Assembly: GCA_024278495.1 (NCBI GenBank)
Contig: JAJRTB010000074.1
Coordinates: 1 to 57,637, forward strand
Length of the DNA stretch: 57,637 nt
Source: Deltaproteobacteria bacterium
GTDB lineage: Bacteria > Desulfobacterota > Desulfobulbia > Desulfobulbales > Desulfobulbaceae
Reading direction: 5' to 3'
Position numbers and translations under genes: made by a program. Positions 1 to 57,637 of the stretch are shown in pieces (positions within the stretch are counted from its first letter, which is position 1; each line of letters opens with the position of its first letter). The notes beneath the pieces are model-generated. The model had not been told where the DNA came from. It ran no database searches and was given only the letters and a program-made list of their open reading frames with translations.

Positions 1-216
1 GCCCGCAAGCTGTCCCGGGCCACCATGACCAATATCCGTCAGAATCTTTTCTTTGCCTTTGTCTACAATTCGCTTGGTGTACCCGTGGCGGCCGGGTTGC
101 TCTACCCGTTTTTCGGCATCCTGCTCAGCCCGGTGATCGCGGCGGCGGCTATGAGCCTCTCCTCGGTCTCGGTGGTCGGCAACGCTCTCAGGCTGAAGCG
201 GCTTCAGATCAACTGA
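1..216 (+). CDS. copA: Copper-translocating P-type ATPase, C-terminal fragment
   Basis: The reading frame is already open at base 1 and ends with TGA at 214-216, so only the last 71 residues are present. They read as the final two transmembrane helices of a P1B-type copper ATPase. The conserved start of this part ([18 protein letters not shown]) and the end with [19 protein letters not shown] are the family hallmarks; the NxxQN and MxxSSxxVxxNALRL elements include residues of the intramembrane Cu(I) site in CopA. The enzyme exports Cu(I) from the cytoplasm using ATP. The following genes (Met-rich periplasmic protein, CusCBA) agree with a copper resistance island. The P-domain and ATP site lie upstream of the window. 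Confidence 0.92.
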
Positions 217-219
217 ACC

Positions 220-240
220 AACAGGGGCCTGCCCCCTGTT
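220..240 (+). terminator. Possible hairpin terminator after copA
   Basis: Four bases after the copA stop, AACAGGGG (220-227) pairs perfectly with CCCCTGTT (233-240) across a 5-base loop. There is no T-run after the stem, so it would be a weak or Rho-assisted terminator. A second imperfect stem follows at 267-300 (GCCTGTC at 273-279 with GACAGGC at 289-295). Confidence 0.35.
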
Positions 241-488
241 CTCCGACGGAGTGGTGTATCAAAATTCCCCATGCCTGTCCAGTTTTGAGACAGGCAGGGG
301 ATGTTGTTCTTTGGTCGCGGCTCTTTGTACAAGGGAACGGTTCTGTTTCAAGGTTTGAAAATGTATTTGTTTCAATATGTTATCATTTTTCCGGTGAACA
401 GGGTGGTTCTGGCACGTTTTCTGCTATTCTCAGAGACAGGAGACAAACAGAGAAAAAGGCATATTGTTTAGAAAAAGGAGAAATGGGT

Positions 489-755
489 ATGATGCACAAT
501 GGATTTTTCAACGGGTTCGGTCATTCCGGCAACTGGCTTTGCGGCCCGGGCGCCTTTGTTCCGGGGCCCCTGGGCTGGATCGTTACCCTGCTGTTCTGGG
601 GACTGGTTCTCTTTCTGGTTGTTAAGTTGTTTACGATGCTCTTCGCGGACGGGAAAAAATCCTCCCCTTCCCGGCTCGATACCCTGAAGGAACGATACGC
701 CCGGGGCGAAATTACAGAGGAGGAGTACCAGCGCATGAAGATCGAACTGGCCTGA
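489..755 (+). CDS. Small SHOCT-domain membrane protein
   Basis: About 88 residues. One hydrophobic segment (about residues 26-48) is followed by a charged C-terminal SHOCT motif (SRLDTLKERYARGEITEEEY), a short helical domain found at the C-termini of small bacterial membrane proteins. The open frame extends far upstream, but GGAG at 477-480 fits best with the ATG at 489 (8-base spacing); ATG 483 is only 2 bases from it and 492 is also possible. Small SHOCT proteins often accompany heavy-metal and copper genes; that link here rests on position between copA and the Met-rich protein. The molecular role is unknown. Confidence 0.8.
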   Translation: MMHNGFFNGFGHSGNWLCGPGAFVPGPLGWIVTLLFWGLVLFLVVKLFTMLFADGKKSSPSRLDTLKERYARGEITEEEYQRMKIELA

Positions 756-815
756 CATGGTGTCGGCCAACAGGTATATCACCGAGACAACACGAACAAT
801 ACAGGAGACATTCCA

Positions 816-1310
816 ATGAAAAAAGAAATGAAAGCAAGCCTTTTGGCAACAGTTCTGGCCCTGACCATGATGACCGGCGTAGCCGCTGCCCAGATCGGCA
901 ACGACGTGTCCCCCCATCAGATGCGTGCCCGGATGATGAACACCAATATGGCGGATCTGTCCGGGCCGGGCATGATGGACATGCACGGCAGGGGAATGAT
1001 GGGTAACGGCATGATGGCCGGCAATATGATGATGGGACCCGGCATGGGGCGGGGCATGATGGTCCAGGGCCAGGCCGGTTGCATGAACATGATGGGCGGC
1101 GCCAGCTTCAATTTTTCCGCTGAGGATCAGCAGAAGTTCATGGATGAGACAAAGGATCTGCGCAGAAAGATGCACGACATGCGCTTTGACTACATGGAGG
1201 CCATGCGCAACCCGGACACCAAGCTGGGCGACCTGGCCGACATGGAGCAGAAGATGCTTGATGTCCGCAAGGAACTCCTCAAAAAGGCGGAAAAATACCA
1301 GGTAAAGTAG
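816..1310 (+). CDS. Methionine-rich periplasmic copper/metal-binding protein (Spy/CpxP-like)
   Basis: 164 residues with a clear signal peptide (basic start, hydrophobic core, cleavage after VAAA near residue 25). The middle third (about residues 35-90) is packed with methionines in MM, MxM, GMM and GMG patterns, a composition known to bind Cu(I)/Ag(I). The C-terminal part (from about residue 95) is helical and charged, with the shape of Spy/CpxP or periplasmic heavy-metal sensor proteins. AGGAG at 803-807 gives a good ribosome site 8 bases before the ATG. It probably buffers copper in the periplasm near CopA and CusCBA; family membership is inferred from composition rather than from a diagnostic motif. 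Confidence 0.8.
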   Translation: MKKEMKASLLATVLALTMMTGVAAAQIGNDVSPHQMRARMMNTNMADLSGPGMMDMHGRGMMGNGMMAGNMMMGPGMGRGMMVQGQAGCMNMMGGASFNFSAEDQQKFMDETKDLRRKMHDMRFDYMEAMRNPDTKLGDLADMEQKMLDVRKELLKKAEKYQVK

Positions 1311-1321
1311 CAGGACAAGAT

Positions 1322-1354
1322 GATGGAGCAGGAAAGCTGATTTCCTGCTCCATC
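1322..1354 (+). other. Perfect 14-bp hairpin between two metal-island genes
   Basis: GATGGAGCAGGAAA (1322-1335) pairs without mismatch with TTTCCTGCTCCATC (1341-1354) over a 5-base loop. No T-run follows, so a simple intrinsic terminator is unlikely. It lies 11 bases after the Met-rich gene and 22 bases before the next ATG, a place where an RNA-stabilising or translation-modulating stem would act. Confidence 0.6.
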
Positions 1355-1376
1355 GTGTATAAGCGGGAGTGGAATC

Positions 1377-1819
1377 ATGGGGCCGGGAAAGTTTTTTTTC
1401 TTATCCGTGAGCGTGGCCTTTTTGGTCGCGTACCTGGCTGTGGCGGGCGCGGCCGGGCTGTGTGGCGCTGTCGTCCTGACCTCGGACCAGGTTGCCGGGA
1501 AACAGGGACGTGCCTTTTCCGGGTATGATACCGTGTATGGCCTGGTGACCGTGTCCGCCTGGAAGCGGATTCGTACGCGGCCGTGGTCAACTGGGTGGAT
1601 CCGACCGGGAACATCAGCCAGCAGACTCCGATCTCATTTACAGTGCCGGCCGGCCAGTCATCCTACACCTTTACCTCCTGGCTCCGGCTCATGCGCAACG
1701 GGCCCCTCAAGAGCAGCCTGACCGGGAAGAGCTTCGACGACAGGTATATCGGCACTTGGGAGGTGCTTGTTTTTGTAAACGATACCATGCTTGTCCGGTC
1801 CGAATTTATTGTTCAGTAG
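1377..1819 (+). pseudogene. Exported hypothetical protein, interrupted by a -1 frameshift
   Basis: The ATG at 1377 has GGGAG at 1365-1369 and opens a frame with a signal peptide or membrane anchor (FFFLSVSVAFLVAYLAVAG). This frame reads sensibly to about base 1560 (GYDTVYGLVTVS) and then turns into arginine/proline-rich nonsense. From about 1559 the frame one base back reads on sensibly (LEADSYAAVVNWVDPTGNIS and onward to FIVQ), ending at TAG 1817-1819; that frame has a stop at 1526-1528 just upstream. Restoring one base around 1556-1562 would give a single protein of about 147 residues with a beta-rich periplasmic part. It is either a true pseudogene or a sequencing error. The family is not recognised. 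Confidence 0.6.
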
Positions 1820-1867
1820 GAGCACAAAATCAAGACCCTGCCCGACAGGCCCGGCACGGTTGTTCTC

Positions 1868-2317
1868 TCAATGGTGTCCGCCGGGCTCTTTTCCGGGGGC
1901 CAGGGACTGGATGAAATGCACCAGGAGCCAGATCTGTTCCACGCTCAACCTCTCTCCCCAGCCGGGCATGGCGCTCCTGCCCTCGGCAATTTTCCAGGCG
2001 AAATCGCCGTCAGGATGGTTACCGGCCATGGCGACCAGATCAGCTGGTCTGGTCTGCAGCGATTGTGCCGCCGGTCCATCCCCCCGTCCTTCGGGACCAT
2101 GACAGACAGCACAGTTGTTCAGGTACAGTTCCAGGCCGCGTTTCAGGGCGTCCGCGGTTTTTTTGACCGGATTGGCCCGGCGGGCCATTTCCGGTGGCGA
2201 CTGCCAGTGGGATGTTGCCTCGTCCGGGTGGCCGCCGGCGTGGGTCCCGCCTGAATGAGCGGAAAGCGGCAGCAGGACGGCAAGGATTATCACGGTAAGG
2301 GTGGTGAAACGTTTCAT
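1868..2317 (-). CDS. Periplasmic mono-haem c-type cytochrome
   Basis: 149 residues on the minus strand. An N-terminal signal peptide (to about residue 22) is followed by a class I cytochrome c fold with one haem motif CAVCH in the sequence LYLNNCAVCHGPEGRGDG, and a distal methionine candidate in RSAMPGWG, the usual sixth ligand. The C-terminal helix (VEQIWLLVHFIQSL) also fits. AGGAGG lies 6 bases before the ATG (complement of 2324-2329). It should carry electrons in the periplasm; its partner is not visible here. It is transcribed against the surrounding metal genes, so it is a separate unit. Its C-terminus is rich in His and Gly. Confidence 0.85.
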   Translation of the reverse strand: MKRFTTLTVIILAVLLPLSAHSGGTHAGGHPDEATSHWQSPPEMARRANPVKKTADALKRGLELYLNNCAVCHGPEGRGDGPAAQSLQTRPADLVAMAGNHPDGDFAWKIAEGRSAMPGWGERLSVEQIWLLVHFIQSLAPGKEPGGHH

Positions 2318-2944
2318 GGTAGACCTCCTCTTGTCTTGCCCGTATCACCTTCAGGGTACGCGAATCCGGGCTCCGGAGCAAGGAAAAGACGGCGCCCTGA
2401 TGATACTTCCCAGGGGATGATTTCCGTGATGTCCACGAACTGGGCAATTTGGGCCGGAAAACCGGGCGGACGGTGTCTTGATTCTGGGCAGGGAGGTGAA
2501 GCGTGGAGCGGGAGAGCTTGAAAAAAAAGTGTCCGGACGGGGGGATCCCTCCGGAAATGAAGCCGTGCCATGTCGCCTGGGAGCGCACCCCGGGTGTTCC
2601 CGGTCATGGCCCGGCTGGAAAAAATGTACCAGTCGGGCAAGGGGCAGTCACGTTGTGGCACGTTCATTGCTTGATATGTTCTTTGAAATGACCTATAAAA
2701 TAGTTATATAACATTTGATTTTTTCATACTGTGTTGTGCGGGGAGCAGCAGGCCCGCTGTGTCCGGATGTCGCTTTGGCGATTCGATCTGATATCCTGTT
2801 GCGGTTCCATACGGGGACAGGCCGGGTTTTTTTCTTGTTTATGCCGGCCCGGCATGAAACGGCGGCGGGACGCGCCGTCGATATTTACGACCGGACGTGG
2901 CTGTCCCGCCCGTCCGGTCCAACCAGCAAGAAGGAGGCGGCAGG
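2318..2944. other. Intergenic region between cytochrome c and porin genes
   Basis: About 630 bases without a convincing gene. Short open frames here lack ribosome sites, signal sequences or recognisable motifs. The part nearest the cytochrome holds its ribosome site. A distinctly AT-rich patch at about 2680-2730 holds a promoter candidate for the porin gene. Nothing else was recognised. Confidence 0.6.
2683..2712 (+). promoter_or_regulatory. Candidate sigma-70 promoter for the porin gene
   Basis: TTGAAA (2683-2688) is followed 16 bases on by TATATA (2705-2710), or 18 bases on by TATAAC (2707-2712), inside an AT-rich patch in otherwise GC-rich DNA. It is about 230 bases before the porin start, leaving a long leader. 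Confidence 0.35.
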
Positions 2945-4159
2945 ATGAAAAAGATGTATCTGTGGAGTGCGGCAACGGTTTTCGCCATCGGTGTTATGAG
3001 CGCCACGCAGGCCCATGCCGGGGCAACCATCGATATTGGCGCGGATTCCAATATCGACCTGGGGTTCAGGGTGCAGGCCCTGTATCTCAACAACGACAGT
3101 AACCTGAAGTCCAACACGAACGAGTTCAAGCTCAGGCGGGCCCGGTTCCGCCTTAAGGGCAACGCGACCAAGTACTTTACCGGTTTCCTGCAGACCGAAT
3201 TCTCCGACGACCTTGAACCGGGCGGTGGCGACATGCGGCTCATAGACGGCTGGATCATGGCCAAGCCGTTTGAGCTCCTCAATGTCATCGGCGGCATGCA
3301 CATGGCCGCGGTCACCCGGCAGGGTATGACCACCTCCGGGGCCCTCATGGCCATTGACCGGCCCGGGATCAACAACTATCTGCTCACCTGGGGCGGGCGG
3401 GGCAGGGTGGCTTTTAACACGGGCAGCCTGGCGGGAACCAAGAACGGGCTCCTCGGCGATGTTGTGGTCCGGGACCTGGGTTTTTCCCTGTTCGGCAAGA
3501 CATCCTTTACTGATACGGTCCATTTCAAGTACTATCTCGGGGTGTACGAGGGACAGGATCCCGCCACCAGGGTGACGGATTCGGAACGGTATACCGGCCG
3601 GATTCAGTTCAACTTTTTTGATGCCGAAAGCGGCCTGTTCAACTCATCCACCTACCTGGGCAACAAAAAGACTATTGCCCTGGGCGCCGGGTATGACACT
3701 CAGAGCGACGTGGCGGTTGACAGTGTGACCGGAAAGCTTGTCGATTACAGTTTCTTTACCTTGGACGCCTTTGGCGAATATCCGCTCGGGCCCGGCTCCA
3801 TTACCGCCGAGGCCGCCTATAACAGCCTGGATCTTGACGACACGCCAAACCCCCTGGCGAGCGAGAAAACAGGAGTGGCGTTCTCCGGAGCGGTTGCGGC
3901 GAATCAGTCGCAGGGCAGCGGTTTTTTCGGGCAGCTCGGCTATTATATCAACCAGTGGCAGCCGTGGGTCATGTATGAGCAGTGGGACAGCGACGGCGCC
4001 GGCGGAGCCGGTGACTGGGATGCTTTCCGCATCGGCCTGACCTATTACGTCAAGGGGCATAACGCCAACATCAAGGCCGGTTTCGAGAAACTCAAAAACG
4101 ATACCCCGGGCGAGGAAGACATTGATACATTTGTTGTCGGGCTGTATATGACGTATTAA
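2945..4159 (+). CDS. Outer-membrane beta-barrel porin (phosphate-selective porin O/P-like)
   Basis: 404 residues from the ATG at 2945, chosen because AAGGAGG (2931-2937) lies 7 bases upstream and a signal peptide starts there (MKKMYLWSAATVFAIGVMSA, cleavage after AHA). The mature part is made of alternating amphipathic strands with many aromatic residues at strand ends and finishes with a terminal aromatic residue (LYMTY), the outer-membrane insertion signal. The run NEFKLRRARFRLKGN resembles the start of OprP/OprO-like and related diffusion porins. It would let small solutes across the outer membrane. The substrate cannot be read from the sequence; its place in a metal island may be coincidence. 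Confidence 0.78.
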   Translation: MKKMYLWSAATVFAIGVMSATQAHAGATIDIGADSNIDLGFRVQALYLNNDSNLKSNTNEFKLRRARFRLKGNATKYFTGFLQTEFSDDLEPGGGDMRLIDGWIMAKPFELLNVIGGMHMAAVTRQGMTTSGALMAIDRPGINNYLLTWGGRGRVAFNTGSLAGTKNGLLGDVVVRDLGFSLFGKTSFTDTVHFKYYLGVYEGQDPATRVTDSERYTGRIQFNFFDAESGLFNSSTYLGNKKTIALGAGYDTQSDVAVDSVTGKLVDYSFFTLDAFGEYPLGPGSITAEAAYNSLDLDDTPNPLASEKTGVAFSGAVAANQSQGSGFFGQLGYYINQWQPWVMYEQWDSDGAGGAGDWDAFRIGLTYYVKGHNANIKAGFEKLKNDTPGEEDIDTFVVGLYMTY

Positions 4160-4246
4160 CAAACCATGCCTGTCCGGTCCTGGTCGGCCCCTTCCTTAAG
4201 ACCATGGACCGGGCCAACCCCTTGGAACAAAGGAGGAAAACGTATC

Positions 4247-4750
4247 ATGCCCAGAGAAGAAACTGCCTGTCGGCGCCCCAACCCGGCCGCCATCCTTGCC
4301 CTTGTTTTCCTGCTGTTTTTTCCCGGCCTGGCTTCGGCGGCGCCGGTTTCGTCCGAGGCGGCCTTTTATGAGCTGTACTCCGGCATAATCAGGGATGTGG
4401 ACGCGGGCCGCCTGGACCGCTCCGTCGGCAGGGAGGCCCGTTTCGTCAAGGCGGGCCTGGAAAAGGAAATAGGTGGTGTGGACACGCGCCAGCAAGAAAT
4501 CAGGAATGAAATTTCCCGCGCCGACGGGACGACACGGGACGTCCTGCTTGATGAACTGGTTGCCATCGGCGCGGAAAAGGAAAAGATCTACCACGCATAC
4601 AGGGAACAGCTTGCCGGGCTCCCCGGCGTGTCCGCTGAGCGTGCCGGGTCGCACGAGCCTGAGGGTGATGGAGGAAAAGACAAGGGAAAAAAACGCATCC
4701 TCACCTTTAAAAGCGTGCCCGAGGACGTGACCGCGGGCGACTTTGATTGA
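4247..4750 (+). CDS. Exported helical protein of unknown function
   Basis: 167 residues from the ATG at 4247, which has AGGAGG at 4231-4236. A signal peptide or anchor (AILALVFLLFFPGLASAAP) follows a basic, proline-containing N-terminus. The mature part is charged and helical, with a likely coiled coil from about residue 45 to 125 (KAGLEKEIGGVDTRQQEIRN and onward), then a Gly/Lys/Glu-rich linker and a short conserved-looking tail. It follows the porin by 87 bases and is closed by a strong terminator, so the two may form one transcript. No family recognised. Confidence 0.7.
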   Translation: MPREETACRRPNPAAILALVFLLFFPGLASAAPVSSEAAFYELYSGIIRDVDAGRLDRSVGREARFVKAGLEKEIGGVDTRQQEIRNEISRADGTTRDVLLDELVAIGAEKEKIYHAYREQLAGLPGVSAERAGSHEPEGDGGKDKGKKRILTFKSVPEDVTAGDFD

Positions 4751-4782
4751 GTTTTTCCTGATCAGCAAACCCATTTTTCAGC

Positions 4783-4826
4783 CCGGCTCCCCGTCCTTGT
4801 CTCTTTCGGGGAGCCGGTTTTTTTTT
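4783..4826 (+). terminator. Rho-independent terminator
   Basis: CCGGCTCCCCG (4783-4793) pairs perfectly with CGGGGAGCCGG (4807-4817), an 11-bp stem with a 13-base loop, followed directly by nine T residues (4818-4826). It closes the porin/exported-protein unit. Confidence 0.93.
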
Positions 4827-5170
4827 GTATGTCCGGCTGCCTGGGTTCAGGCAACCAGCGCTGCATCTGCCCGGCCGCCTCTTTCCTGCCAGCACAGGGG
4901 CCCGGTGTCCTGATCTGTACCGCTTGACCCCGCCGACTGTCCAGTTCCTGGACACCGCCTCGTTTCCCGGTTGTCCCGCCTGTTTTTCGCGCATTATTAT
5001 TCCGGCAGAAATTCAGTATGATGGATAAGGGGCCGGGGTGGTTTTGTCTTCTGGCATGTCTCTTGCTATGATGGGGGCAGGAGATACACGTTGACCTGCA
5101 ACAATGATCGAAAGTACGGAGGCGGCGCCCGGGTCTTATGGCCGGCCACGGCTCCTGGAGGACAAGGAAT
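4827..5170. other. Intergenic region with a palindrome and a sigma-54 promoter
   Basis: About 340 bases with no believable gene. A perfect 7-bp hairpin, TGTCCAG (4938-4944) with CTGGACA (4948-4954) and a TTC loop, lies about 100 bases upstream of the sigma-54 promoter at 5052. That is the right distance for an activator binding site. Confidence 0.55.
5052..5067 (+). promoter_or_regulatory. Sigma-54 (RpoN) promoter, -24/-12
   Basis: TGGCATG, four bases, then TTGCT: the GG doublet (5053-5054) and GC doublet (5065-5066) are separated by exactly 10 bases as RpoN requires, and the flanking bases match the TGGCAYG-N4-TTGCW consensus. Transcription would start near 5078 and read into the small membrane protein gene at 5171. 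Confidence 0.75.
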
Positions 5171-5407
5171 ATGGAAATATTATTTAGCGGTCGGTCCGAG
5201 CCGACTCGACCCGAAGATGAGGAGGAGCGGGAAGCTGATATTCGGAGCATGGGTGAGACCTGCGCTGTTGCCCTTGTTTGCCTGCTGGTTCTAAGCGCCA
5301 CGGTTGTCGGGGCCTGGAGCGCCTTTCTGCTCCTCACCGGCAAGACGGGGAACGGGGGGCCGGTCGGCCTGGTCTTCAACCTGCTGCGGGCGACGGTGTC
5401 GGTCTGA
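5171..5407 (+). CDS. Small single-pass membrane protein of unknown function
   Basis: 78 residues from the ATG at 5171, with a purine-rich AAGGA 2 bases before it and GGAGGAC a little further up. An acidic N-terminus (EPTRPEDEEEREADIRS) is followed by one long hydrophobic segment (about residues 27-50) and a short C-terminus, so an N-in single-pass inner membrane topology is likely. No family recognised. The good sigma-54 promoter upstream supports it being expressed. An open frame starts further upstream but lacks a ribosome site. Confidence 0.5.
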   Translation: MEILFSGRSEPTRPEDEEEREADIRSMGETCAVALVCLLVLSATVVGAWSAFLLLTGKTGNGGPVGLVFNLLRATVSV

Positions 5408-5439
5408 AAAGCCGGGCAGGTTAGATGCCGTGACCCGTG

Positions 5440-5452
5440 ACAGTTGAACTGT
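5440..5452. promoter_or_regulatory. Operator-like palindrome upstream of the cus operon promoter
   Basis: ACAGTT-G-AACTGT is a perfect 13-base palindrome ending 17 bases before the -35 box at 5470. A related sequence, TTGGACTGTTCC (5520-5531), repeats TTGAACTGTTCC (5444-5455) downstream of the promoter. Confidence 0.4.
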
Positions 5453-5469
5453 TCCGAACATCTTTTCGG

Positions 5470-5498
5470 TTGCCCATTTGTCCCGCCAACGGTATAAT
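5470..5498 (+). promoter_or_regulatory. Sigma-70 promoter of the histidine kinase/cusCBA operon
   Basis: TTGCCC (5470-5475), a 17-base spacer, and a perfect TATAAT (5493-5498). The start point would be near 5505, about 53 bases before the kinase ATG. The leader contains a small hairpin, GGACTG (5522-5527) with CAGTCC (5531-5536). Confidence 0.75.
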
Positions 5499-5557
5499 CA
5501 AAATTAGTAACGCTGCAGCTTGGACTGTTCCAGTCCGCCCGGCGTGAGGAAGGAAAA

Positions 5558-6628
5558 ATGAACACCGCACCATCTCCCCTCCGCAAGACCATTGTCGGGG
5601 TGCTGATCCTGGTTATAACCGTGCTCCACTTCAGCACGGCCGGGGACAACATGACATTTCATGTCCTCCACAGGGAACTTTATTTCCTCCCCATTCTCCT
5701 CGGGGCATTCTGGTTTGGTCGAAACAGCGGTTTCATGGTTGCCCTGATCGTCAGTTTTCTCTATACGGTCTACATCCTGTCCTATCCCGGCGGCCACGTC
5801 GGGCTGGCCACTCTGGCGCCGCAGGTGTTTGTCTTTCTCCTGGTGGGCACGATGCTTGGCTGGCTGGCGGACCGGGAAAAGGGATATCAGAAAAAAAGGA
5901 TGATCGACAATGACGTCATTATCCTTGGCCGGGCCGCTTCGGCGGTCGCCCACGAGATGAAGGAGATCCTCGCGGCCCTGCGGAAGATGATTGACCAGGG
6001 CGGCGTCCAGCCGGCTGAAGATGGAAACAAAAATATCCGGGCCGAACTGAGACGACTGGAGAGAATGGTCGATATCCTGACCTCCTATGCCGGGCCGGAA
6101 GAGAGCCGCGCCTTCTCCCATGACCTCAACGAGGTTATCCGGGAGCGGGTCCGCTCTTTTCGGAAGACTGCCGCGGAAAAGGGGGTGAGTTTCGTGACTG
6201 AACCGGACCCGAAGGGCTGTCCCTCCTGGATAGATCCCGGCCAGGTGGGGTGGATCCTGGACCGGCTGGTTGAAAACGCCCTGGAGGTTTCCGGGCCGGG
6301 CAGGAATATTTACATCTCCTCCGAGCGGGGCGGGGAGTCCTGCACCCTGGTCGTCCGCGATGAAGGGCCGGGCATACGCCCCGAGCACCTTGAGAAAATC
6401 TTCAGGCCCTTTTTTACCACCAAACCCGACGGCCGTGGCCTGGCCCTGGCCGGCTGCAGGAAGTCGATCGAGGACATGGGGGGCACGATTTCCGTTGCCG
6501 GTACCCTGGGGCAGGGGGCGACATTTACCCTGGTTGTCCCCCGGGAACACGCGGGTCGTTCCCTGGCCGAAGATACCGCCCAAGCCGTCTTCCATGGCCG
6601 CGGAACCGGAGGGCTGTACAGGGAATGA
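5558..6628 (+). CDS. Membrane-bound sensor histidine kinase
   Basis: 356 residues. The N-terminal third (about residues 10-110) has about four hydrophobic segments with very short periplasmic loops. The transmitter follows: an H-box with SAVAHEMKE (phospho-acceptor His132), N-box LVENALEVSG, G1 DEGPGI, F-box FRPFFTTK and G2 GRGLALA, an HATPase_c of the NtrB type. It is the first gene behind the TATAAT promoter and overlaps the efflux gene cusC by ATGA, so it is cotranscribed with the pump. No response regulator is next to it. It probably senses metal or envelope state; the signal is not known from sequence. The ribosome site is AGGAAGG just before the ATG. Confidence 0.9.
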   Translation: MNTAPSPLRKTIVGVLILVITVLHFSTAGDNMTFHVLHRELYFLPILLGAFWFGRNSGFMVALIVSFLYTVYILSYPGGHVGLATLAPQVFVFLLVGTMLGWLADREKGYQKKRMIDNDVIILGRAASAVAHEMKEILAALRKMIDQGGVQPAEDGNKNIRAELRRLERMVDILTSYAGPEESRAFSHDLNEVIRERVRSFRKTAAEKGVSFVTEPDPKGCPSWIDPGQVGWILDRLVENALEVSGPGRNIYISSERGGESCTLVVRDEGPGIRPEHLEKIFRPFFTTKPDGRGLALAGCRKSIEDMGGTISVAGTLGQGATFTLVVPREHAGRSLAEDTAQAVFHGRGTGGLYRE

Positions 6629-7962
6629 CGAATTCAGAAAGGACAAATCACGTGGTTGCGATGAAAGAAAAAGGAAAAAAATTGTTTGTCGTTCTTGCCA
6701 GCGCGCTTATGCTGGCCTGGACGAGCCCGGCTGAAGTCCGGGGCGCCGGCGGCGACGTTTTGACCATTGATGAGGCGGTGCGCCTGGCCCTGCAGGCCAA
6801 CCCGGATCTGGCCTCCCTTGAGGCCCGGGCCCGCGCCCTGGCCGATGTTCCCGACCAGGCCGGCGCCCTGCCTGATCCAATCCTGTCATTTGGGGCCCTC
6901 AACCTGCCCACCGATACCTTGTCCACCACCCAGGAACCCATGACCCAGATGCGGATCGGCCTGAACCAGGCCCTGCCCTTTCCCGGCAAACTCTCCCTGC
7001 GGCGCAGGGCCGCCGAGTTCGAGAGCCGGGCAGCCAGGTTCCGCTACCGGGAGAAACAGCTCCTGCTCATCCAGGACGTGCGTACCGTCTGGTGGAACCT
7101 CTTTTATCTTGACCGGGCCATCGACACGGTGGATCGTAACCAGGAACTCTTTCGCCAGCTCAACAATATCGCCGAGACCAAGTACCGGGTCGGCAAGGGA
7201 CTGCAGCAGGATGTGCTCCTGGCCCAGCTCGAGCTGTCCAGGCTGCTGGACAACCGGATCGGCCTGGTCAACATGCGCAAAAACGAGGCCATCCGGCTCA
7301 ACGCCCTGCTCGATCGGGAGAGCGCCGCCCCGGTTGTTTTGCCTGACGAGGTGGCGGAAAAGGTTCCGGAGCTGCCGAACCCTGGCGATCTGCAGGAGAT
7401 GGCCCGCAGCGGCAACCCGGCCCTGCGGGACATGAACAGCAGGCTGGAGGCGGCCGCCGCCCGGGTGGAGTTGGCCCGGTTGAAATACTATCCGGACTTC
7501 ATGGCCGGGGCGGCCTACGGGTTTCGTAACGGCGAGAATCCGGACGGCTCCGACCGGTCCGATTTTGCCACCTTCACCTTTTCCATGACCCTGCCGTTTT
7601 TCAACCTGACCGAGAAGGAGAGGGCGGTGAGCCAGAGCCGCTACGAGGAGATCCGCCGGCGCCGGGCCCTGGAAAACACGGAAAACAATGTCCTGGCCCG
7701 GGTTGATCGGGCCATCAGCGATTACAGACGCGCTGTTGACGAGATTGATCTCCTGAAAGAGGGGATCATTCCCCAGGCCCGTCAGACCCTGGATTCGATG
7801 CTGGCCGGCTACCAGGTCAACAAGGTGGATTTTCTCAACCTGGTCCGGGCCCAGACAGCGTTGTACAACTATGAAACACGTTACTGGAAATCACTGAGCA
7901 GCGTCAACCAGGCCGTGGCCCGGTTAAGCGCCGCCGTTGGCAGGGAGAACATAAATGAATAA
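6625..7962 (+). CDS. cusC: Outer-membrane efflux channel of the CusC/TolC family
   Basis: 445 residues if it starts at the ATG overlapping the kinase stop. A GTG at 6652 with AAAGGA 8 bases upstream, or the ATG at 6661, would place the signal peptide (KKLFVVLASALMLAW) nearer the N-terminus and may be the true start. The mature protein has two outer-membrane efflux repeats of long helices, beginning LTIDEAVRLALQANPDL, as in TolC/CusC/CzcC. No lipobox cysteine is seen, so unlike E. coli CusC it is probably not acylated. It forms the trimeric exit duct for the CusBA pump encoded next; the downstream gene starts inside its last codons (ATG at 7955). Confidence 0.88.
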   Translation: MTNSERTNHVVAMKEKGKKLFVVLASALMLAWTSPAEVRGAGGDVLTIDEAVRLALQANPDLASLEARARALADVPDQAGALPDPILSFGALNLPTDTLSTTQEPMTQMRIGLNQALPFPGKLSLRRRAAEFESRAARFRYREKQLLLIQDVRTVWWNLFYLDRAIDTVDRNQELFRQLNNIAETKYRVGKGLQQDVLLAQLELSRLLDNRIGLVNMRKNEAIRLNALLDRESAAPVVLPDEVAEKVPELPNPGDLQEMARSGNPALRDMNSRLEAAAARVELARLKYYPDFMAGAAYGFRNGENPDGSDRSDFATFTFSMTLPFFNLTEKERAVSQSRYEEIRRRRALENTENNVLARVDRAISDYRRAVDEIDLLKEGIIPQARQTLDSMLAGYQVNKVDFLNLVRAQTALYNYETRYWKSLSSVNQAVARLSAAVGRENINE

Positions 7963-9481
7963 GAACCTCATAATCGCGCTGGTCATGCTGGCGATCGGCG
8001 CCGGTATCGGCTATGTCGCGGCCCTCAGGCAGGCGCCGGTCCGGTCCGCCTCCACCGGAAGCGAAGCGGCCGCGCCGGGTTCGGAAGACAAGGGCAAACC
8101 TCTCTTTTACCGGAATGCCATGAATCCCAGCGTCACCTCGCCGGTCCCGGCCAAGGACTCCATGGGCATGGACTATGAGCCGGTCTATGCCGAGGGGAAT
8201 CAGGCCAAAAGCGGGGAGCGCGAGATCCTCTTTTACCGCAACCCCATGAACCCGGACGTCACCTCGCCGGTTCCGGCCAAGGATGCCATGGGTATGGATT
8301 ATGTGCCGGTGTATGCCGACGGTGACTCCGGTTCGGGTGAGCCTTCCGGCACGGTCAGGATCGACCCGGTCATGGTGCAGAATATAGGGGTCCGAACCGC
8401 GATCGCGAAAAAGACTTCTCTGAGCCGGACGGTCCGGGCCGTCGGCCGGGTGGACTACAACGAGGAACGCATGGCCAGGCTCCATCCCAAGACCGAGGGG
8501 TGGATCGATGAGCTCTACATCGACAAGACCGGCGAACAGGTGGAGGAGGACACTATCCTGCTCAGTATCTACTCGCCCCAGTTGGTCGCCACCCAGCAGG
8601 AATATCTCCTGGCCCTGAACAATATGGAGGCGCTCCGGGACAGCAAAATACAAGATGTGCGCGAGGGGGCCAAAAACCTGCTGGACAGCGCCCTGCAGCG
8701 ACTCAAGCTCCTGGACGTGCCGAAACACCAGATCCGGGAGCTGGAAAAGACCCGCAAGGTCAGGAAAAACCTGCATATCCACTCGCCTTTTGCCGGGATC
8801 GTGACCAAGATCGGCGCCCGCCAGGGCCAGTATGTGACGCCCAGGACCGAACTCTACATGATCGCTGATCTCTCCCGGGTCTGGGTGTACGCTGACATCT
8901 ATGAGTACGAACTCTCCTGGGTCAATATCGGCGACAGGGTGGAGATGACCCTGGCCGCCCTGCCGGGTCGGACCTTTACCGGTGTTGTCTCTTATATCTA
9001 CCCGTATGCCGAGGCCAAGACCCGGACCATCAAGGTGCGGTTGCTCTTTGACAACCCTGACCTTCTCCTTAAGCCGGAGATGTTTGCCGAGATCACCATC
9101 AAGGCCGACACCCTGGACAACGTGGTGGTCATCCCGTCCGAGGCCGTGGTTCGCTCCGGCAAGAGCGAGCAGGTCTTCGTGGTCACGGAACCTGGCAAGT
9201 TCGAGCCGCGCAAGGTCACCCTCGGTATCGAGTCCGGCGGCAGGGTGGCGGTCCTGAAGGGTTTGCGCGACGGTGAAACCGTAGTCACGTCGGCCCAGTT
9301 CCTTATCGATTCCGAATCCAAGCTGCGCGAAGCCACCGCCAAGATGATGGAATCGCTTAACCAGAAGCCGGAAGCCAGTGGCCAGAAGACAGAAGACGAG
9401 GGACAGCAGATGGACCCCGTCATGCAGATGGCCGACCCTGCCGGTCAGAAAACAGAAGCAGGAAATCAGAAGACAGAATAA
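7955..9481 (+). CDS. cusB: CusB-type periplasmic adaptor with two heavy-metal-binding domains
   Basis: 508 residues, overlapping cusC by 8 bases. After an N-terminal membrane anchor (about residues 4-26) come two tandem copies of the heavy-metal-binding domain, each with an FYRN-x-MNP motif and SPVPAKD-x-MGMDY (about residues 48-83 and 90-125). The Met residues fit Cu(I)/Ag(I). Then follows the adaptor core of barrel-sandwich, long helical hairpin (about residues 205-265) and beta-barrel (VWVYADIYEYELSWVNIGD). The C-terminus is a low-complexity tail with repeated QKTE units. It links CusC and CusA and hands copper to the pump. Two HMBD copies is one more than most CusB proteins carry. Confidence 0.93.
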   Translation: MNKNLIIALVMLAIGAGIGYVAALRQAPVRSASTGSEAAAPGSEDKGKPLFYRNAMNPSVTSPVPAKDSMGMDYEPVYAEGNQAKSGEREILFYRNPMNPDVTSPVPAKDAMGMDYVPVYADGDSGSGEPSGTVRIDPVMVQNIGVRTAIAKKTSLSRTVRAVGRVDYNEERMARLHPKTEGWIDELYIDKTGEQVEEDTILLSIYSPQLVATQQEYLLALNNMEALRDSKIQDVREGAKNLLDSALQRLKLLDVPKHQIRELEKTRKVRKNLHIHSPFAGIVTKIGARQGQYVTPRTELYMIADLSRVWVYADIYEYELSWVNIGDRVEMTLAALPGRTFTGVVSYIYPYAEAKTRTIKVRLLFDNPDLLLKPEMFAEITIKADTLDNVVVIPSEAVVRSGKSEQVFVVTEPGKFEPRKVTLGIESGGRVAVLKGLRDGETVVTSAQFLIDSESKLREATAKMMESLNQKPEASGQKTEDEGQQMDPVMQMADPAGQKTEAGNQKTE

Positions 9482-9493
9482 GGGAAAAACAGT

Positions 9494-9544
9494 CCGGATC
9501 CGCGGGCGTTCACCGGTGGCGCTGGTGAATGCCCACGGATCCGG
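9494..9544 (+). other. Long hairpin in the cusB-cusA gap
   Basis: Bases 9494-9514 pair with 9524-9544: a 21-bp stem with one mismatch and one G-U wobble, 9-base loop. Its core arm is GGATCCGCGGGCGTTCACC (9496-9514). There is no T-run, and cusA starts 29 bases later, so it may tune cusA relative to cusB or be a REP-like insertion. A related 18-base sequence, GATCCGCGGGCGTGAACC, occurs at 24032-24049. Confidence 0.75.
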
Positions 9545-9573
9545 GAAAAAAATAAAGCCGTCACGGAAAAGAA

Positions 9574-12500
9574 ATGATTCAAGCCATTATCAGCAGCTCC
9601 CTCAAGGACAGGCTCATGGTCCTGATCGCCACCGCCATCATCGCCGCGGTCGGTCTCTGGTCCTATAAAACCATGCCGCTTGACGCCATCCCGGATCTCT
9701 CGGACGTGCAGGTCATCATCTTCACCCCCTATGCGGGCCAGGCGCCCCAGGTGGTGGAGGACCAGGTCACCTACCCTCTGACCACGGCCATGCTGGCCGT
9801 ACCCAATGCCAAGGTGGTGCGGGGCTATTCCTTTTTCGGCCTCTCCTTCATCTACATCATCTTTGAGGACGGCACCGACATGTACTGGGCCCGCTCCAGG
9901 GTTCTTGAATCGCTTAACTACGTGAGCGGCCGGCTGCCCGCCGGTGTCACTCCGACCCTGGGGCCGGACGCCACCGGGGTTGGCTGGGTTTACGAGTACG
10001 CCCTGGTCGACAAAACCGGTAAACATGACCTGGCTCAGCTCCGATCCATCCAGGACTGGTACCTGCGCTACCCGCTTCAGACCGTGCAGGGCGTGGCCGA
10101 GGTCGCCTCGGTGGGCGGCTATGTCAAACAGTACCAGGTCGAGGTGGATCCCAATGCCCTGGCCGCCTATAACATTCCCCTGGCCAAGGTGAGAATGGCC
10201 ATCAAGCGTTCCAATCAGGACGTGGGCGGCCGTCTGGTCGAGATGGCCGAAACCGAGTACATGGTTCGCGCCCTGGGCTATATCAAGGACCTGGACGACC
10301 TGAAAACCATCCCTGTGGGCGTGGACGCGAACGGTACCCCCATCCGGTTGCGAGACGTGGCAAATATCCAGATCGGACCGGAGCTGCGCCGCGGTATTGT
10401 TGATTTGAACGGCGAGGGCGAGGTGGCCGGCGGTGTGGTCATCATGCGTTTTGGCGAAAACGCCCTGGCCACAATTCAGAATGTCCGCGCCAAGCTTGAG
10501 GAACTGAAAGCCGGACTGCCCGAAGGGGTGGAGATCGTTACCGTCTATGACCGGGGTGACCTGATCGAGCGGGCCGTCAAGAGCCTGAATACCTCGCTCA
10601 TGCAGGAGCTGCTCATTGTCAGCGTGGTGGTCATCCTCTTTCTGCTCCATGCCCGGTCCGCCTTTGTCGCCATCATCACCCTGCCGCTGGGTATCCTCAT
10701 GGCCTTTATCGTCATGCGCTGGCAGGGGCTGAACGCCAATATCATGTCCCTGGGCGGGATCGCCATCACTATCGGCACCATGGTGGACGGCGCCATCGTC
10801 ATGGTGGAGAACGCCCACAAACACCTGGCCCTGGCCGGGGAGGACAAGGGAGCCGCCCTCACCAATGACGAGCGCTGGCAGGTGATCGGGGAGTCGTCGC
10901 GCGAGGTGGGCCCGGCCCTGTTTTTTTCGCTTCTGGTGATCACGGTTTCCTTTCTGCCCATCTTTACCATGCAGGCCCAGGAAGGTCGGCTGTTCAGCCC
11001 GCTGGCCTTTACCGCCACCTATGCCATGGCTGCCTCGGCCATCCTGGCCGTCACCCTGGTACCGGTGATGATGGGCTATTTAGTCCGGGGCCGGATCGTC
11101 CCGGAACAGAAGAACCCGGTCAACCGACTCCTGCACCTGCTGCACACGCCGTTTCTGAAGGCGGCCATGCGCTTTCGCTGGATCACCCTGATCATGGCCG
11201 TGGCCCTGCTCGCAATAACCGTTGTACCGCTGAACCGACTCGGCAGCGAGTTCATGCCGCCGCTCGACGAGGGCGACATCCTGTACATGCCCACCACCTT
11301 CCCGGGTATCTCCATCACCAAGGCCAAGGAGCTGCTCAAGCAGACCGACGCGATCCTGGCCACCTTTCCCGAGGTGCACCACGTTTTCGGCAAGGTGGGC
11401 CGGGCCGAGACCGCGACAGACTCGGCGCCGCTCTCCATGATGGAGACCACCATCCGCCTCAAGCCCAGGGACCAGTGGCCCGACCCGAAAAAGACTACTT
11501 CGGAGCTGATGGCCGAGATGGACAAGGCCATCAATTTCCCCGGCGTGGCCAATGCCTGGACCATGCCGATCAAGACCCGGATCGATATGCTCTCCACCGG
11601 CATCAAGACCCCTATCGGCATCAAGGTGTCCGGTCCGGACCTGAATGTTCTGCAACGGCTGTCCAAGGAGATCGAGCAGGCTATGAAGATGTTGCCCGAG
11701 ACCCTGTCCGCCTTTGGCGACCGGGCCGTGGGCGGGTATTATCTCGACTTTGACATTGACCGGGAGCGGGCATCGCGCTACGGCCTGACCGTGGGTGATG
11801 TCCAGGACGTTATCCAGAGCGCGCTCGGCGGCATGAACATCACCCGGACCGTCGAGGGGCTGGAACGCTACCCGGTCAACCTGCGCTATCCCCGCGAGCT
11901 GCGCGACGATATCGAGTCCATGAAACGGATCCTTATCTCCACCCCTACCGGCGCCCAGGTGCCCATGGCCCAGGTGGCAACGCTGCAACTGCGGCGCGGT
12001 CCGCCGGTTATCAAGAGCGAGGATGCCCGGCCCAATGCCTGGATCTACGTGGATATCAACACCTCGGACATCGGCGGCTTCGTGGCCCAGGCAAAACAGG
12101 CCCTGGCCGAGCAGGTCACCATTCCGCCCGGCTATACCCTGACCTGGTCGGGTCAGTTCGAGTACATGGAGCGGGCCGCACAAAGGTTGCGGATCGTCCT
12201 GCCGGCAACGCTTCTGATTATTTTCCTGCTCCTCTACCTGAACTTCCGCAACATGACCGAGCCGGTGATCGTCATGCTCTCCATCCCCTTTGGCCTGATC
12301 GGCGGTATCTGGCTGATTTACGTCAACGGCTATAACATGTCGGTGGCGGTGGCGGTCGGGTTTATCGCCCTGGCCGGCATGGCCGCCGAGATCGGGGTGC
12401 TGGTCTTGAGTTTTATCGACCTGGAAATAGAAAAGCGCCGGGCCGCCTCATCAGACGGCCTGCTCACCGGGGCCGACATCGCCGATGCGGCCCAGATCGC

Positions 12501-12720
12501 CACCTCGCGCAGGGTCCGGCCGGTGGCCATGACCGCGGTATCGACCATGGCGGGCCTGGTGCCCATCATGTTGAGCAGCGGCACCGGCTCGGACGTGACC
12601 CACCGTATCGCCGCGCCTATGCTCGGCGGCATGATCACAGTCCTCATCCTCAATCTCCTGGTTCTGCCGGTCATCTACAGCGTCGTTCTCCAGTTTCAGG
12701 AGTGGCGCGAGAGGAAATAG
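9574..12720 (+). CDS. cusA: CusA-type heavy-metal efflux RND transporter
   Basis: 1048 residues, the usual length for HME-RND pumps. The N-terminus (SSLKDRLMVLIATAIIAAVG) and the TM4 signature with MVDGAIVMVENAHKH, holding the proton-relay Asp and Glu, define the family. The metal site methionines of E. coli CusA (573, 623, 672) have counterparts here at 572 (ILYMPTT), 623 (LSMMETT) and 672 (RIDMLSTG), which argues for Cu(I)/Ag(I) rather than Zn/Co. It is an inner-membrane trimer driven by the proton gradient, moving metal through CusB and CusC out of the cell. It is the last gene of the operon and is followed by an intrinsic terminator. Confidence 0.95.
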   Translation: MIQAIISSSLKDRLMVLIATAIIAAVGLWSYKTMPLDAIPDLSDVQVIIFTPYAGQAPQVVEDQVTYPLTTAMLAVPNAKVVRGYSFFGLSFIYIIFEDGTDMYWARSRVLESLNYVSGRLPAGVTPTLGPDATGVGWVYEYALVDKTGKHDLAQLRSIQDWYLRYPLQTVQGVAEVASVGGYVKQYQVEVDPNALAAYNIPLAKVRMAIKRSNQDVGGRLVEMAETEYMVRALGYIKDLDDLKTIPVGVDANGTPIRLRDVANIQIGPELRRGIVDLNGEGEVAGGVVIMRFGENALATIQNVRAKLEELKAGLPEGVEIVTVYDRGDLIERAVKSLNTSLMQELLIVSVVVILFLLHARSAFVAIITLPLGILMAFIVMRWQGLNANIMSLGGIAITIGTMVDGAIVMVENAHKHLALAGEDKGAALTNDERWQVIGESSREVGPALFFSLLVITVSFLPIFTMQAQEGRLFSPLAFTATYAMAASAILAVTLVPVMMGYLVRGRIVPEQKNPVNRLLHLLHTPFLKAAMRFRWITLIMAVALLAITVVPLNRLGSEFMPPLDEGDILYMPTTFPGISITKAKELLKQTDAILATFPEVHHVFGKVGRAETATDSAPLSMMETTIRLKPRDQWPDPKKTTSELMAEMDKAINFPGVANAWTMPIKTRIDMLSTGIKTPIGIKVSGPDLNVLQRLSKEIEQAMKMLPETLSAFGDRAVGGYYLDFDIDRERASRYGLTVGDVQDVIQSALGGMNITRTVEGLERYPVNLRYPRELRDDIESMKRILISTPTGAQVPMAQVATLQLRRGPPVIKSEDARPNAWIYVDINTSDIGGFVAQAKQALAEQVTIPPGYTLTWSGQFEYMERAAQRLRIVLPATLLIIFLLLYLNFRNMTEPVIVMLSIPFGLIGGIWLIYVNGYNMSVAVAVGFIALAGMAAEIGVLVLSFIDLEIEKRRAASSDGLLTGADIADAAQIATSRRVRPVAMTAVSTMAGLVPIMLSSGTGSDVTHRIAAPMLGGMITVLILNLLVLPVIYSVVLQFQEWRERK

Positions 12721-12736
12721 CGCAGAGAAAAGAGAG

Positions 12737-12763
12737 AAAAGGGGTCTGCCCCCCTTTTTTTTT
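12737..12763 (+). terminator. Rho-independent terminator of the cus operon
   Basis: AAAAGGGG (12737-12744) pairs with CCCCTTTT (12751-12758) over a 6-base loop, with nine T residues (12755-12763) at and after the stem base. It lies 16 bases after the cusA stop. Confidence 0.85.
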
Positions 12764-12772
12764 CAGTTCGCT

Positions 12773-12822
12773 GGTAAGTGGTCAGGTAAACTCGCAGAGT
12801 TACAAACCCTGTGACGAGTTAC
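12773..12822 (+). repeat. Dispersed 50-bp repeat, copy A
   Basis: This 50-base segment matches 43119-43168 at 45 of 50 positions without gaps. It begins GGTAAGTGG and ends with AACCCTGTGACGAGTTAC, the palindrome-forming core also seen (in either orientation) at 37321, 38336, 43184 and 51986. It lies between the cus terminator and xerC. Confidence 0.8.
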
Positions 12823-12845
12823 GTTCCCTGTGGTACAAATGAGGC

Positions 12846-13757
12846 ATGGATGCAACAGCGCACATATCCGCCTTCAGGCAATGGCTTGAGGTGGAGCGGG
12901 GCTATTCCGGGCATACGGTGGATGGGTACCTGCACGATGTGGGGGAGTTTTATGACTTCCTGCGTGCAGGGGGCAGGGAAGATGGGCCGGTCGCGGCCGA
13001 GGACGTCCGGATGTTCGTGGCCTCGCTCTACCAGACCAATTCAAGCGCCACGGTCGGTCGCAAGCTCTCGGCATTGCGTTCTTTTTTTCGTTTTCTGTGC
13101 CGCCGCGGCGTTCTGGCGGCTGATCCCCTGGCCGGTATTGCCAACCCGAAAAAGGGAGCGCACATGCCTGTCTTCCTGACCGTGGACGAGGTCTTTTCCC
13201 TCATTGAGGAGCCCGGTCCAGGGGACCGGTTCGCGGCCCGGGACACGGCTATCCTGGAACTTATCTATTCCACCGGCATGCGCGTTTCGGAGCTCGTGTC
13301 ACGCGACATAAATGATCTTGATTTTGACACCGGAATGGTTAGGGTAACCGGCAAGGGAAAAAAGGAGCGGATCGTCCCCTTTGGCAGCGCGGCCGCCGAG
13401 GCCCTGCAACACTACTTTCCGAGCCGCGCGAGTCATCTGGCGGTCCTGGCGGGCAAGGGTAAAAAGGTGGACAGGGAAGCTCTGTTTCTTAACCGCAGCG
13501 GCACCAGGCTGACCAGTCGCAGTGTTGAACGCCTGGTCAGGACGTATGCCCTGCGGGCCGGGATTTCGGCCGAGGTGACGCCCCATGCCCTGCGCCACTC
13601 GTTTGCCACCCACCTGCTGGAGATGGGGGCGGATTTGCGGCTGGTCCAGGAACTGCTTGGCCATGTGAGCCTGTCAACGACCCAGAAATACACCCATTTG
13701 AACATGGATCACCTCACCCGGGTCTACGACGCCGCCCACCCCATGGCCGGGAAATAA
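12846..13757 (+). CDS. xerC: Tyrosine recombinase XerC
   Basis: 303 residues with an N-terminal SAM-like core-binding domain (about 1-90) and a C-terminal catalytic domain. The catalytic set is complete: Arg146 (GMRVSEL), His247 and Arg250 (HALRHSF), His273 (LLGHVSLSTTQKYTH) and the nucleophile Tyr282. Length, lack of other integrase features, and position directly before hslVU (as in many bacteria) identify the chromosome-dimer resolution enzyme XerC rather than a phage integrase. It acts with XerD at dif. No strong ribosome site is seen before the ATG at 12846, which is 23 bases after the dispersed repeat. Confidence 0.9.
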   Translation: MDATAHISAFRQWLEVERGYSGHTVDGYLHDVGEFYDFLRAGGREDGPVAAEDVRMFVASLYQTNSSATVGRKLSALRSFFRFLCRRGVLAADPLAGIANPKKGAHMPVFLTVDEVFSLIEEPGPGDRFAARDTAILELIYSTGMRVSELVSRDINDLDFDTGMVRVTGKGKKERIVPFGSAAAEALQHYFPSRASHLAVLAGKGKKVDREALFLNRSGTRLTSRSVERLVRTYALRAGISAEVTPHALRHSFATHLLEMGADLRLVQELLGHVSLSTTQKYTHLNMDHLTRVYDAAHPMAGK

Positions 13758-13778
13758 CCCAGACATGATTTTCTGAAG

Positions 13779-14315
13779 ATGATGCAGCAACGACGTTCCA
13801 CAACCATTCTTGCCGTGCGCCACAAGGGCGAGGTTGCCGTGGCCGGTGACGGCCAGGTCTCGTTCGGCGACACCATTGTCAAGCATCAGGCGACCAAGGT
13901 CCGCCGCCTTTATAACGACAAGGTGATCACCGGCTTTGCCGGGGCCACGGCCGACGCCTTTACCCTGTATGACAAGCTGGAGCAGAAGCTTGAGCAGTAC
14001 AACGGTAACCTGCTGCGTTCATCCGTTGAACTGGCCAAGGACTGGCGCACCGACCGGATCCTGCGCCGCCTGGAAGCGCTGCTCATCGCGGTGGACACCA
14101 CGCACTCCTTTCTGCTTTCGGGCAGCGGCGACGTGATCGAGCCCGACGACGGCATCCTTGCCATCGGCTCGGGCGGGCCGTATGCCCAGGCCGCGGCCAC
14201 GGCCCTGGTCCGCCACGCGGATTTAAGCGCCGGGGAAATTGCCCGCTCCGCCCTTGAAATCGCCGGTTCCATCTGCGTCTACACCAACCGGAACATAGTC
14301 CTTGAGAAGTTATAA
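13779..14315 (+). CDS. hslV: ATP-dependent protease subunit HslV
   Basis: 178 residues of an N-terminal-threonine peptidase. The mature enzyme should start at the Thr of [10 protein letters not shown], so the predicted start at 13779 leaves a 7-residue leader (or 6 from the ATG at 13782) to be removed; longer leaders than the E. coli Met are known in other HslV proteins. Conserved [18 protein letters not shown] and [14 protein letters not shown] are present. It forms the double-hexamer proteolytic core capped by HslU in the cytoplasm. The gene is 21 bases after xerC and 4 bases before hslU, one operon. Confidence 0.95.
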
Positions 14316-14319
14316 CGTT

Positions 14320-15726
<1,407 letters not shown>

Positions 15727-15790
15727 CCCTGAATCATTCAGGGGAACCACAAAGGGGCAGGTCCCGGCTCCTTTGGAAGGGAGGAGGGAA

Positions 15791-16318
15791 ATGGGAAAAA
15801 TACAGTTCAGAATCGAACCGGACCTGCAGTACTGCCCGCAATGCCATGATGAGTACCGGGCCGATATCCTCACCTGCGCCGAATGCGGCATTGATCTTGT
15901 CAGCGGCGCCCGGCTGCTGGAGATCCAGGCCGGACAGGGCAGAAAGGAGATCCGGGAAATCACCCCGGACGATGACCTGGCCGATATCATGAAGGGGCAG
16001 ATCCTCAATATCAAGACCGTCCAGGCCCGGCTGCGCGAAGAGGGAATCCCCACGATCATAGCCGGTGACGCGGGCACCTGCGGCAAGGGATGCTGCGGCG
16101 GCGGCGAGGTCAGGCTCCAGGCCCGGACCGCCGATCTTGCCGAGGTTTCCCGGATACTGGCCCGGGAGCATGCCAGGTCAACCAGCCTGATGGAGCACGA
16201 CACCACTTACCTGGAGGCCGCCTATGACGCGGATGCCGGCCGGGCCATCTGCCCGGCCTGCGGTTGTTCCTTTACCACCGAAACCACCACCTGTCCCGAC
16301 TGCGGCCTCTGCTTTTAA
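15791..16318 (+). CDS. Double zinc-ribbon protein with a central DUF2007-like domain
   Basis: 175 residues from the ATG at 15791, with GGAGG at 15783-15787. An N-terminal zinc ribbon (CPQC...CAEC, about residues 13-33) and a C-terminal one (CPAC...CPDC, about residues 155-172) flank a middle part. The middle (VQARLREEGIPTIIAGDAGT) resembles signal-transducing DUF2007 domains and includes a CGKGCCGGG cysteine run. It is probably a cytoplasmic zinc protein. Its stop overlaps the start of the next gene (TAATG), so it is translationally coupled to the YkgJ-type protein. Function unknown; such pairs recur in Desulfobacterota as far as I recall. Confidence 0.75.
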   Translation: MGKIQFRIEPDLQYCPQCHDEYRADILTCAECGIDLVSGARLLEIQAGQGRKEIREITPDDDLADIMKGQILNIKTVQARLREEGIPTIIAGDAGTCGKGCCGGGEVRLQARTADLAEVSRILAREHARSTSLMEHDTTYLEAAYDADAGRAICPACGCSFTTETTTCPDCGLCF

Positions 16319-16683
16319 TGATCTACTGCAACTACTGTCCCGGTTATTGCTGCTACCGCCTGGAAGGGGCGGTTCTCCTGCTCACGGCTGCGGATATCAA
16401 TCGCCTGGCACGTCACTTCAGGATCAGTGACGGCGAGGCGCGCAGGCGGTACCTGGAAAACAGAAACACCTTCAAGGTCAGGAAAGACGGCTCCTGCATC
16501 TTCCAGGCGCGGGACCGGATGATCAGGCGCTGCACCATCCACGAGGTCCGGCCGGACCAGTGCCGCCGCTTCCCCTACGACAAGCCCTGTCCCTACCTTG
16601 AACGCGAAGACCTGCTCGAGCAGATTCAGCCACGGATAGAACGCGCCCTTTTTTCCTTGTCGCCCCGCAGAGATGAGGCCTGA
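16318..16683 (+). CDS. YkgJ-type cysteine-cluster protein
   Basis: 121 residues. The start ATG shares its first base with the preceding stop (TAATG), which fixes it. The N-terminus MIYCNYCPGYCCYRLEG and the later CIFQ, RRCTIHEVRPDQCRRFP motifs are the YkgJ/CxxCxxCC family pattern, thought to bind zinc or iron through conserved cysteines. The cysteines in CTIHEVRPDQCRRFPYDKPC are well kept. It ends 11 bases inside the next gene. It belongs to a run of three overlapping genes; the cellular role is not known. Confidence 0.85.
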   Translation: MIYCNYCPGYCCYRLEGAVLLLTAADINRLARHFRISDGEARRRYLENRNTFKVRKDGSCIFQARDRMIRRCTIHEVRPDQCRRFPYDKPCPYLEREDLLEQIQPRIERALFSLSPRRDEA

Positions 16684-18022
16684 TCCATCAGAGACTGTCC
16701 AGGGTGACCAGAGGGTCATTTTCGGCTGGGCCATGTATGACTGGGCCAACTCGGCCTATGTCACCACCACTGCCGTGGCTGTTCTGCCCATGTACTTTGC
16801 CGGGGTGGTGGTCCCGCCCGGGGGGCTGCGTATCGGCTCTACCCCGGTCGCGGCCGAGACCCTGTGGGGCTTCATGGTGTCGGCCGCCGCCCTGTTCGTC
16901 TTTGTCCTGGCCCCGGTTCTCGGGGCTGTTGCCGATTTTGCCGCCGCCAAAAAGCGGTTTCTGCTGAGTTTCTGCGCCCTGGGCGTGTTCAGCGCCGCCC
17001 TGCTGTCCCTGTGCGGACCGGGCGCGGTCTGGCCGACCATGTTGCTCTTTGTCCTGGCCCAGATCGGGTTTGTCGGCGGCAATGTGTTCTACGACGCTTT
17101 CCTGCCCCAGATCGCCGCTCCGGGTGATGAGGACCGCGTGTCCAGCAAAGGATACGCCTTTGGCTACGTGGGCGGCGGCCTCCAGTTCGCTACCTCGCTG
17201 CTCCTGATCGCCTTCCACGATACACTGGGCCTGAGCGCTCCGGCCGCGGCCCGGCTTGCCATGCTGGGCGCGGCCCTGTGGTGGGGCGGTTTTGCCCTGG
17301 TCACGGCCCGGCTCCTGCGCGAACCACGAAACAGGGAAGGGGAGGGCGACACCGCCCGCAGCGCCCTGTTCTACCTCTGCCAAGGCTTTGCCCGGGTCCG
17401 GCAGACCATGAACCACGTCCGTCGTCTCAGGGGCCTGGCCCTGTTTCTGCTGGCCTTTCTGGTCTACAACGAGGGCATCCAGACCGTGATCCAGATGGCC
17501 ACCATGTATGGTAAACAGGAGCTGGGACTTGGCTCAACCGCCCTGATGGGGACCCTGCTGCTGGTCCAGGTGGTGGGTATCTTCGGGGCGCTCCTCTTTG
17601 GCCGGATAGCCGGGATGATCGGCAGCAAGCATGCCATCATGCTCTCGCTCGGTATCTGGTGCGGGGTGGTTGTCTACGGGTATTTCATTGACTCTGCCGC
17701 GCAGTACTTTATCCTCGGCGGTATCATCGGCCTGGTCCTGGGCGGCTCCCAGGCCATCAGCCGTTCCTTCTACGCCGCCATGATTCCCGCCGGCTCCCCG
17801 GCTGAGTTTTTCGGTTTCTACTCGGTGGTCAGCAAGTTCTCCGCCATCTGGGGCCCCTTCCTCTTTGCCATGATCCGTCATTTCAGCGGTTCTTCCCGCA
17901 ATGCCCTGCTCTCCATTATCATCTTCTTCATCCTCGGCCTCATCCTCCTCTCCTTTGTCACGTCTGATTCCGGGAGGCGCGCCGGCGGTGCGGTTGGAGG
18001 TGGCCGGGCCGTGGGGCCATAG
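16673..18022 (+). CDS. MFS transporter of the UMF1/Atg22-like family
   Basis: 449 residues with about 12 hydrophobic helices. The start (VIFGWAMYDWANSAYVTTTA) is the diagnostic N-terminus of UMF1-type transporters, and GNVFYDAFLPQIA and SSKGYAFGYVGGGLQF are also family hallmarks. These proteins are inner-membrane transporters distantly related to fungal vacuolar amino-acid exporter Atg22; the bacterial substrate is unknown. The ATG at 16673 lies inside the end of the YkgJ gene, indicating cotranscription. The C-terminus ends in a Gly/Arg-rich tail. Confidence 0.9.
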   Translation: MRPDPSETVQGDQRVIFGWAMYDWANSAYVTTTAVAVLPMYFAGVVVPPGGLRIGSTPVAAETLWGFMVSAAALFVFVLAPVLGAVADFAAAKKRFLLSFCALGVFSAALLSLCGPGAVWPTMLLFVLAQIGFVGGNVFYDAFLPQIAAPGDEDRVSSKGYAFGYVGGGLQFATSLLLIAFHDTLGLSAPAAARLAMLGAALWWGGFALVTARLLREPRNREGEGDTARSALFYLCQGFARVRQTMNHVRRLRGLALFLLAFLVYNEGIQTVIQMATMYGKQELGLGSTALMGTLLLVQVVGIFGALLFGRIAGMIGSKHAIMLSLGIWCGVVVYGYFIDSAAQYFILGGIIGLVLGGSQAISRSFYAAMIPAGSPAEFFGFYSVVSKFSAIWGPFLFAMIRHFSGSSRNALLSIIIFFILGLILLSFVTSDSGRRAGGAVGGGRAVGP

Positions 18023-18044
18023 AAACAGGTCAGGGGAAAAAGGG

Positions 18045-18081
18045 TGCTTGTGTTTAGGGGGGTGATGTGATTTATTTGGCG
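18045..18081 (+). promoter_or_regulatory. Leader motif shared with the second sugar-phosphate transferase gene
   Basis: The first 34 bases from TGCTTGTGTTT align with 21302-21335 at about 25 positions without gaps, including GTGATGTGATTTATT here versus GTTATGTGATTAATT there. Both copies sit in the gap before a polysaccharide gene. Whether it is a protein site, a promoter part or an old repeat is open. Confidence 0.4.
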
Positions 18082-18103
18082 CAGACGTTGACACAGATGG
18101 AAC

Positions 18104-18169
18104 GTAAGCGCTCACAGGCACCGTATCTTTGCACGCCTGCACAAACCTGCGGCCCCTGAGAGCGCTTAC
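18104..18169. repeat. Long inverted repeat before the polysaccharide genes
   Basis: GTAAGCGCTC (18104-18113) is the exact reverse complement of GAGCGCTTAC (18160-18169), 46 bases apart. Next to the arms ACAGG (18114-18118) and CCTGA (18155-18159) extend the pairing with one offset base. It lies in the untranslated gap before the dehydratase gene. Confidence 0.6.
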
Positions 18170-18238
18170 ACCATTGTGGTTGAAAAAACGGATGGTTGGA
18201 CATCCCGTGGTTACCATGAATCAGGCAGGGGATATTTG

Positions 18239-20221
18239 ATGAGGATCACAGAGCGCGTTCGCATACATGCCAGGCTCATTAGCAGTTTGGTGCGAAACCC
18301 CAAGTTCTGGTTCGTGCTCTCGCTGGACATCGTTCTCATCTGTCTGGCGATCTATCTCTCCTACCTGGTCCGCTTTGAGGGCAGCCCGCCGCCCCGGGTG
18401 ACCGAGTTCCATGTGTTTCTGCCCCTGCTTGTCCTGATCAAGATTCCGGTTTTTTATATTTTCGGGCTCTATCGCGGCATGTGGCGATACACCGGCATGT
18501 CAGACCTGATCAACATTGTCAAGGCAACGGGTATCTCCCAGTGTGTCATTGTGCTCCTCCTCCTCTATACGACCCGCTTTGACGGCGTGTCCCGCTCGGT
18601 TTTTGTCCTGGACATCCTCTTTACCTTTCTTTTTATCAGCGGTCATCGCATTGCCATCCGGTACTTCTACCAGAATTCCACCGGCACGGGCCGGCTGTTT
18701 CAGCAGGTACGCGGCCGGGACAAGAAACGGCTGCTCCTGATTGGCGCGGGCGATGCCGCGGAAAAGGTGATCCGGGAAACGCACGAAAACACTCATCTGC
18801 CGTATATTGTTGTGGGAATAGTTGACGACGACCCCCACAAGACCGGCCTGCGTATCCACGGAGTGCCGGTGGTGGGCCTGGCCGGGGATCTGGAGGAGCA
18901 TGTCAAGCGCTTCACCCCCCAGGAGCTGCTCATCTCGATTTCCGCCGCCACGGGCGAGGAAATGAAACGGCTGGTCAGTCTCTGCCAGGACACCGGCCTT
19001 CCCTTCAAGGTGCTGCCGGGCCTGGGCGAGCTGATCAACGGCAAGGTCTCGATCAAGGCCATCCGCGACATTTCATATAAAGATCTCCTGGGCCGCGCCG
19101 AGGCCCGTCTGGATACTGACAGAATCGGCGGCTACCTCACCGGCAAAACAGTGCTTGTCACCGGCGCCGGCGGTACCATCGGCTCGGAGCTGTGCCGCCA
19201 GGTGGTGCGGTTCAGGCCTGCCCAGCTCATCATCCTCGACGCGGGCGAGGAAAATCTGTACGCCATCCAGATGGAGCTTCGCCACGAGCTCAACTATACA
19301 GACCATGTTGCCGTACTCGGCAAGGTGCAGGACGCCCGGCTTCTCGAGGCGGTTTTCAGCCGCCACAAACCAGCGGTTGTCTTCCATGCCGCCGCCTATA
19401 AGCACGTGCCCCTGGTGGAAAACAACCCCTGGGTGGTGGTGGACAACAACGTCACGGCGACCATGCTGCTCATCGAGGCCGCCGTCCTGCATAACGTGGA
19501 GCGGTTTGTCCTGGTTTCAACCGACAAGGCGGTGCGGCCCACCAATGTCATGGGCGCTTCAAAACGTCTGACCGAGCTGCTCATACTGGCCTACGACCAT
19601 CGCTCCTGGGACGGAACGTTCTGTTCGGAGCGCCTCTGTCCGGAGCCGCGGCTGCCGGAGAGCCGTCCCCGAACCCACTCCACCATCTTCACGGCCGTTC
19701 GCTTCGGCAACGTGCTGGGTTCTTCCGGCTCGGTCATCCCCCTGTTCAAGCGTCAGATAGAACTGGGCGGCCCGGTCACCGTGACCCATCCGGAAATCAC
19801 CCGCTATTTCATGTCCATAGAGGAGGCGGCCAAGCTCATCCTCCAGGCCGGGGCCATGGGCGAGGGCGGCGAGATTTTTGTCCTGAAGATGGGCGAACCC
19901 ATCAAAATCGCCAAGATGGCGCGCGATCTCATCCGCCTGGCCGGCCGCGAACCCGACACCGAGATTGAAATACGCTTCACCGGTCTGCGCGAGGGCGAAA
20001 AGCTCTTTGAGGAACTCATCACCGAGGGCGAAGGCATTGCCGCCACCCCGCACGAAAAGATCATGGTCCTGCACGGCGACGCCAGACCCTGCGCCGAACT
20101 GCTGCCGGAACTCGTTACCCTTGCGCGGGCATCAGAAACCCTTGACGCTTCCGCCATCAGGGTTGCCCTGAAGGCGATTATCCCTGAATATTCACCCAGC
20201 ACGGTACACCATGACAACTGA
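18239..20221 (+). CDS. Membrane-bound nucleotide-sugar 4,6-dehydratase/epimerase (CapD/WbpM/FlaA1-like)
   Basis: 660 residues from the ATG at 18239 (GCAGGGG at 18224-18230). Four N-terminal membrane helices (about residues 18-140) are followed by a Rossmann-like domain (LLLIGAGDAAEKVIRE) and the extended SDR catalytic domain with TGAGGTIGSEL (near residue 306) and HAAAYKHVPLVE. In the active site SxxK-type VSTDKAVRPTNVMGASKR replaces the usual YxxxK, as in WbpM. These enzymes turn UDP-GlcNAc into 4-keto-6-deoxy sugars for O-antigen or capsule. The stop overlaps the next gene by 11 bases, so sugar synthesis and the priming transferase are coupled. Confidence 0.92.
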   Translation: MRITERVRIHARLISSLVRNPKFWFVLSLDIVLICLAIYLSYLVRFEGSPPPRVTEFHVFLPLLVLIKIPVFYIFGLYRGMWRYTGMSDLINIVKATGISQCVIVLLLLYTTRFDGVSRSVFVLDILFTFLFISGHRIAIRYFYQNSTGTGRLFQQVRGRDKKRLLLIGAGDAAEKVIRETHENTHLPYIVVGIVDDDPHKTGLRIHGVPVVGLAGDLEEHVKRFTPQELLISISAATGEEMKRLVSLCQDTGLPFKVLPGLGELINGKVSIKAIRDISYKDLLGRAEARLDTDRIGGYLTGKTVLVTGAGGTIGSELCRQVVRFRPAQLIILDAGEENLYAIQMELRHELNYTDHVAVLGKVQDARLLEAVFSRHKPAVVFHAAAYKHVPLVENNPWVVVDNNVTATMLLIEAAVLHNVERFVLVSTDKAVRPTNVMGASKRLTELLILAYDHRSWDGTFCSERLCPEPRLPESRPRTHSTIFTAVRFGNVLGSSGSVIPLFKRQIELGGPVTVTHPEITRYFMSIEEAAKLILQAGAMGEGGEIFVLKMGEPIKIAKMARDLIRLAGREPDTEIEIRFTGLREGEKLFEELITEGEGIAATPHEKIMVLHGDARPCAELLPELVTLARASETLDASAIRVALKAIIPEYSPSTVHHDN

Positions 20222-21254
20222 TTCACAGGTGTTCCACATTATCAGTTTCGTGGCGCTGGCCTTTACCGGCTACCTCATCGCCCTGTTCCTCAGCTGTCGG
20301 CCCGTGGCCCTGGACCTGCCCAACCAGCGTTCCAGCCACTCCGAGATCACTCCGCGTTCCGGCGGCGTAGCCATAGTCGTCACCTTCTGCCTGGGCATGC
20401 TGATGATCTACTTCTTCGGCGACCGCACCCATATCAGCCTGACCTGTATGGTCACTTTTTTTCTCGCCTCCCTCTCCATTGCCCTGATCTCTTTTCTGGA
20501 CGACCTGAAGGCCAGGCAGCCTCTGCTCAGGCTGGCCGTGATGGTGGGCGCCGCCTGCCTGGTCATGTGGGGCGGTATTGTCCTGGACCGCCTCTATCTC
20601 CCGGGCCTGGGACAACTCAGCTTCGGCATCTTTGCCTACCCGCTTACCTTTATCTGGATCCTGGGGCTGACCAACGCGGTCAACTTCATGGACGGCCTGG
20701 ACGGCCTGGTCGGTGGTTGCGCCGCCATTGCCGCCCTGTTTTTCCTGGGCATCACCCTGGCGCACGGCAGCACCTTTGTTTATATCACCACCTACACCAT
20801 TCTGGCCGGTACCCTGGGGTTCCTGGTTCTCAATTTCCCGCCGGCCCGGATCTTTATGGGGGACGTGGGCAGCGTCTTTCTCGGTTTTGTCTTTGCGGTT
20901 CTGGCCATTATCGCGGCCCGCTACGACCACTCCCACACCTCGTTCCTGGTCATGCCGCTTCTGCTCTTCAACATCATTTTCGATACCTTTTTCACCTTCC
21001 TGCGCCGCCTTTTCAGGGGCGAGAACGTCCTTGAGGCGCACCGGACCCATCTCTACCAACTGTTGCAGCAGGCAGGGCTATCCCACCTGCAGGTCAGCCT
21101 CATCCACTACGGTTTCTGCCTGCTCCAGGGGTTCGCCGCCCTCTACATGGTCACCATCCAGGGGAGCGCCCGCCTTTATGTCTTTCTGCCTTTTCTGCTC
21201 CTCCACTCCTTCTATGCCCGCCTTGTCTTGCGCCTCAAAAGGGTCGAATCCTGA
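20211..21254 (+). CDS. Polyprenyl-phosphate HexNAc-1-phosphate transferase (WecA/WbpL-like)
   Basis: 347 residues with about ten membrane helices and the MraY/WecA family motifs: RSSHSEITPRSGG near residue 40, SFLDDLKA, NAVNFMDGLDGL (metal-binding Asp cluster), PPARIFMGDVGS and the cytoplasmic HRTHLYQ near the C-terminus. It should move a UDP-activated amino sugar-1-phosphate to undecaprenyl phosphate on the inner face of the membrane, the first step of an O-antigen-type glycan. The HRTHLYQ variant groups it with WbpL/FucNAc-type transferases. The start overlaps the dehydratase end, giving a two-gene unit. Confidence 0.9.
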   Translation: MTTDSQVFHIISFVALAFTGYLIALFLSCRPVALDLPNQRSSHSEITPRSGGVAIVVTFCLGMLMIYFFGDRTHISLTCMVTFFLASLSIALISFLDDLKARQPLLRLAVMVGAACLVMWGGIVLDRLYLPGLGQLSFGIFAYPLTFIWILGLTNAVNFMDGLDGLVGGCAAIAALFFLGITLAHGSTFVYITTYTILAGTLGFLVLNFPPARIFMGDVGSVFLGFVFAVLAIIAARYDHSHTSFLVMPLLLFNIIFDTFFTFLRRLFRGENVLEAHRTHLYQLLQQAGLSHLQVSLIHYGFCLLQGFAALYMVTIQGSARLYVFLPFLLLHSFYARLVLRLKRVES

Positions 21255-21301
21255 TCCTTTTGCCGCCACGGCGTGTCACATGCCGGGAACACAGCGTAAT
21301 T

Positions 21302-21335
21302 TGCTTGTGTTTTGAGGTGTTATGTGATTAATTCG
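21302..21335 (+). promoter_or_regulatory. Leader motif, second copy
   Basis: This 34-base stretch matches 18045-18078 at about 25 positions. A weak promoter can be drawn through it: TTGAGG (21312-21317), 18 bases, TATTGT (21336-21341). Confidence 0.4.
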
Positions 21336-21341
21336 TATTGT

Positions 21342-21356
21342 ATTACATGGTGTAAT
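21342..21356. promoter_or_regulatory. Perfect dyad before the second transferase gene
   Basis: ATTACA-TGG-TGTAAT is a perfect 6-bp dyad with a 3-base centre, 36 bases before the TTG start and directly after the candidate -10 box. It looks like an operator or a short leader hairpin. Confidence 0.4.
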
Positions 21357-21391
21357 GTGACTTTGGCCATAACCTCAACCTTTCCGCGTCC

Positions 21392-22942
21392 TTGACCACT
21401 ATAATCTTCACCTTTTTCCTGGCGTTTCTGGCGTCCTTTTTTCTGACGCCTTTTGTCGGCAAGGTGGCGCACCGCCTGGATATTGTCGACCGTCCCTCCG
21501 AGCGCAAGGTCCACACCACCCCCATTCCCAGGATCGGCGGGGTGGCCATCTTCCTCGCTTTTTTCTTCCCCCTGGCCCTGCTCTTTTTTAACGAGCGCAT
21601 GTTTGACCAGCTGGTGGGTGCGGATTTCAGGGTCTGGTATTATGTCCTGGGCGCGGTCCTGATTTTCGCCCTGGGCCTCTGGGACGACATCTGCCGGCTG
21701 CCCCCGTCGGTCAAGTTTGCCGGCCAGGTTCTGGTGGCCTCCCTGGTGTACTATGGCGGCATCAGGATTCAGATCGTTTCCCTGCCCTTTTTCAACGCCG
21801 TTGACCTGGGTATCCTGTCCCTGCCGGTCACAGTCTTCTGGTTTGTCCTGGTTATAAACGCCATGAACCTGGCCGACGGCCTGGACGGCCTGGCAGCGGG
21901 TATCAGTCTCTTTGTTTCCCTGACCATGCTGGTCATCTGCCTGACCAACGGCCATACCCTGGAGGCCCTTGGCTTTGCCGCCTTAAGCGGTTCTCTTTTC
22001 GCCTTTCTGCGGTATAACTTCAACCCGGCTTCCATCTTCATGGGTGACTGCGGCAGTTATTTTCTGGGCTATACCCTGGCCGCCCTGAGCATTCTCGGCT
22101 CCATCAAGGGGCAGGTGGCCACGGCCATGCTTATCCCCGTTATTGCCCTGGGCATTCCGCTTATCGATACCCTGTGGGCGCCGCTCCGCCGTTTTATCCT
22201 GGGCAGGGGCATGTTCAGTCCCGACACCGGCCACCTGCATCACCGCCTTGTCAGGCTTGGCTACAGCCACCGCCGCGCCGTGCTCTTCATCTACGCCTGT
22301 ACTGTGGCGCTGGGTTTTGTTGCCATCATCATGATCCACACAAAAGACGAGACCGCCGCCCTTATCCTGCTGGTGGTCGGTACCGGTGTCATTCTGCTGG
22401 GGCGCTACGTTGGCCTCAAGCCCTTTCTCAGCTCAGCCCGCCTCAACCACTGGCTCCACGACGTGTCCGACGCCACCGGCCTGACCCGCGAGCGCAGAAG
22501 TTTTTTGAACAACCAGGTCGCCATTGCCGAAGCCGGGACCCTGGACAAACTCTGGCAGACGATCGTCGCGGCCCTGGAGACCCTGGAGATCGACATGGCC
22601 GAGTTTGTTGTCTATAAAACCGGCGCCGTCCGGCACCTTGACTGCCCCGCCCCGGAAGGTGGGCCGCTCCGCGAGGTCGCCGCAACCTACACCTGGACCC
22701 GCCACGACCATCTTGACGAGACCTGGCTCTGCCGGGAGGGCCTGTTCAAGCTTGAGCTGCCCCTGGTCAACGGCGACAAACTACTTTACGGCACCCTGAT
22801 CCTCATCAAGGACATCCAGCGGCAGAACGCCGGGTACTACATGCTGAACCGTATCGAGCATCTCCGCCGCGCCATCAACACCACCCTGGCCACCCTCCAG
22901 GAAGGCAACCCGGTATATACGGGGTCAAATCTTTATCATTGA
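21392..22942 (+). CDS. Polyprenyl-phosphate GlcNAc-1-phosphate transferase with C-terminal extension
   Basis: 516 residues. The first 340 are a WecA/MraY-type transferase: DRPSERKVHTTPIPRIGG, GLWDDICRLPP, NAMNLADGLDGLAAG, FNPASIFMGDCGSYFLG and HLHHRLVRLGYSHR with the conserved HxHH. The remaining 170 residues form an extra soluble domain (from about SDATGLTRERRS) that looks GAF-like, with a helix, KLWQTIVAALETLEIDMAEF and a beta-rich end. The only usable start is TTG at 21392; no ATG or ribosome site lies between it and the stop at 21353. The last residues (GSNLYH) and the stop codon are encoded by the left end of the transposase element at 22921, so the natural C-terminus has been replaced. 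Confidence 0.85.
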   Translation: MTTIIFTFFLAFLASFFLTPFVGKVAHRLDIVDRPSERKVHTTPIPRIGGVAIFLAFFFPLALLFFNERMFDQLVGADFRVWYYVLGAVLIFALGLWDDICRLPPSVKFAGQVLVASLVYYGGIRIQIVSLPFFNAVDLGILSLPVTVFWFVLVINAMNLADGLDGLAAGISLFVSLTMLVICLTNGHTLEALGFAALSGSLFAFLRYNFNPASIFMGDCGSYFLGYTLAALSILGSIKGQVATAMLIPVIALGIPLIDTLWAPLRRFILGRGMFSPDTGHLHHRLVRLGYSHRRAVLFIYACTVALGFVAIIMIHTKDETAALILLVVGTGVILLGRYVGLKPFLSSARLNHWLHDVSDATGLTRERRSFLNNQVAIAEAGTLDKLWQTIVAALETLEIDMAEFVVYKTGAVRHLDCPAPEGGPLREVAATYTWTRHDHLDETWLCREGLFKLELPLVNGDKLLYGTLILIKDIQRQNAGYYMLNRIEHLRRAINTTLATLQEGNPVYTGSNLYH

Positions 22943-23962
22943 CATTTTTGCCGCGGGAAGTGTAGGTTGTCCCCATGGCAAGACCACTCCGCATACAATA
23001 TCCGGACGCCCTGTATCATGTCACCTGCCGCGGCAATGAACGCAGGGATATTTTCAGGGACGATAGTGACCGGCATGAATTTCTCAAAATTCTTTCCCGC
23101 TCTCTGGAAACCTATGGCATTATCCTGCACGCTTTCGTGCTGATGAACAATCACTGGCACTTCCTTCTCCAGACTCCGCTGGGCAATCTCGCGCAATTCA
23201 TGCGCCACTTTAACATCACCTACACTTCGCATTATAACCGTCGCCACAGGCGGGTCGGTCATCTGTACCAGGGAAGATATAAGAGTGTGCTTGTGGAGCA
23301 GGATGCCTATCTGTCGCAGGTTTCGCGCTATATCCACCTGAACCCGGTCAGGGTGTCCGCCAAAAAAAGGATGTCTCCTGACAAACGGTTGCTTTACCTC
23401 TGGAACTACAGGTGGAGCAGTCTGCCGGGATATGTCGCCAAGGCCGGGAGACTCGATTTTGTCACGCATGAAACCGTTCTTGCCGAGTATGGCGGAGACA
23501 CGAGATCCGGGAGACAGCGGTACAAAAGACAGATAACCGAAGACATGGCTTCCGGCCTGTCCGTTCGTGACAAAATCGTGGGGCAGAGTATTCTTGGGGA
23601 AAAAGGATTCGTTTCCTGGGTCCGGGAATCTTTTCTCGGCAGTCATCGTGACCGGGAAGTGCCGGATGTGAAGAAAATCCACTGCTACCTGTCCCTGGAG
23701 GAAATAACAGCTGTCCTGGAACAGGAAAGAGATATCCCTGATATTTCCCGCGCAACAGGCACGGACAGGCAGATTTTCATGACCCTCCTGTACAAGTACG
23801 GCGGGCTCAACAACCGTGAGATAGGCGAGCTGCTGGGAGTGGATTACTCCACCGTGAGCCAGGGCCGGAGGCGGCTGCTTGACAAGGTGAAACAAAAGAA
23901 GGAACTCCGGAGATCTCTTGACCGCATCGAAGTCATCTTGTCAAGGGTAAAGATTTGACCCC
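22921..23962. mobile_element. REP-associated tyrosine transposase element with inverted ends
   Basis: The ends are 24-base inverted repeats: 22921-22944 (starting GGGGTCAAATCTTTA) and 23939-23962 (ending TAAAGATTTGACCCC), matching at 22 of 24 positions. One transposase gene fills the space between. No target-site duplication is seen, as expected for single-strand (HUH/Y1) transposition. The element lies between the second sugar-phosphate transferase and msbA, and both its ends carry stop codons (TGA 22940-22942 and TGA 23956-23958) for genes reading into them. It appears complete. Confidence 0.88.
22975..23958 (+). CDS. Y1 (HUH) transposase, REP-associated type (RAYT/TnpA_REP)
   Basis: 327 residues. 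The N-terminus RPLRIQYPDALYHVTCRGNE is typical of the family. The HUH motif is seen in NNHWHFLL (His-x-His) and the catalytic tyrosine in SRYIHLNPVR; GHLYQGRYKS is another hallmark. A C-terminal helix-turn-helix (LNNREIGELLGVDYSTVSQG), related to DnaA-type or sigma-factor HTH, follows from about residue 265. The enzyme cuts and joins single-stranded DNA at short palindromes and is linked to the spread of REP sequences. The frame is intact, so it may be active. A TTGACA box lies at the inner edge of the left end (22939-22944). Confidence 0.92.
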   Translation: MARPLRIQYPDALYHVTCRGNERRDIFRDDSDRHEFLKILSRSLETYGIILHAFVLMNNHWHFLLQTPLGNLAQFMRHFNITYTSHYNRRHRRVGHLYQGRYKSVLVEQDAYLSQVSRYIHLNPVRVSAKKRMSPDKRLLYLWNYRWSSLPGYVAKAGRLDFVTHETVLAEYGGDTRSGRQRYKRQITEDMASGLSVRDKIVGQSILGEKGFVSWVRESFLGSHRDREVPDVKKIHCYLSLEEITAVLEQERDIPDISRATGTDRQIFMTLLYKYGGLNNREIGELLGVDYSTVSQGRRRLLDKVKQKKELRRSLDRIEVILSRVKI

Positions 23963-23971
23963 CTATTTTGC

Positions 23972-24000
23972 TTGACAAAGGATTGGCTATCCTTTAGAAG
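23972..24000 (+). promoter_or_regulatory. Sigma-70 promoter of msbA with a dyad in its spacer
   Basis: TTGACA (23972-23977), a 17-base spacer and TAGAAG (23995-24000). The spacer is itself a perfect dyad, AAGGAT-TGGCT-ATCCTT (23978-23994), which could be an operator. The promoter begins 10 bases after the transposase element. Confidence 0.6.
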
Positions 24001-24067
24001 TGCGCGCTTGTATATTGCGGTCTGCGGGAAAGATCCGCGGGCGTGAACCGACATTGAACCTGGCAGG

Positions 24068-24086
24068 TTTTCCGGTTTCCGGAAAA
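24068..24086 (+). other. Hairpin overlapping the msbA ribosome site
   Basis: TTTTCCGG (24068-24075) pairs perfectly with CCGGAAAA (24079-24086) over a TTT loop. The 3' arm contains the purine-rich GGAAAAG that would serve as the msbA ribosome site, 10 bases before the ATG, so the stem could hide it. Confidence 0.5.
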
Positions 24087-24096
24087 GATATGATAT

Positions 24097-25827
24097 ATGA
24101 CGAATAAACTTCTGGTTTCGCGGTTGCTGCCGGTTATCAGGCCCTACGGGGTCAAGATGATCATTGCCATGTTTGCCATGGTCATGGTGGCCCTGGCCAA
24201 TGCCGCCCAGGCCTACATGGTAAAGCACCTTGTTGACGATATTTTTGTCAACAAGGACAGGTTTCTGCTCAACGTTCTGCCCATGGCCCTGGTGGCCCTG
24301 TTCACGGTTAAGGGCATTTTTTATTTTACCTACACCTATATGCTGGAGTGGGTGGGCCAGTGCGTGATCCGGGATCTGCGCGACAAGATCTATACCCACA
24401 TCCACAGCCTGTCGCTGAGTTTCTTCCAGACCCATTCAACCGGCAGCCTGACCTCGCGGATCATCAATGACGTGGCCCTGCTCCAGGGGGCGGTTTCAAA
24501 CGCCCTGATCAGCATGCTGCGTGATATGCTCTCGGTCATTGGCCTGCTTGGGGTCATCTTTTACATGGACTGGCGCCTGGCCTCGCTCTCCCTGATCTTT
24601 TTTCCGCTCGCCTTCACCCCCATTGTCTATTTCGGCCGCAGATTCCGGCAGGTCAGCACAACGTACCAGGAGAACGTGGGCGATGCCTCGGGTATCCTGC
24701 ACGAGACCATTGCCGGAGCCCGGATTGTCAAGGCCTTCTGCATGGAGAAGTATGAGCGGATGCGGTTCCGCAGGAAAATCGACGCGATTTTTACCATCCT
24801 GATGAAGGAAACCCGCTACCGGAGCACCTCCCATCCCCTGATGGAGGCCATCGGCGGTCTGGCCATGGCTATTATTATCTGGTTCGGTGGCTACCAGGTT
24901 TTGAAGGGCACCTCCACTCCGGGAACGTTTCTCGCCTTCCTCACGGCCCTGATCATGCTCTATGAACCGATCAAGGGGGTCAGCAAGATCAACTCGACCA
25001 TCCAGAGCGGCCTGGCCGCGGCTGACCGGATCTTTACCCTCCTTGATGTCAAGTCCGAGATCGTTGAAAAGGAGGATGCCATCGACCTGCCGCCGTTTCA
25101 CGGGGCCATTGAGTTTACGGATGTTGTATTCTCCTATAACAGGGAAGAACCGGTCCTGCACGGGATAAACCTGCGGGTGGACAGGGGCGAGGTTCTGGCC
25201 GTGGTCGGGCCGAGCGGTTCCGGCAAGACCACCCTGTCCAACCTGATTCCCCGGTTCTACGACGTGCAGGAGGGCGCGCTCCTGATCGACGGCCATGATG
25301 TGCGGGACGTGACCCTGTTCTCCCTGCGCAGCCAGATTGCCATAGTCACCCAGCAGACCATTCTGTTTAACGATACGGTCTATAACAACATCGCCTACGG
25401 CCGGGAAGGGTGCAGCCGGGAAGAGGTGCTTGAGGCGGCCAGGGCCGCCTATGCCCTGGATTTTATCGAAGAGCTGCCCAACGGCTTTGACACGGTTATC
25501 GGCGAGTCCGGGGCCAGGCTGTCCGGTGGTGAGCGGCAGCGCGTCTCCATAGCCCGGGCCTTGCTGAAAGACACGCCGATCCTGGTGCTGGACGAGGCCA
25601 CCTCATCCCTGGATACCGAATCGGAACGCCAGGTGCAGCGGGCCCTGGAAAACCTGATGCAGCACCGCACCACCATCGTCATTGCCCATCGCCTTTCCAC
25701 CATCAAGAACGCCGACCGGATCATTGTCATGAAACAAGGAAAGATTGTGGAAGAGGGCACCCATGACGAACTGCTGGAGCGGGGCGGTGAGTATGAGTTG
25801 CTCCACAGGATGCAGTATATAGATTAG
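24097..25827 (+). CDS. msbA: Lipid A export ABC transporter MsbA
   Basis: 576 residues, a half-transporter with a six-helix exporter domain (about 1-320) fused to an ATPase domain. Walker A GPSGSGKTT lies near residue 370, the signature LSGGERQR near 475, Walker B ILVLDEATSSLD and the switch HRLST after that. Length and the N-terminal helix pattern match MsbA, the flippase of lipid A-core across the inner membrane; a related multidrug exporter cannot be fully excluded. It lies between surface-polysaccharide genes and the type II secretion operon, so it is either its own unit or the first gene of the secretion transcript (43-base gap to gspI). Confidence 0.88.
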   Translation: MTNKLLVSRLLPVIRPYGVKMIIAMFAMVMVALANAAQAYMVKHLVDDIFVNKDRFLLNVLPMALVALFTVKGIFYFTYTYMLEWVGQCVIRDLRDKIYTHIHSLSLSFFQTHSTGSLTSRIINDVALLQGAVSNALISMLRDMLSVIGLLGVIFYMDWRLASLSLIFFPLAFTPIVYFGRRFRQVSTTYQENVGDASGILHETIAGARIVKAFCMEKYERMRFRRKIDAIFTILMKETRYRSTSHPLMEAIGGLAMAIIIWFGGYQVLKGTSTPGTFLAFLTALIMLYEPIKGVSKINSTIQSGLAAADRIFTLLDVKSEIVEKEDAIDLPPFHGAIEFTDVVFSYNREEPVLHGINLRVDRGEVLAVVGPSGSGKTTLSNLIPRFYDVQEGALLIDGHDVRDVTLFSLRSQIAIVTQQTILFNDTVYNNIAYGREGCSREEVLEAARAAYALDFIEELPNGFDTVIGESGARLSGGERQRVSIARALLKDTPILVLDEATSSLDTESERQVQRALENLMQHRTTIVIAHRLSTIKNADRIIVMKQGKIVEEGTHDELLERGGEYELLHRMQYID

Positions 25828-25869
25828 GTCGCGCTTCTGCGGAAGTGATGGGGCGCGGAGGTCTGAAGG

Positions 25870-26280
25870 ATGAACAGAGAGCGCCAGGCAGGTTTTACCT
25901 TTCTTGAGGTGATGGTGGCGGTGGCCATCATTGCCATCTCGTTTGTGACCCTTATCGGGTCGCAGTCACAGAGCGTTTCGATTGCCGGTGACTCCCGCTT
26001 TTACGTGGACGCGGCGCTCCTGGCCCAGCAGAAGATGACCGAGATCGAGTTGACCGGCTTTGACGAGGTTTCTGCCGACAGCGGCGATTTCGGGAATGAT
26101 TTTCCGGCCTTTCGCTGGCGGACCGAGGTCACGGACGTGGGCGAAGCCGAGACCGGCATTCCCGGGGCGGACGACATGCTCAAGCAGGTGGACCTGGTGG
26201 TTTTCCTGGATGATGAAGGAGTTCGGGAGTACGGCATCAGGACGATTGTCATGCGCAGGCCGGAGCCGAAAAAGAAATGA
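25870..26280 (+). CDS. gspI: Type II secretion minor pseudopilin GspI
   Basis: 136 residues with a type IV prepilin leader: GFTFLEVMVAVAIIAISFV, cut after the Gly by prepilin peptidase and methylated at Phe, with Glu5 conserved. The short globular part with SRFYVDAALLAQQKMTEIEL and PAFRWRTEVTDV matches GspI. It joins GspJ and GspK to make the tip of the pseudopilus that pushes exoproteins through the secretin. The stop overlaps gspJ by ATGA, which indicates translational coupling. Confidence 0.9.
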   Translation: MNRERQAGFTFLEVMVAVAIIAISFVTLIGSQSQSVSIAGDSRFYVDAALLAQQKMTEIELTGFDEVSADSGDFGNDFPAFRWRTEVTDVGEAETGIPGADDMLKQVDLVVFLDDEGVREYGIRTIVMRRPEPKKK

Positions 26281-26990
26281 ACGCGCCCGTGCAAGCCTGT
26301 CCGGCCCGCAACCGGGAGCGGGGCATGACCCTGCTTGAGATCATGCTGGCCATGCTGGTCATGACCATGGTGGTCTCCATGGTGTCGCTGTCCCTGTCCG
26401 GCAGCGTCCGGGTGGTCGGGGCCACCACCGACCAGGGCGAGATCTATTACCGGGCCCGTGTCGCCCTGCAGCGGATCAGCGAGGATATCAGCTCGGCCCT
26501 GCTTATTGACGGGGTGGAGTTTATCGGCGAGGACGGTGATATCAACGGCAACCCCGCCGACGTCCTTGGCTTCCCCTCCATGGCCCATATCGTTTTTGAC
26601 CCGGACAATGATCATCCGGGGGTTGCCTACCTTGCCTATACCGTTGTTGCCGATGAGGACAACGAGGGGGAACTGCTCCTTTTGCGCAGCGATATACCTC
26701 TGGCCACGGCTGATATTGCGGGTCTGAGCGCCCCGGACCTGGAGGATCAGGGATTCCTGCTCTCAGACCGGCTGCGTTCGGTTGATTTTCTGTATATTGA
26801 TGAGGAGGGCAATGAACACGAATCCTGGACAACCGTGCCGGAGCCCGGTGTGGGCGCGGAAGAGCGGAAACTGCCGGTGGCCGTGCGTTGCGTCCTCGAA
26901 TACTGGCTGGACCGGGAGCAGGAGATAAGCACCATTTTCTCCACCAGCGTTCTGCTGCCTGTCGGGTTGATCCATGCGAAGAAAAAATAG
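26277..26990 (+). CDS. gspJ: Type II secretion minor pseudopilin GspJ
   Basis: 237 residues. The prepilin cleavage site is RGMTLLEIMLAMLVMTMVVS, about 16 residues from the start, with the conserved Glu5. The globular part includes ARVALQRISEDISSALL, characteristic of GspJ, and a conserved DRLRSVDFLYIDEEGNEH region. It forms the tip complex with GspI and GspK. The gene overlaps gspI (ATGA) and gspK (17 bases). The cytoplasmic leader before the Gly is longer than usual and contains Cys, so a later start is possible, although none with a better ribosome site was seen. Confidence 0.9.
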   Translation: MNAPVQACPARNRERGMTLLEIMLAMLVMTMVVSMVSLSLSGSVRVVGATTDQGEIYYRARVALQRISEDISSALLIDGVEFIGEDGDINGNPADVLGFPSMAHIVFDPDNDHPGVAYLAYTVVADEDNEGELLLLRSDIPLATADIAGLSAPDLEDQGFLLSDRLRSVDFLYIDEEGNEHESWTTVPEPGVGAEERKLPVAVRCVLEYWLDREQEISTIFSTSVLLPVGLIHAKKK

Positions 26991-28035
26991 AGCAACCGGT
27001 CAGCAGGGCATGGCCCTGGTCCTGACCCTGATGGCGGTCAGTTTCATGGTGGCGATCACCGTGCAGCTCTTCTCGTCGGTCAACCAGCAGATCCAGGCCG
27101 CGGTGGGGTTGCGCGACGCGGTTATGCTGGATGCTGTTACCCGTTCCGGCCTCAGCATTGCCCGGGCCGCCCTGCTGGCCGACCAGCGGGAAAACACGTT
27201 TGACTCTCCCCATGATTCCTGGAATACCCTGGACCCGGAGCTGCTCGGTTCCCTGGCCGGGCCGGCTGCCCTTGAGGTCTCGGTCCGGGACCTGTCCGGC
27301 CTGCTCCAGGTCAATGCCCTGGTGGCGCCGGAACAAACACAGGGCAGGCCCGGACAGAAGAACAAAAAGCCGGGCGGCAAGAATGTGAAACAGATCAGTC
27401 AGGAAGAGCTGCAGAGAGAGTTGTGGAAACGGTTCCTGACATCGGGCAGGTTCGCGGTGGAGGACGAACAGCAGGCCCTGGATCTTGTCGCCGCCCTCCA
27501 GGACTGGATCGACAAGGATGACAGGGACCGGCCAAACGGCGCGGAAACCGCCTATTATCAGGGAAGGGAGCCCGGCTACGACGCCCGGAACGGGCCGATC
27601 CTTTTCAAGGAAGAGCTGCTGCGAATTCGGGGAATGACGCCCGAGCTTTTTTATGGTAATGAAGAGTACGCCGCCCTGGCTGATTTTATTACGGTTGTCG
27701 GCACGGATGGCAGGATTAATATTAATGCGGCGCCCCCGGAGATTCTCCTGGCCCTGCACAGGGACATGACCCCGGAGATCGTTCAGGATCTGATTGATTT
27801 CCGCTCGGACGAGGACAACAGGGACGCCCTGGCCCGTGACCAGTGGTTTACAGGCATTCTTGCCGGAGCCGGTATCACATTCAGCACGAACGACGCAAAA
27901 CTCATTACCGTGACCAGTTCTGCGTTCGAGATAACCAGTCGGGCCGGGTACAGCGACATGGTCCGGGTGGGCAGGGGGATTCTGCAGCGCAACAAGGACG
28001 AAACCCAGACCCTGCTTTTCTGGGATGTGCGCTAA
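26974..28035 (+). CDS. gspK: Type II secretion minor pseudopilin GspK
   Basis: 353 residues, the expected large size for GspK. The leader ends in QQGMALVLTLMAVSFMVAIT; as in other GspK proteins the Glu5 of typical pilins is missing. It has the family features SVRDLSGLLQVNAL and the helix-hairpin-helix part ELLRIRGMTPELFY with RININAAPPEILLAL. A Lys/Gly-rich low-complexity insert (about residues 115-140) is specific to this protein. It caps the pseudopilus tip. The start lies within the gspJ end; gspL begins 21 bases after the stop. Confidence 0.92.
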   Translation: MRRKNRATGQQGMALVLTLMAVSFMVAITVQLFSSVNQQIQAAVGLRDAVMLDAVTRSGLSIARAALLADQRENTFDSPHDSWNTLDPELLGSLAGPAALEVSVRDLSGLLQVNALVAPEQTQGRPGQKNKKPGGKNVKQISQEELQRELWKRFLTSGRFAVEDEQQALDLVAALQDWIDKDDRDRPNGAETAYYQGREPGYDARNGPILFKEELLRIRGMTPELFYGNEEYAALADFITVVGTDGRININAAPPEILLALHRDMTPEIVQDLIDFRSDEDNRDALARDQWFTGILAGAGITFSTNDAKLITVTSSAFEITSRAGYSDMVRVGRGILQRNKDETQTLLFWDVR

Positions 28036-28056
28036 ACAGGGAGATGAAGCTGAGAG

Positions 28057-29550
28057 ATGAAGCGCCAGACCCTCGCTCTTGACATAGGCGATGATTCTGT
28101 CACCGCCGTGGTTGTCCGTCACAGCGGTCAGGACAGGCGTGTTGTCGCCTGCGCTTCAGTGGAGCTGCGTTCCCGCGAGGACCTGGACCCGGCCCTGGCT
28201 GAGCTTGTCGGGCAGGTCCCGGTGGGGGATGGGGTCTGTGTCTGCGGAGTATCCCTTGACGGGGTCAGCCTGCGCAATCTGCGGATTCCTTTTACCGATC
28301 GCAGGCGCATTGACCAGGTTCTGCCCCTGGAGCTGGAGGATCAGTTGCCGGTGCCGGTGGCGGACCAGGTCGTGGACTACCTGGTCACCGGTTCAGGGGA
28401 GGGCGGGTCCACTCTTCTGGTCGCCTGCCTGGAGAAGGAACGCCTCGGCCGGGACCTGGACAGCCTGCGGCGGGCCGGTCTCCGTCCCCGGCTGGTTACC
28501 CTGCGTGATCTTGTCCTGGCCAGCTCCCTGCTGCGCGACCCGTCCATGCCTGATGATTTTCTGCTGCTTGATATCGGTCGGTTCAGCTCTTCCATTCTTT
28601 TTGTCCATCGCCGCCGGGCGGTTTTCTTCAGGCGTCTGGCCATTTCACCGTTTCTGCCTGTTGCGACCGCGGACGCAGGCACGTTGACCGGTTCCGACAG
28701 GGATGCCGGCCTGACCAGGGACCTCTGCGCGGAAATAATGCGCAGTATCGGGTTGTTTACAATCAGCTCCGGGACGGATTTTCAGCCGGAGCGGGTCATG
28801 GTCGGCGGCGCTCCGTCTGCCGACCCGCAACTGGTGCGCCGGATATCCACCGAACTGGCCATGGAGGCGCTTCCCTGTGACTCGGTTGAAACGGCCCGGA
28901 TGCAGGTTGATACCCGGGTGCAGGAAACGTATCAACCTGCGCGCATGGCCCATGCCCTGGCCCTGGTCCGGAACGGCGGCCGCGGCAGACAGGTCGTCAA
29001 CTTTCTCAAGGGTGAATTTGCCCCGGCTTCCCTGCTGCTTGTTTCCGGGCCGCAGCGCCTGGCCGCGGTCGCGGTCGCCGTGATCCTGCTGGTCGGCGTT
29101 CTGAGCTGGCTCGGCCTGGGCTACCGGGGGCTCAGGGACAGGTATGACAGGCTGGGAACGGAGATGACCACCATGTACAGGGAGACCTTTCCCGGGGCGA
29201 CCCGGATTGTTGATCCCCTGGTGCAGATGAAGGCCAATGTTCGCGACGTGCAGGCCCCCTCCATCGCGTCCCCTCTCTTTTCCGGTGAAAAACGGGTGTT
29301 GAATATCCTGGCCGATATTTCGGCCCGGGTGCCGGAATCGGTCAGGATCCAGGTGGCCCGGATGGTGATAGACCAGGAATCCGTGCAGATGAAAGGGATG
29401 ACCGATACCTTCAACAACGTCAACCTGATCCAGTCCGGCCTGCGCAAGTCGCCCCGTTTCGCGGATGTGGCCATTGTGTCGGCGGCGGCGGACAAGGAGA
29501 GCGGCATGATCCGGTTTGAACTGCGACTGCAGTTGAGGGAGGGCGCATGA
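28057..29550 (+). CDS. gspL: Type II secretion inner-membrane protein GspL
   Basis: 497 residues. The N-terminal cytoplasmic part has the actin/PilM-like fold: TLALDIGDDSVTAVVV, a second DFLLLDIGRFSSSILF motif and RVMVGGAP. A single membrane helix (about residues 330-352, RLAAVAVAVILLVGVLSWLG) leads to a periplasmic ferredoxin-like domain. GspL links the ATPase GspE to the membrane platform with GspM, GspF and GspC. The domain order is right for GspL or a PilM-PilN fusion, and the operon settles it as GspL. The end overlaps gspM by ATGA. Confidence 0.88.
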   Translation: MKRQTLALDIGDDSVTAVVVRHSGQDRRVVACASVELRSREDLDPALAELVGQVPVGDGVCVCGVSLDGVSLRNLRIPFTDRRRIDQVLPLELEDQLPVPVADQVVDYLVTGSGEGGSTLLVACLEKERLGRDLDSLRRAGLRPRLVTLRDLVLASSLLRDPSMPDDFLLLDIGRFSSSILFVHRRRAVFFRRLAISPFLPVATADAGTLTGSDRDAGLTRDLCAEIMRSIGLFTISSGTDFQPERVMVGGAPSADPQLVRRISTELAMEALPCDSVETARMQVDTRVQETYQPARMAHALALVRNGGRGRQVVNFLKGEFAPASLLLVSGPQRLAAVAVAVILLVGVLSWLGLGYRGLRDRYDRLGTEMTTMYRETFPGATRIVDPLVQMKANVRDVQAPSIASPLFSGEKRVLNILADISARVPESVRIQVARMVIDQESVQMKGMTDTFNNVNLIQSGLRKSPRFADVAIVSAAADKESGMIRFELRLQLREGA

Positions 29551-30095
29551 TCAGGATCTCCCGGCGTGACCGTCTTGTCCTGGCGGCGGGCGTGGCCTTT
29601 GTCCTGCTCTTTCTGGTTCTGCAGTTCGCGGTTTTCCCGCTCCTTGACGGCCGGCAGCGGCTGCGCAAGGGGATCACGGCGCGCCAGGAGGGCCTGGCTG
29701 AAATGAGTACCCTGCAGGCCCGCTACCGGGAACTGCACGGCAAGGCCAACTCTCTCCAGGACCAGCTCGAGGCAAGGGAAGGTGATTTCAGCCTTTTTTC
29801 ATTCCTGGAGCAGAAGGCGGCAGAGGCTGCCGTCAAGGAGCATATCGCGTACATGAAGCCGTCGGCCACGGCGGATGACGGACCCTTCAAACAGGTGCTG
29901 GTCGAGATGAAGCTGCAGGCGATTACCCTGCAGCAGCTGGTTGATTTCCTGAAGCTGGTGGAGGCGCCGGACAAGATAGTGGCCCTGAAGCGGGTCTCGA
30001 TCCAGGAAAACAAGAAGGATGCGGGCACCCTGAACGTGATCATGCAGGTGGTCAGCCTGGACCGGAACCCGGACCGGGACGCGGAGCAGGGGTGA
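29547..30095 (+). CDS. gspM: Type II secretion protein GspM
   Basis: 182 residues with a short cytoplasmic start, one membrane helix (VLAAGVAFVLLFLVLQFAVF) and a periplasmic part: a coiled coil (about residues 35-85) followed by a small ferredoxin-like domain (LVEMKLQAITLQQLVDFLKL). GspM pairs with GspL and stabilises it. Sequence conservation in this family is low, so the call leans on architecture and position between gspL and gspN. Confidence 0.82.
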   Translation: MIRISRRDRLVLAAGVAFVLLFLVLQFAVFPLLDGRQRLRKGITARQEGLAEMSTLQARYRELHGKANSLQDQLEAREGDFSLFSFLEQKAAEAAVKEHIAYMKPSATADDGPFKQVLVEMKLQAITLQQLVDFLKLVEAPDKIVALKRVSIQENKKDAGTLNVIMQVVSLDRNPDRDAEQG

Positions 30096-30102
30096 CAGGA
30101 CT

Positions 30103-31038
30103 ATGAACCGGTTCATTCGCTGGATACTCTCGTCGCTTGCCTACCTTTTTTACACGGTGGCCGTGATCCTGCTTCTGCTCTGGTGGCGCTTCCCGGCCGA
30201 TTCCGTGCGTAAACGACTTGTGCATGAGCTCAACACAACACAGTCCGCCTGGCTCTGGCGGATCGGAAGCCTGGAGGCCAGCCTGCCCCCGGGAATAGAG
30301 CTGGGGGACATGCGCCTTGCGACCAGGGAGAATCCCGACCTGGTCCTTTTCGAGGCGGACAGTGTGCGGTTGCGTCCGGATATCCGGCGTCTGACCGGTC
30401 TGGAAACGATTCCGTTCCGCTACACCATCAGGACAATGGGCGGGACCGTTCGCGGCCGGACCCTGCTGCACCTGAAAACCCGGAGGATAACAGGTGAGGA
30501 AACGTTCGAGGGATTGAACCTGGCCGCTCTGACCGGGCTCCGGCAGAAGCTGCGCCGGCCGCTGTCCGGTTCCATGTCCGGTACCTGCACCTATGACATG
30601 GCCCTGGCTGACCCGCTCCGGGGCACGATGCGGATGGACGTGCGGGTCGCAAACGGCTTCATTGGTCTGCGTCAGCCTGTCTTTGGCCTGGACCAGCTTG
30701 ACTTCAGCGAGACAACGGTGTCCCTGGACTATGCCGACCGGCTTCTGACGTTCGCGCGGGGCCGGCTCGATGCAAAACTGCTCGGGGCCGATTACAGCGG
30801 CACCCTGGCCCTGCGCTCACCGCTGTTCATGAGTGAGCTCAAGCTCAGCGGTACCATTGAACCGCGGCCGGAGCTGCTCGGCAGGCTGCAGGATACAACC
30901 GTGGTGACGCTGATAAAGAGCCAGCTGCAAAGTGGCAGGCTGGCCTTTAACGTCAGCGGGACGCTTCTGGAACCGGGAATTCAGTTTACGGGCGCCTCCG
31001 GTGTCCTTGACGGTATCATACAGGGGAGTGGCAGGTAG
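30103..31038 (+). CDS. gspN: Type II secretion protein GspN
   Basis: 311 residues with one N-terminal membrane helix (SSLAYLFYTVAVILLLLWW) and a long beta-rich periplasmic part typical of GspN/AsmA-like proteins (repeats such as TVSLDYADRLLTFARGRLDA and ELKLSGTIEPRP). GspN is an accessory part found in only some systems and is not needed in all of them. It sits 7 bases after gspM and 2 bases before gspC, so it is cotranscribed. Name assigned by architecture plus operon position. Confidence 0.82.
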   Translation: MNRFIRWILSSLAYLFYTVAVILLLLWWRFPADSVRKRLVHELNTTQSAWLWRIGSLEASLPPGIELGDMRLATRENPDLVLFEADSVRLRPDIRRLTGLETIPFRYTIRTMGGTVRGRTLLHLKTRRITGEETFEGLNLAALTGLRQKLRRPLSGSMSGTCTYDMALADPLRGTMRMDVRVANGFIGLRQPVFGLDQLDFSETTVSLDYADRLLTFARGRLDAKLLGADYSGTLALRSPLFMSELKLSGTIEPRPELLGRLQDTTVVTLIKSQLQSGRLAFNVSGTLLEPGIQFTGASGVLDGIIQGSGR

Positions 31039-31040
31039 CC

Positions 31041-31721
31041 GTGGGACGGGTAATTATCAAGCTGGTGCTTCTCTTTATCCTCTCCTATGTCGGGGTGACG
31101 GTATGGTACGGTCGTTTCGAGGAGAGACTCCTGGATTTTTCCACCCGGGCCGGCCAGGAACAGGGCGTGGCGCTGCAGGATGCGGCCGCGTCCACCGCCC
31201 CGACGGAATCCTTGCCAAAGACCGAAGAGTATACCATAATAACGAAAAGAAATATCTTTGCCGCCGTTATTACCGCGCCTCCGGTCCAGGTCGAGGACGA
31301 AGTTGAACCAGAGAACCTTGAACCCACCCGGCTGAAGCTGGCCCTGAAGGGAACGGTTTCCGGCGCAGACCGTGACGCCCGGGCTATTATTGCCGACAAG
31401 CTGAAGAACAGGCAGGATATCTACCAGGTGGGTGACAGTATACAGGGCGCCCTGATTGTCGCCATTGAGCGGGGCAGGGTGATCCTGGAGGTCAATGGCC
31501 GGGACGAGGTGTTGAACCTTGAGGAGCGTAAGGGCGGCGGCCCGGCGTATGAGCCGTCGCCGGCTGATTATTACCGTGAGCCCAGGCAGGCGGAACCTGT
31601 CCCCACCGCCGACGAGGTGAATGCACGGAAAAAAACCCGGTTAAAACCGGCTGTCCGGCCCCGGCCGACCCGACGGACACCGGCGCCGCATCCCCTGGCA
31701 TTTCCCGATGAGCCAAGGTAA
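31041..31721 (+). CDS. gspC: Type II secretion coupling protein GspC
   Basis: 226 residues starting at a GTG 2 bases after gspN. A membrane helix at the extreme N-terminus (KLVLLFILSYVGVTVWY) is followed by a linker and the homology region that binds the secretin, with ITKRNIFAAV and LKLALKGTVSG-type strands and DARAIIADK, QDIYQVGDSI. The C-terminus is rich in Pro, Arg and Lys and lacks a PDZ domain, which is common in this branch. It links the inner-membrane platform to GspD. The next gene starts 57 bases on. Confidence 0.85.
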   Translation: MGRVIIKLVLLFILSYVGVTVWYGRFEERLLDFSTRAGQEQGVALQDAAASTAPTESLPKTEEYTIITKRNIFAAVITAPPVQVEDEVEPENLEPTRLKLALKGTVSGADRDARAIIADKLKNRQDIYQVGDSIQGALIVAIERGRVILEVNGRDEVLNLEERKGGGPAYEPSPADYYREPRQAEPVPTADEVNARKKTRLKPAVRPRPTRRTPAPHPLAFPDEPR

Positions 31722-31778
31722 GAGAACAGCGTATATTTTTCATGGCCCGGGAATCCCGGTTCGTAACATTCGGACAAG

Positions 31779-34163
31779 ATGAAAGAGATGATGACATATA
31801 GAGACGGTATTATACATCGCGCCGCAAGGCCGCTGGGCGGCATTCTGCTCCTGGTTTTTCTGCTCACGGGGGGCCTGTCTGCCGGGTTGCAGCTTCCGGT
31901 TCAGGCCGCGGAGTCTTCGGCCGCGACCGGTGAGCGGTATATCACCATTGATTTCAATGATGTCGATATCAGTCTCTTCATCAAGTACATCAGCGAGTTG
32001 ACCGGCAAGAATTTTATCGTGGACCGGACCGTCAAGGGCAAGGTGACGATCATCTCCCCGACCCGGATTTCGGAACGGGATGCCTATCACGTGTTTGAAT
32101 CGGTTCTGGAGGTCCATGGTTTTACCACGGTGCCCAGTGGTTCCGTCATCAAGATCATTCCCTCGGTCCAGGCCAGGGCCAAGAGCATTGAGACCATCCG
32201 CGAGGCGGGAACCCTGTATCCTGACGACAGGGTCGTTACCCAGTTGATCCCCCTGACGCACACTTCGCCCGATGAGATGAAGCGGCTCCTGGCGCCCCTG
32301 GTCTCCAAAACAAGCGTGGTGATCGCCCATACCGATTCCGGCATGCTGATCATCACTGATTTCCTCTCCAACATCAAGCGGCTGCAGGAGATTATTGACG
32401 CGGTGGATGTGCCCTCCATCGGTGAGGAACTGGTGGTGCTCCCCTTGCAGTACGCATCGGCCGCCAACATATCCAAGGCGGTCAGCCAGCTCTTTATCAA
32501 GGCCGCCAGAAAGGGGCAGCGGCCGGAAACCATCAAGCTGATTCCCTATGAGCGGACCAATTCGTTAATCGTTTTTGCCTCCCGGGCCAATATTCAGAAG
32601 GTCAGGTCTCTGCTGGCCAAGATCGACACCCCCGCCCCCAAGGGCAAGGGGAAGATTCAGGTGTACTACCTGCAGCACGCCAATGCCAAGGAGCTGGCCG
32701 ATGTCCTGACCAAGCTGCCCGAGGCCAAAAAAAGCGGCGGCGCGGCAGGCGCCACGGCCGGCACGCCCCTGGTTTCCAAAAATGTCAAGGTCATGGCCGA
32801 CGAGGAGACCAACTCGCTCATCATTATCGGCCCCCATGACGAGTACCTGGTCATGGAAGAGGTTATCAGGAAACTGGATATCCCCAGGCGCATGGTGTAC
32901 ATCGAGGCGCTGATCATGGAGGTCAGCGTGTCCAAGCAGTTTGAGGTCGGCGTCCAGTGGGCCGGCGGGGCTGAATTCGACAATGGCACGGGAATCGGAT
33001 TCGGCGGCTTCGGAGCCAAGACCGACCCCCTGGCGGAGCTCGCGGAAAGCAGTATAGTCGGCAGTGACAACTTTGCCATGCCGGCCGGCTTTACGGTCGG
33101 GGTGATCAAGCAGGGGATCAAGATCGGCAATGTCTTTTTCCCGAACCTGGCCGCGATATTGAAAGCCTACCAGGATGATTCGGACGTGGAGATTATTGCC
33201 ACGCCCCAGATCCTGACCACCGACAACAAGGAGGCCGAGATCAAGGTGGGCGAAAACGTCCCCTATATCACCAGCCAGCAGCAGAACTCGGCGTCAGTCA
33301 ACGTGGGCTATAATCAGTATGAGTACAAGGACGTGGGCACCACCCTCACCCTCACGCCCCAGATCAACCAGTCCGACCTGGTTCGCCTGGATATCTTTGT
33401 TGAGGTGAGCAAGGTCAAAACCCAGGTCGGAAACACCCCGACAACGCTGAAGCGGACCGCCAAAACCACTGTGGTCGTGCGTAACGAGGAGACCGTGGTC
33501 ATGGGCGGTATTATCGGTCAGGATACCTCCTCCGGTGAGTACAAGGTCCCGCTGCTGGGAGATATTCCCCTGATCGGCTGGCTTTTCAAGACCAGGAACG
33601 AGCGGGTTGACAAGACCAATCTCTTTATCTTCCTTACCCCGCATATCGTGGAAAATCCGGCGGAACTGGCCTCCCTCTATTACAAGAAGCGGGATGTGAT
33701 GGAGTATGTCAAGGAAGGCTCAAGCGCCATTCCCGACTTCAACTACAGAAAGGATGTTGATCCGGCCCATGCCGTGGCCCTGGTGGATATCGGCTTTACC
33801 AAACTGGAGCGGAAGGATTACCATCTGGCCCGCCAGTACTTTGAACAGGCCCTCAAGATTGATCCGAATAATCCCTATGCCATGCTGAACCTGGGTGTCG
33901 TCTGCGAGCGGGAGGGCAAGCGGGACGAAGCCGCCAGGTATTACCGGATGGTCATCGGGCTGACGCCGCCGGTTCTTGAAGGGACGGCCGGCAAGAAGGG
34001 GGAAGACGGCGAGGAGATACCCGCCGAGCCGGATCCCCGTTTTCTGGAACTGCAGCAGCGGGCCGCCGATAACCTGAAACGAATGGGGATGAACAGTACC
34101 AACAAACCGGTCACGCCGCCGCCCACACCGGCCGCGAAACCACCTGTTCTGACAAAACCATGA
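31779..34163 (+). CDS. gspD: Type II secretion secretin GspD with C-terminal TPR extension
   Basis: 794 residues. After a signal peptide (to about residue 45) come the N0 domain (ITIDFNDVDISLFIKYISEL), N1-N3 repeats, and the secretin barrel with DVEIIATPQILTTDNKEAEI, VGENVPY and the end motif VPLLGDIPLIGWLFK. From about residue 659 (DVDPAHAVALVDIGFTKLER) to about 735 it carries two TPR-type repeats, then an acidic linker and a proline-rich tail; ordinary GspD ends soon after the barrel with an S-domain. It forms the outer-membrane pore. The TPR part is periplasmic or surface-linked depending on topology, and might stand in for the pilotin. The end overlaps gspE by ATGA. Confidence 0.93.
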   Translation: MKEMMTYRDGIIHRAARPLGGILLLVFLLTGGLSAGLQLPVQAAESSAATGERYITIDFNDVDISLFIKYISELTGKNFIVDRTVKGKVTIISPTRISERDAYHVFESVLEVHGFTTVPSGSVIKIIPSVQARAKSIETIREAGTLYPDDRVVTQLIPLTHTSPDEMKRLLAPLVSKTSVVIAHTDSGMLIITDFLSNIKRLQEIIDAVDVPSIGEELVVLPLQYASAANISKAVSQLFIKAARKGQRPETIKLIPYERTNSLIVFASRANIQKVRSLLAKIDTPAPKGKGKIQVYYLQHANAKELADVLTKLPEAKKSGGAAGATAGTPLVSKNVKVMADEETNSLIIIGPHDEYLVMEEVIRKLDIPRRMVYIEALIMEVSVSKQFEVGVQWAGGAEFDNGTGIGFGGFGAKTDPLAELAESSIVGSDNFAMPAGFTVGVIKQGIKIGNVFFPNLAAILKAYQDDSDVEIIATPQILTTDNKEAEIKVGENVPYITSQQQNSASVNVGYNQYEYKDVGTTLTLTPQINQSDLVRLDIFVEVSKVKTQVGNTPTTLKRTAKTTVVVRNEETVVMGGIIGQDTSSGEYKVPLLGDIPLIGWLFKTRNERVDKTNLFIFLTPHIVENPAELASLYYKKRDVMEYVKEGSSAIPDFNYRKDVDPAHAVALVDIGFTKLERKDYHLARQYFEQALKIDPNNPYAMLNLGVVCEREGKRDEAARYYRMVIGLTPPVLEGTAGKKGEDGEEIPAEPDPRFLELQQRAADNLKRMGMNSTNKPVTPPPTPAAKPPVLTKP

Positions 34164-35845
34164 AACCGCTGGGACAGGTTCTGGTAGAATCGTTCGGGGT
34201 GACTCCCGAACAGCTTGCCCAGGCGCTCGCCCTGCAGAAGGACAAGGGCGGCAGGCTCGGCGAGATCGTGGTGCAGCAGAAGTATGTTTCCGCGGACCAG
34301 CTTCTTGAGGCCCGCAGCCTTCAGTGCGGTCTGGAGCTGAAGAGGACACTGCCCGCCGGGGTCGATCCGTTTTTTACCGCCCGGATCCCGATCCATTACC
34401 TGAAAAAATTCAAGATGATCCCGGTGGCCACCCCGGAGGAGTCCTTTGTCGCCCTGGCCGATCCCTTTTATTTCCAGCAGGCCGATGATCTGCAGCGGTT
34501 GCTCAACTGGGAGGGGATCAGAACGGTTCTGGCCCCCCAGGAGGAGATCTCGAAAGCGATCAACGCCTCCTATGATCAGGACAGCCGGGACCGGGCCGAC
34601 CAGGTCATGCAGGACATTGACGTGGAGGATCCCGAGGCGATTATTTCCGAGATCGAAGAGACCGCCGATCTGCTTGACGACACCAGCGACGCGCCGGTGA
34701 TCAAGCTGGTCAACCTGATGCTTTCCCAGGCCGTGCGCGACAATGCCAGTGATATCCATATCGAGCCGTTCCAGGATATGGTCAAGATCAGGAAACGGGT
34801 GGACGGAATCCTCTACGACATGTATACACCTCCGCGCCATGTCCAGTCCAAGCTGGTTTCCCGGGTCAAGATCATGGCCAAGCTCGATATTGCCGAGAAA
34901 CGGCTGCCCCAGGACGGCCGTATCGAGATCCGCATTGCCGACCGCAACGTGGATATCCGGGTCTCGACCCTGCCCACCTCGTTTGGCGAGCGGGTGGTCA
35001 TGCGGCTTCTGGACAAGTCCAGTGTCCTGCTCTCCCTGCCGGACCTGGGGATGTCGCCCCGGGACCTGGACACGTTTCTGCAACTGATCAGGGCGCCGCA
35101 CGGTATTATCCTGGTCACCGGTCCCACCGGGTCCGGCAAGACGACCACCCTCTATTCAGCCCTCAGTATCTTGAACGAGCCGGATATCAACATCATCACC
35201 ATCGAGGATCCGGTGGAGTACCAGATCAAGGGGATCAGCCAGGTTCAGGTCAACCCCAAGATCGACCTGACCTTTGCCAACGGCCTGCGCACCATTGTCC
35301 GCCAGGACCCGGACGTGATCCTGGTGGGCGAGATCCGTGACCTGGAAACGGCCCAGATCGCCATCCAGTCCGCCCTGACCGGCCACCTGGTCTTCTCGAC
35401 CCTCCATACCAATGACGCGGCCAGCGCCGTAACCCGGCTCATTGACATGGGCGTGGAATCGTTTCTGGTCTCCTCCTCGATCAACGCCATCCTGGCCCAG
35501 CGGCTGGTACGCAAGATCTGTCCGCACTGTTCCGAGGAATTTGAGCCGGGGCCGGAGTACCTCGCCCAGGTGGGCCTTACGCCCGAGGACCTGGGCGGCC
35601 GCGTCCTGTACCGGAGTACCGGTTGTCGTCACTGTCTGAACACGGGCTACACGGGAAGAATAGGAATCTACGAGTTGATGGTCATGACCGAGGACCTGAA
35701 GAATTTCGTGCTCACCACCTCGGACTCCAACCAGATCCGCAGGCGGGCGCTTGAATCCGGCGAAATGCTGACCCTGCGCCAGGACGGATTACAAAAGGTG
35801 CTGGCCGGCCAGACCACCATCGAGGAAGTCTTCCGGGTGACCTGA
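34160..35845 (+). CDS. gspE: Type II secretion ATPase GspE
   Basis: 561 residues. An N-terminal GspE domain (about 1-150) is followed by the AAA-like ATPase with Walker A GPTGSGKTTTLYS (near residue 320), the Asp box TIEDPVEYQIKGISQVQV, Walker B DPDVILVGEIRD and the His box LVFSTLHTNDA. The tetra-cysteine zinc motif is intact: CPHC (Cys454) paired with CRHC. The enzyme is a cytoplasmic hexamer that powers pseudopilus growth. A PilB-type pilus ATPase is the alternative, but position after gspCD decides for GspE. After its stop a weak 6-bp stem (35849-35875) separates it from the convergent gspF. Confidence 0.95.
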   Translation: MKPLGQVLVESFGVTPEQLAQALALQKDKGGRLGEIVVQQKYVSADQLLEARSLQCGLELKRTLPAGVDPFFTARIPIHYLKKFKMIPVATPEESFVALADPFYFQQADDLQRLLNWEGIRTVLAPQEEISKAINASYDQDSRDRADQVMQDIDVEDPEAIISEIEETADLLDDTSDAPVIKLVNLMLSQAVRDNASDIHIEPFQDMVKIRKRVDGILYDMYTPPRHVQSKLVSRVKIMAKLDIAEKRLPQDGRIEIRIADRNVDIRVSTLPTSFGERVVMRLLDKSSVLLSLPDLGMSPRDLDTFLQLIRAPHGIILVTGPTGSGKTTTLYSALSILNEPDINIITIEDPVEYQIKGISQVQVNPKIDLTFANGLRTIVRQDPDVILVGEIRDLETAQIAIQSALTGHLVFSTLHTNDAASAVTRLIDMGVESFLVSSSINAILAQRLVRKICPHCSEEFEPGPEYLAQVGLTPEDLGGRVLYRSTGCRHCLNTGYTGRIGIYELMVMTEDLKNFVLTTSDSNQIRRRALESGEMLTLRQDGLQKVLAGQTTIEEVFRVT

Positions 35846-35896
35846 GCCCGGGTGCTCCCGTTTTCCGGTCACCCGCAAAGAGTGAGCCGCACCGGT

Positions 35897-37123
35897 CTAC
35901 CTGATGAGCTGGTTCATCTCAAAGATGGGCAGCAGGATCGACAGGACAATAAAGAGCATCATCACGCCCATGAACAGGATCATGAACGGCTCGATCAGCG
36001 AGGTCAGGGCCTTGATCTTGGCCTCCACCTCCTTTTCATAGTTCTGCGCCACCCTGGTCAGCATCTTCTCCAGTGAGGCGCTCTGCTCGCCCACCGCGAT
36101 CATCTGGACGATCATGGGTGGAAACCACCTGGACCGGCGCAGGGTCCCGGAGAGGGTGCCGCCCTTTTCCAGCTCCTCCGTGGCCTCGTCAATCACGTCC
36201 GAGAGCAGGACATTGTTGAAGATGTTCCTGACGATTCGCAGGGCGGTGACCAGGGGCACGCCTGACTGCAACAGGCTGCCCAGGGAACTGCCCAGCCGGG
36301 CCGAGGCTATCTTGATATTGAGATCACCAAACAGGGGCATGGTCAGTTTGAGCCTGTCCCAGGTCCTCCTTCCCCGGGGGCGGGAGACCGCATAGCGCAG
36401 GGCCAGGAAAACAGCGGCCAGGGCCAGTATGATCAGCCACCAGAACCGGGCCAGGAAATCGCTTACGTTGATCAGGATGATGGTGGGCAGGGGCAGGGCC
36501 TGTGCCGAATCGGCAAAGACCTTGGTGATATTGGGCACGACAATGGTCAGCAGCAGAAAGAGGATGGCGATACCCACCAGGGAGAGGATGACCGGATAGA
36601 TCAGGGCGACGCTTATCTTGGTCCGCATGGCCTGCTGGTTCTCGCCGAACTCGGCCAGCTGCTCCAGGACCACGTCAAGGGAACCGGACGCCTCGCCCGC
36701 CCTGACCATGTTGATGTAGATATTGGAGAAGAGACGCGGATGTTCGGACAGGGCGGCTGTAAAGGAGTTGCCCTCGTTGACCGCGTCCTTGAGCTGGGCA
36801 ATGATCCTGGTCAGGGCGGGGTTTGTGGTCTGTTCGATCAGACCGTTTAAGGCCGGGACCAGCGGGATGCCGGCACCGAGCATGGTGGCAAGCTGCCGGG
36901 TGGCCACATGGATTTCCTGTCGGCGGATACGCTGGAACGACAGGCCCGGGAAGCTGCCGGGCGCTCCTTTTTTCCTGGAAACCGGTTCAGTCTCGTTGAT
37001 TTCGACCGGATAGCCGCCGCCTTGCCGAATCTTGTTCCGGGCGGCGGCCAGGCTGTCGGCATCGATTATGCCTCTGGTCTTTTTGCCGCCCGCGTCAAGG
37101 GCGGTATATTCGTAAACCGGCAT
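35897..37123 (-). CDS. gspF: Type II secretion platform protein GspF
   Basis: 408 residues on the minus strand, facing gspE tail to tail. Two GspF domains (about residues 70-195 and 270-400) each contain the family pattern: QLATMLGAGIPLVPALNGL and LGSLLQSGVPLVTALRIV, with IYINMVRAGEASGSLD and VQMIAVGEQSASLEKML. Three membrane helices and the N-terminal MPVYEYTALDAGGKKTRG are diagnostic. GspF is the inner-membrane platform that GspE turns. In most operons it follows gspE in the same direction; here it has its own promoter somewhere in 37124-37526. Confidence 0.95.
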   Translation of the reverse strand: MPVYEYTALDAGGKKTRGIIDADSLAAARNKIRQGGGYPVEINETEPVSRKKGAPGSFPGLSFQRIRRQEIHVATRQLATMLGAGIPLVPALNGLIEQTTNPALTRIIAQLKDAVNEGNSFTAALSEHPRLFSNIYINMVRAGEASGSLDVVLEQLAEFGENQQAMRTKISVALIYPVILSLVGIAILFLLLTIVVPNITKVFADSAQALPLPTIILINVSDFLARFWWLIILALAAVFLALRYAVSRPRGRRTWDRLKLTMPLFGDLNIKIASARLGSSLGSLLQSGVPLVTALRIVRNIFNNVLLSDVIDEATEELEKGGTLSGTLRRSRWFPPMIVQMIAVGEQSASLEKMLTRVAQNYEKEVEAKIKALTSLIEPFMILFMGVMMLFIVLSILLPIFEMNQLIR

Positions 37124-37526
37124 AATCAGTGGGTTGCAGAATAAGGGGCCGTGCCGCCGGGGCCGCGCGGCCGATGAAGATCCCGGTTCCCCCGGGTGCG
37201 GGTGGAGCCGGGTTTGTCCTCATGCTTTGTTTTCAGTATCATCACACCATTATACAGGTCATATACCTGCTTGGAAACGAAAAAAAACGCGGTTGGATCC
37301 GGCACAGGGACAGTGCCGGCGACGTAACCAATCACAGGGTACAATGAAATAATCTATAAAACCGCTTACGCGGCGACAACTGTTTTCAGTTGCGGCCGGT
37401 TATGCTACTATATACACGTGACGGCACGGCAGGACGCAGGAACAGGTCACTGCCGCCGCACCAGAGGAGAACGCTCACGGATTCGGGTTTATGAAAAAAT
37501 ATTTCTGATAAAGGGAGAAAAGAGTT
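37124..37526. other. Divergent promoter region of gspF and the selenoprotein gene
   Basis: About 400 bases without a gene. It holds several dyads: CAGGT-CATAT-ACCTG near 37257, CGGCAC/GTGCCG around 37300-37319, and CAACTG (37377-37382) with CAGTTG (37387-37392). It also holds the dispersed repeat core at 37321-37340. A possible promoter for the selenoprotein is TTTTCA (37383-37388), 17 bases, TACTAT (37406-37411). The ribosome site GGGAG (37513-37517) belongs to the selenoprotein. Confidence 0.55.
37321..37340 (-). repeat. Dispersed palindromic repeat core
   Basis: GACGTAACCAATCACAGGGT here is identical to 43184-43203. It is the reverse complement form (with 3 differences) of the core ACCCTGTGACGGGTTAC at 43152-43168. 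Confidence 0.75.
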
Positions 37527-37757
37527 ATGAAGGTTACCATTGAATACTGCTCGGCGTGAAACTACAAACCGCAAGCCTCAGGTCTGGAGGCTGAATTACG
37601 GGAACAGTTTGGCGCGGACATGGAGGTGGAGCTGATTGCCGGTTCCGGCGGTATCTTTGATGTCCGTGCGGACGGCCGCCTGGTGTTTTCAAAAAAAGAA
37701 ACAGGACGTTTTCCCGACAGGGGTGAGGTCTCCGGGAGGATCCGGCAGGACGGCTGA
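37527..37757 (+). CDS. SelW/Rdx-like selenoprotein (in-frame TGA = selenocysteine)
   Basis: 76 residues from the ATG at 37527 (GGGAG at 37513-37517, 9-base spacing) to TGA 37755-37757. The codon at 37557-37559 is TGA in frame; read as selenocysteine it gives EYCSAU-NYKPQ, that is Cys8-x-x-Sec11, the redox motif of the Rdx family (SelW, SelT, SelH) followed by the family YKP. The rest (LEAELREQFGADMEVELIAG, GIFDVRADGRLVFSKK) matches the thioredoxin-like SelW fold, including the GxFDV and GxxVFSK stretch. A SECIS-type hairpin follows the TGA. Such proteins are small cytoplasmic thiol oxidoreductases of uncertain partner. Standard gene finding splits or misses it because TGA is read as stop. Confidence 0.9.
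37574..37592 (+). promoter_or_regulatory. Bacterial SECIS element
   Basis: AGCCTC (37574-37579) pairs perfectly with GAGGCT (37587-37592) around the loop AGGTCTG (37580-37586). The apical AGGUCU is the same as in the E. coli fdhF SECIS recognised by SelB. The loop starts 20 bases after the TGA (37557-37559), within the allowed distance. It lies inside the coding sequence, as bacterial SECIS elements do. Confidence 0.85.
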
Positions 37758-37771
37758 GCCGGCGCCACGCC

Positions 37772-38224
37772 TCAGGATGATTCGTTCCGGCGGCAGAATT
37801 CCAGGAAATCAGCGAGCATTTCCCTGTTTTCTCCGGGACAGGTCTCGAGGAATTTGATAAAGGTGACCATTCTGTCAATAATTTCAGAGGGCGCGGCGTG
37901 TTCGACCCGGCAGGCACCTGTTTCAGCCAGCTCCTGATCAATGCCCAGCACCTCGGTAAAGAAGCGCTTGAGCGCGTTGTGGCGTCGGACCACGTCCTCG
38001 GCAACGGTCCGGCCCTGGTCTGTCAGGGTAATGGCCTCGTAGGGCGCGTAGTTGATGAGCCCCTTGGTGGCCAGGGAGCGCAGGGCCTCGGTAACCGAGG
38101 CGCCGCTGACATTGAGGGCCGCGATAATGTCCTTGCCGCGGGCTTCCTGCTTTTCGTCGATGATATGGTAAATGGCCTCGATATAATCCTCGAGGCTGGC
38201 GCTGAGGCTGCTGGGCTGGGGCAT
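37772..38224 (-). CDS. DtxR/MntR-type metal-dependent transcriptional regulator
   Basis: 150 residues from the ATG at 38224 (GGAG about 8 bases upstream on the minus strand); an upstream ATG at 38311 would add 29 poorly matching residues. An N-terminal winged helix (SASLEDYIEAIYHIIDEKQE, then GASVTEALRSLATKGLI) is followed by a dimerisation/metal domain (RHNALKRFFTEVLGIDQELA, GACRVEHAAPSEIIDRMVTF) with the conserved Cys, Glu and His ligands. No SH3-like third domain, so it is of the short MntR/TroR class. It represses genes when Fe or Mn is plentiful. It converges on the selenoprotein gene with a 14-base gap; targets are unknown. Confidence 0.9.
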   Translation of the reverse strand: MPQPSSLSASLEDYIEAIYHIIDEKQEARGKDIIAALNVSGASVTEALRSLATKGLINYAPYEAITLTDQGRTVAEDVVRRHNALKRFFTEVLGIDQELAETGACRVEHAAPSEIIDRMVTFIKFLETCPGENREMLADFLEFCRRNESS

Positions 38225-38335
38225 GGCGCGCTCCGGTCCTTTGGGGTTGGAGAGGGAGTGTTGAGGCGGTGTCCTTTCATTAAAAATACAGGGTGGCCGG
38301 GACAGCGTCAAGGAGATTTCCCGAAGATGCGGTGT

Positions 38336-38349
38336 CTGTGACGGGTTAC
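38336..38349 (+). repeat. Dispersed repeat core, half copy
   Basis: CTGTGACGGGTTAC is the same core as at 43155-43168 and, inverted, at 51986-52002. It lies in the 158-base gap between the divergent dtxR-like gene and recN. Confidence 0.55.
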
Positions 38350-38382
38350 GCTGAATGAACTGTTGGAGAGCGGAATCAAAAG

Positions 38383-40071
38383 ATGCTTCTTGAACTTCGT
38401 ATCCGTAACATGGCTCTTATTGACTCCCTGGAGCTTGATTTTTCCGGGAGCGGACTGATCGTTTTAACCGGCGAGACCGGGGCCGGAAAATCGATCATCA
38501 TGCAGGCCCTGCATCTGCTCAGCGGCGGTCGCGGAGCTGTCTCCTGGATACGTGACGACCGGGACCAGGCCGTGGTGGAGGCCCTCTTCTCCCATCGGGA
38601 ATCCCAGGCAGAGCTGCGCTCCCTTTTTGATGAGCATGGTCTTGACGCGGCAGGCGAAACTATTATCCGCCGGGTTATCAGGCAGAACGGGCGCAGCCGT
38701 TTTTACGTGAACGACCGGCTGGTGACGGCCGGTCTGGTCGGCGACCTGACCGGTAACCTGATCAACATAGCTTCCCAGCACGACCATCAGCAGTTGCTGG
38801 TTGCCGGGCGTCACCTGGATATTCTCGATACCTTTGGTGAGCTGGCGGACCTGCGGGATGCGTTCGGCGCTCTGTATCGGCGTTGGCAGGAGGCTGCCAA
38901 CCGCCTGGCGGATTTAAAACGGACCGAACAGGATAAGGAGCGACAACGAGATTTCCTGAACCACCAGCTCCGGGAGATCCATGACGCGGCCGTGGTCCCG
39001 GGTGAGGATCTGGCCCTGGCTGAGGAACGTGATCTGCTCAAATCGTCCGCCGCCCTGGTCGAGCTGGCCGGCCAGAGCCTTCATGTCATGCAGTCCGGTA
39101 TGCTTGAGAACCTCTCTCTTGTGCGCCGTAATATTGAGCAGGCTGCTTCCATGGACAAGGGGCTCAAGGAGCTGGCCGAACGGATTGTTTCCACCTGTTA
39201 CGAGGTGGAAGATCTGGAACTGGCCCTGCGGGACTACCTGGGTTCCATCCCGCGCGACCGGCACCGGCTGGAGGAGATCAATGAACGGCTGGCCCTGTTG
39301 AAACAGTTGATGCGCAAGTACGGCCCCACCCTGGAGAATGTTATCGAGTTTGGTGAACAGGCCCGGCAGGAGCTGGAAGCACTCGATGACGTGGAACATG
39401 AGATTGAACTCCTGGAAAAGGATGTGGCAGCACTTGAGAAGGAGCTGCTTGCGGCGGCGACCGGTCTGTCTGACAAACGGCGCCGGGCCGCGGACCGGCT
39501 CAGTATGTCCATGCAGGCGGAACTCGCCTCATTGAGTTTTCCCGGGGCCGTGTTCGAAGTCCCGGTCCGGACAGCGGCAGGGGATGATCTTGCCGGTATC
39601 AGCGCCAGGGGCGCCGACCAGGTCGAATTTCTGTTTTCGGCCAACCCGGGCGTGGAGCCCAAGCCGCTGGCCACCATTGCTTCCGGTGGTGAGCTTTCCC
39701 GGTTGATGCTGGCCATGAAATGTCTGCTGGCCCGTCGAGACCAGGTCGATACCGTGGTTTTTGACGAGGTGGACGCCGGTATCGGGGGCAAGGCCGCCGA
39801 GGCCGTGGCCGCCAAAATCGTTGAGTTGGCCGGACATCACCAGGTCTTTTGTATCACCCACCTAGCGCAGATCGCGGCCCGGGCCGATGAACATTTCATG
39901 GTCAGCAAGGAGGTGGTGGACGGCGGGACCGTTTCCACCATCACGCGGCTGACGGATGAGCAGCGGGTTATGGAGCTTGCCCGGATGCTCGGCGGCGAGA
40001 ACCTGACCAGCCAGACAATCGCCTTTGCCAGGGAGCTGCTGGAAGGCGGCGCCGCACGGGAGGCGCTATGA
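38383..40071 (+). CDS. recN: DNA repair protein RecN
   Basis: 562 residues of an SMC-like ATPase. The start MLLELRIRNMALIDSLELDF and Walker A GETGAGKSIIMQAL are typical. The middle is a long coiled coil (about residues 150-370), and the end has the signature ASGGELSRLMLAMKCLL, Walker B TVVFDEVDAGIGG and HLAQIAA. RecN works in recombinational repair of double-strand breaks, holding DNA ends together. It overlaps the next gene by ATGA. Many recN genes are under LexA control, but no LexA box was recognised here. Confidence 0.96.
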   Translation: MLLELRIRNMALIDSLELDFSGSGLIVLTGETGAGKSIIMQALHLLSGGRGAVSWIRDDRDQAVVEALFSHRESQAELRSLFDEHGLDAAGETIIRRVIRQNGRSRFYVNDRLVTAGLVGDLTGNLINIASQHDHQQLLVAGRHLDILDTFGELADLRDAFGALYRRWQEAANRLADLKRTEQDKERQRDFLNHQLREIHDAAVVPGEDLALAEERDLLKSSAALVELAGQSLHVMQSGMLENLSLVRRNIEQAASMDKGLKELAERIVSTCYEVEDLELALRDYLGSIPRDRHRLEEINERLALLKQLMRKYGPTLENVIEFGEQARQELEALDDVEHEIELLEKDVAALEKELLAAATGLSDKRRRAADRLSMSMQAELASLSFPGAVFEVPVRTAAGDDLAGISARGADQVEFLFSANPGVEPKPLATIASGGELSRLMLAMKCLLARRDQVDTVVFDEVDAGIGGKAAEAVAAKIVELAGHHQVFCITHLAQIAARADEHFMVSKEVVDGGTVSTITRLTDEQRVMELARMLGGENLTSQTIAFARELLEGGAAREAL

Positions 40072-41114
40072 GTGATATCAAGGCATTGGGATTGTATTCA
40101 GGCGGGCTTGATTCGCTGTTGGCCTGCCGGATCATCATGGCCCAGGGGATCCGGGTAACGGCCCTGAAGTTTGTGACGCCGTTTTTTGATGACGCCCTGC
40201 TCGGGCGGCGGGAGGAGTTTCAGACTGAGGTGCGTGAAAAGTACGGCATCCATGTGCGCCTGGTTGATTTGAGTGACGGCTATATCGATCTGCTTCACAA
40301 CCCGGCCCACGGCTACGGCAAGAATTTCAACCCCTGTATCGACTGCAAGATTTTCATGCTGACCCGGGCCCGCCGGCTCATGGACGAGCTGGGCGCTTCT
40401 TTTCTCTTTACCGGTGAGGTGCTGGGGCAGCGGCCCATGTCCCAGCGGCGGGACACCCTGCGTGTTATCGAGCGCGACAGCGGTTGTGAGGATATTCTGC
40501 TCAGACCCCTTTGCGCCAGACGGCTGCCGGAAACGCGGCCTGAACGGGAGGGACTGGTTGATCGGGACAAGCTGTACGGTTTCACCGGCCGTGGTCGGCG
40601 TCCCCAGATGGAGCTGGCCGAGGCCTTCGGCATTACGGAATATCCGGCTCCGGCCGGAGGCTGCATCCTGACCGATCCCAACCTGGGCGCAAGGATAGAA
40701 CAGTATTACCAGGGCCGGAGCAGCGCCCTGGGCGGTGAGTTCCAGGCCGACGATATCCGGTTGCTCCTGGTGGGGCGTCAGTTTATGCTGCCCGGCGGCT
40801 ACTGGTTCGTGCTCGGGCGTAACCGGCGGGAAAACGACAGGATTGAAAAACTGGTCCGGTCCGGGGACTGGGTCCTGCGGATGGTTGATCGGCCCGGGCC
40901 GACAGGTCTGTTGCGAAGCCCCGGCGTTGAACCGGCGGTAACGGGCCGGGCCGGCGGGATCTCGGCCAAGGCGGCGTCCCTGGTGGCCCGTTATGCCAGG
41001 AAAATCAACGGCCGGCCGGCCCCGGGCCGGGTCAGGCTGGAGTGCGGCGAAATTTCCTGCAGTGTTGCCGCCACCCCCCCTGATGACCGGATGCTCGGCG
41101 CCTGGCAGTTCTGA
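40068..41114 (+). CDS. PP-loop ATPase related to tRNA-thiolating enzymes (MnmA/ThiI-like)
   Basis: 348 residues. The N-terminal PP-loop LGLYSGGLDSLLACRII binds ATP and activates a substrate by adenylation. Further on are NFNPCIDCKIFMLTRARRLM, ASFLFTGEVLGQRPMSQR and EYPAPAGGCILTDPNLG, as in the family of MnmA-like tRNA 2-thiouridylase relatives found in anaerobes. The C-terminal 110 residues (from about FMLPGGYWFVLGRNRREND) resemble the NFACT-R/DUF814-type RNA-binding domain. It is probably a tRNA sulfur-transfer enzyme; the exact base is unknown. Conserved Cys residues in the first part could carry sulfur. Cotranscribed with recN. Confidence 0.75.
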   Translation: MSDIKALGLYSGGLDSLLACRIIMAQGIRVTALKFVTPFFDDALLGRREEFQTEVREKYGIHVRLVDLSDGYIDLLHNPAHGYGKNFNPCIDCKIFMLTRARRLMDELGASFLFTGEVLGQRPMSQRRDTLRVIERDSGCEDILLRPLCARRLPETRPEREGLVDRDKLYGFTGRGRRPQMELAEAFGITEYPAPAGGCILTDPNLGARIEQYYQGRSSALGGEFQADDIRLLLVGRQFMLPGGYWFVLGRNRRENDRIEKLVRSGDWVLRMVDRPGPTGLLRSPGVEPAVTGRAGGISAKAASLVARYARKINGRPAPGRVRLECGEISCSVAATPPDDRMLGAWQF

Positions 41115-41323
41115 CGCGCACTCCGCCGTTACCGTTCCTTGCTGCGTCTGGTCCCATCTCCCATATCAGTGAAAATCGTTGCGTGAAGCATGCCGGGTGC
41201 ATATAGTCCTGAAAGGCTCGCACGCCAGTGTCGGATGTTTCCGTAAACGGACCGTTTCAGAGCGGGCCGTCGGTCTGGCCGGTGCCCGGACCTGTTCTGT
41301 AAAATACTTTGAGAAGGTTTTTC

Positions 41324-43123
41324 GTGACCTGGCATATTTCTGAAAAATTTGATTCCCTCAAGTTCAGGATCCTGGGAGGGATCATGGCGATTTTTGTCCT
41401 GGCCATGGGCATGGTCATGTACGGGGTCTGGACCTACCAGCGGGACAGGCTGCTCGAGATGAGCAGTCGGCGGGCCATGAACCTTTCCGACGTGATCGTT
41501 GCCGGGCTTCGTTTTTCCATGCTTCAGAATGACCGCAGCGGGAGCCTGGAGAGTATCAACACCATTCTCGACGTTGCCGGAGCAAGTCGGATTTCCATTC
41601 TGAATGCCGAGGGCGGGATAGTTCTGTCCACGGACCCGACCCGGGAGGGGCTGGCTCCTGACAGGAGCACTCATCCGTCCTGTCGCGCCTGTCACCAGCG
41701 GGGTTCGGGTCCGGGGCGGACCGTTCTGGCGGAGCATGACGGAGAAAAGTACATCAAGACGGCGACCGTTATCCGTAACGAACCCGCCTGTTACGCCTGC
41801 CATGACAGCGGGGTCGAAACCATAGGCGTGCTCCTGGTGGAGTCGTCCTTTCAGGAGACTGCCGTTATGCTTGAGCAGATGGAACACCGGATCGCCCTGA
41901 CCGGTTTTTTTGCCCTGGTTGTCGGCATGCTCCTGGTGAACTCCATTGTCACCCGTTTTTTTGTCAGGCCTCTTGATATTCTCCAGAAGGGTTTCGAGCA
42001 GATCGGCCGCGGTAATTTCGACCACTGGGTGTATGTCAAGTCAGGTGGTGAGCTCGGGTACATGGCGGATTCCTTTAACGTGATGAGCCGGGCTCTTGGC
42101 CGCTTTGTCCGGGAATTGAAGGAGAGGCAGGAAGAGGTCGCGGCCCACTATACCATCGTCAACAGCCTCAGCCGGACTATTGAGAAAAAGGTCCTCAAGG
42201 AGGTGGTGCTGGACCTGCTGGCCAATCTGCTGAAGGCGGAAGGCGTTGCCATGGCCCTGTCGGTTGAAAAATATCCAAATATTTTTGAGGTTGCCAGGAT
42301 CAGGCGGGGCGATAAACGCCATTATCACAGTCACTGCGACACGGAAAAGGATGACTTTGACCTGTGCCCCCTGAATCGTGAAAATCTTCTCAGCTGGGCA
42401 CGGGGAGACCTGGACAAGCCCCTCTACCTGGAAGACGACACCTGGTTGCTCCTGCCGCTCAGGCACGAGAAGTTTTCCATTGGTCTTCTCAGTGTTCTCA
42501 AGGCGGAGAACGAGGTCTTCAGCCGGGCCGAGAAGAAGATCGTGCCGATTCTGGCCCATCATATCTCGGTTGCCCTTGCCAATGCCCAGCTCTATGACAT
42601 GGCCATCACCGACAGCCTGACCACCCTCTACACCAAGAGATATTTTGAGAAGAAGATCCGCGATTGCATTGTGGCCCATCATTCCACCCGGCGCGGGTTC
42701 TGCCTGCTTATGATCGATATTGATTATTTCAAGGCGGTCAACGACGAACATGGCCATCCGGTCGGTGATCATGTTCTGATGCGCTTCGGAGAACTGATCC
42801 GGGCCAGGATCCGGCACGGGGACCTTCCGTTTCGCTACGGCGGCGAGGAGTTTGTCGTCCTGCTCCGTGAAGACCGGCTTGAAGACGCCCGGCACACTGC
42901 TGAACGTATTCGCCGTGGCGCCGAGCAAATGGTTTTGCGGGTTGGCAATGTGGCGCCGTTCACCAAGACGGTCAGTATCGGGGTGGCCTGTTTTCCACGC
43001 CATTGTACCGACGCGGATGAACTGGTCGAGGCCGCTGACAGGGCCATGTACAAGGCCAAGCAGATGGGCAGGAACCGTGTAGTCGTCTTTTGTGAACGTG
43101 ACGGTTTCGCTCAATGCAGGTAA
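41324..43123 (+). CDS. Diguanylate cyclase with a periplasmic two-haem sensor domain
   Basis: 599 residues from the GTG at 41324 (GAGAAGG 6 bases upstream); TTG 41309 is open further up. A membrane helix (about 15-37), a periplasmic sensor with two c-type haem motifs CRACH (from Cys120) and CYACH (from Cys156), a second helix (about 185-205), a HAMP region, a GAF-like domain (about 265-420) and a GGDEF domain. The active site is GGEEF (506-510) with the inhibitory I-site RxxD (RHGD) 5 residues before it, so it should be a working, feedback-inhibited c-di-GMP synthase. The haems point to redox or gas sensing. The stop codon lies in the dispersed repeat at 43119. Confidence 0.92.
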   Translation: MTWHISEKFDSLKFRILGGIMAIFVLAMGMVMYGVWTYQRDRLLEMSSRRAMNLSDVIVAGLRFSMLQNDRSGSLESINTILDVAGASRISILNAEGGIVLSTDPTREGLAPDRSTHPSCRACHQRGSGPGRTVLAEHDGEKYIKTATVIRNEPACYACHDSGVETIGVLLVESSFQETAVMLEQMEHRIALTGFFALVVGMLLVNSIVTRFFVRPLDILQKGFEQIGRGNFDHWVYVKSGGELGYMADSFNVMSRALGRFVRELKERQEEVAAHYTIVNSLSRTIEKKVLKEVVLDLLANLLKAEGVAMALSVEKYPNIFEVARIRRGDKRHYHSHCDTEKDDFDLCPLNRENLLSWARGDLDKPLYLEDDTWLLLPLRHEKFSIGLLSVLKAENEVFSRAEKKIVPILAHHISVALANAQLYDMAITDSLTTLYTKRYFEKKIRDCIVAHHSTRRGFCLLMIDIDYFKAVNDEHGHPVGDHVLMRFGELIRARIRHGDLPFRYGGEEFVVLLREDRLEDARHTAERIRRGAEQMVLRVGNVAPFTKTVSIGVACFPRHCTDADELVEAADRAMYKAKQMGRNRVVVFCERDGFAQCR

Positions 43124-43203
43124 GTGGGCAGGTACAATCGCAGAGTGACAAACCCTGTGACGGGTTACCAATGCTGCGGATCAGACGTAACCAATCACAG
43201 GGT
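43119..43203. repeat. Dispersed repeat pair forming an inverted structure (BIME-like)
   Basis: Bases 43119-43168 are the second copy of the 50-bp repeat (45 of 50 match to 12773-12822). Its end, ACCCTGTGACGGGTTAC (43152-43168), pairs with GTAACCAATCACAGGGT (43187-43203) to form an imperfect 17-bp stem with an 18-base loop. The outer copy is identical to 37321-37340. It overlaps the stop codon of the GGDEF gene and lies between two convergent c-di-GMP genes; it may also act as a bidirectional terminator or RNA stabiliser. Confidence 0.75.
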
Positions 43204-43311
43204 CAGATGAAAAAGTGTATACAGCCGCTACCTTGCAATCAGACGGATGCGTGTTGCGCCTTGCTGAACCTGTCGTGGCCCTGGCCGGTGTTCGGGAGTT
43301 TTTCGCGGTCA

Positions 43312-44241
43312 TCACACTTTCGTCACGGATCCGGTGTCTTCGAGAATCACCCCGTACATGTTCTGCGCCGGTGGTTTGCCGCGGTGTTCCCTGGAGACCT
43401 GAACCCTGGAGATATCAGGTGTCATGCGCCGGTTATAGGCGACCAGGACCTGGACCGCCTCCATGTTTATCTCCCCCCTGTCAGCCATCCAGGTAAGTTC
43501 CTCGATCGCGGTCCGGTTGTCGAACGAGACGGGCCGGTAGGGACGCTGGGCCACCAGGGCGTCGTAAATATCGCAGACCGTGGTCACCGCGACAACCAGG
43601 TTGTCCTGCCTGATGCCCCTGGGATACCCTGATCCGTTCAGGCGTTCATGGTGATCAAGGGCGATCAGGCAGGCCAGGTTGTCCGCGTCCCGCAGATAAT
43701 GGCTGAGCATGACATACCCGGCCACGGCGTGATGCCGCACCAGGTCCAGTTCAGCCCTGGTAAGAGGGCTCTTTTTCAGCAGGACGGGAATGGGGACGGA
43801 CACCTTGCCCAGGTCATGGGACGGGCCGAGGTGGTGGAGGTTACGGTCCCCCGAGACGTACCGCGGCGCAAGGTCGTGCAGGATCAGGGTTGCCAGGGCG
43901 GAAATGATCAGCATGTGCTGGTAGGTATGGAAATCATTTGTTCGAAAATAATCCATGGCCTCCAGCAGGGGGCGGATCAGGCGTACCTGTTCCAGGACGC
44001 CAAGCACGGTGGTCATGGCGTCTTCCCGGGAGAAGATAACGTCGTAGGGGGGGATGGTAAACTGGCGCATCAGGTCATCCCGGATACTCCCGTATTCAAG
44101 CATCGGCACCTGCTCGTATTTTGTGGTGTTTTTTTGGATGAGGTCCGCCATAAAGGCAGGCGTAAGCTCGGTTCCTGCTGCAACCAGCAGCCGGTTGTTC
44201 AGGTCGTAGACGGGATATCTGACTGTCGGGTTCATTTTCAC
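43312..44241 (-). CDS. HD-GYP-type cyclic-di-GMP phosphodiesterase
   Basis: 309 residues. An N-terminal part of about 120 residues (VRYPVYDLNNRLLVAAGTEL) resembles the small domain often found before HD-GYP domains. The catalytic part has HTYQHML, the HD pair in GPSHDLGKVSVP, HHAVAGYVML, and the GYP stretch ALDHHERLNGSGYPRG, followed by VCDIYDALVAQRPY. It should break down c-di-GMP. It faces the two-haem diguanylate cyclase end to end, so a synthase and a hydrolase are neighbours. No membrane helix, so it is cytoplasmic. The HHE and GYP residues look intact. Confidence 0.88.
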   Translation of the reverse strand: MKMNPTVRYPVYDLNNRLLVAAGTELTPAFMADLIQKNTTKYEQVPMLEYGSIRDDLMRQFTIPPYDVIFSREDAMTTVLGVLEQVRLIRPLLEAMDYFRTNDFHTYQHMLIISALATLILHDLAPRYVSGDRNLHHLGPSHDLGKVSVPIPVLLKKSPLTRAELDLVRHHAVAGYVMLSHYLRDADNLACLIALDHHERLNGSGYPRGIRQDNLVVAVTTVCDIYDALVAQRPYRPVSFDNRTAIEELTWMADRGEINMEAVQVLVAYNRRMTPDISRVQVSREHRGKPPAQNMYGVILEDTGSVTKV

Positions 44242-44256
44242 TCCTTATGGTCTCAA

Positions 44257-44283
44257 ACACACATTTCCGTCACGGGTTCAGGA
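44257..44283. repeat. Second dispersed repeat family, copy 1
   Basis: This 27-base segment (core CCGTCACGGGTTCAGGA) matches 53671-53697 at 23 of 27 positions. It sits between the minus-strand dCMP deaminase and HD-GYP genes. Confidence 0.6.
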
Positions 44284-44305
44284 ATAAGAATGCTCCGGGA
44301 CGGCG

Positions 44306-44791
44306 TCAGAAGGTCAGGGTAATGGATTTGCGTTCCGGGACAAAACGGCGGTAGGGGATACCTGCCCGGTCCAGCATGATCTTGGAGGCCCTGACCAGGT
44401 CGGTGTCCCGGTACTTGTCCGAGAGGTAGATGATCTCCCGGATGCCCGACTGGATAATGACCTTGGTGCACTCGTTGCAGGGAAAGAGGGCCACGTAGAT
44501 GCGGGCTCCCCGCAGGTCGGCGGTGATGGAGTTGAGCACCGCGTTCAACTCGGCGTGGCAGACGTACGGATACTTGGTGTCGAGAAAATCGCCCTGACGG
44601 GCCCAGGGCAGTTCATCGTCCGAGCAGCCCCAGGGGAACCCGTTGTAGCCGACGCCGATGATCTTGTTCTGCTCATCGGCCACGCAGGCCCCGACCTGGG
44701 TATTGGGGTCTTTTGAGCGCTGACCCGAGAGCAGGGCAACGGCCATGAAGTATTCATCCCAGGAAAGGTAATCAGTTCGTTTGCCGCTCAT
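44306..44791 (-). CDS. dCMP deaminase (ComEB-like)
   Basis: 161 residues of the cytidine/deoxycytidylate deaminase family. The zinc site is seen in CHAELNAVLN (His and catalytic Glu) and PCNECTK (two Cys). The N-terminus DYLSWDEYFMAVALLSGQRS and DPNTQVGACVAD, with VGYNGFPWGCSDDELPW, match dCMP deaminases, which turn dCMP into dUMP for dTTP synthesis. The Gram-positive homologue is named ComEB. The start overlaps the stop of the upstream hydrolase gene by ATGA on the minus strand. Confidence 0.92.
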   Translation of the reverse strand: MSGKRTDYLSWDEYFMAVALLSGQRSKDPNTQVGACVADEQNKIIGVGYNGFPWGCSDDELPWARQGDFLDTKYPYVCHAELNAVLNSITADLRGARIYVALFPCNECTKVIIQSGIREIIYLSDKYRDTDLVRASKIMLDRAGIPYRRFVPERKSITLTF

Positions 44792-45648
44792 GTCTGTTCC
44801 GTGTTCAGGTGGGGCCCTGACTTCTGTCTCTGTTTACGGTTCTGACGCCAGGTGTTGGCGCCGGTTACCTTGTCAATAAATCTTCTGATCGTTTCAAAGT
44901 AGAGACTGCCGCCCATCATGATCATGGTGTTGTGGTCGGCGCCGGGGATGACCTGCAGCTCCTTGGCGCGGGCGCTTGAGGCGCTGTGCAACTCTTCCGC
45001 GTGCCGGAGCGGGATCAGGGCGTCTCTCTGGCCGTGCATGAGAAGGGTTGGCAGGGTTGTTGCCTTGATTTTGGCAAGATTGTTGAAACAGTCTTCCTCA
45101 GTCAGCCCGAGCCTTTCCAGGTCAACCCCCAGGGTGCGGGCCAGGGCGATGGTCCCGGCAAAACCGCTTTCAATGATGAGCCCGCCGACCTCCTCCTGGT
45201 AGGCTGCTGCCAGGTCAATGGCGTTGGCGCTGCCCAGCGATCGCCCCATGATGAACAGCGGGCCGGAAAATCCCCCGGCCGTCAGCCATTGGCGCAACTC
45301 CTTATACAGGACATGACCGTCGGTGATGATGGTGCTGGCCAGGGGCGTTCCGCTGCTCCAGCCGTAGCCGCGATAGTCGACAATCAGGAAATTCAGGTTC
45401 AGGGCGGTATAGCGCGGGCCGATATCATCGTAGTCGGGAACCGTCTCGCCGTTGCCGTGGAAAAAGAGAATGACCGGGGCAGCCGGGTCGGCCGTGAACA
45501 GGCGGCAGCCGATCACAGCCTGGTCGTCCACCCGGATATCAATATCACGGGCCCCGTCAGGCGGCGCGGTCCGGCCGGTCCGGCGCGGATAAAAGAGCAA
45601 CTGCAGGATTTCGGGTCGGTCTAGTTTTTCAGGTAGCGGCATGGTCAT
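44788..45648 (-). CDS. Alpha/beta hydrolase
   Basis: 286 residues with the alpha/beta hydrolase pattern: VILFFHGNGETVPDYDDIGP (oxyanion region), VDYRGYGWSSGTP, the nucleophile elbow GRSLGSANAID, LLMHGQRDALIPLRHAEELH for the acid residue, and GADHNTMI for the catalytic His. It looks like the YfhR/BEM46-like cytoplasmic group. Substrate unknown. The C-terminus is basic. It overlaps the dCMP deaminase gene and lies 21 bases after a small membrane protein gene, within a long minus-strand run. Confidence 0.88.
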   Translation of the reverse strand: MTMPLPEKLDRPEILQLLFYPRRTGRTAPPDGARDIDIRVDDQAVIGCRLFTADPAAPVILFFHGNGETVPDYDDIGPRYTALNLNFLIVDYRGYGWSSGTPLASTIITDGHVLYKELRQWLTAGGFSGPLFIMGRSLGSANAIDLAAAYQEEVGGLIIESGFAGTIALARTLGVDLERLGLTEEDCFNNLAKIKATTLPTLLMHGQRDALIPLRHAEELHSASSARAKELQVIPGADHNTMIMMGGSLYFETIRRFIDKVTGANTWRQNRKQRQKSGPHLNTEQT

Positions 45649-45668
45649 GGTCAGGCGTTGATACGGGT

Positions 45669-45884
45669 TCAGGAACCGCCCCGGCGCAGGAGCTTGAGAA
45701 CAAGCAGGATCAGGGGCGCAAGGTGGAAGAAGAGATCAAAGATGTCAACGGGTTTGCGCAGGTTCCCGTGCAGGAGCATGCGCAGTTTTTCAACCAGGTG
45801 AGGCTCCGGCACAAAGGGGGCCAGGCCCAGGAAAACCGCGGCAATGATGAGCAGGGACAGGGGAATCCTCTCAAGCCATTCCAT
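45669..45884 (-). CDS. Small hydrophobic membrane protein
   Basis: 71 residues from the ATG at 45884, preferred because it avoids overlap with the upstream gene and an AGGTG lies 5 bases before it; ATG 45911 would add 9 residues. Two hydrophobic segments (about residues 6-22 and 48-62) flank a conserved-looking loop PEPHLVEKLRMLLHGNLRKP. Proteins of this type occur in many proteobacteria and are sometimes labelled RND transporter by similarity, without proof. Function unknown. Confidence 0.7.
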   Translation of the reverse strand: MEWLERIPLSLLIIAAVFLGLAPFVPEPHLVEKLRMLLHGNLRKPVDIFDLFFHLAPLILLVLKLLRRGGS

Positions 45885-45892
45885 GTGGGCAC

Positions 45893-46720
45893 CTAGAGCG
45901 TTGAACGCCATTGTTTCTTGGGGATATCAAGGGTCTGGGTGATCTGGACCGCGGTTTCCTCGATGGATTTGTTGTCGGTCTCCACAACGGGAATATTGTA
46001 TTTCAGAAATATCTGCCGGGCCTGGTTCAGCTCGTTGGTACAGGTGGACATGCGGGCATACCTGCTGCCGCTGTACCGTTTTTCCCTGATCTTGTGGAGC
46101 AGTTGGGCCGAGCAGGTCAGTCCGATCACCTTTCTTTTGTTGCGGATGATCTCCTGCGGCAGTTCGTAACTGTCCAGGTTTTCGGCGGTGAGCGGGAAGT
46201 TGGCGGTCTTGATGCCCATGTGCGTGGCGATGTAGATACTGACCGGGGTCTTGCCGGAACGCGATACGCCCACCAGGATAATCTCGGCCTCGTCATATTC
46301 GCCGGTCCGGGTGCCGTCGTCGTGTTCCATGGAGAAATGAATGGCCTCGGCCCGTTTGGCCAGGGCCACGTCGTTGGTGGAACGGGAGTAGCCCGGCACC
46401 CGCAGAGCCTTTGCCTCCAGCAGGCTCTCAAGCCGGTCCAGCAGGTCGCCGAAAATATCGATGAACTCCACCTCGGTGGAGTCAAAGATGCGGCGGATCT
46501 CCTCATTCAAAATGGTGCAGAAGAGGAGAGGCCGCCTGCCGCCGGACTCCTCCATGATATACTCCATGGCCCGCTCGGCATCGGCGGTGGTCTTGATAAA
46601 GGGCAGCTTCTCTTCGTGGAACCTGATCTCCTGGAACTGGCAGAGCAGGGCCTGGCCCATTTCCTCGGCCAGCAGGGCCGTTGAACCTGAAATGTAGTAA
46701 ACGTCCTTGGCTGTCCACAT
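45893..46720 (-). CDS. ppsR: Pyruvate, water dikinase (PEP synthase) regulatory protein
   Basis: 275 residues of the bifunctional kinase/pyrophosphorylase family (DUF299). The P-loop GVSRSGKTPVSIYIATHMGI and the pattern YYISGSTALLAEEMGQALL at the N-terminus, STNDVALAKRAEAI in the middle and RYARMSTCTNELNQA near the end are diagnostic. It inactivates PEP synthase by ADP-dependent phosphorylation and reactivates it with phosphate, controlling gluconeogenesis. The related regulator of PPDK has the same fold, so the exact target (PpsA or PpdK) is not settled by sequence. Confidence 0.92.
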   Translation of the reverse strand: MWTAKDVYYISGSTALLAEEMGQALLCQFQEIRFHEEKLPFIKTTADAERAMEYIMEESGGRRPLLFCTILNEEIRRIFDSTEVEFIDIFGDLLDRLESLLEAKALRVPGYSRSTNDVALAKRAEAIHFSMEHDDGTRTGEYDEAEIILVGVSRSGKTPVSIYIATHMGIKTANFPLTAENLDSYELPQEIIRNKRKVIGLTCSAQLLHKIREKRYSGSRYARMSTCTNELNQARQIFLKYNIPVVETDNKSIEETAVQITQTLDIPKKQWRSTL

Positions 46721-46729
46721 TGTTCCGGT

Positions 46730-46996
46730 TCAACCCAGGTCGCGCTTATGGCAGAACAGGCAGCGGTACTTGGGCGGATGACTCTCGGGCAGGGGATACA
46801 CCCCGTCCTTGCCGTGGCATTCACCGCAGAATTTTTCCGCCTGTTTCTTTTTCATGTCCATGAACCGTTCGTGGTGTTCATCATGGGGCAGGTGGGCGGT
46901 GGTTTCCGGCGGCGCGTTCCAGAGAAAGAGAAACACGCCGACGCAGAAAAGAACAAAAAGAACGTTGTAGACAATGGTTTTCTGTTTGCGGGTCAT
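46730..46996 (-). CDS. Small membrane-anchored two-haem cytochrome c
   Basis: 88 residues. A single N-terminal helix (IVYNVLFVLFCVGVFLFLW) anchors a short periplasmic part with two c-type haem motifs, CGECH and CLFCH, and a few extra histidines (HLPHDEHHER, SHPPKYR) that can act as axial ligands. It is a compact electron carrier; its redox partner is not encoded next to it. The gene ends 9 bases before ppsR and probably shares its transcript. A perfect palindrome lies about 50 bases upstream (47048-47064). Confidence 0.85.
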   Translation of the reverse strand: MTRKQKTIVYNVLFVLFCVGVFLFLWNAPPETTAHLPHDEHHERFMDMKKKQAEKFCGECHGKDGVYPLPESHPPKYRCLFCHKRDLG

Positions 46997-47047
46997 TGGG
47001 GTTCTGCCTTTGTCGGATTTTGTTTCCGGGGGAATGATACTGTTTAC

Positions 47048-47064
47048 TCAGATTTCTAATCTGA
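47048..47064. promoter_or_regulatory. Palindrome upstream of the two-haem cytochrome gene
   Basis: TCAGATT-TCT-AATCTGA is a perfect 7-bp dyad 51 bases before the minus-strand ATG (46996). It could be an operator or a short leader hairpin. Confidence 0.4.
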
Positions 47065-47138
47065 CATTTCTCCAGCCTGAAAATCAAGCAATTATTGTCG
47101 GATTCGCGCCTTTTTACGGAACCGGAAAACTCGCGGGG

Positions 47139-49187
47139 TCAGCGGGCGATAACCTTGTCCGAGGCGAGGGGGGCGCAGCAGCGCTTGAGAAAGGTTGCCC
47201 GGGCCTGGTCGTCGTAGACCGCGTCCACCCTGAGGATGCCGATGATTTTGGGTTCTGATTCAAGCAGTTGGCCGGTGACCGGATGGGGGCTGGGGGGAAT
47301 GTCCCGGTAGCAGATGAATTCCGCTCCGGGCCTGACGCCCTGTCTGGCGCCGGCATCGATGATGACCTGGTTTTCATGCACCTCGGTAATTGAGCCCCTG
47401 ATAACAGGGAACTCCCGGCTGCAGCCTTGTGCCAGGTCCCGGAAGAGGATATCGGGAACCTCCTGGTCCGTGCTCCAGGAAAAGGCATCGTTTGTGAGCA
47501 TGATCGAACCGGTCGCCGTGTCAACGAGCCGGCTCACGAGTTCGACACCTTCCCGGTGCCGGATGAGCATTGTGGTCAACACCGCCCGAACTCCGAGTTG
47601 TCGGCCGAGTTCCGCGGCCCGGGCCGGGTTCAGGTAGAAGGCGCCCTGGTCGTCAGGCAGGGTTGGCATTTGCGGCAGCGGCAGCAGGTTGAACCGCCCC
47701 TCCTGCGCAAAGGCATCAAAAAGGCGCTCCTGCAGGAGCCCTGCTGGCGGCAGACTGCCTGGCTGTCGTTGACCAGGGGGCGCCACGGCAAGGGTCAGCC
47801 GCTGTTGCTTGCGCATTATTTCTGGTACGGCACGATGGATGATAATGGTTTCTACCGTCTTGTTGCCGTATTCGTCTTCGGCCTGAAACACAAAGGGGTT
47901 CGGCCCGGGCCGCAGTTTCCTGCGCAGGGAAAAATAGATTGTGCGACCGTTGCGGACCAGGATTGATCTGTTGTTGAGGGTGAGAGCGGTCACCATGGAG
48001 GTGTCGCTGACCATGCCCTTGAGCGCCAGGATTTCCTGAAACGAGGTCAGGCCCGACTCAAGGCCCCGCAGCTGGATGATCGGCCCTGTCGTATCGGTTG
48101 AAGCGTTTTCCGGGTCTGGCGGCGGGATTTTTTGTGTGCCGTCATCCTTTGCCCGGGCGTCCTGGTCCGGCAGGGAGTCGTTGAGCAGATCCGGTTCGTT
48201 ATGCCGGACAACGGCCCGGGTGATGTTGCCGGTTCGGTCACCGGCCAGGACGGTAATGGGGCCGTCCGGCAGAAGCACGTTAAAGGTGTATCCCCTGGCC
48301 CGGCCGGACACCGGCCAGTGCCTGCGGTTAATCTGGATCAGCGAGACCGCGGTGTCGTCGGCAGCCCCGCCCTTGAGGGTGACGCCGGCGTCGACGGCCG
48401 TGATCGAATCGATGTTGATCTGCGGCCCCTGCAGGTCACGGTACAATTCAAGAGTCCGGACGGTTGATTTGCCGGAGAGGTCAGCGGCTTCCACCCGGAT
48501 GGCATTGTCTCCCTCGACCAGGGGCACCTCCACCTCGAAATATTTTTCCGGCACGACCGGATCCAGGGTAAGGAGTTTCTCTCCGACCCGGATCGCCGCA
48601 AGAAAGGTGTCGTCGGATGCCCTGCCCCGGACAACAAGGCTGAACGCGTTGGTCAACTTTTTGCCCGAGCTGCGGTTCAGGGCAAGTTCCGGCGGGTGCA
48701 GGTCGCTGCCGTTCCTTTTGATAATCGCGCCCCTGGTTCTGGTCAGCCAGGCCCGGGCCCTGGCGCTGGGGGCGGTGTCAAGGGAGCGCTCCAGCTCCCT
48801 GGCGGCCTCCTCGAATCTGCGCTGCCGGTACAGGAGAATGCCCAGTTCCCGGTGGGGAAAATAGTCTGTCAGGGAACTGCCGGTGGTACGGATATGCCAC
48901 TGGTCATCGGGCCGGTCTTCAATGGCCTGGCTGAAATCCTCCGTGGCCCGGCGGTCGTTCCCGGCCAGAACATGGGCCAGGCCCCGCGCGTAATATTCCC
49001 ACCATTGGCCGGTAAACGGGGTGTCTTGCGGGTCGGGCCGGGCATGTTTCCGGACCGGGTGTCCGTCGTTGCCGGCGCAGCCGCCAAAGAGCAGGGCGAG
49101 GATGAGGGTGATGACAAGAAGGCCGGCCCGGAGCGGAGGCGATCGCAGCGGCGGGAGAGTGAAAACGTGCATCGCGGACGTAAGCAT
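47139..49187 (-). CDS. Large lipoprotein with TPR, Ig-like and CsgG-like parts
   Basis: 682 residues from the ATG at 49187; an upstream GTG (49247) and a later ATG (49172) are also open, and no start has a strong ribosome site. A signal peptide ends in a lipobox (ALLFGGC), so it should be lipidated. Residues from about 45 to 165 carry TPR-like repeats (YYARGLAHVLAGNDRRATED, FEEAARELERSL). The middle has two Ig-like or adhesion-type beta domains (VPLVEGDNAIRVEAADLSGK; RKLRPGPNPFVFQAEDEYGN). The C-terminal 220 residues resemble the CsgG/FlgT-type fold (LAELGRQLGVRAVLTTMLIR-like stretch and GARQGVRPGAEF). It is likely an envelope protein; no exact family was recognised. Confidence 0.78.
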   Translation of the reverse strand: MLTSAMHVFTLPPLRSPPLRAGLLVITLILALLFGGCAGNDGHPVRKHARPDPQDTPFTGQWWEYYARGLAHVLAGNDRRATEDFSQAIEDRPDDQWHIRTTGSSLTDYFPHRELGILLYRQRRFEEAARELERSLDTAPSARARAWLTRTRGAIIKRNGSDLHPPELALNRSSGKKLTNAFSLVVRGRASDDTFLAAIRVGEKLLTLDPVVPEKYFEVEVPLVEGDNAIRVEAADLSGKSTVRTLELYRDLQGPQINIDSITAVDAGVTLKGGAADDTAVSLIQINRRHWPVSGRARGYTFNVLLPDGPITVLAGDRTGNITRAVVRHNEPDLLNDSLPDQDARAKDDGTQKIPPPDPENASTDTTGPIIQLRGLESGLTSFQEILALKGMVSDTSMVTALTLNNRSILVRNGRTIYFSLRRKLRPGPNPFVFQAEDEYGNKTVETIIIHRAVPEIMRKQQRLTLAVAPPGQRQPGSLPPAGLLQERLFDAFAQEGRFNLLPLPQMPTLPDDQGAFYLNPARAAELGRQLGVRAVLTTMLIRHREGVELVSRLVDTATGSIMLTNDAFSWSTDQEVPDILFRDLAQGCSREFPVIRGSITEVHENQVIIDAGARQGVRPGAEFICYRDIPPSPHPVTGQLLESEPKIIGILRVDAVYDDQARATFLKRCCAPLASDKVIAR

Positions 49188-49201
49188 GCGGGCTGTCCGG
49201 G

Positions 49202-49801
49202 TTACCCGGCGTGTGTCTGGAGAAAGTCGAGCAGGGCCGCGTGCCACCTGTCCGGGTCGTCCAGGTAGCAGGGATGGGGGGCGCCTTCGATGATTACCTT
49301 TGTCGACCCGGCAACACTGTTGTGCAAAAGGTCGCAGTCGGCCAGGGGGGAAACCTGGTCCTCGCCGCCCCAGACCAGCAGAGTGGGGATCGTGATTTTG
49401 GCCAGGTTCTTCCTGTTCTCTTCAACCCCGACCGCGCCGACCAGGACTAGGGCCCGGACCCGGTCCGGCCGGCTGATGGTGAATTCCAGGGCGGTGCGGC
49501 CGCCCATGGAAGGGCCGATCAGGGTGATTGATGAAAAGGCGTTGGCCTCCAGAAAGCGGGCCAGGGTCTCGACCGGGGCAATGTCGCAGGCCGGTGATTT
49601 CCCAAAGCCCGGCATGTCGACGGCCACGGCGTGAAATCCGGCCTCGGCCAGGCAGGCCAGGGTGCCGGTTTCCCGCCATGTTTCGGCCTGGAATTTCATG
49701 CCGTGCAGAAGAAGAACAGGCGGTTTGTCCGGGGGACCTGTTTCCAGAAAATGGAGTGCGCAGGTGTCGATGGTCGTGGTTTTTGCCTGTATCTCAGTCA
49801 T
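49202..49801 (-). CDS. Alpha/beta hydrolase (small, ABHD14/CIB-like)
   Basis: 199 residues. VLLLHGMKFQAETWRETGTL has the oxyanion HG, VDMPGFGKSP follows, the nucleophile elbow is GPSMGGRTALE, the acid is in VWGGEDQVSP and the catalytic His in GAPHPCYLDDP. The short length and the early HGMKFQAETW motif resemble the ABHD14/CIB group of serine hydrolases. No signal peptide, so it is cytoplasmic. The substrate is unknown. It ends 14 bases before the lipoprotein start. Confidence 0.88.
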   Translation of the reverse strand: MTEIQAKTTTIDTCALHFLETGPPDKPPVLLLHGMKFQAETWRETGTLACLAEAGFHAVAVDMPGFGKSPACDIAPVETLARFLEANAFSSITLIGPSMGGRTALEFTISRPDRVRALVLVGAVGVEENRKNLAKITIPTLLVWGGEDQVSPLADCDLLHNSVAGSTKVIIEGAPHPCYLDDPDRWHAALLDFLQTHAG

Positions 49802-49880
49802 GGGGAACCTCCTGTTTTTTGGTCTGGCGCAAGGTATCCGCTCACGGCGGGGGGTGTCAAGGGCCGGTTTTCCGCGGTCT

Positions 49881-50909
49881 TTACAGGGACAGCTGTTTCT
49901 GGAAATCGACCAGCCGCAGCCGCAGCATCACCAGCAGCGATTCCATCAGCAGGGTGCAGACCGTTGGGCCGAGACCGGAGAGATCAACGATCTCCCGGTG
50001 ACGGCGCTGTTTTTTAAGCATCTTCGTTATCTCATAGGCCGGATAGTCCGGATCGATGATGGTCCGGGCCACGGCCCGGCCCGAGACAATGGCCGGGTTG
50101 ATGCCCTCGCCGGTCAGCCCCGAGGCCAGCCCTGCCGCGTCGCCCACCAGCCACCGGTTGCCGAACCGGTGGCCCCGGTAATCGTAGTTGATCAGGCCGG
50201 CCCGGCCCGGGACGCCTGTCAGGTCAAAGCCCCTTGCCGCGGCCCAGGTGACAAGCTGCTGTTTCAACCGGGCGGGCGGAGCTGTCCGGGTCGGCTGGTA
50301 GGCCCCGATTGAGACCGTGTCGCGGTGGGGGAATATCCAGCCGTAGCCGTTGCCGAAAAAATTGTGGTTGAGGTGCCATTCCATATGTTCATACCGGCCG
50401 GGTACCTGGTAGTTGATGCCGATTCCCCGGCGGACGGCGGGGATGTTCAGGGTGCGCCGCACCAGGGAAGCGCTGCCGTCGGCCCCGACCAGGTGGCTGA
50501 AGGCCAGCTCCCGTGTGTCGCCTTCGGGCGTTGTTGCCCGGAGGTGGCGCCCGGCCATGGCGGTGACCCGCCAGCCGGTCCGTACCTCGGCGCCCGCGGC
50601 CACGGCGTTTTCCAGCATCCACTGGCCCAGGTTTTCGCGGTTGACAGTGGCGATAATCGGGTCTTTTCTGCGATAGTCGATCCGTTGATGGTTTGAAAAG
50701 ATCAACTGGCGGTGAGACGTCTGCTCAAGCAGCCTGGCGGGCACTTCGCGGATCAGCCCGTCCCAGGTGATTCCGCCGCCGCAGATCTTGGGGCCGACTG
50801 TTTCTCCGCGTTCCAGAACCAGAGGGGTCAGGCCGGCCTCGGCCAGGGTCCGGGCGCAGGAAAGGCCACCCGGGCCCGCGCCGACAATGATGACGTCAAA
50901 GCGTTCCAC
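49881..50909 (-). CDS. FAD-dependent oxidoreductase, geranylgeranyl reductase family
   Basis: 342 residues. The FAD-binding GAGPGG Rossmann motif at the N-terminus (DVIIVGAGPGGLSCARTLAE), the CGGGITWDGL region and LVGDAAGLASGLTGEGINPA are the family hallmarks. Members reduce double bonds of isoprenoid chains, for example in archaeal lipids, quinones or chlorophyll. In this kind of bacterium the substrate may be a menaquinone or other polyprenyl chain, which is an inference. It lies 5 bases from the TerC-like gene upstream, so the two are cotranscribed. Confidence 0.88.
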   Translation of the reverse strand: MERFDVIIVGAGPGGLSCARTLAEAGLTPLVLERGETVGPKICGGGITWDGLIREVPARLLEQTSHRQLIFSNHQRIDYRRKDPIIATVNRENLGQWMLENAVAAGAEVRTGWRVTAMAGRHLRATTPEGDTRELAFSHLVGADGSASLVRRTLNIPAVRRGIGINYQVPGRYEHMEWHLNHNFFGNGYGWIFPHRDTVSIGAYQPTRTAPPARLKQQLVTWAAARGFDLTGVPGRAGLINYDYRGHRFGNRWLVGDAAGLASGLTGEGINPAIVSGRAVARTIIDPDYPAYEITKMLKKQRRHREIVDLSGLGPTVCTLLMESLLVMLRLRLVDFQKQLSL

Positions 50910-50914
50910 TGCGG

Positions 50915-51673
50915 TCAGGGTTCGCTCCCCGGAGGCGGCATGGCTGACCTGAGCCGGAGCGGTTGTGCCGCCCGCCGGTGCAGTTTCATGTTGAGGACCT
51001 CCACCATGACCGAGAAGGCCATGGCAAAATAAATATAGCCCTTGGGAATGTGAAAGGAGAGCCCCTCCGCCACCAGGGCCGTGCCGATGAGCAGCAGAAA
51101 ACTGAGCGCCAGGATTTTGAACGTCGGATGTTCCCCGATAAAGCGGCTCACCGTGCCGGCCAGAAACATCATGAACCCGACCGCGATAATGATGGCGACG
51201 ATCATGACCTCCAGGTCATCGGCCAGGCCGATGGCGGTTATGACCGAGTCCAGGGAGAAGACGATGTCAAAGATCATGATCTGGACTATGATCCCGAAAA
51301 AGGTTACCGCGCCCCTGACCGGTTGAAGAGCTTCCTCTTCGCCTTCCAGGCCGGCATGGATCTCCATGGTGCTTTTGAAAATGAGAAAGAGGCCGCCGCA
51401 GATCAGGATAAGATCGCTGCCGGATATTTCCCGGCCCATGAGCGCGAAGAGCGGATCTGTGAGCCGCATGACAAGGGAGATGGAAAAGAGCAGGGCGATC
51501 CGCATGAACATTGCCATGAACAGGCCGATGTTGCGGCCCCTTGCCTGCTGGTGTTCCGGCAGGCGGCCGGCCAGGATAGCGATGAAGATAATGTTGTCCA
51601 CCCCGAGGATGAGTTCCAGCAGGGTCAGGGTGACCAGGGCCATCCACGCTTCAGGGGAGTAGAAGATTTCCAT
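50915..51673 (-). CDS. TerC/Alx-family integral membrane protein
   Basis: 252 residues from the ATG at 51673; an upstream start (51745) would add 24 residues that do not match the family. About seven membrane helices. The conserved LELILGVDNIIFIAILAGRL and DIVFSLDSVITAIGL carry the acidic residues typical of TerC-type proteins, which are linked to tellurite resistance and, in Alx and MeeF/MeeY relatives, to manganese export. A short acidic loop EGEEEALQ follows helix 4. It may act in metal export during protein folding or oxidative stress; this is inference. Confidence 0.9.
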   Translation of the reverse strand: MEIFYSPEAWMALVTLTLLELILGVDNIIFIAILAGRLPEHQQARGRNIGLFMAMFMRIALLFSISLVMRLTDPLFALMGREISGSDLILICGGLFLIFKSTMEIHAGLEGEEEALQPVRGAVTFFGIIVQIMIFDIVFSLDSVITAIGLADDLEVMIVAIIIAVGFMMFLAGTVSRFIGEHPTFKILALSFLLLIGTALVAEGLSFHIPKGYIYFAMAFSVMVEVLNMKLHRRAAQPLRLRSAMPPPGSEP

Positions 51674-51802
51674 GGATATGATATTCCGGGAAAAGGTTTT
51701 TATGGATGCAGGTGGACGCCCCGCAGGGCAGCATGGGTGAATCATTTTGCCGGAGATCTGTTCCTGCGTGCTGCCGCCACGTTACAGGAGTATTGGCGGA
51801 TT

Positions 51803-51958
51803 TGCAAAATAGTGTAAATCCGACGCATCAGCGTTGCTACGTGTTGAATTATCGTTGTGCCCGGCTGGTGTTTCAACGTTTTACGAACGCATCGGGTATT
51901 GATGCCTTCTGTCATCACGGATACAAGGTCTGCGAATAAAAGTGCAAAATAGTGTAAA
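51803..51958. repeat. Pair of 16-bp direct repeats
   Basis: TGCAAAATAGTGTAAA occurs at 51803-51818 and again, identical, at 51943-51958, 140 bases start to start. Both lie in the gap between the divergent TerC-like gene and purA. Confidence 0.75.
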
Positions 51959-51985
51959 CTGTTTAGAAAAGCAAGCGCCGGTGTG

Positions 51986-52002
51986 GCGTAACCCGTCACA
52001 GG
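51986..52002 (-). repeat. Dispersed repeat core, inverted copy
   Basis: GCGTAACCCGTCACAGG is the reverse complement of the core CCTGTGACGGGTTACGC; the CTGTGACGGGTTACGC part is also found at 38336-38351. Confidence 0.6.
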
Positions 52003-52112
52003 TGCAGTGTGGCAGCTGTTTTCAGCGGGAGCAGAGACGGCCCCGTATCCCCCTTGTTTTCCGGGTTTCAGAGGAGACGGCCGGTCTTTGTCGCGGTTTG
52101 CTCTCAGTTTAA

Positions 52113-52141
52113 TTGACTTTTTCGATCGTGTCCGCTATATT
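52113..52141 (+). promoter_or_regulatory. Sigma-70 promoter of purA
   Basis: TTGACT (52113-52118), 17-base spacer, TATATT (52136-52141). Transcription would start near 52148, leaving a leader of about 80 bases before the purA ATG. No PurR or purine-riboswitch pattern was recognised. Confidence 0.75.
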
Positions 52142-52226
52142 TATCCGGTTTTGCGGCAGGATTACTTTTCATGGAAGAAGGTGGTCCGCCTTTTCTTTTT
52201 TTATTTTTCTACAAATCCGGGAGTAA

Positions 52227-53537
<1,311 letters not shown>

Positions 53538-53670
53538 GTCCTGAAGGGACAGGATGTCACAAAACAATGGAGAAGCAGATGTCCGGCCCTGACGGGCGGA
53601 TCGGGTGAGAACCCGTCTGGTTGAATGTGTGAACAAATATTTCACTTTTTCAGTACGTTAGTTGCCAAGA

Positions 53671-53697
53671 CACAAATTTTCGTCACAGATTCAGGAT
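53671..53697. repeat. Second dispersed repeat family, copy 2
   Basis: This 27-base segment (core TCGTCACAGATTCAGGA) matches 44257-44283 at 23 of 27 positions. It lies in the purA-rpoZ gap, which also holds a GAGA-loop hairpin (53603-53616) and the dyad GTGAA/TTCAC (53630-53646). Confidence 0.6.
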
Positions 53698-53733
53698 ACT
53701 GATTCAAGGTGGCCTAATTGGAGGAAATGAATT

Positions 53734-54012
53734 ATGGCTCGTATTACAGTTGAAGATTGTCTGGAACAGGTCGGCGATGATAACCGCTTCGCCCTGGTCC
53801 ACCTTGCCGTTGAACGTATCCGGCAGCATCGGGAAGGCGAACCTTTTCTGGTCAAGGGCAAAAACAAGGAAACCGTCATGACCCTGCGGGAGATTGCCGC
53901 GGGCCTGGTCACTTTTGACAATATCCATGAACTGCCCGGGCTTCGCAAGGCCGGTGAGATGGAAGCGCAGGAAAGCGCCGGTGATGAAAACGAAACTGAA
54001 GCGCAAGAGTAA
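53734..54012 (+). CDS. rpoZ: RNA polymerase omega subunit
   Basis: 92 residues. The start [22 protein letters not shown] and [19 protein letters not shown] are those of omega, as is the REIAAGLV helix. The C-terminus is a variable acidic tail. Omega helps assemble RNA polymerase and takes part in ppGpp response together with DksA, which has a homologue two genes downstream. GGAGG 10 bases upstream of the ATG provides the ribosome site. spoT, often next to rpoZ, is not here. Confidence 0.93.
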
Positions 54013-54036
54013 CGGAACCCTGGAAGTATTGATGCA

Positions 54037-55179
54037 ATGAGCAGGGATTATTACGAAATACTCGGTGTGCCCAGAGAGGCCGGCGCGGATGAGATAAAGA
54101 AGGCCTACCGTAAGCTGGCCATGAAGTATCACCCGGACCGGAATCCCGGTGATCCCGATGCAGAGGCCCGTTTCAAGGAGGCGGCCGAGGCGTACGAGGT
54201 CCTGAGCGATGTTCAGAAGCGACGGATCTACGATACCTACGGCCACCAGGGCCTTGAAAATACAGGCTACCAGGGTCCCGGTTCGGCCGAGGATATCTTC
54301 TCCAGCATCAATGATCTGTTCGGAGATCTGTTCGGCTTCGGCGGCCGCTCCCGGCAGCGTAATCCAAACGGTCCCGTTCCGGGGGACGATCTTCGCTATG
54401 ATCTGGAGATTTCCTTCATGGACGCCGTGCACGGAACATCCCGGGAGATAGAGGTCACCAAGCACGATACCTGCTGGACCTGCGAGGGAAGCGGTGTGCG
54501 GCCCGGGCACCAGGCTCAGATGTGCCCCACCTGCCATGGCCGGGGCCAGGTGATCCGGTCCCAGGGTTTTTTCCAGGTGAGCTCAACCTGTCCCCAGTGC
54601 AGGGGGGCCGGCCAGATCGTTACCGAGCCCTGCGCGGATTGTGACGGTCACGGTCTGGTCACCAAGACCAAGAAGGTCTCGATCAAGATCCCCGCCGGGG
54701 TTGATACCGGAGCCCGCATGCGCCTCCGGGCCGAGGGCGAGGGCGGCCGCCGGGGCGGGCAACCAGGGGACCTGTATGTGGTGCTGCATGTTCAGCCCCA
54801 TGACTATTTCATGCGGGACGGACAGACCATATTTCTGCGGTACCCGGTCTCCATGGTGAACGCGGCCCTGGGCAGTGAAGTAGAAGTGCCGACGATTCAC
54901 GGCACAGCCAGGCTCAAGATACCGGCCGGAACCCAGTCCGGTGAACGCTTTACCCTGAAAAAGGAAGGGGTTGAAAGCCTGCGCGGTCAGGGCCGGGGAG
55001 ACATGGTGGTCGAGGTCCGGGTGCAGACTCCAACCAACCTGACCAGGAAGCAGAAAGCGATCCTCCGTGAGTTTGCCGAAGAGTATGGCGAACCCCATGA
55101 GGATGAGGGGTTTTTCTCCCGGCTCTTTCACGGACATTTCGGCCAGCAGGACAAGAGCAGCCGGGCCGGGGAGGGGTAG
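54037..55179 (+). CDS. dnaJ: Chaperone DnaJ
   Basis: 380 residues with all four parts: J-domain with HPD at 32-34, a Gly/Phe-rich linker (about 75-105), the zinc-finger region with four CxxCxGxG repeats ([32 protein letters not shown]), and the C-terminal substrate-binding domains ([30 protein letters not shown]). It stimulates DnaK ATPase and delivers unfolded proteins. dnaK and grpE are not in the window. It is 24 bases after rpoZ and 3 bases before moaC. Confidence 0.96.
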
Positions 55180-55182
55180 GGA

Positions 55183-55671
55183 ATGGCGCCCGGGAACCCG
55201 TTGACCCATTTTGACGAGGCAGGCAACGCCCGCATGGTCGATGTCGGCGCCAAGGATGTGACGTGTCGCCTGGCCGTTGCGGCGGGCCGGGTTGTCATGA
55301 AGCCTGAAACCCTGGAGATGGTCCGTGCCGGAAGGGCCGCCAAGGGCGATGTCACGGGCGTTGCCCGGATAGCCGGTATCATGGCGGCCAAAAAGGTCGC
55401 CGGCCTTATTCCTCTCTGTCACCCCCTGGCCCTGAACCGGGTGGATATTCAGTTTCGATTTTCAGAGGACGGCCCTTCAATTGCCATTGAGGCGACAGTC
55501 GGGGTCAACGGCAGGACCGGGGTCGAGATGGAGGCCCTGACGGCTGTTTCGGTTGCCGCCCTGACCATTTATGATATGTGCAAGGCGGTTGACAGGGAGA
55601 TGGAGATAACGGATATCCGGCTGCTGAAGAAGAGCGGCGGGAAAAGTGGAGAGTTCGTCAGGGGGCGGTAA
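55183..55671 (+). CDS. moaC: Cyclic pyranopterin monophosphate synthase MoaC
   Basis: 162 residues. [21 protein letters not shown] at the start, the catalytic [17 protein letters not shown] with its Lys and His residues, the [20 protein letters not shown] stretch and [14 protein letters not shown] are all conserved. It converts the GTP-derived intermediate from MoaA to cyclic pyranopterin in molybdopterin synthesis, needed for molybdo- or tungsto-enzymes such as formate dehydrogenase. No other moa gene is close. Confidence 0.96.
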
Positions 55672-55708
55672 CCGGCGGATAGAGTTTTTGTTTTAGCGGA
55701 GAATGAGT

Positions 55709-56071
55709 ATGAATGACAAGCAGTTGAAAAAATTCAAGGCCCAGCTCGAGGAGATGCGGGATAAGATCATCAGCGACGCCGAACAGACCCTGTCGGAGAT
55801 GACGACCCAGACCGGCAATATTCCGGATCCCAATGACCGGGCCACGGTGGAATCGGACCGTAACTTTGAGCTGCGCCTCCGGGACCGGGAACGCAAGCTG
55901 ATGAGCAAGATCGAAGAGGCCCTGTTGCGCATAGAAGAGAAGACCTATGGTGTCTGTGACGACTGTGGCGAGGATATTACCATAAAGCGCCTGGAGGCCC
56001 GGCCCGTGGCCAAGTACTGTATTGACTGCAAGACCAGGCAGGAGCAGCAGGAAAAGGCCCAGGGCCGCTGA
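55709..56071 (+). CDS. dksA: DksA/TraR-family zinc-finger regulator
   Basis: 120 residues from the ATG at 55709 (GGAG 7 bases upstream); the ATG at 55703 lies only a base after it. A helical hairpin with DPNDRATVESDRNFELRLRD at the tip, where DksA has its D-x-x-D acidic pair, is followed by a C4 zinc finger (CDDCGED and YCIDC). It fits in the secondary channel of RNA polymerase and works with ppGpp. The length is shorter than E. coli DksA (151) but normal in this phylum, and the pattern GVCDDCGEDITIKRLEARPV supports DksA rather than TraR. Confidence 0.88.
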   Translation: MNDKQLKKFKAQLEEMRDKIISDAEQTLSEMTTQTGNIPDPNDRATVESDRNFELRLRDRERKLMSKIEEALLRIEEKTYGVCDDCGEDITIKRLEARPVAKYCIDCKTRQEQQEKAQGR

Positions 56072-56077
56072 CAGGTT

Positions 56078-57079
56078 ATGCCTGAGTTACGCAAGGATCC
56101 CATTCTGGGGCGCTGGATAATTATTTCCCAGGAACGGAGCAAGCGGCCTACTGATTTCATTGTGGAGGAGTCTACAAGCTCCGGCGGCTTTTGTCCCCTG
56201 TGCCCGGGTAACGAGAAAACCACGCCCGCCGAGGTCTTTGTTTACGGACGTGAAGAAGGCCTGCCCCCCAATTCGGCCGGCTGGCAGGTCCGGGTCGTGC
56301 CCAACAAGTTCCCGGCCCTGGTGATCGAGGGGGAGCTGGAAAAGTCGGGCGAAGGGCTCTACGATCGCATGAACGGTATCGGCGCCCATGAGGTGATCAT
56401 CGAGAGCCCGGATCATGAAGACCGGTTCGCCTATCTTGATCCCAGCCGGATGCACCTGGTCTTCCGGGCCTATCGTAATCGTATCCGGGATCTTGCCAGG
56501 GACAGGCGGTTCAGCTATGTCATGGTGTTTAAAAATTATGGCCGTGCCGCCGGGGCCTCGCTGGAACATCCCCACTCCCAGCTGGTGGCCCTGCCGATTC
56601 TGCCCCGCATGGTGATCTCGGAACTGGACGGCGCCCTGTCCTATTACAGGTACAAGGACCGCTGTATCTATTGCGACATTATCCGCCAGGAACTGCAGCA
56701 GGATATCAGGGTGGTCTGCCGGAATGATCTCTTTATCGCCCTGACCCCTTTTGCGCCCCGTACTCCTTTTGAGATGTGGATCATGCCCAGGCGGCACAGC
56801 TCGTCTTTTACCGATCAGTCGGATGAGTCCCTGGAACGGCTGGTGGAAATTTTTTCAGAGAGCCTGCGCCGCCTGGACGCCTGTATCGCGGGTGTTCCCT
56901 ACAACTTTGTTCTTCACACCCAGCCCCTGCGCTCCCAGCCCCTGGATCATTATCACTGGCATTTTGAGATTGTGCCGAAGCTGACCAGCATTGCCGGTTT
57001 TGAGTGGGGATCAGGTTTTTATATCAACCCGATGCCGCCCGAGGATACCTGCCGGTATCTGAAGGAGGCATTGATATAG
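56078..57079 (+). CDS. galT: Galactose-1-phosphate uridylyltransferase
   Basis: 333 residues of the histidine-triad GalT family. The active-site HPHSQ (in GASLEHPHSQLVAL) has the His that becomes uridylated. The start LRKDPILGRWIIISQERSKR and the FCPLCPGNE metal motif are also typical, as are NDLFIALTPFAPRTPFEMWI and the final HWHFEIVPK. It swaps UMP between UDP-glucose and galactose-1-phosphate. In anaerobes lacking galactose growth it may instead serve polysaccharide precursors. It is 6 bases after dksA; the following regulator starts 11 bases on. Confidence 0.93.
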   Translation: MPELRKDPILGRWIIISQERSKRPTDFIVEESTSSGGFCPLCPGNEKTTPAEVFVYGREEGLPPNSAGWQVRVVPNKFPALVIEGELEKSGEGLYDRMNGIGAHEVIIESPDHEDRFAYLDPSRMHLVFRAYRNRIRDLARDRRFSYVMVFKNYGRAAGASLEHPHSQLVALPILPRMVISELDGALSYYRYKDRCIYCDIIRQELQQDIRVVCRNDLFIALTPFAPRTPFEMWIMPRRHSSSFTDQSDESLERLVEIFSESLRRLDACIAGVPYNFVLHTQPLRSQPLDHYHWHFEIVPKLTSIAGFEWGSGFYINPMPPEDTCRYLKEALI

Positions 57080-57090
57080 AGGAGGAGGTC

Positions 57091-57447
57091 GTGGACAGGA
57101 AACGCATTCTGCTGGTTGACGACGACGCGGGCATTCAGCTTCTGTACAGGGAGGAGTTTGAAGAGGAAGGCTTTGAAGTGGTCTCCGCGGTGAACGGCGA
57201 AGAGGCCCTGGAACTCTTTGAGGCACAGTCGCCTGACCTGGTGATACTTGATATCAACATGCCGGGCATGAACGGCATTGAGGTGCTCCGCCGGATGAAA
57301 GAGATCAACGCGGAGTTGCCGGTCATTCTCTGTTCGGCCTATCCCGAGTACAAGCAGGACTTCGGCAGCTGGGCTTCGGAGGAGTATATTGTCAAGTCAG
57401 CCAACATGGATGGGCTGAAAAACGCCGTGCGGAGGTACCTGGCGTAA
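57091..57447 (+). CDS. Single-domain response regulator (CheY-like)
   Basis: 118 residues from the GTG at 57091 with GGAGGAGG at 57081-57088. A receiver domain only: acidic pocket VDDDAG, phospho-acceptor Asp54 in VILDINMPGMNGIEVL, Ser/Thr switch in CSAYPEY and Lys in IVKSANMDGLKNAV. It lacks an output domain, so it must act by protein contact or in a phosphorelay. It has no neighbouring kinase. It could pair with an orphan kinase such as the one at 5558, which is speculation. Confidence 0.92.
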   Translation: MDRKRILLVDDDAGIQLLYREEFEEEGFEVVSAVNGEEALELFEAQSPDLVILDINMPGMNGIEVLRRMKEINAELPVILCSAYPEYKQDFGSWASEEYIVKSANMDGLKNAVRRYLA

Positions 57448-57562
57448 AGCGGAACAACCGGTCCCGTACGCATTGATCTGGACGGCGGCGGACCGGTGAG
57501 AGCGCCCGCTTCCTGACAAACATGTATACGCGGCTCCGCCTGTTCTTCTTCCCCATCTGGCC

Positions 57563-57637
57563 ATGAAAGATATACAGAATCTGCATGATGACCGGCGCAT
57601 CAATATCCGCAAGGTCGGGGTCAAGACCATCTCCTAC
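57563..57637 (+). CDS. folE2: GTP cyclohydrolase I type 2 (FolE2), N-terminal fragment
   Basis: The first 25 codons only, cut by the window end. MKDIQNLHDDRRINIRKVGV followed by KTISY matches the start of FolE2 proteins (D-x-Q, D-R, I-x-VGV pattern), which convert GTP to dihydroneopterin triphosphate with a metal other than strictly zinc. Such a short stretch gives moderate certainty. The gap before it (57448-57562) holds an 8-bp inverted repeat ACCGGTCC/GGACCGGT (57457-57464, 57490-57497). Confidence 0.65.
   Translation, partial: MKDIQNLHDDRRINIRKVGVKTISY

Follow-up and report, generated by a model that had tools for sequence, protein, structure and literature searches.

The selW locus and its neighbours

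The window, i.e. the whole stretch of 57,637 nucleotides that was analysed, carries on its forward strand a selW-like selenoprotein gene at 37527..37757. Its frame comprises 76 codons including the selenocysteine (Sec) codon, a single in-frame TGA at codon 11 (37557..37559), and ends at another TGA (37755-37757). With the internal TGA translated as U, the protein reads MKVTIEYCSAUNYKPQASGLEAELREQFGADMEVELIAGSGGIFDVRADGRLVFSKKETGRFPDRGEVSGRIRQDG and contains the motif C8-S-A-U11 followed by NYKP. The sequence-only reading had described this frame, with the same coordinates, a lone TGA at codon 11 and a Cys8-x-x-Sec11 redox site of the Rdx type ahead of NYKP, and the translation agrees with it throughout. 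A likely ribosome binding site, GGGAG (37513..37517, forward strand), lies 9 bases 5' of the ATG according to our reading of the sequence; the promoter-like and terminator-like sites near selW are weak. In the ORF list of the window, no table-11 ORF of 50 residues or more corresponds to the selW frame. That gene finders would pass over this locus, as the sequence-only reading expected, is plausible; an NCBI model (NF041051) does hit the protein above its cut-off.

We compared the 76-residue translation (TGA as U) with family profiles. The Pfam Rdx profile (PF10262) matches residues 2-74 of 76 with 80.1 bits (cut-off 22.6; E 1.4e-22), NCBIfam NF041051 matches nearly the full length with 100.4 bits (cut-off 88), and TIGR02174 reaches 67.4 bits (cut-off 34.2). 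The portion after the TGA scores by itself against Rdx with an E value of 1e-14. Since the similarity to Rdx covers the full length and also holds in the post-TGA part, the frame is coding both upstream and downstream of the codon-11 TGA. The membership in the Rdx/SelW family that had been proposed is thus recovered by profiles, and by the structure matches given below.

The selW gene stands alone between a divergent upstream gene and a convergent downstream gene. The former (35897..37123, reverse strand) encodes a type II secretion/pilus assembly F protein (Pfam T2SSF, E 1.1e-65). The latter (37772..38311, reverse strand), separated from selW by a gap of 14 bases, encodes a DtxR-type metal-dependent repressor; the coordinates are those of the longest ORF, and the start is possibly an internal ATG near 38224. 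The iron-dependent repressor domains found in this product (Fe_dep_repr_C, E 2e-21; Fe_dep_repress, E 1.3e-14) confirm that selW converges on a DtxR-type regulator gene. Beyond it lies a DNA repair gene (38383..40071, forward strand; Pfam SMC_N, E 1.9e-17), which we take to be recN-like from what we know of this gene family. Downstream of recN, a gene at 40068-41114 (forward strand) combines a ThiI-like domain with an NFACT-R_2 RNA-binding domain, and it adjoins recN in several relatives too.

The order T2SS F, SelW, DtxR, recN is conserved. The comparison took in 75 further selW loci, some of them on short contigs or from distant phyla; a DtxR neighbour was found in 30 and a RecN neighbour in 29, all within the family and its close relatives. 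From gene order, these conserved neighbours support the view that selW would be a stable, vertically kept gene. The neighbourhood gives no direct hint of its function.

Codon 11 and the downstream hairpin in homologous genes

We searched for selW in 74 genomes from the family to which the source genome belongs. The gene was found in 43 of them, and in all 43 the frame contains a single internal TGA. A wider scan covered a set in which each prokaryote species is represented by one genome. Codon 11 lay outside the peptides used as queries, and the scan is therefore unbiased toward TGA. It yielded 47 loci, in Desulfobulbaceae and their relatives, Planctomycetota, Gemmatimonadota, Krumholzibacteria, Bacillota and others. 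Once duplicates had been removed, 72 distinct sequences readable at codon 11 remained, window included. Codon 11 is TGA in 69 of these and TGC in the other 3 (68 TGA out of 71 without the window), and no residue other than Sec or Cys was found at this codon among the 72 sequences. The unrelated residues or broken frames at codon 11 that the sequence-only reading had named as evidence against itself are thus not what the homologues display, and the downstream codons are conserved.

A candidate SECIS hairpin, AGCCUC-AGGUCUG-GAGGCU, lies at 37574..37592 on the forward strand. Its 6-bp stem is formed by a 5' arm (37574-37579) and a 3' arm (37587-37592), which enclose the loop AGGUCUG (37580-37586) with an invariant G at 37582. 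Such a stem with this loop had been announced exactly 20 bases after the TGA; the stem and the loop are indeed there, but in the window the stem begins 14 bases past the TGA and it is the loop that begins at 20. The apical loop is small, carries a G and starts within the range of 16-37 reported for bacterial SECIS elements after the UGA (PMC10778597). In addition, epsilonproteobacterial selenoproteins are described with a 5/6-bp hairpin and an invariant guanosine (PMC4607533), a description that the selW hairpin and the invariant G of its Sec homologues match. A search of the hairpin against Rfam matched no family and returned nothing relevant.

By itself, the hairpin is not statistically strong; it is the protein homology across the TGA and the conservation in relatives that lift it above chance. 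In single-sequence folding, 21 of 200 shuffled sequences were equally stable (z = -1.3), and because of this low z value stability was dropped as evidence, conservation and synonymous resampling being taken instead. Of the 2004 TGAs of the window (both strands), 48 are followed at a comparable distance by some 6-bp hairpin that contains a G. The codon-11 TGA of selW is the sole case among those 48 with GGUCU in the loop.

For the resampling, synonymous codons were drawn at each gene's own usage in 2000 trials, from 69 Sec sequences and over five conserved pairs. The stem pairs are formed in 330 out of 345 observed cases vs. a resampled mean of 231 and a maximum of 256, figures that carry no formal probability, as the register was picked with the alignment in view, from sequences that are related to one another. 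Codon choice follows the same pattern: the Ser codons immediately 5' of the loop are TCC in 38 of 39 cases, and Ser at the loop codon is AGT in 28 of 28, while AGT accounts for 12 out of 220 Ser codons elsewhere in the same genes. The alignment of Sec homologues also displays paired changes on both sides of the stem, one pair occurring as C-G, T-A or G-C and the next one as T-A or G-C.

The G of the loop is present in all 69 Sec homologues. The three Cys (TGC) versions, L031, L040 and L047, all from Planctomycetota, are alone in lacking both this G and the hairpin, their upper-stem pairing being gone. The trio represents an exchange between Sec and Cys with a matching change of the RNA element.

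At the first position of the loop, 66 of the 69 Sec sequences have a C, which pairs with a G and closes a loop of 5 bases. The window is the only one to have an A, which opens this last pair and gives the 7-base loop AGGUCUG, an exception among the relatives. This loop is presumably that of the fdhF SECIS, as had been put forward. It is present in the window, but the identity with fdhF is weakened as an argument for a SECIS element, given the A found nowhere else in the set.

Selenocysteine machinery in the source genome and its family

The source genome is a draft of 2.55 Mb in 306 contigs, 93.75% complete. It contains a full-length selB (MREIILGTAGHVDHGKT...; 375.9 bits vs. a cut-off of 242) and a tRNA-Sec gene (selC; 73.7 bits, gathering threshold 47), which ARAGORN confirms with the anticodon tca. 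Formate dehydrogenase FdhA is also encoded with a TGA at the catalytic position, in HCARYUHSATVAG (L120) and in HQARIUHSTTVAG (L123). A second FdhA-like frame, L121 (G000:C172:1-1743), has one TGA and one TAA inside and is possibly broken or running off the contig end.

Searches of the draft with profiles and with the protein of a congener turned up neither selA nor selD, and no selA was seen adjacent to selB. A 19-bit match to selD was set aside; from its sequence, the ORF concerned resembles purM, an AIR-synthase relative. Of the four genes that the sequence-only reading proposed to look for, selB and selC, whose absence it had regarded as refuting, are thus present, and selA and selD are not recovered from the draft. 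Both of the latter occur in 6 of 6 congeners, and each occurs in 60 of the 74 family genomes. Given the completeness of the draft and its 306 contigs, single genes may be missing, and the simplest reading of this absence is that both genes probably fell in assembly gaps. Most selD genes of the family (L108-L119 and those of other family genomes) carry one in-frame TGA themselves, and several family genomes have two selD copies.

Across the family, the five genomes of genus g12 are without selA, without a full-strength match to tRNA-Sec or selD, and without SelW. SelW was also found in none of the 24 family-mates of genus g7 (G016-G039), though most of them have the Sec machinery; from these genomes, its absence in g7 appears to be specific to the lineage.

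Predicted role, alternative readings and known relatives

The AlphaFold model of SelW (pLDDT 91.9) has a first strand at residues 2-8 and a first helix at residues 14-31. In this model, the C-x-x-U site is placed between the two, as in thioredoxin-like redox proteins. The best PDB matches are bacterial SelW-related proteins (TM 0.90-0.94; 2fa8, TM 0.91), followed by human MIEN1 and mouse SelW (2npb), and then by thioredoxins. The bacterial structures with this likeness in fold (2fa8, 2ojl, 2obk, 2oka and 2p0g) are about 28-35% identical to SelW, have longer chains and are named SelW-related or hypothetical in their database entries. Mouse selenoprotein W shares the fold class and the family (E 0.00041 by sequence). 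It is 26% identical in the fold alignment, and its SECIS, as in eukaryotes, is in the 3' UTR, whereas that of the window selW is inside the coding region. SelW thus combines a full-length match to Rdx/SelW profiles, a C-x-x-U/C motif after the first strand and a thioredoxin-like SelW fold. Its best-supported and most likely role is that of a predicted thiol/selenol oxidoreductase.

We consider it very highly probable that selW forms a unit of its own, a single gene coding for a small selenoprotein with a thioredoxin fold, which belongs to the SelW-like branch of the Rdx family, with Sec inserted via SECIS and SelB and with a putative redox role. This reading draws on computed homology and fold, on the conserved TGA with its Cys exchange, on the conserved hairpin, and on the presence of selB and tRNA-Sec. 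In the source organism, the ribosome would reach the UGA at codon 11, and the hairpin just 3' of it would recruit SelB carrying Sec-tRNA(Sec). Insertion of Sec would then complete the C-x-x-U redox site, which follows strand 1 and precedes helix 1. The resulting small cytosolic protein would act as a thiol/selenol oxidoreductase, in which a Cys8-Sec11 selenenylsulfide may pass electrons to or from a partner.

What counts against the main reading is that the pathway is incomplete as assembled, without selA and selD, that the hairpin alone is not unusually stable, and that it has no Rfam match. The lack of the two genes would also fit a selenoprotein gene fallen silent in the source species, the selA and selD steps having been lost so that UGA terminates translation. 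We hold this to be very improbable, since selB, tRNA-Sec and the TGA-bearing FdhA genes are retained, selA and selD occur in all six congeners, a draft of this kind can lack single genes, and the SelW frame and its hairpin are intact. That the species lost selA and selD and nevertheless translates UGA as Sec through some unrecognised pathway, making SelW and FdhA without the standard enzymes, seems to us extremely unlikely.

A TGA is one base away from TGC, which three homologues have at codon 11, and a Cys-type Rdx gene could have been broken by a nonsense mutation (a pseudogene) or misread by a TGC-to-TGA sequencing error. This explanation, to which we give next to no probability, was rejected because the TGA is kept in 68 other distinct sequences, from independent assemblies and several phyla. 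Moreover, the protein downstream of the TGA is conserved, and the hairpin and the loop G accompany the TGA versions and are missing from the three TGC versions. An open frame under recoding alone is, on the other hand, no proof of Sec, and the UGA might be read without selenium, either as another amino acid (e.g. Trp or Cys) or through ordinary read-through of a stop codon. The chance of this is minimal in our view: Cys is the only alternative seen at codon 11, within a C-x-x-C/U site, the loop of the conserved hairpin falls inside the reported range (PMC10778597), the genus that lacks Sec machinery has no selW, and TGA is used as a normal stop as well, including at the end of selW itself.

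The selenoprotein reading agrees with what has been described in related bacteria. SelW-like selenoproteins were listed in 2006 in Desulfotalea psychrophila and other Deltaproteobacteria (PMC1794560). The D. psychrophila protein is likened to SelW here by published description and not by sequence: both belong to the SelW-like selenoproteins and to the order Desulfobulbales, and the difference is, as far as known, the species only. In marine bacteria, SelW-like proteins are one of the major families of the Sargasso Sea, with 48 sequences (PMC1088965), and with 427 sequences they outnumber every other selenoprotein family in the Global Ocean Sampling (PMC2398784). They share with the window selW the C-x-x-U motif, a SECIS loop guanosine directly past the UGA and a SelW-related family, and no substantial difference from them was found. 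The NCBIfam model NF041051 (SelTWH_Campy, SelT/SelW/SelH family (seleno)protein) is named for Campylobacter members, while the host of selW is close to Desulfobulbaceae. A 2026 review treats the bacterial SelW-like proteins (PF10262, CxxU) as predicted with high confidence and does not list them as experimentally verified (PMC13188914).

SelW genes wholly missed by annotation have been documented (PMC4607533), and selW is a short selenoprotein gene of the kind prone to loss in ordinary gene calling. Because SelW-like selenoproteins of related bacteria have been on record since 2006, it constitutes an annotation correction and no new kind of thing. Its conserved neighbourhood, with a DtxR-type regulator gene and recN, may serve as a lead and is not functional evidence. 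The approximately 70 homologues form a compact set in which exchange between Sec and Cys is accompanied by the corresponding appearance or disappearance of the SECIS hairpin.
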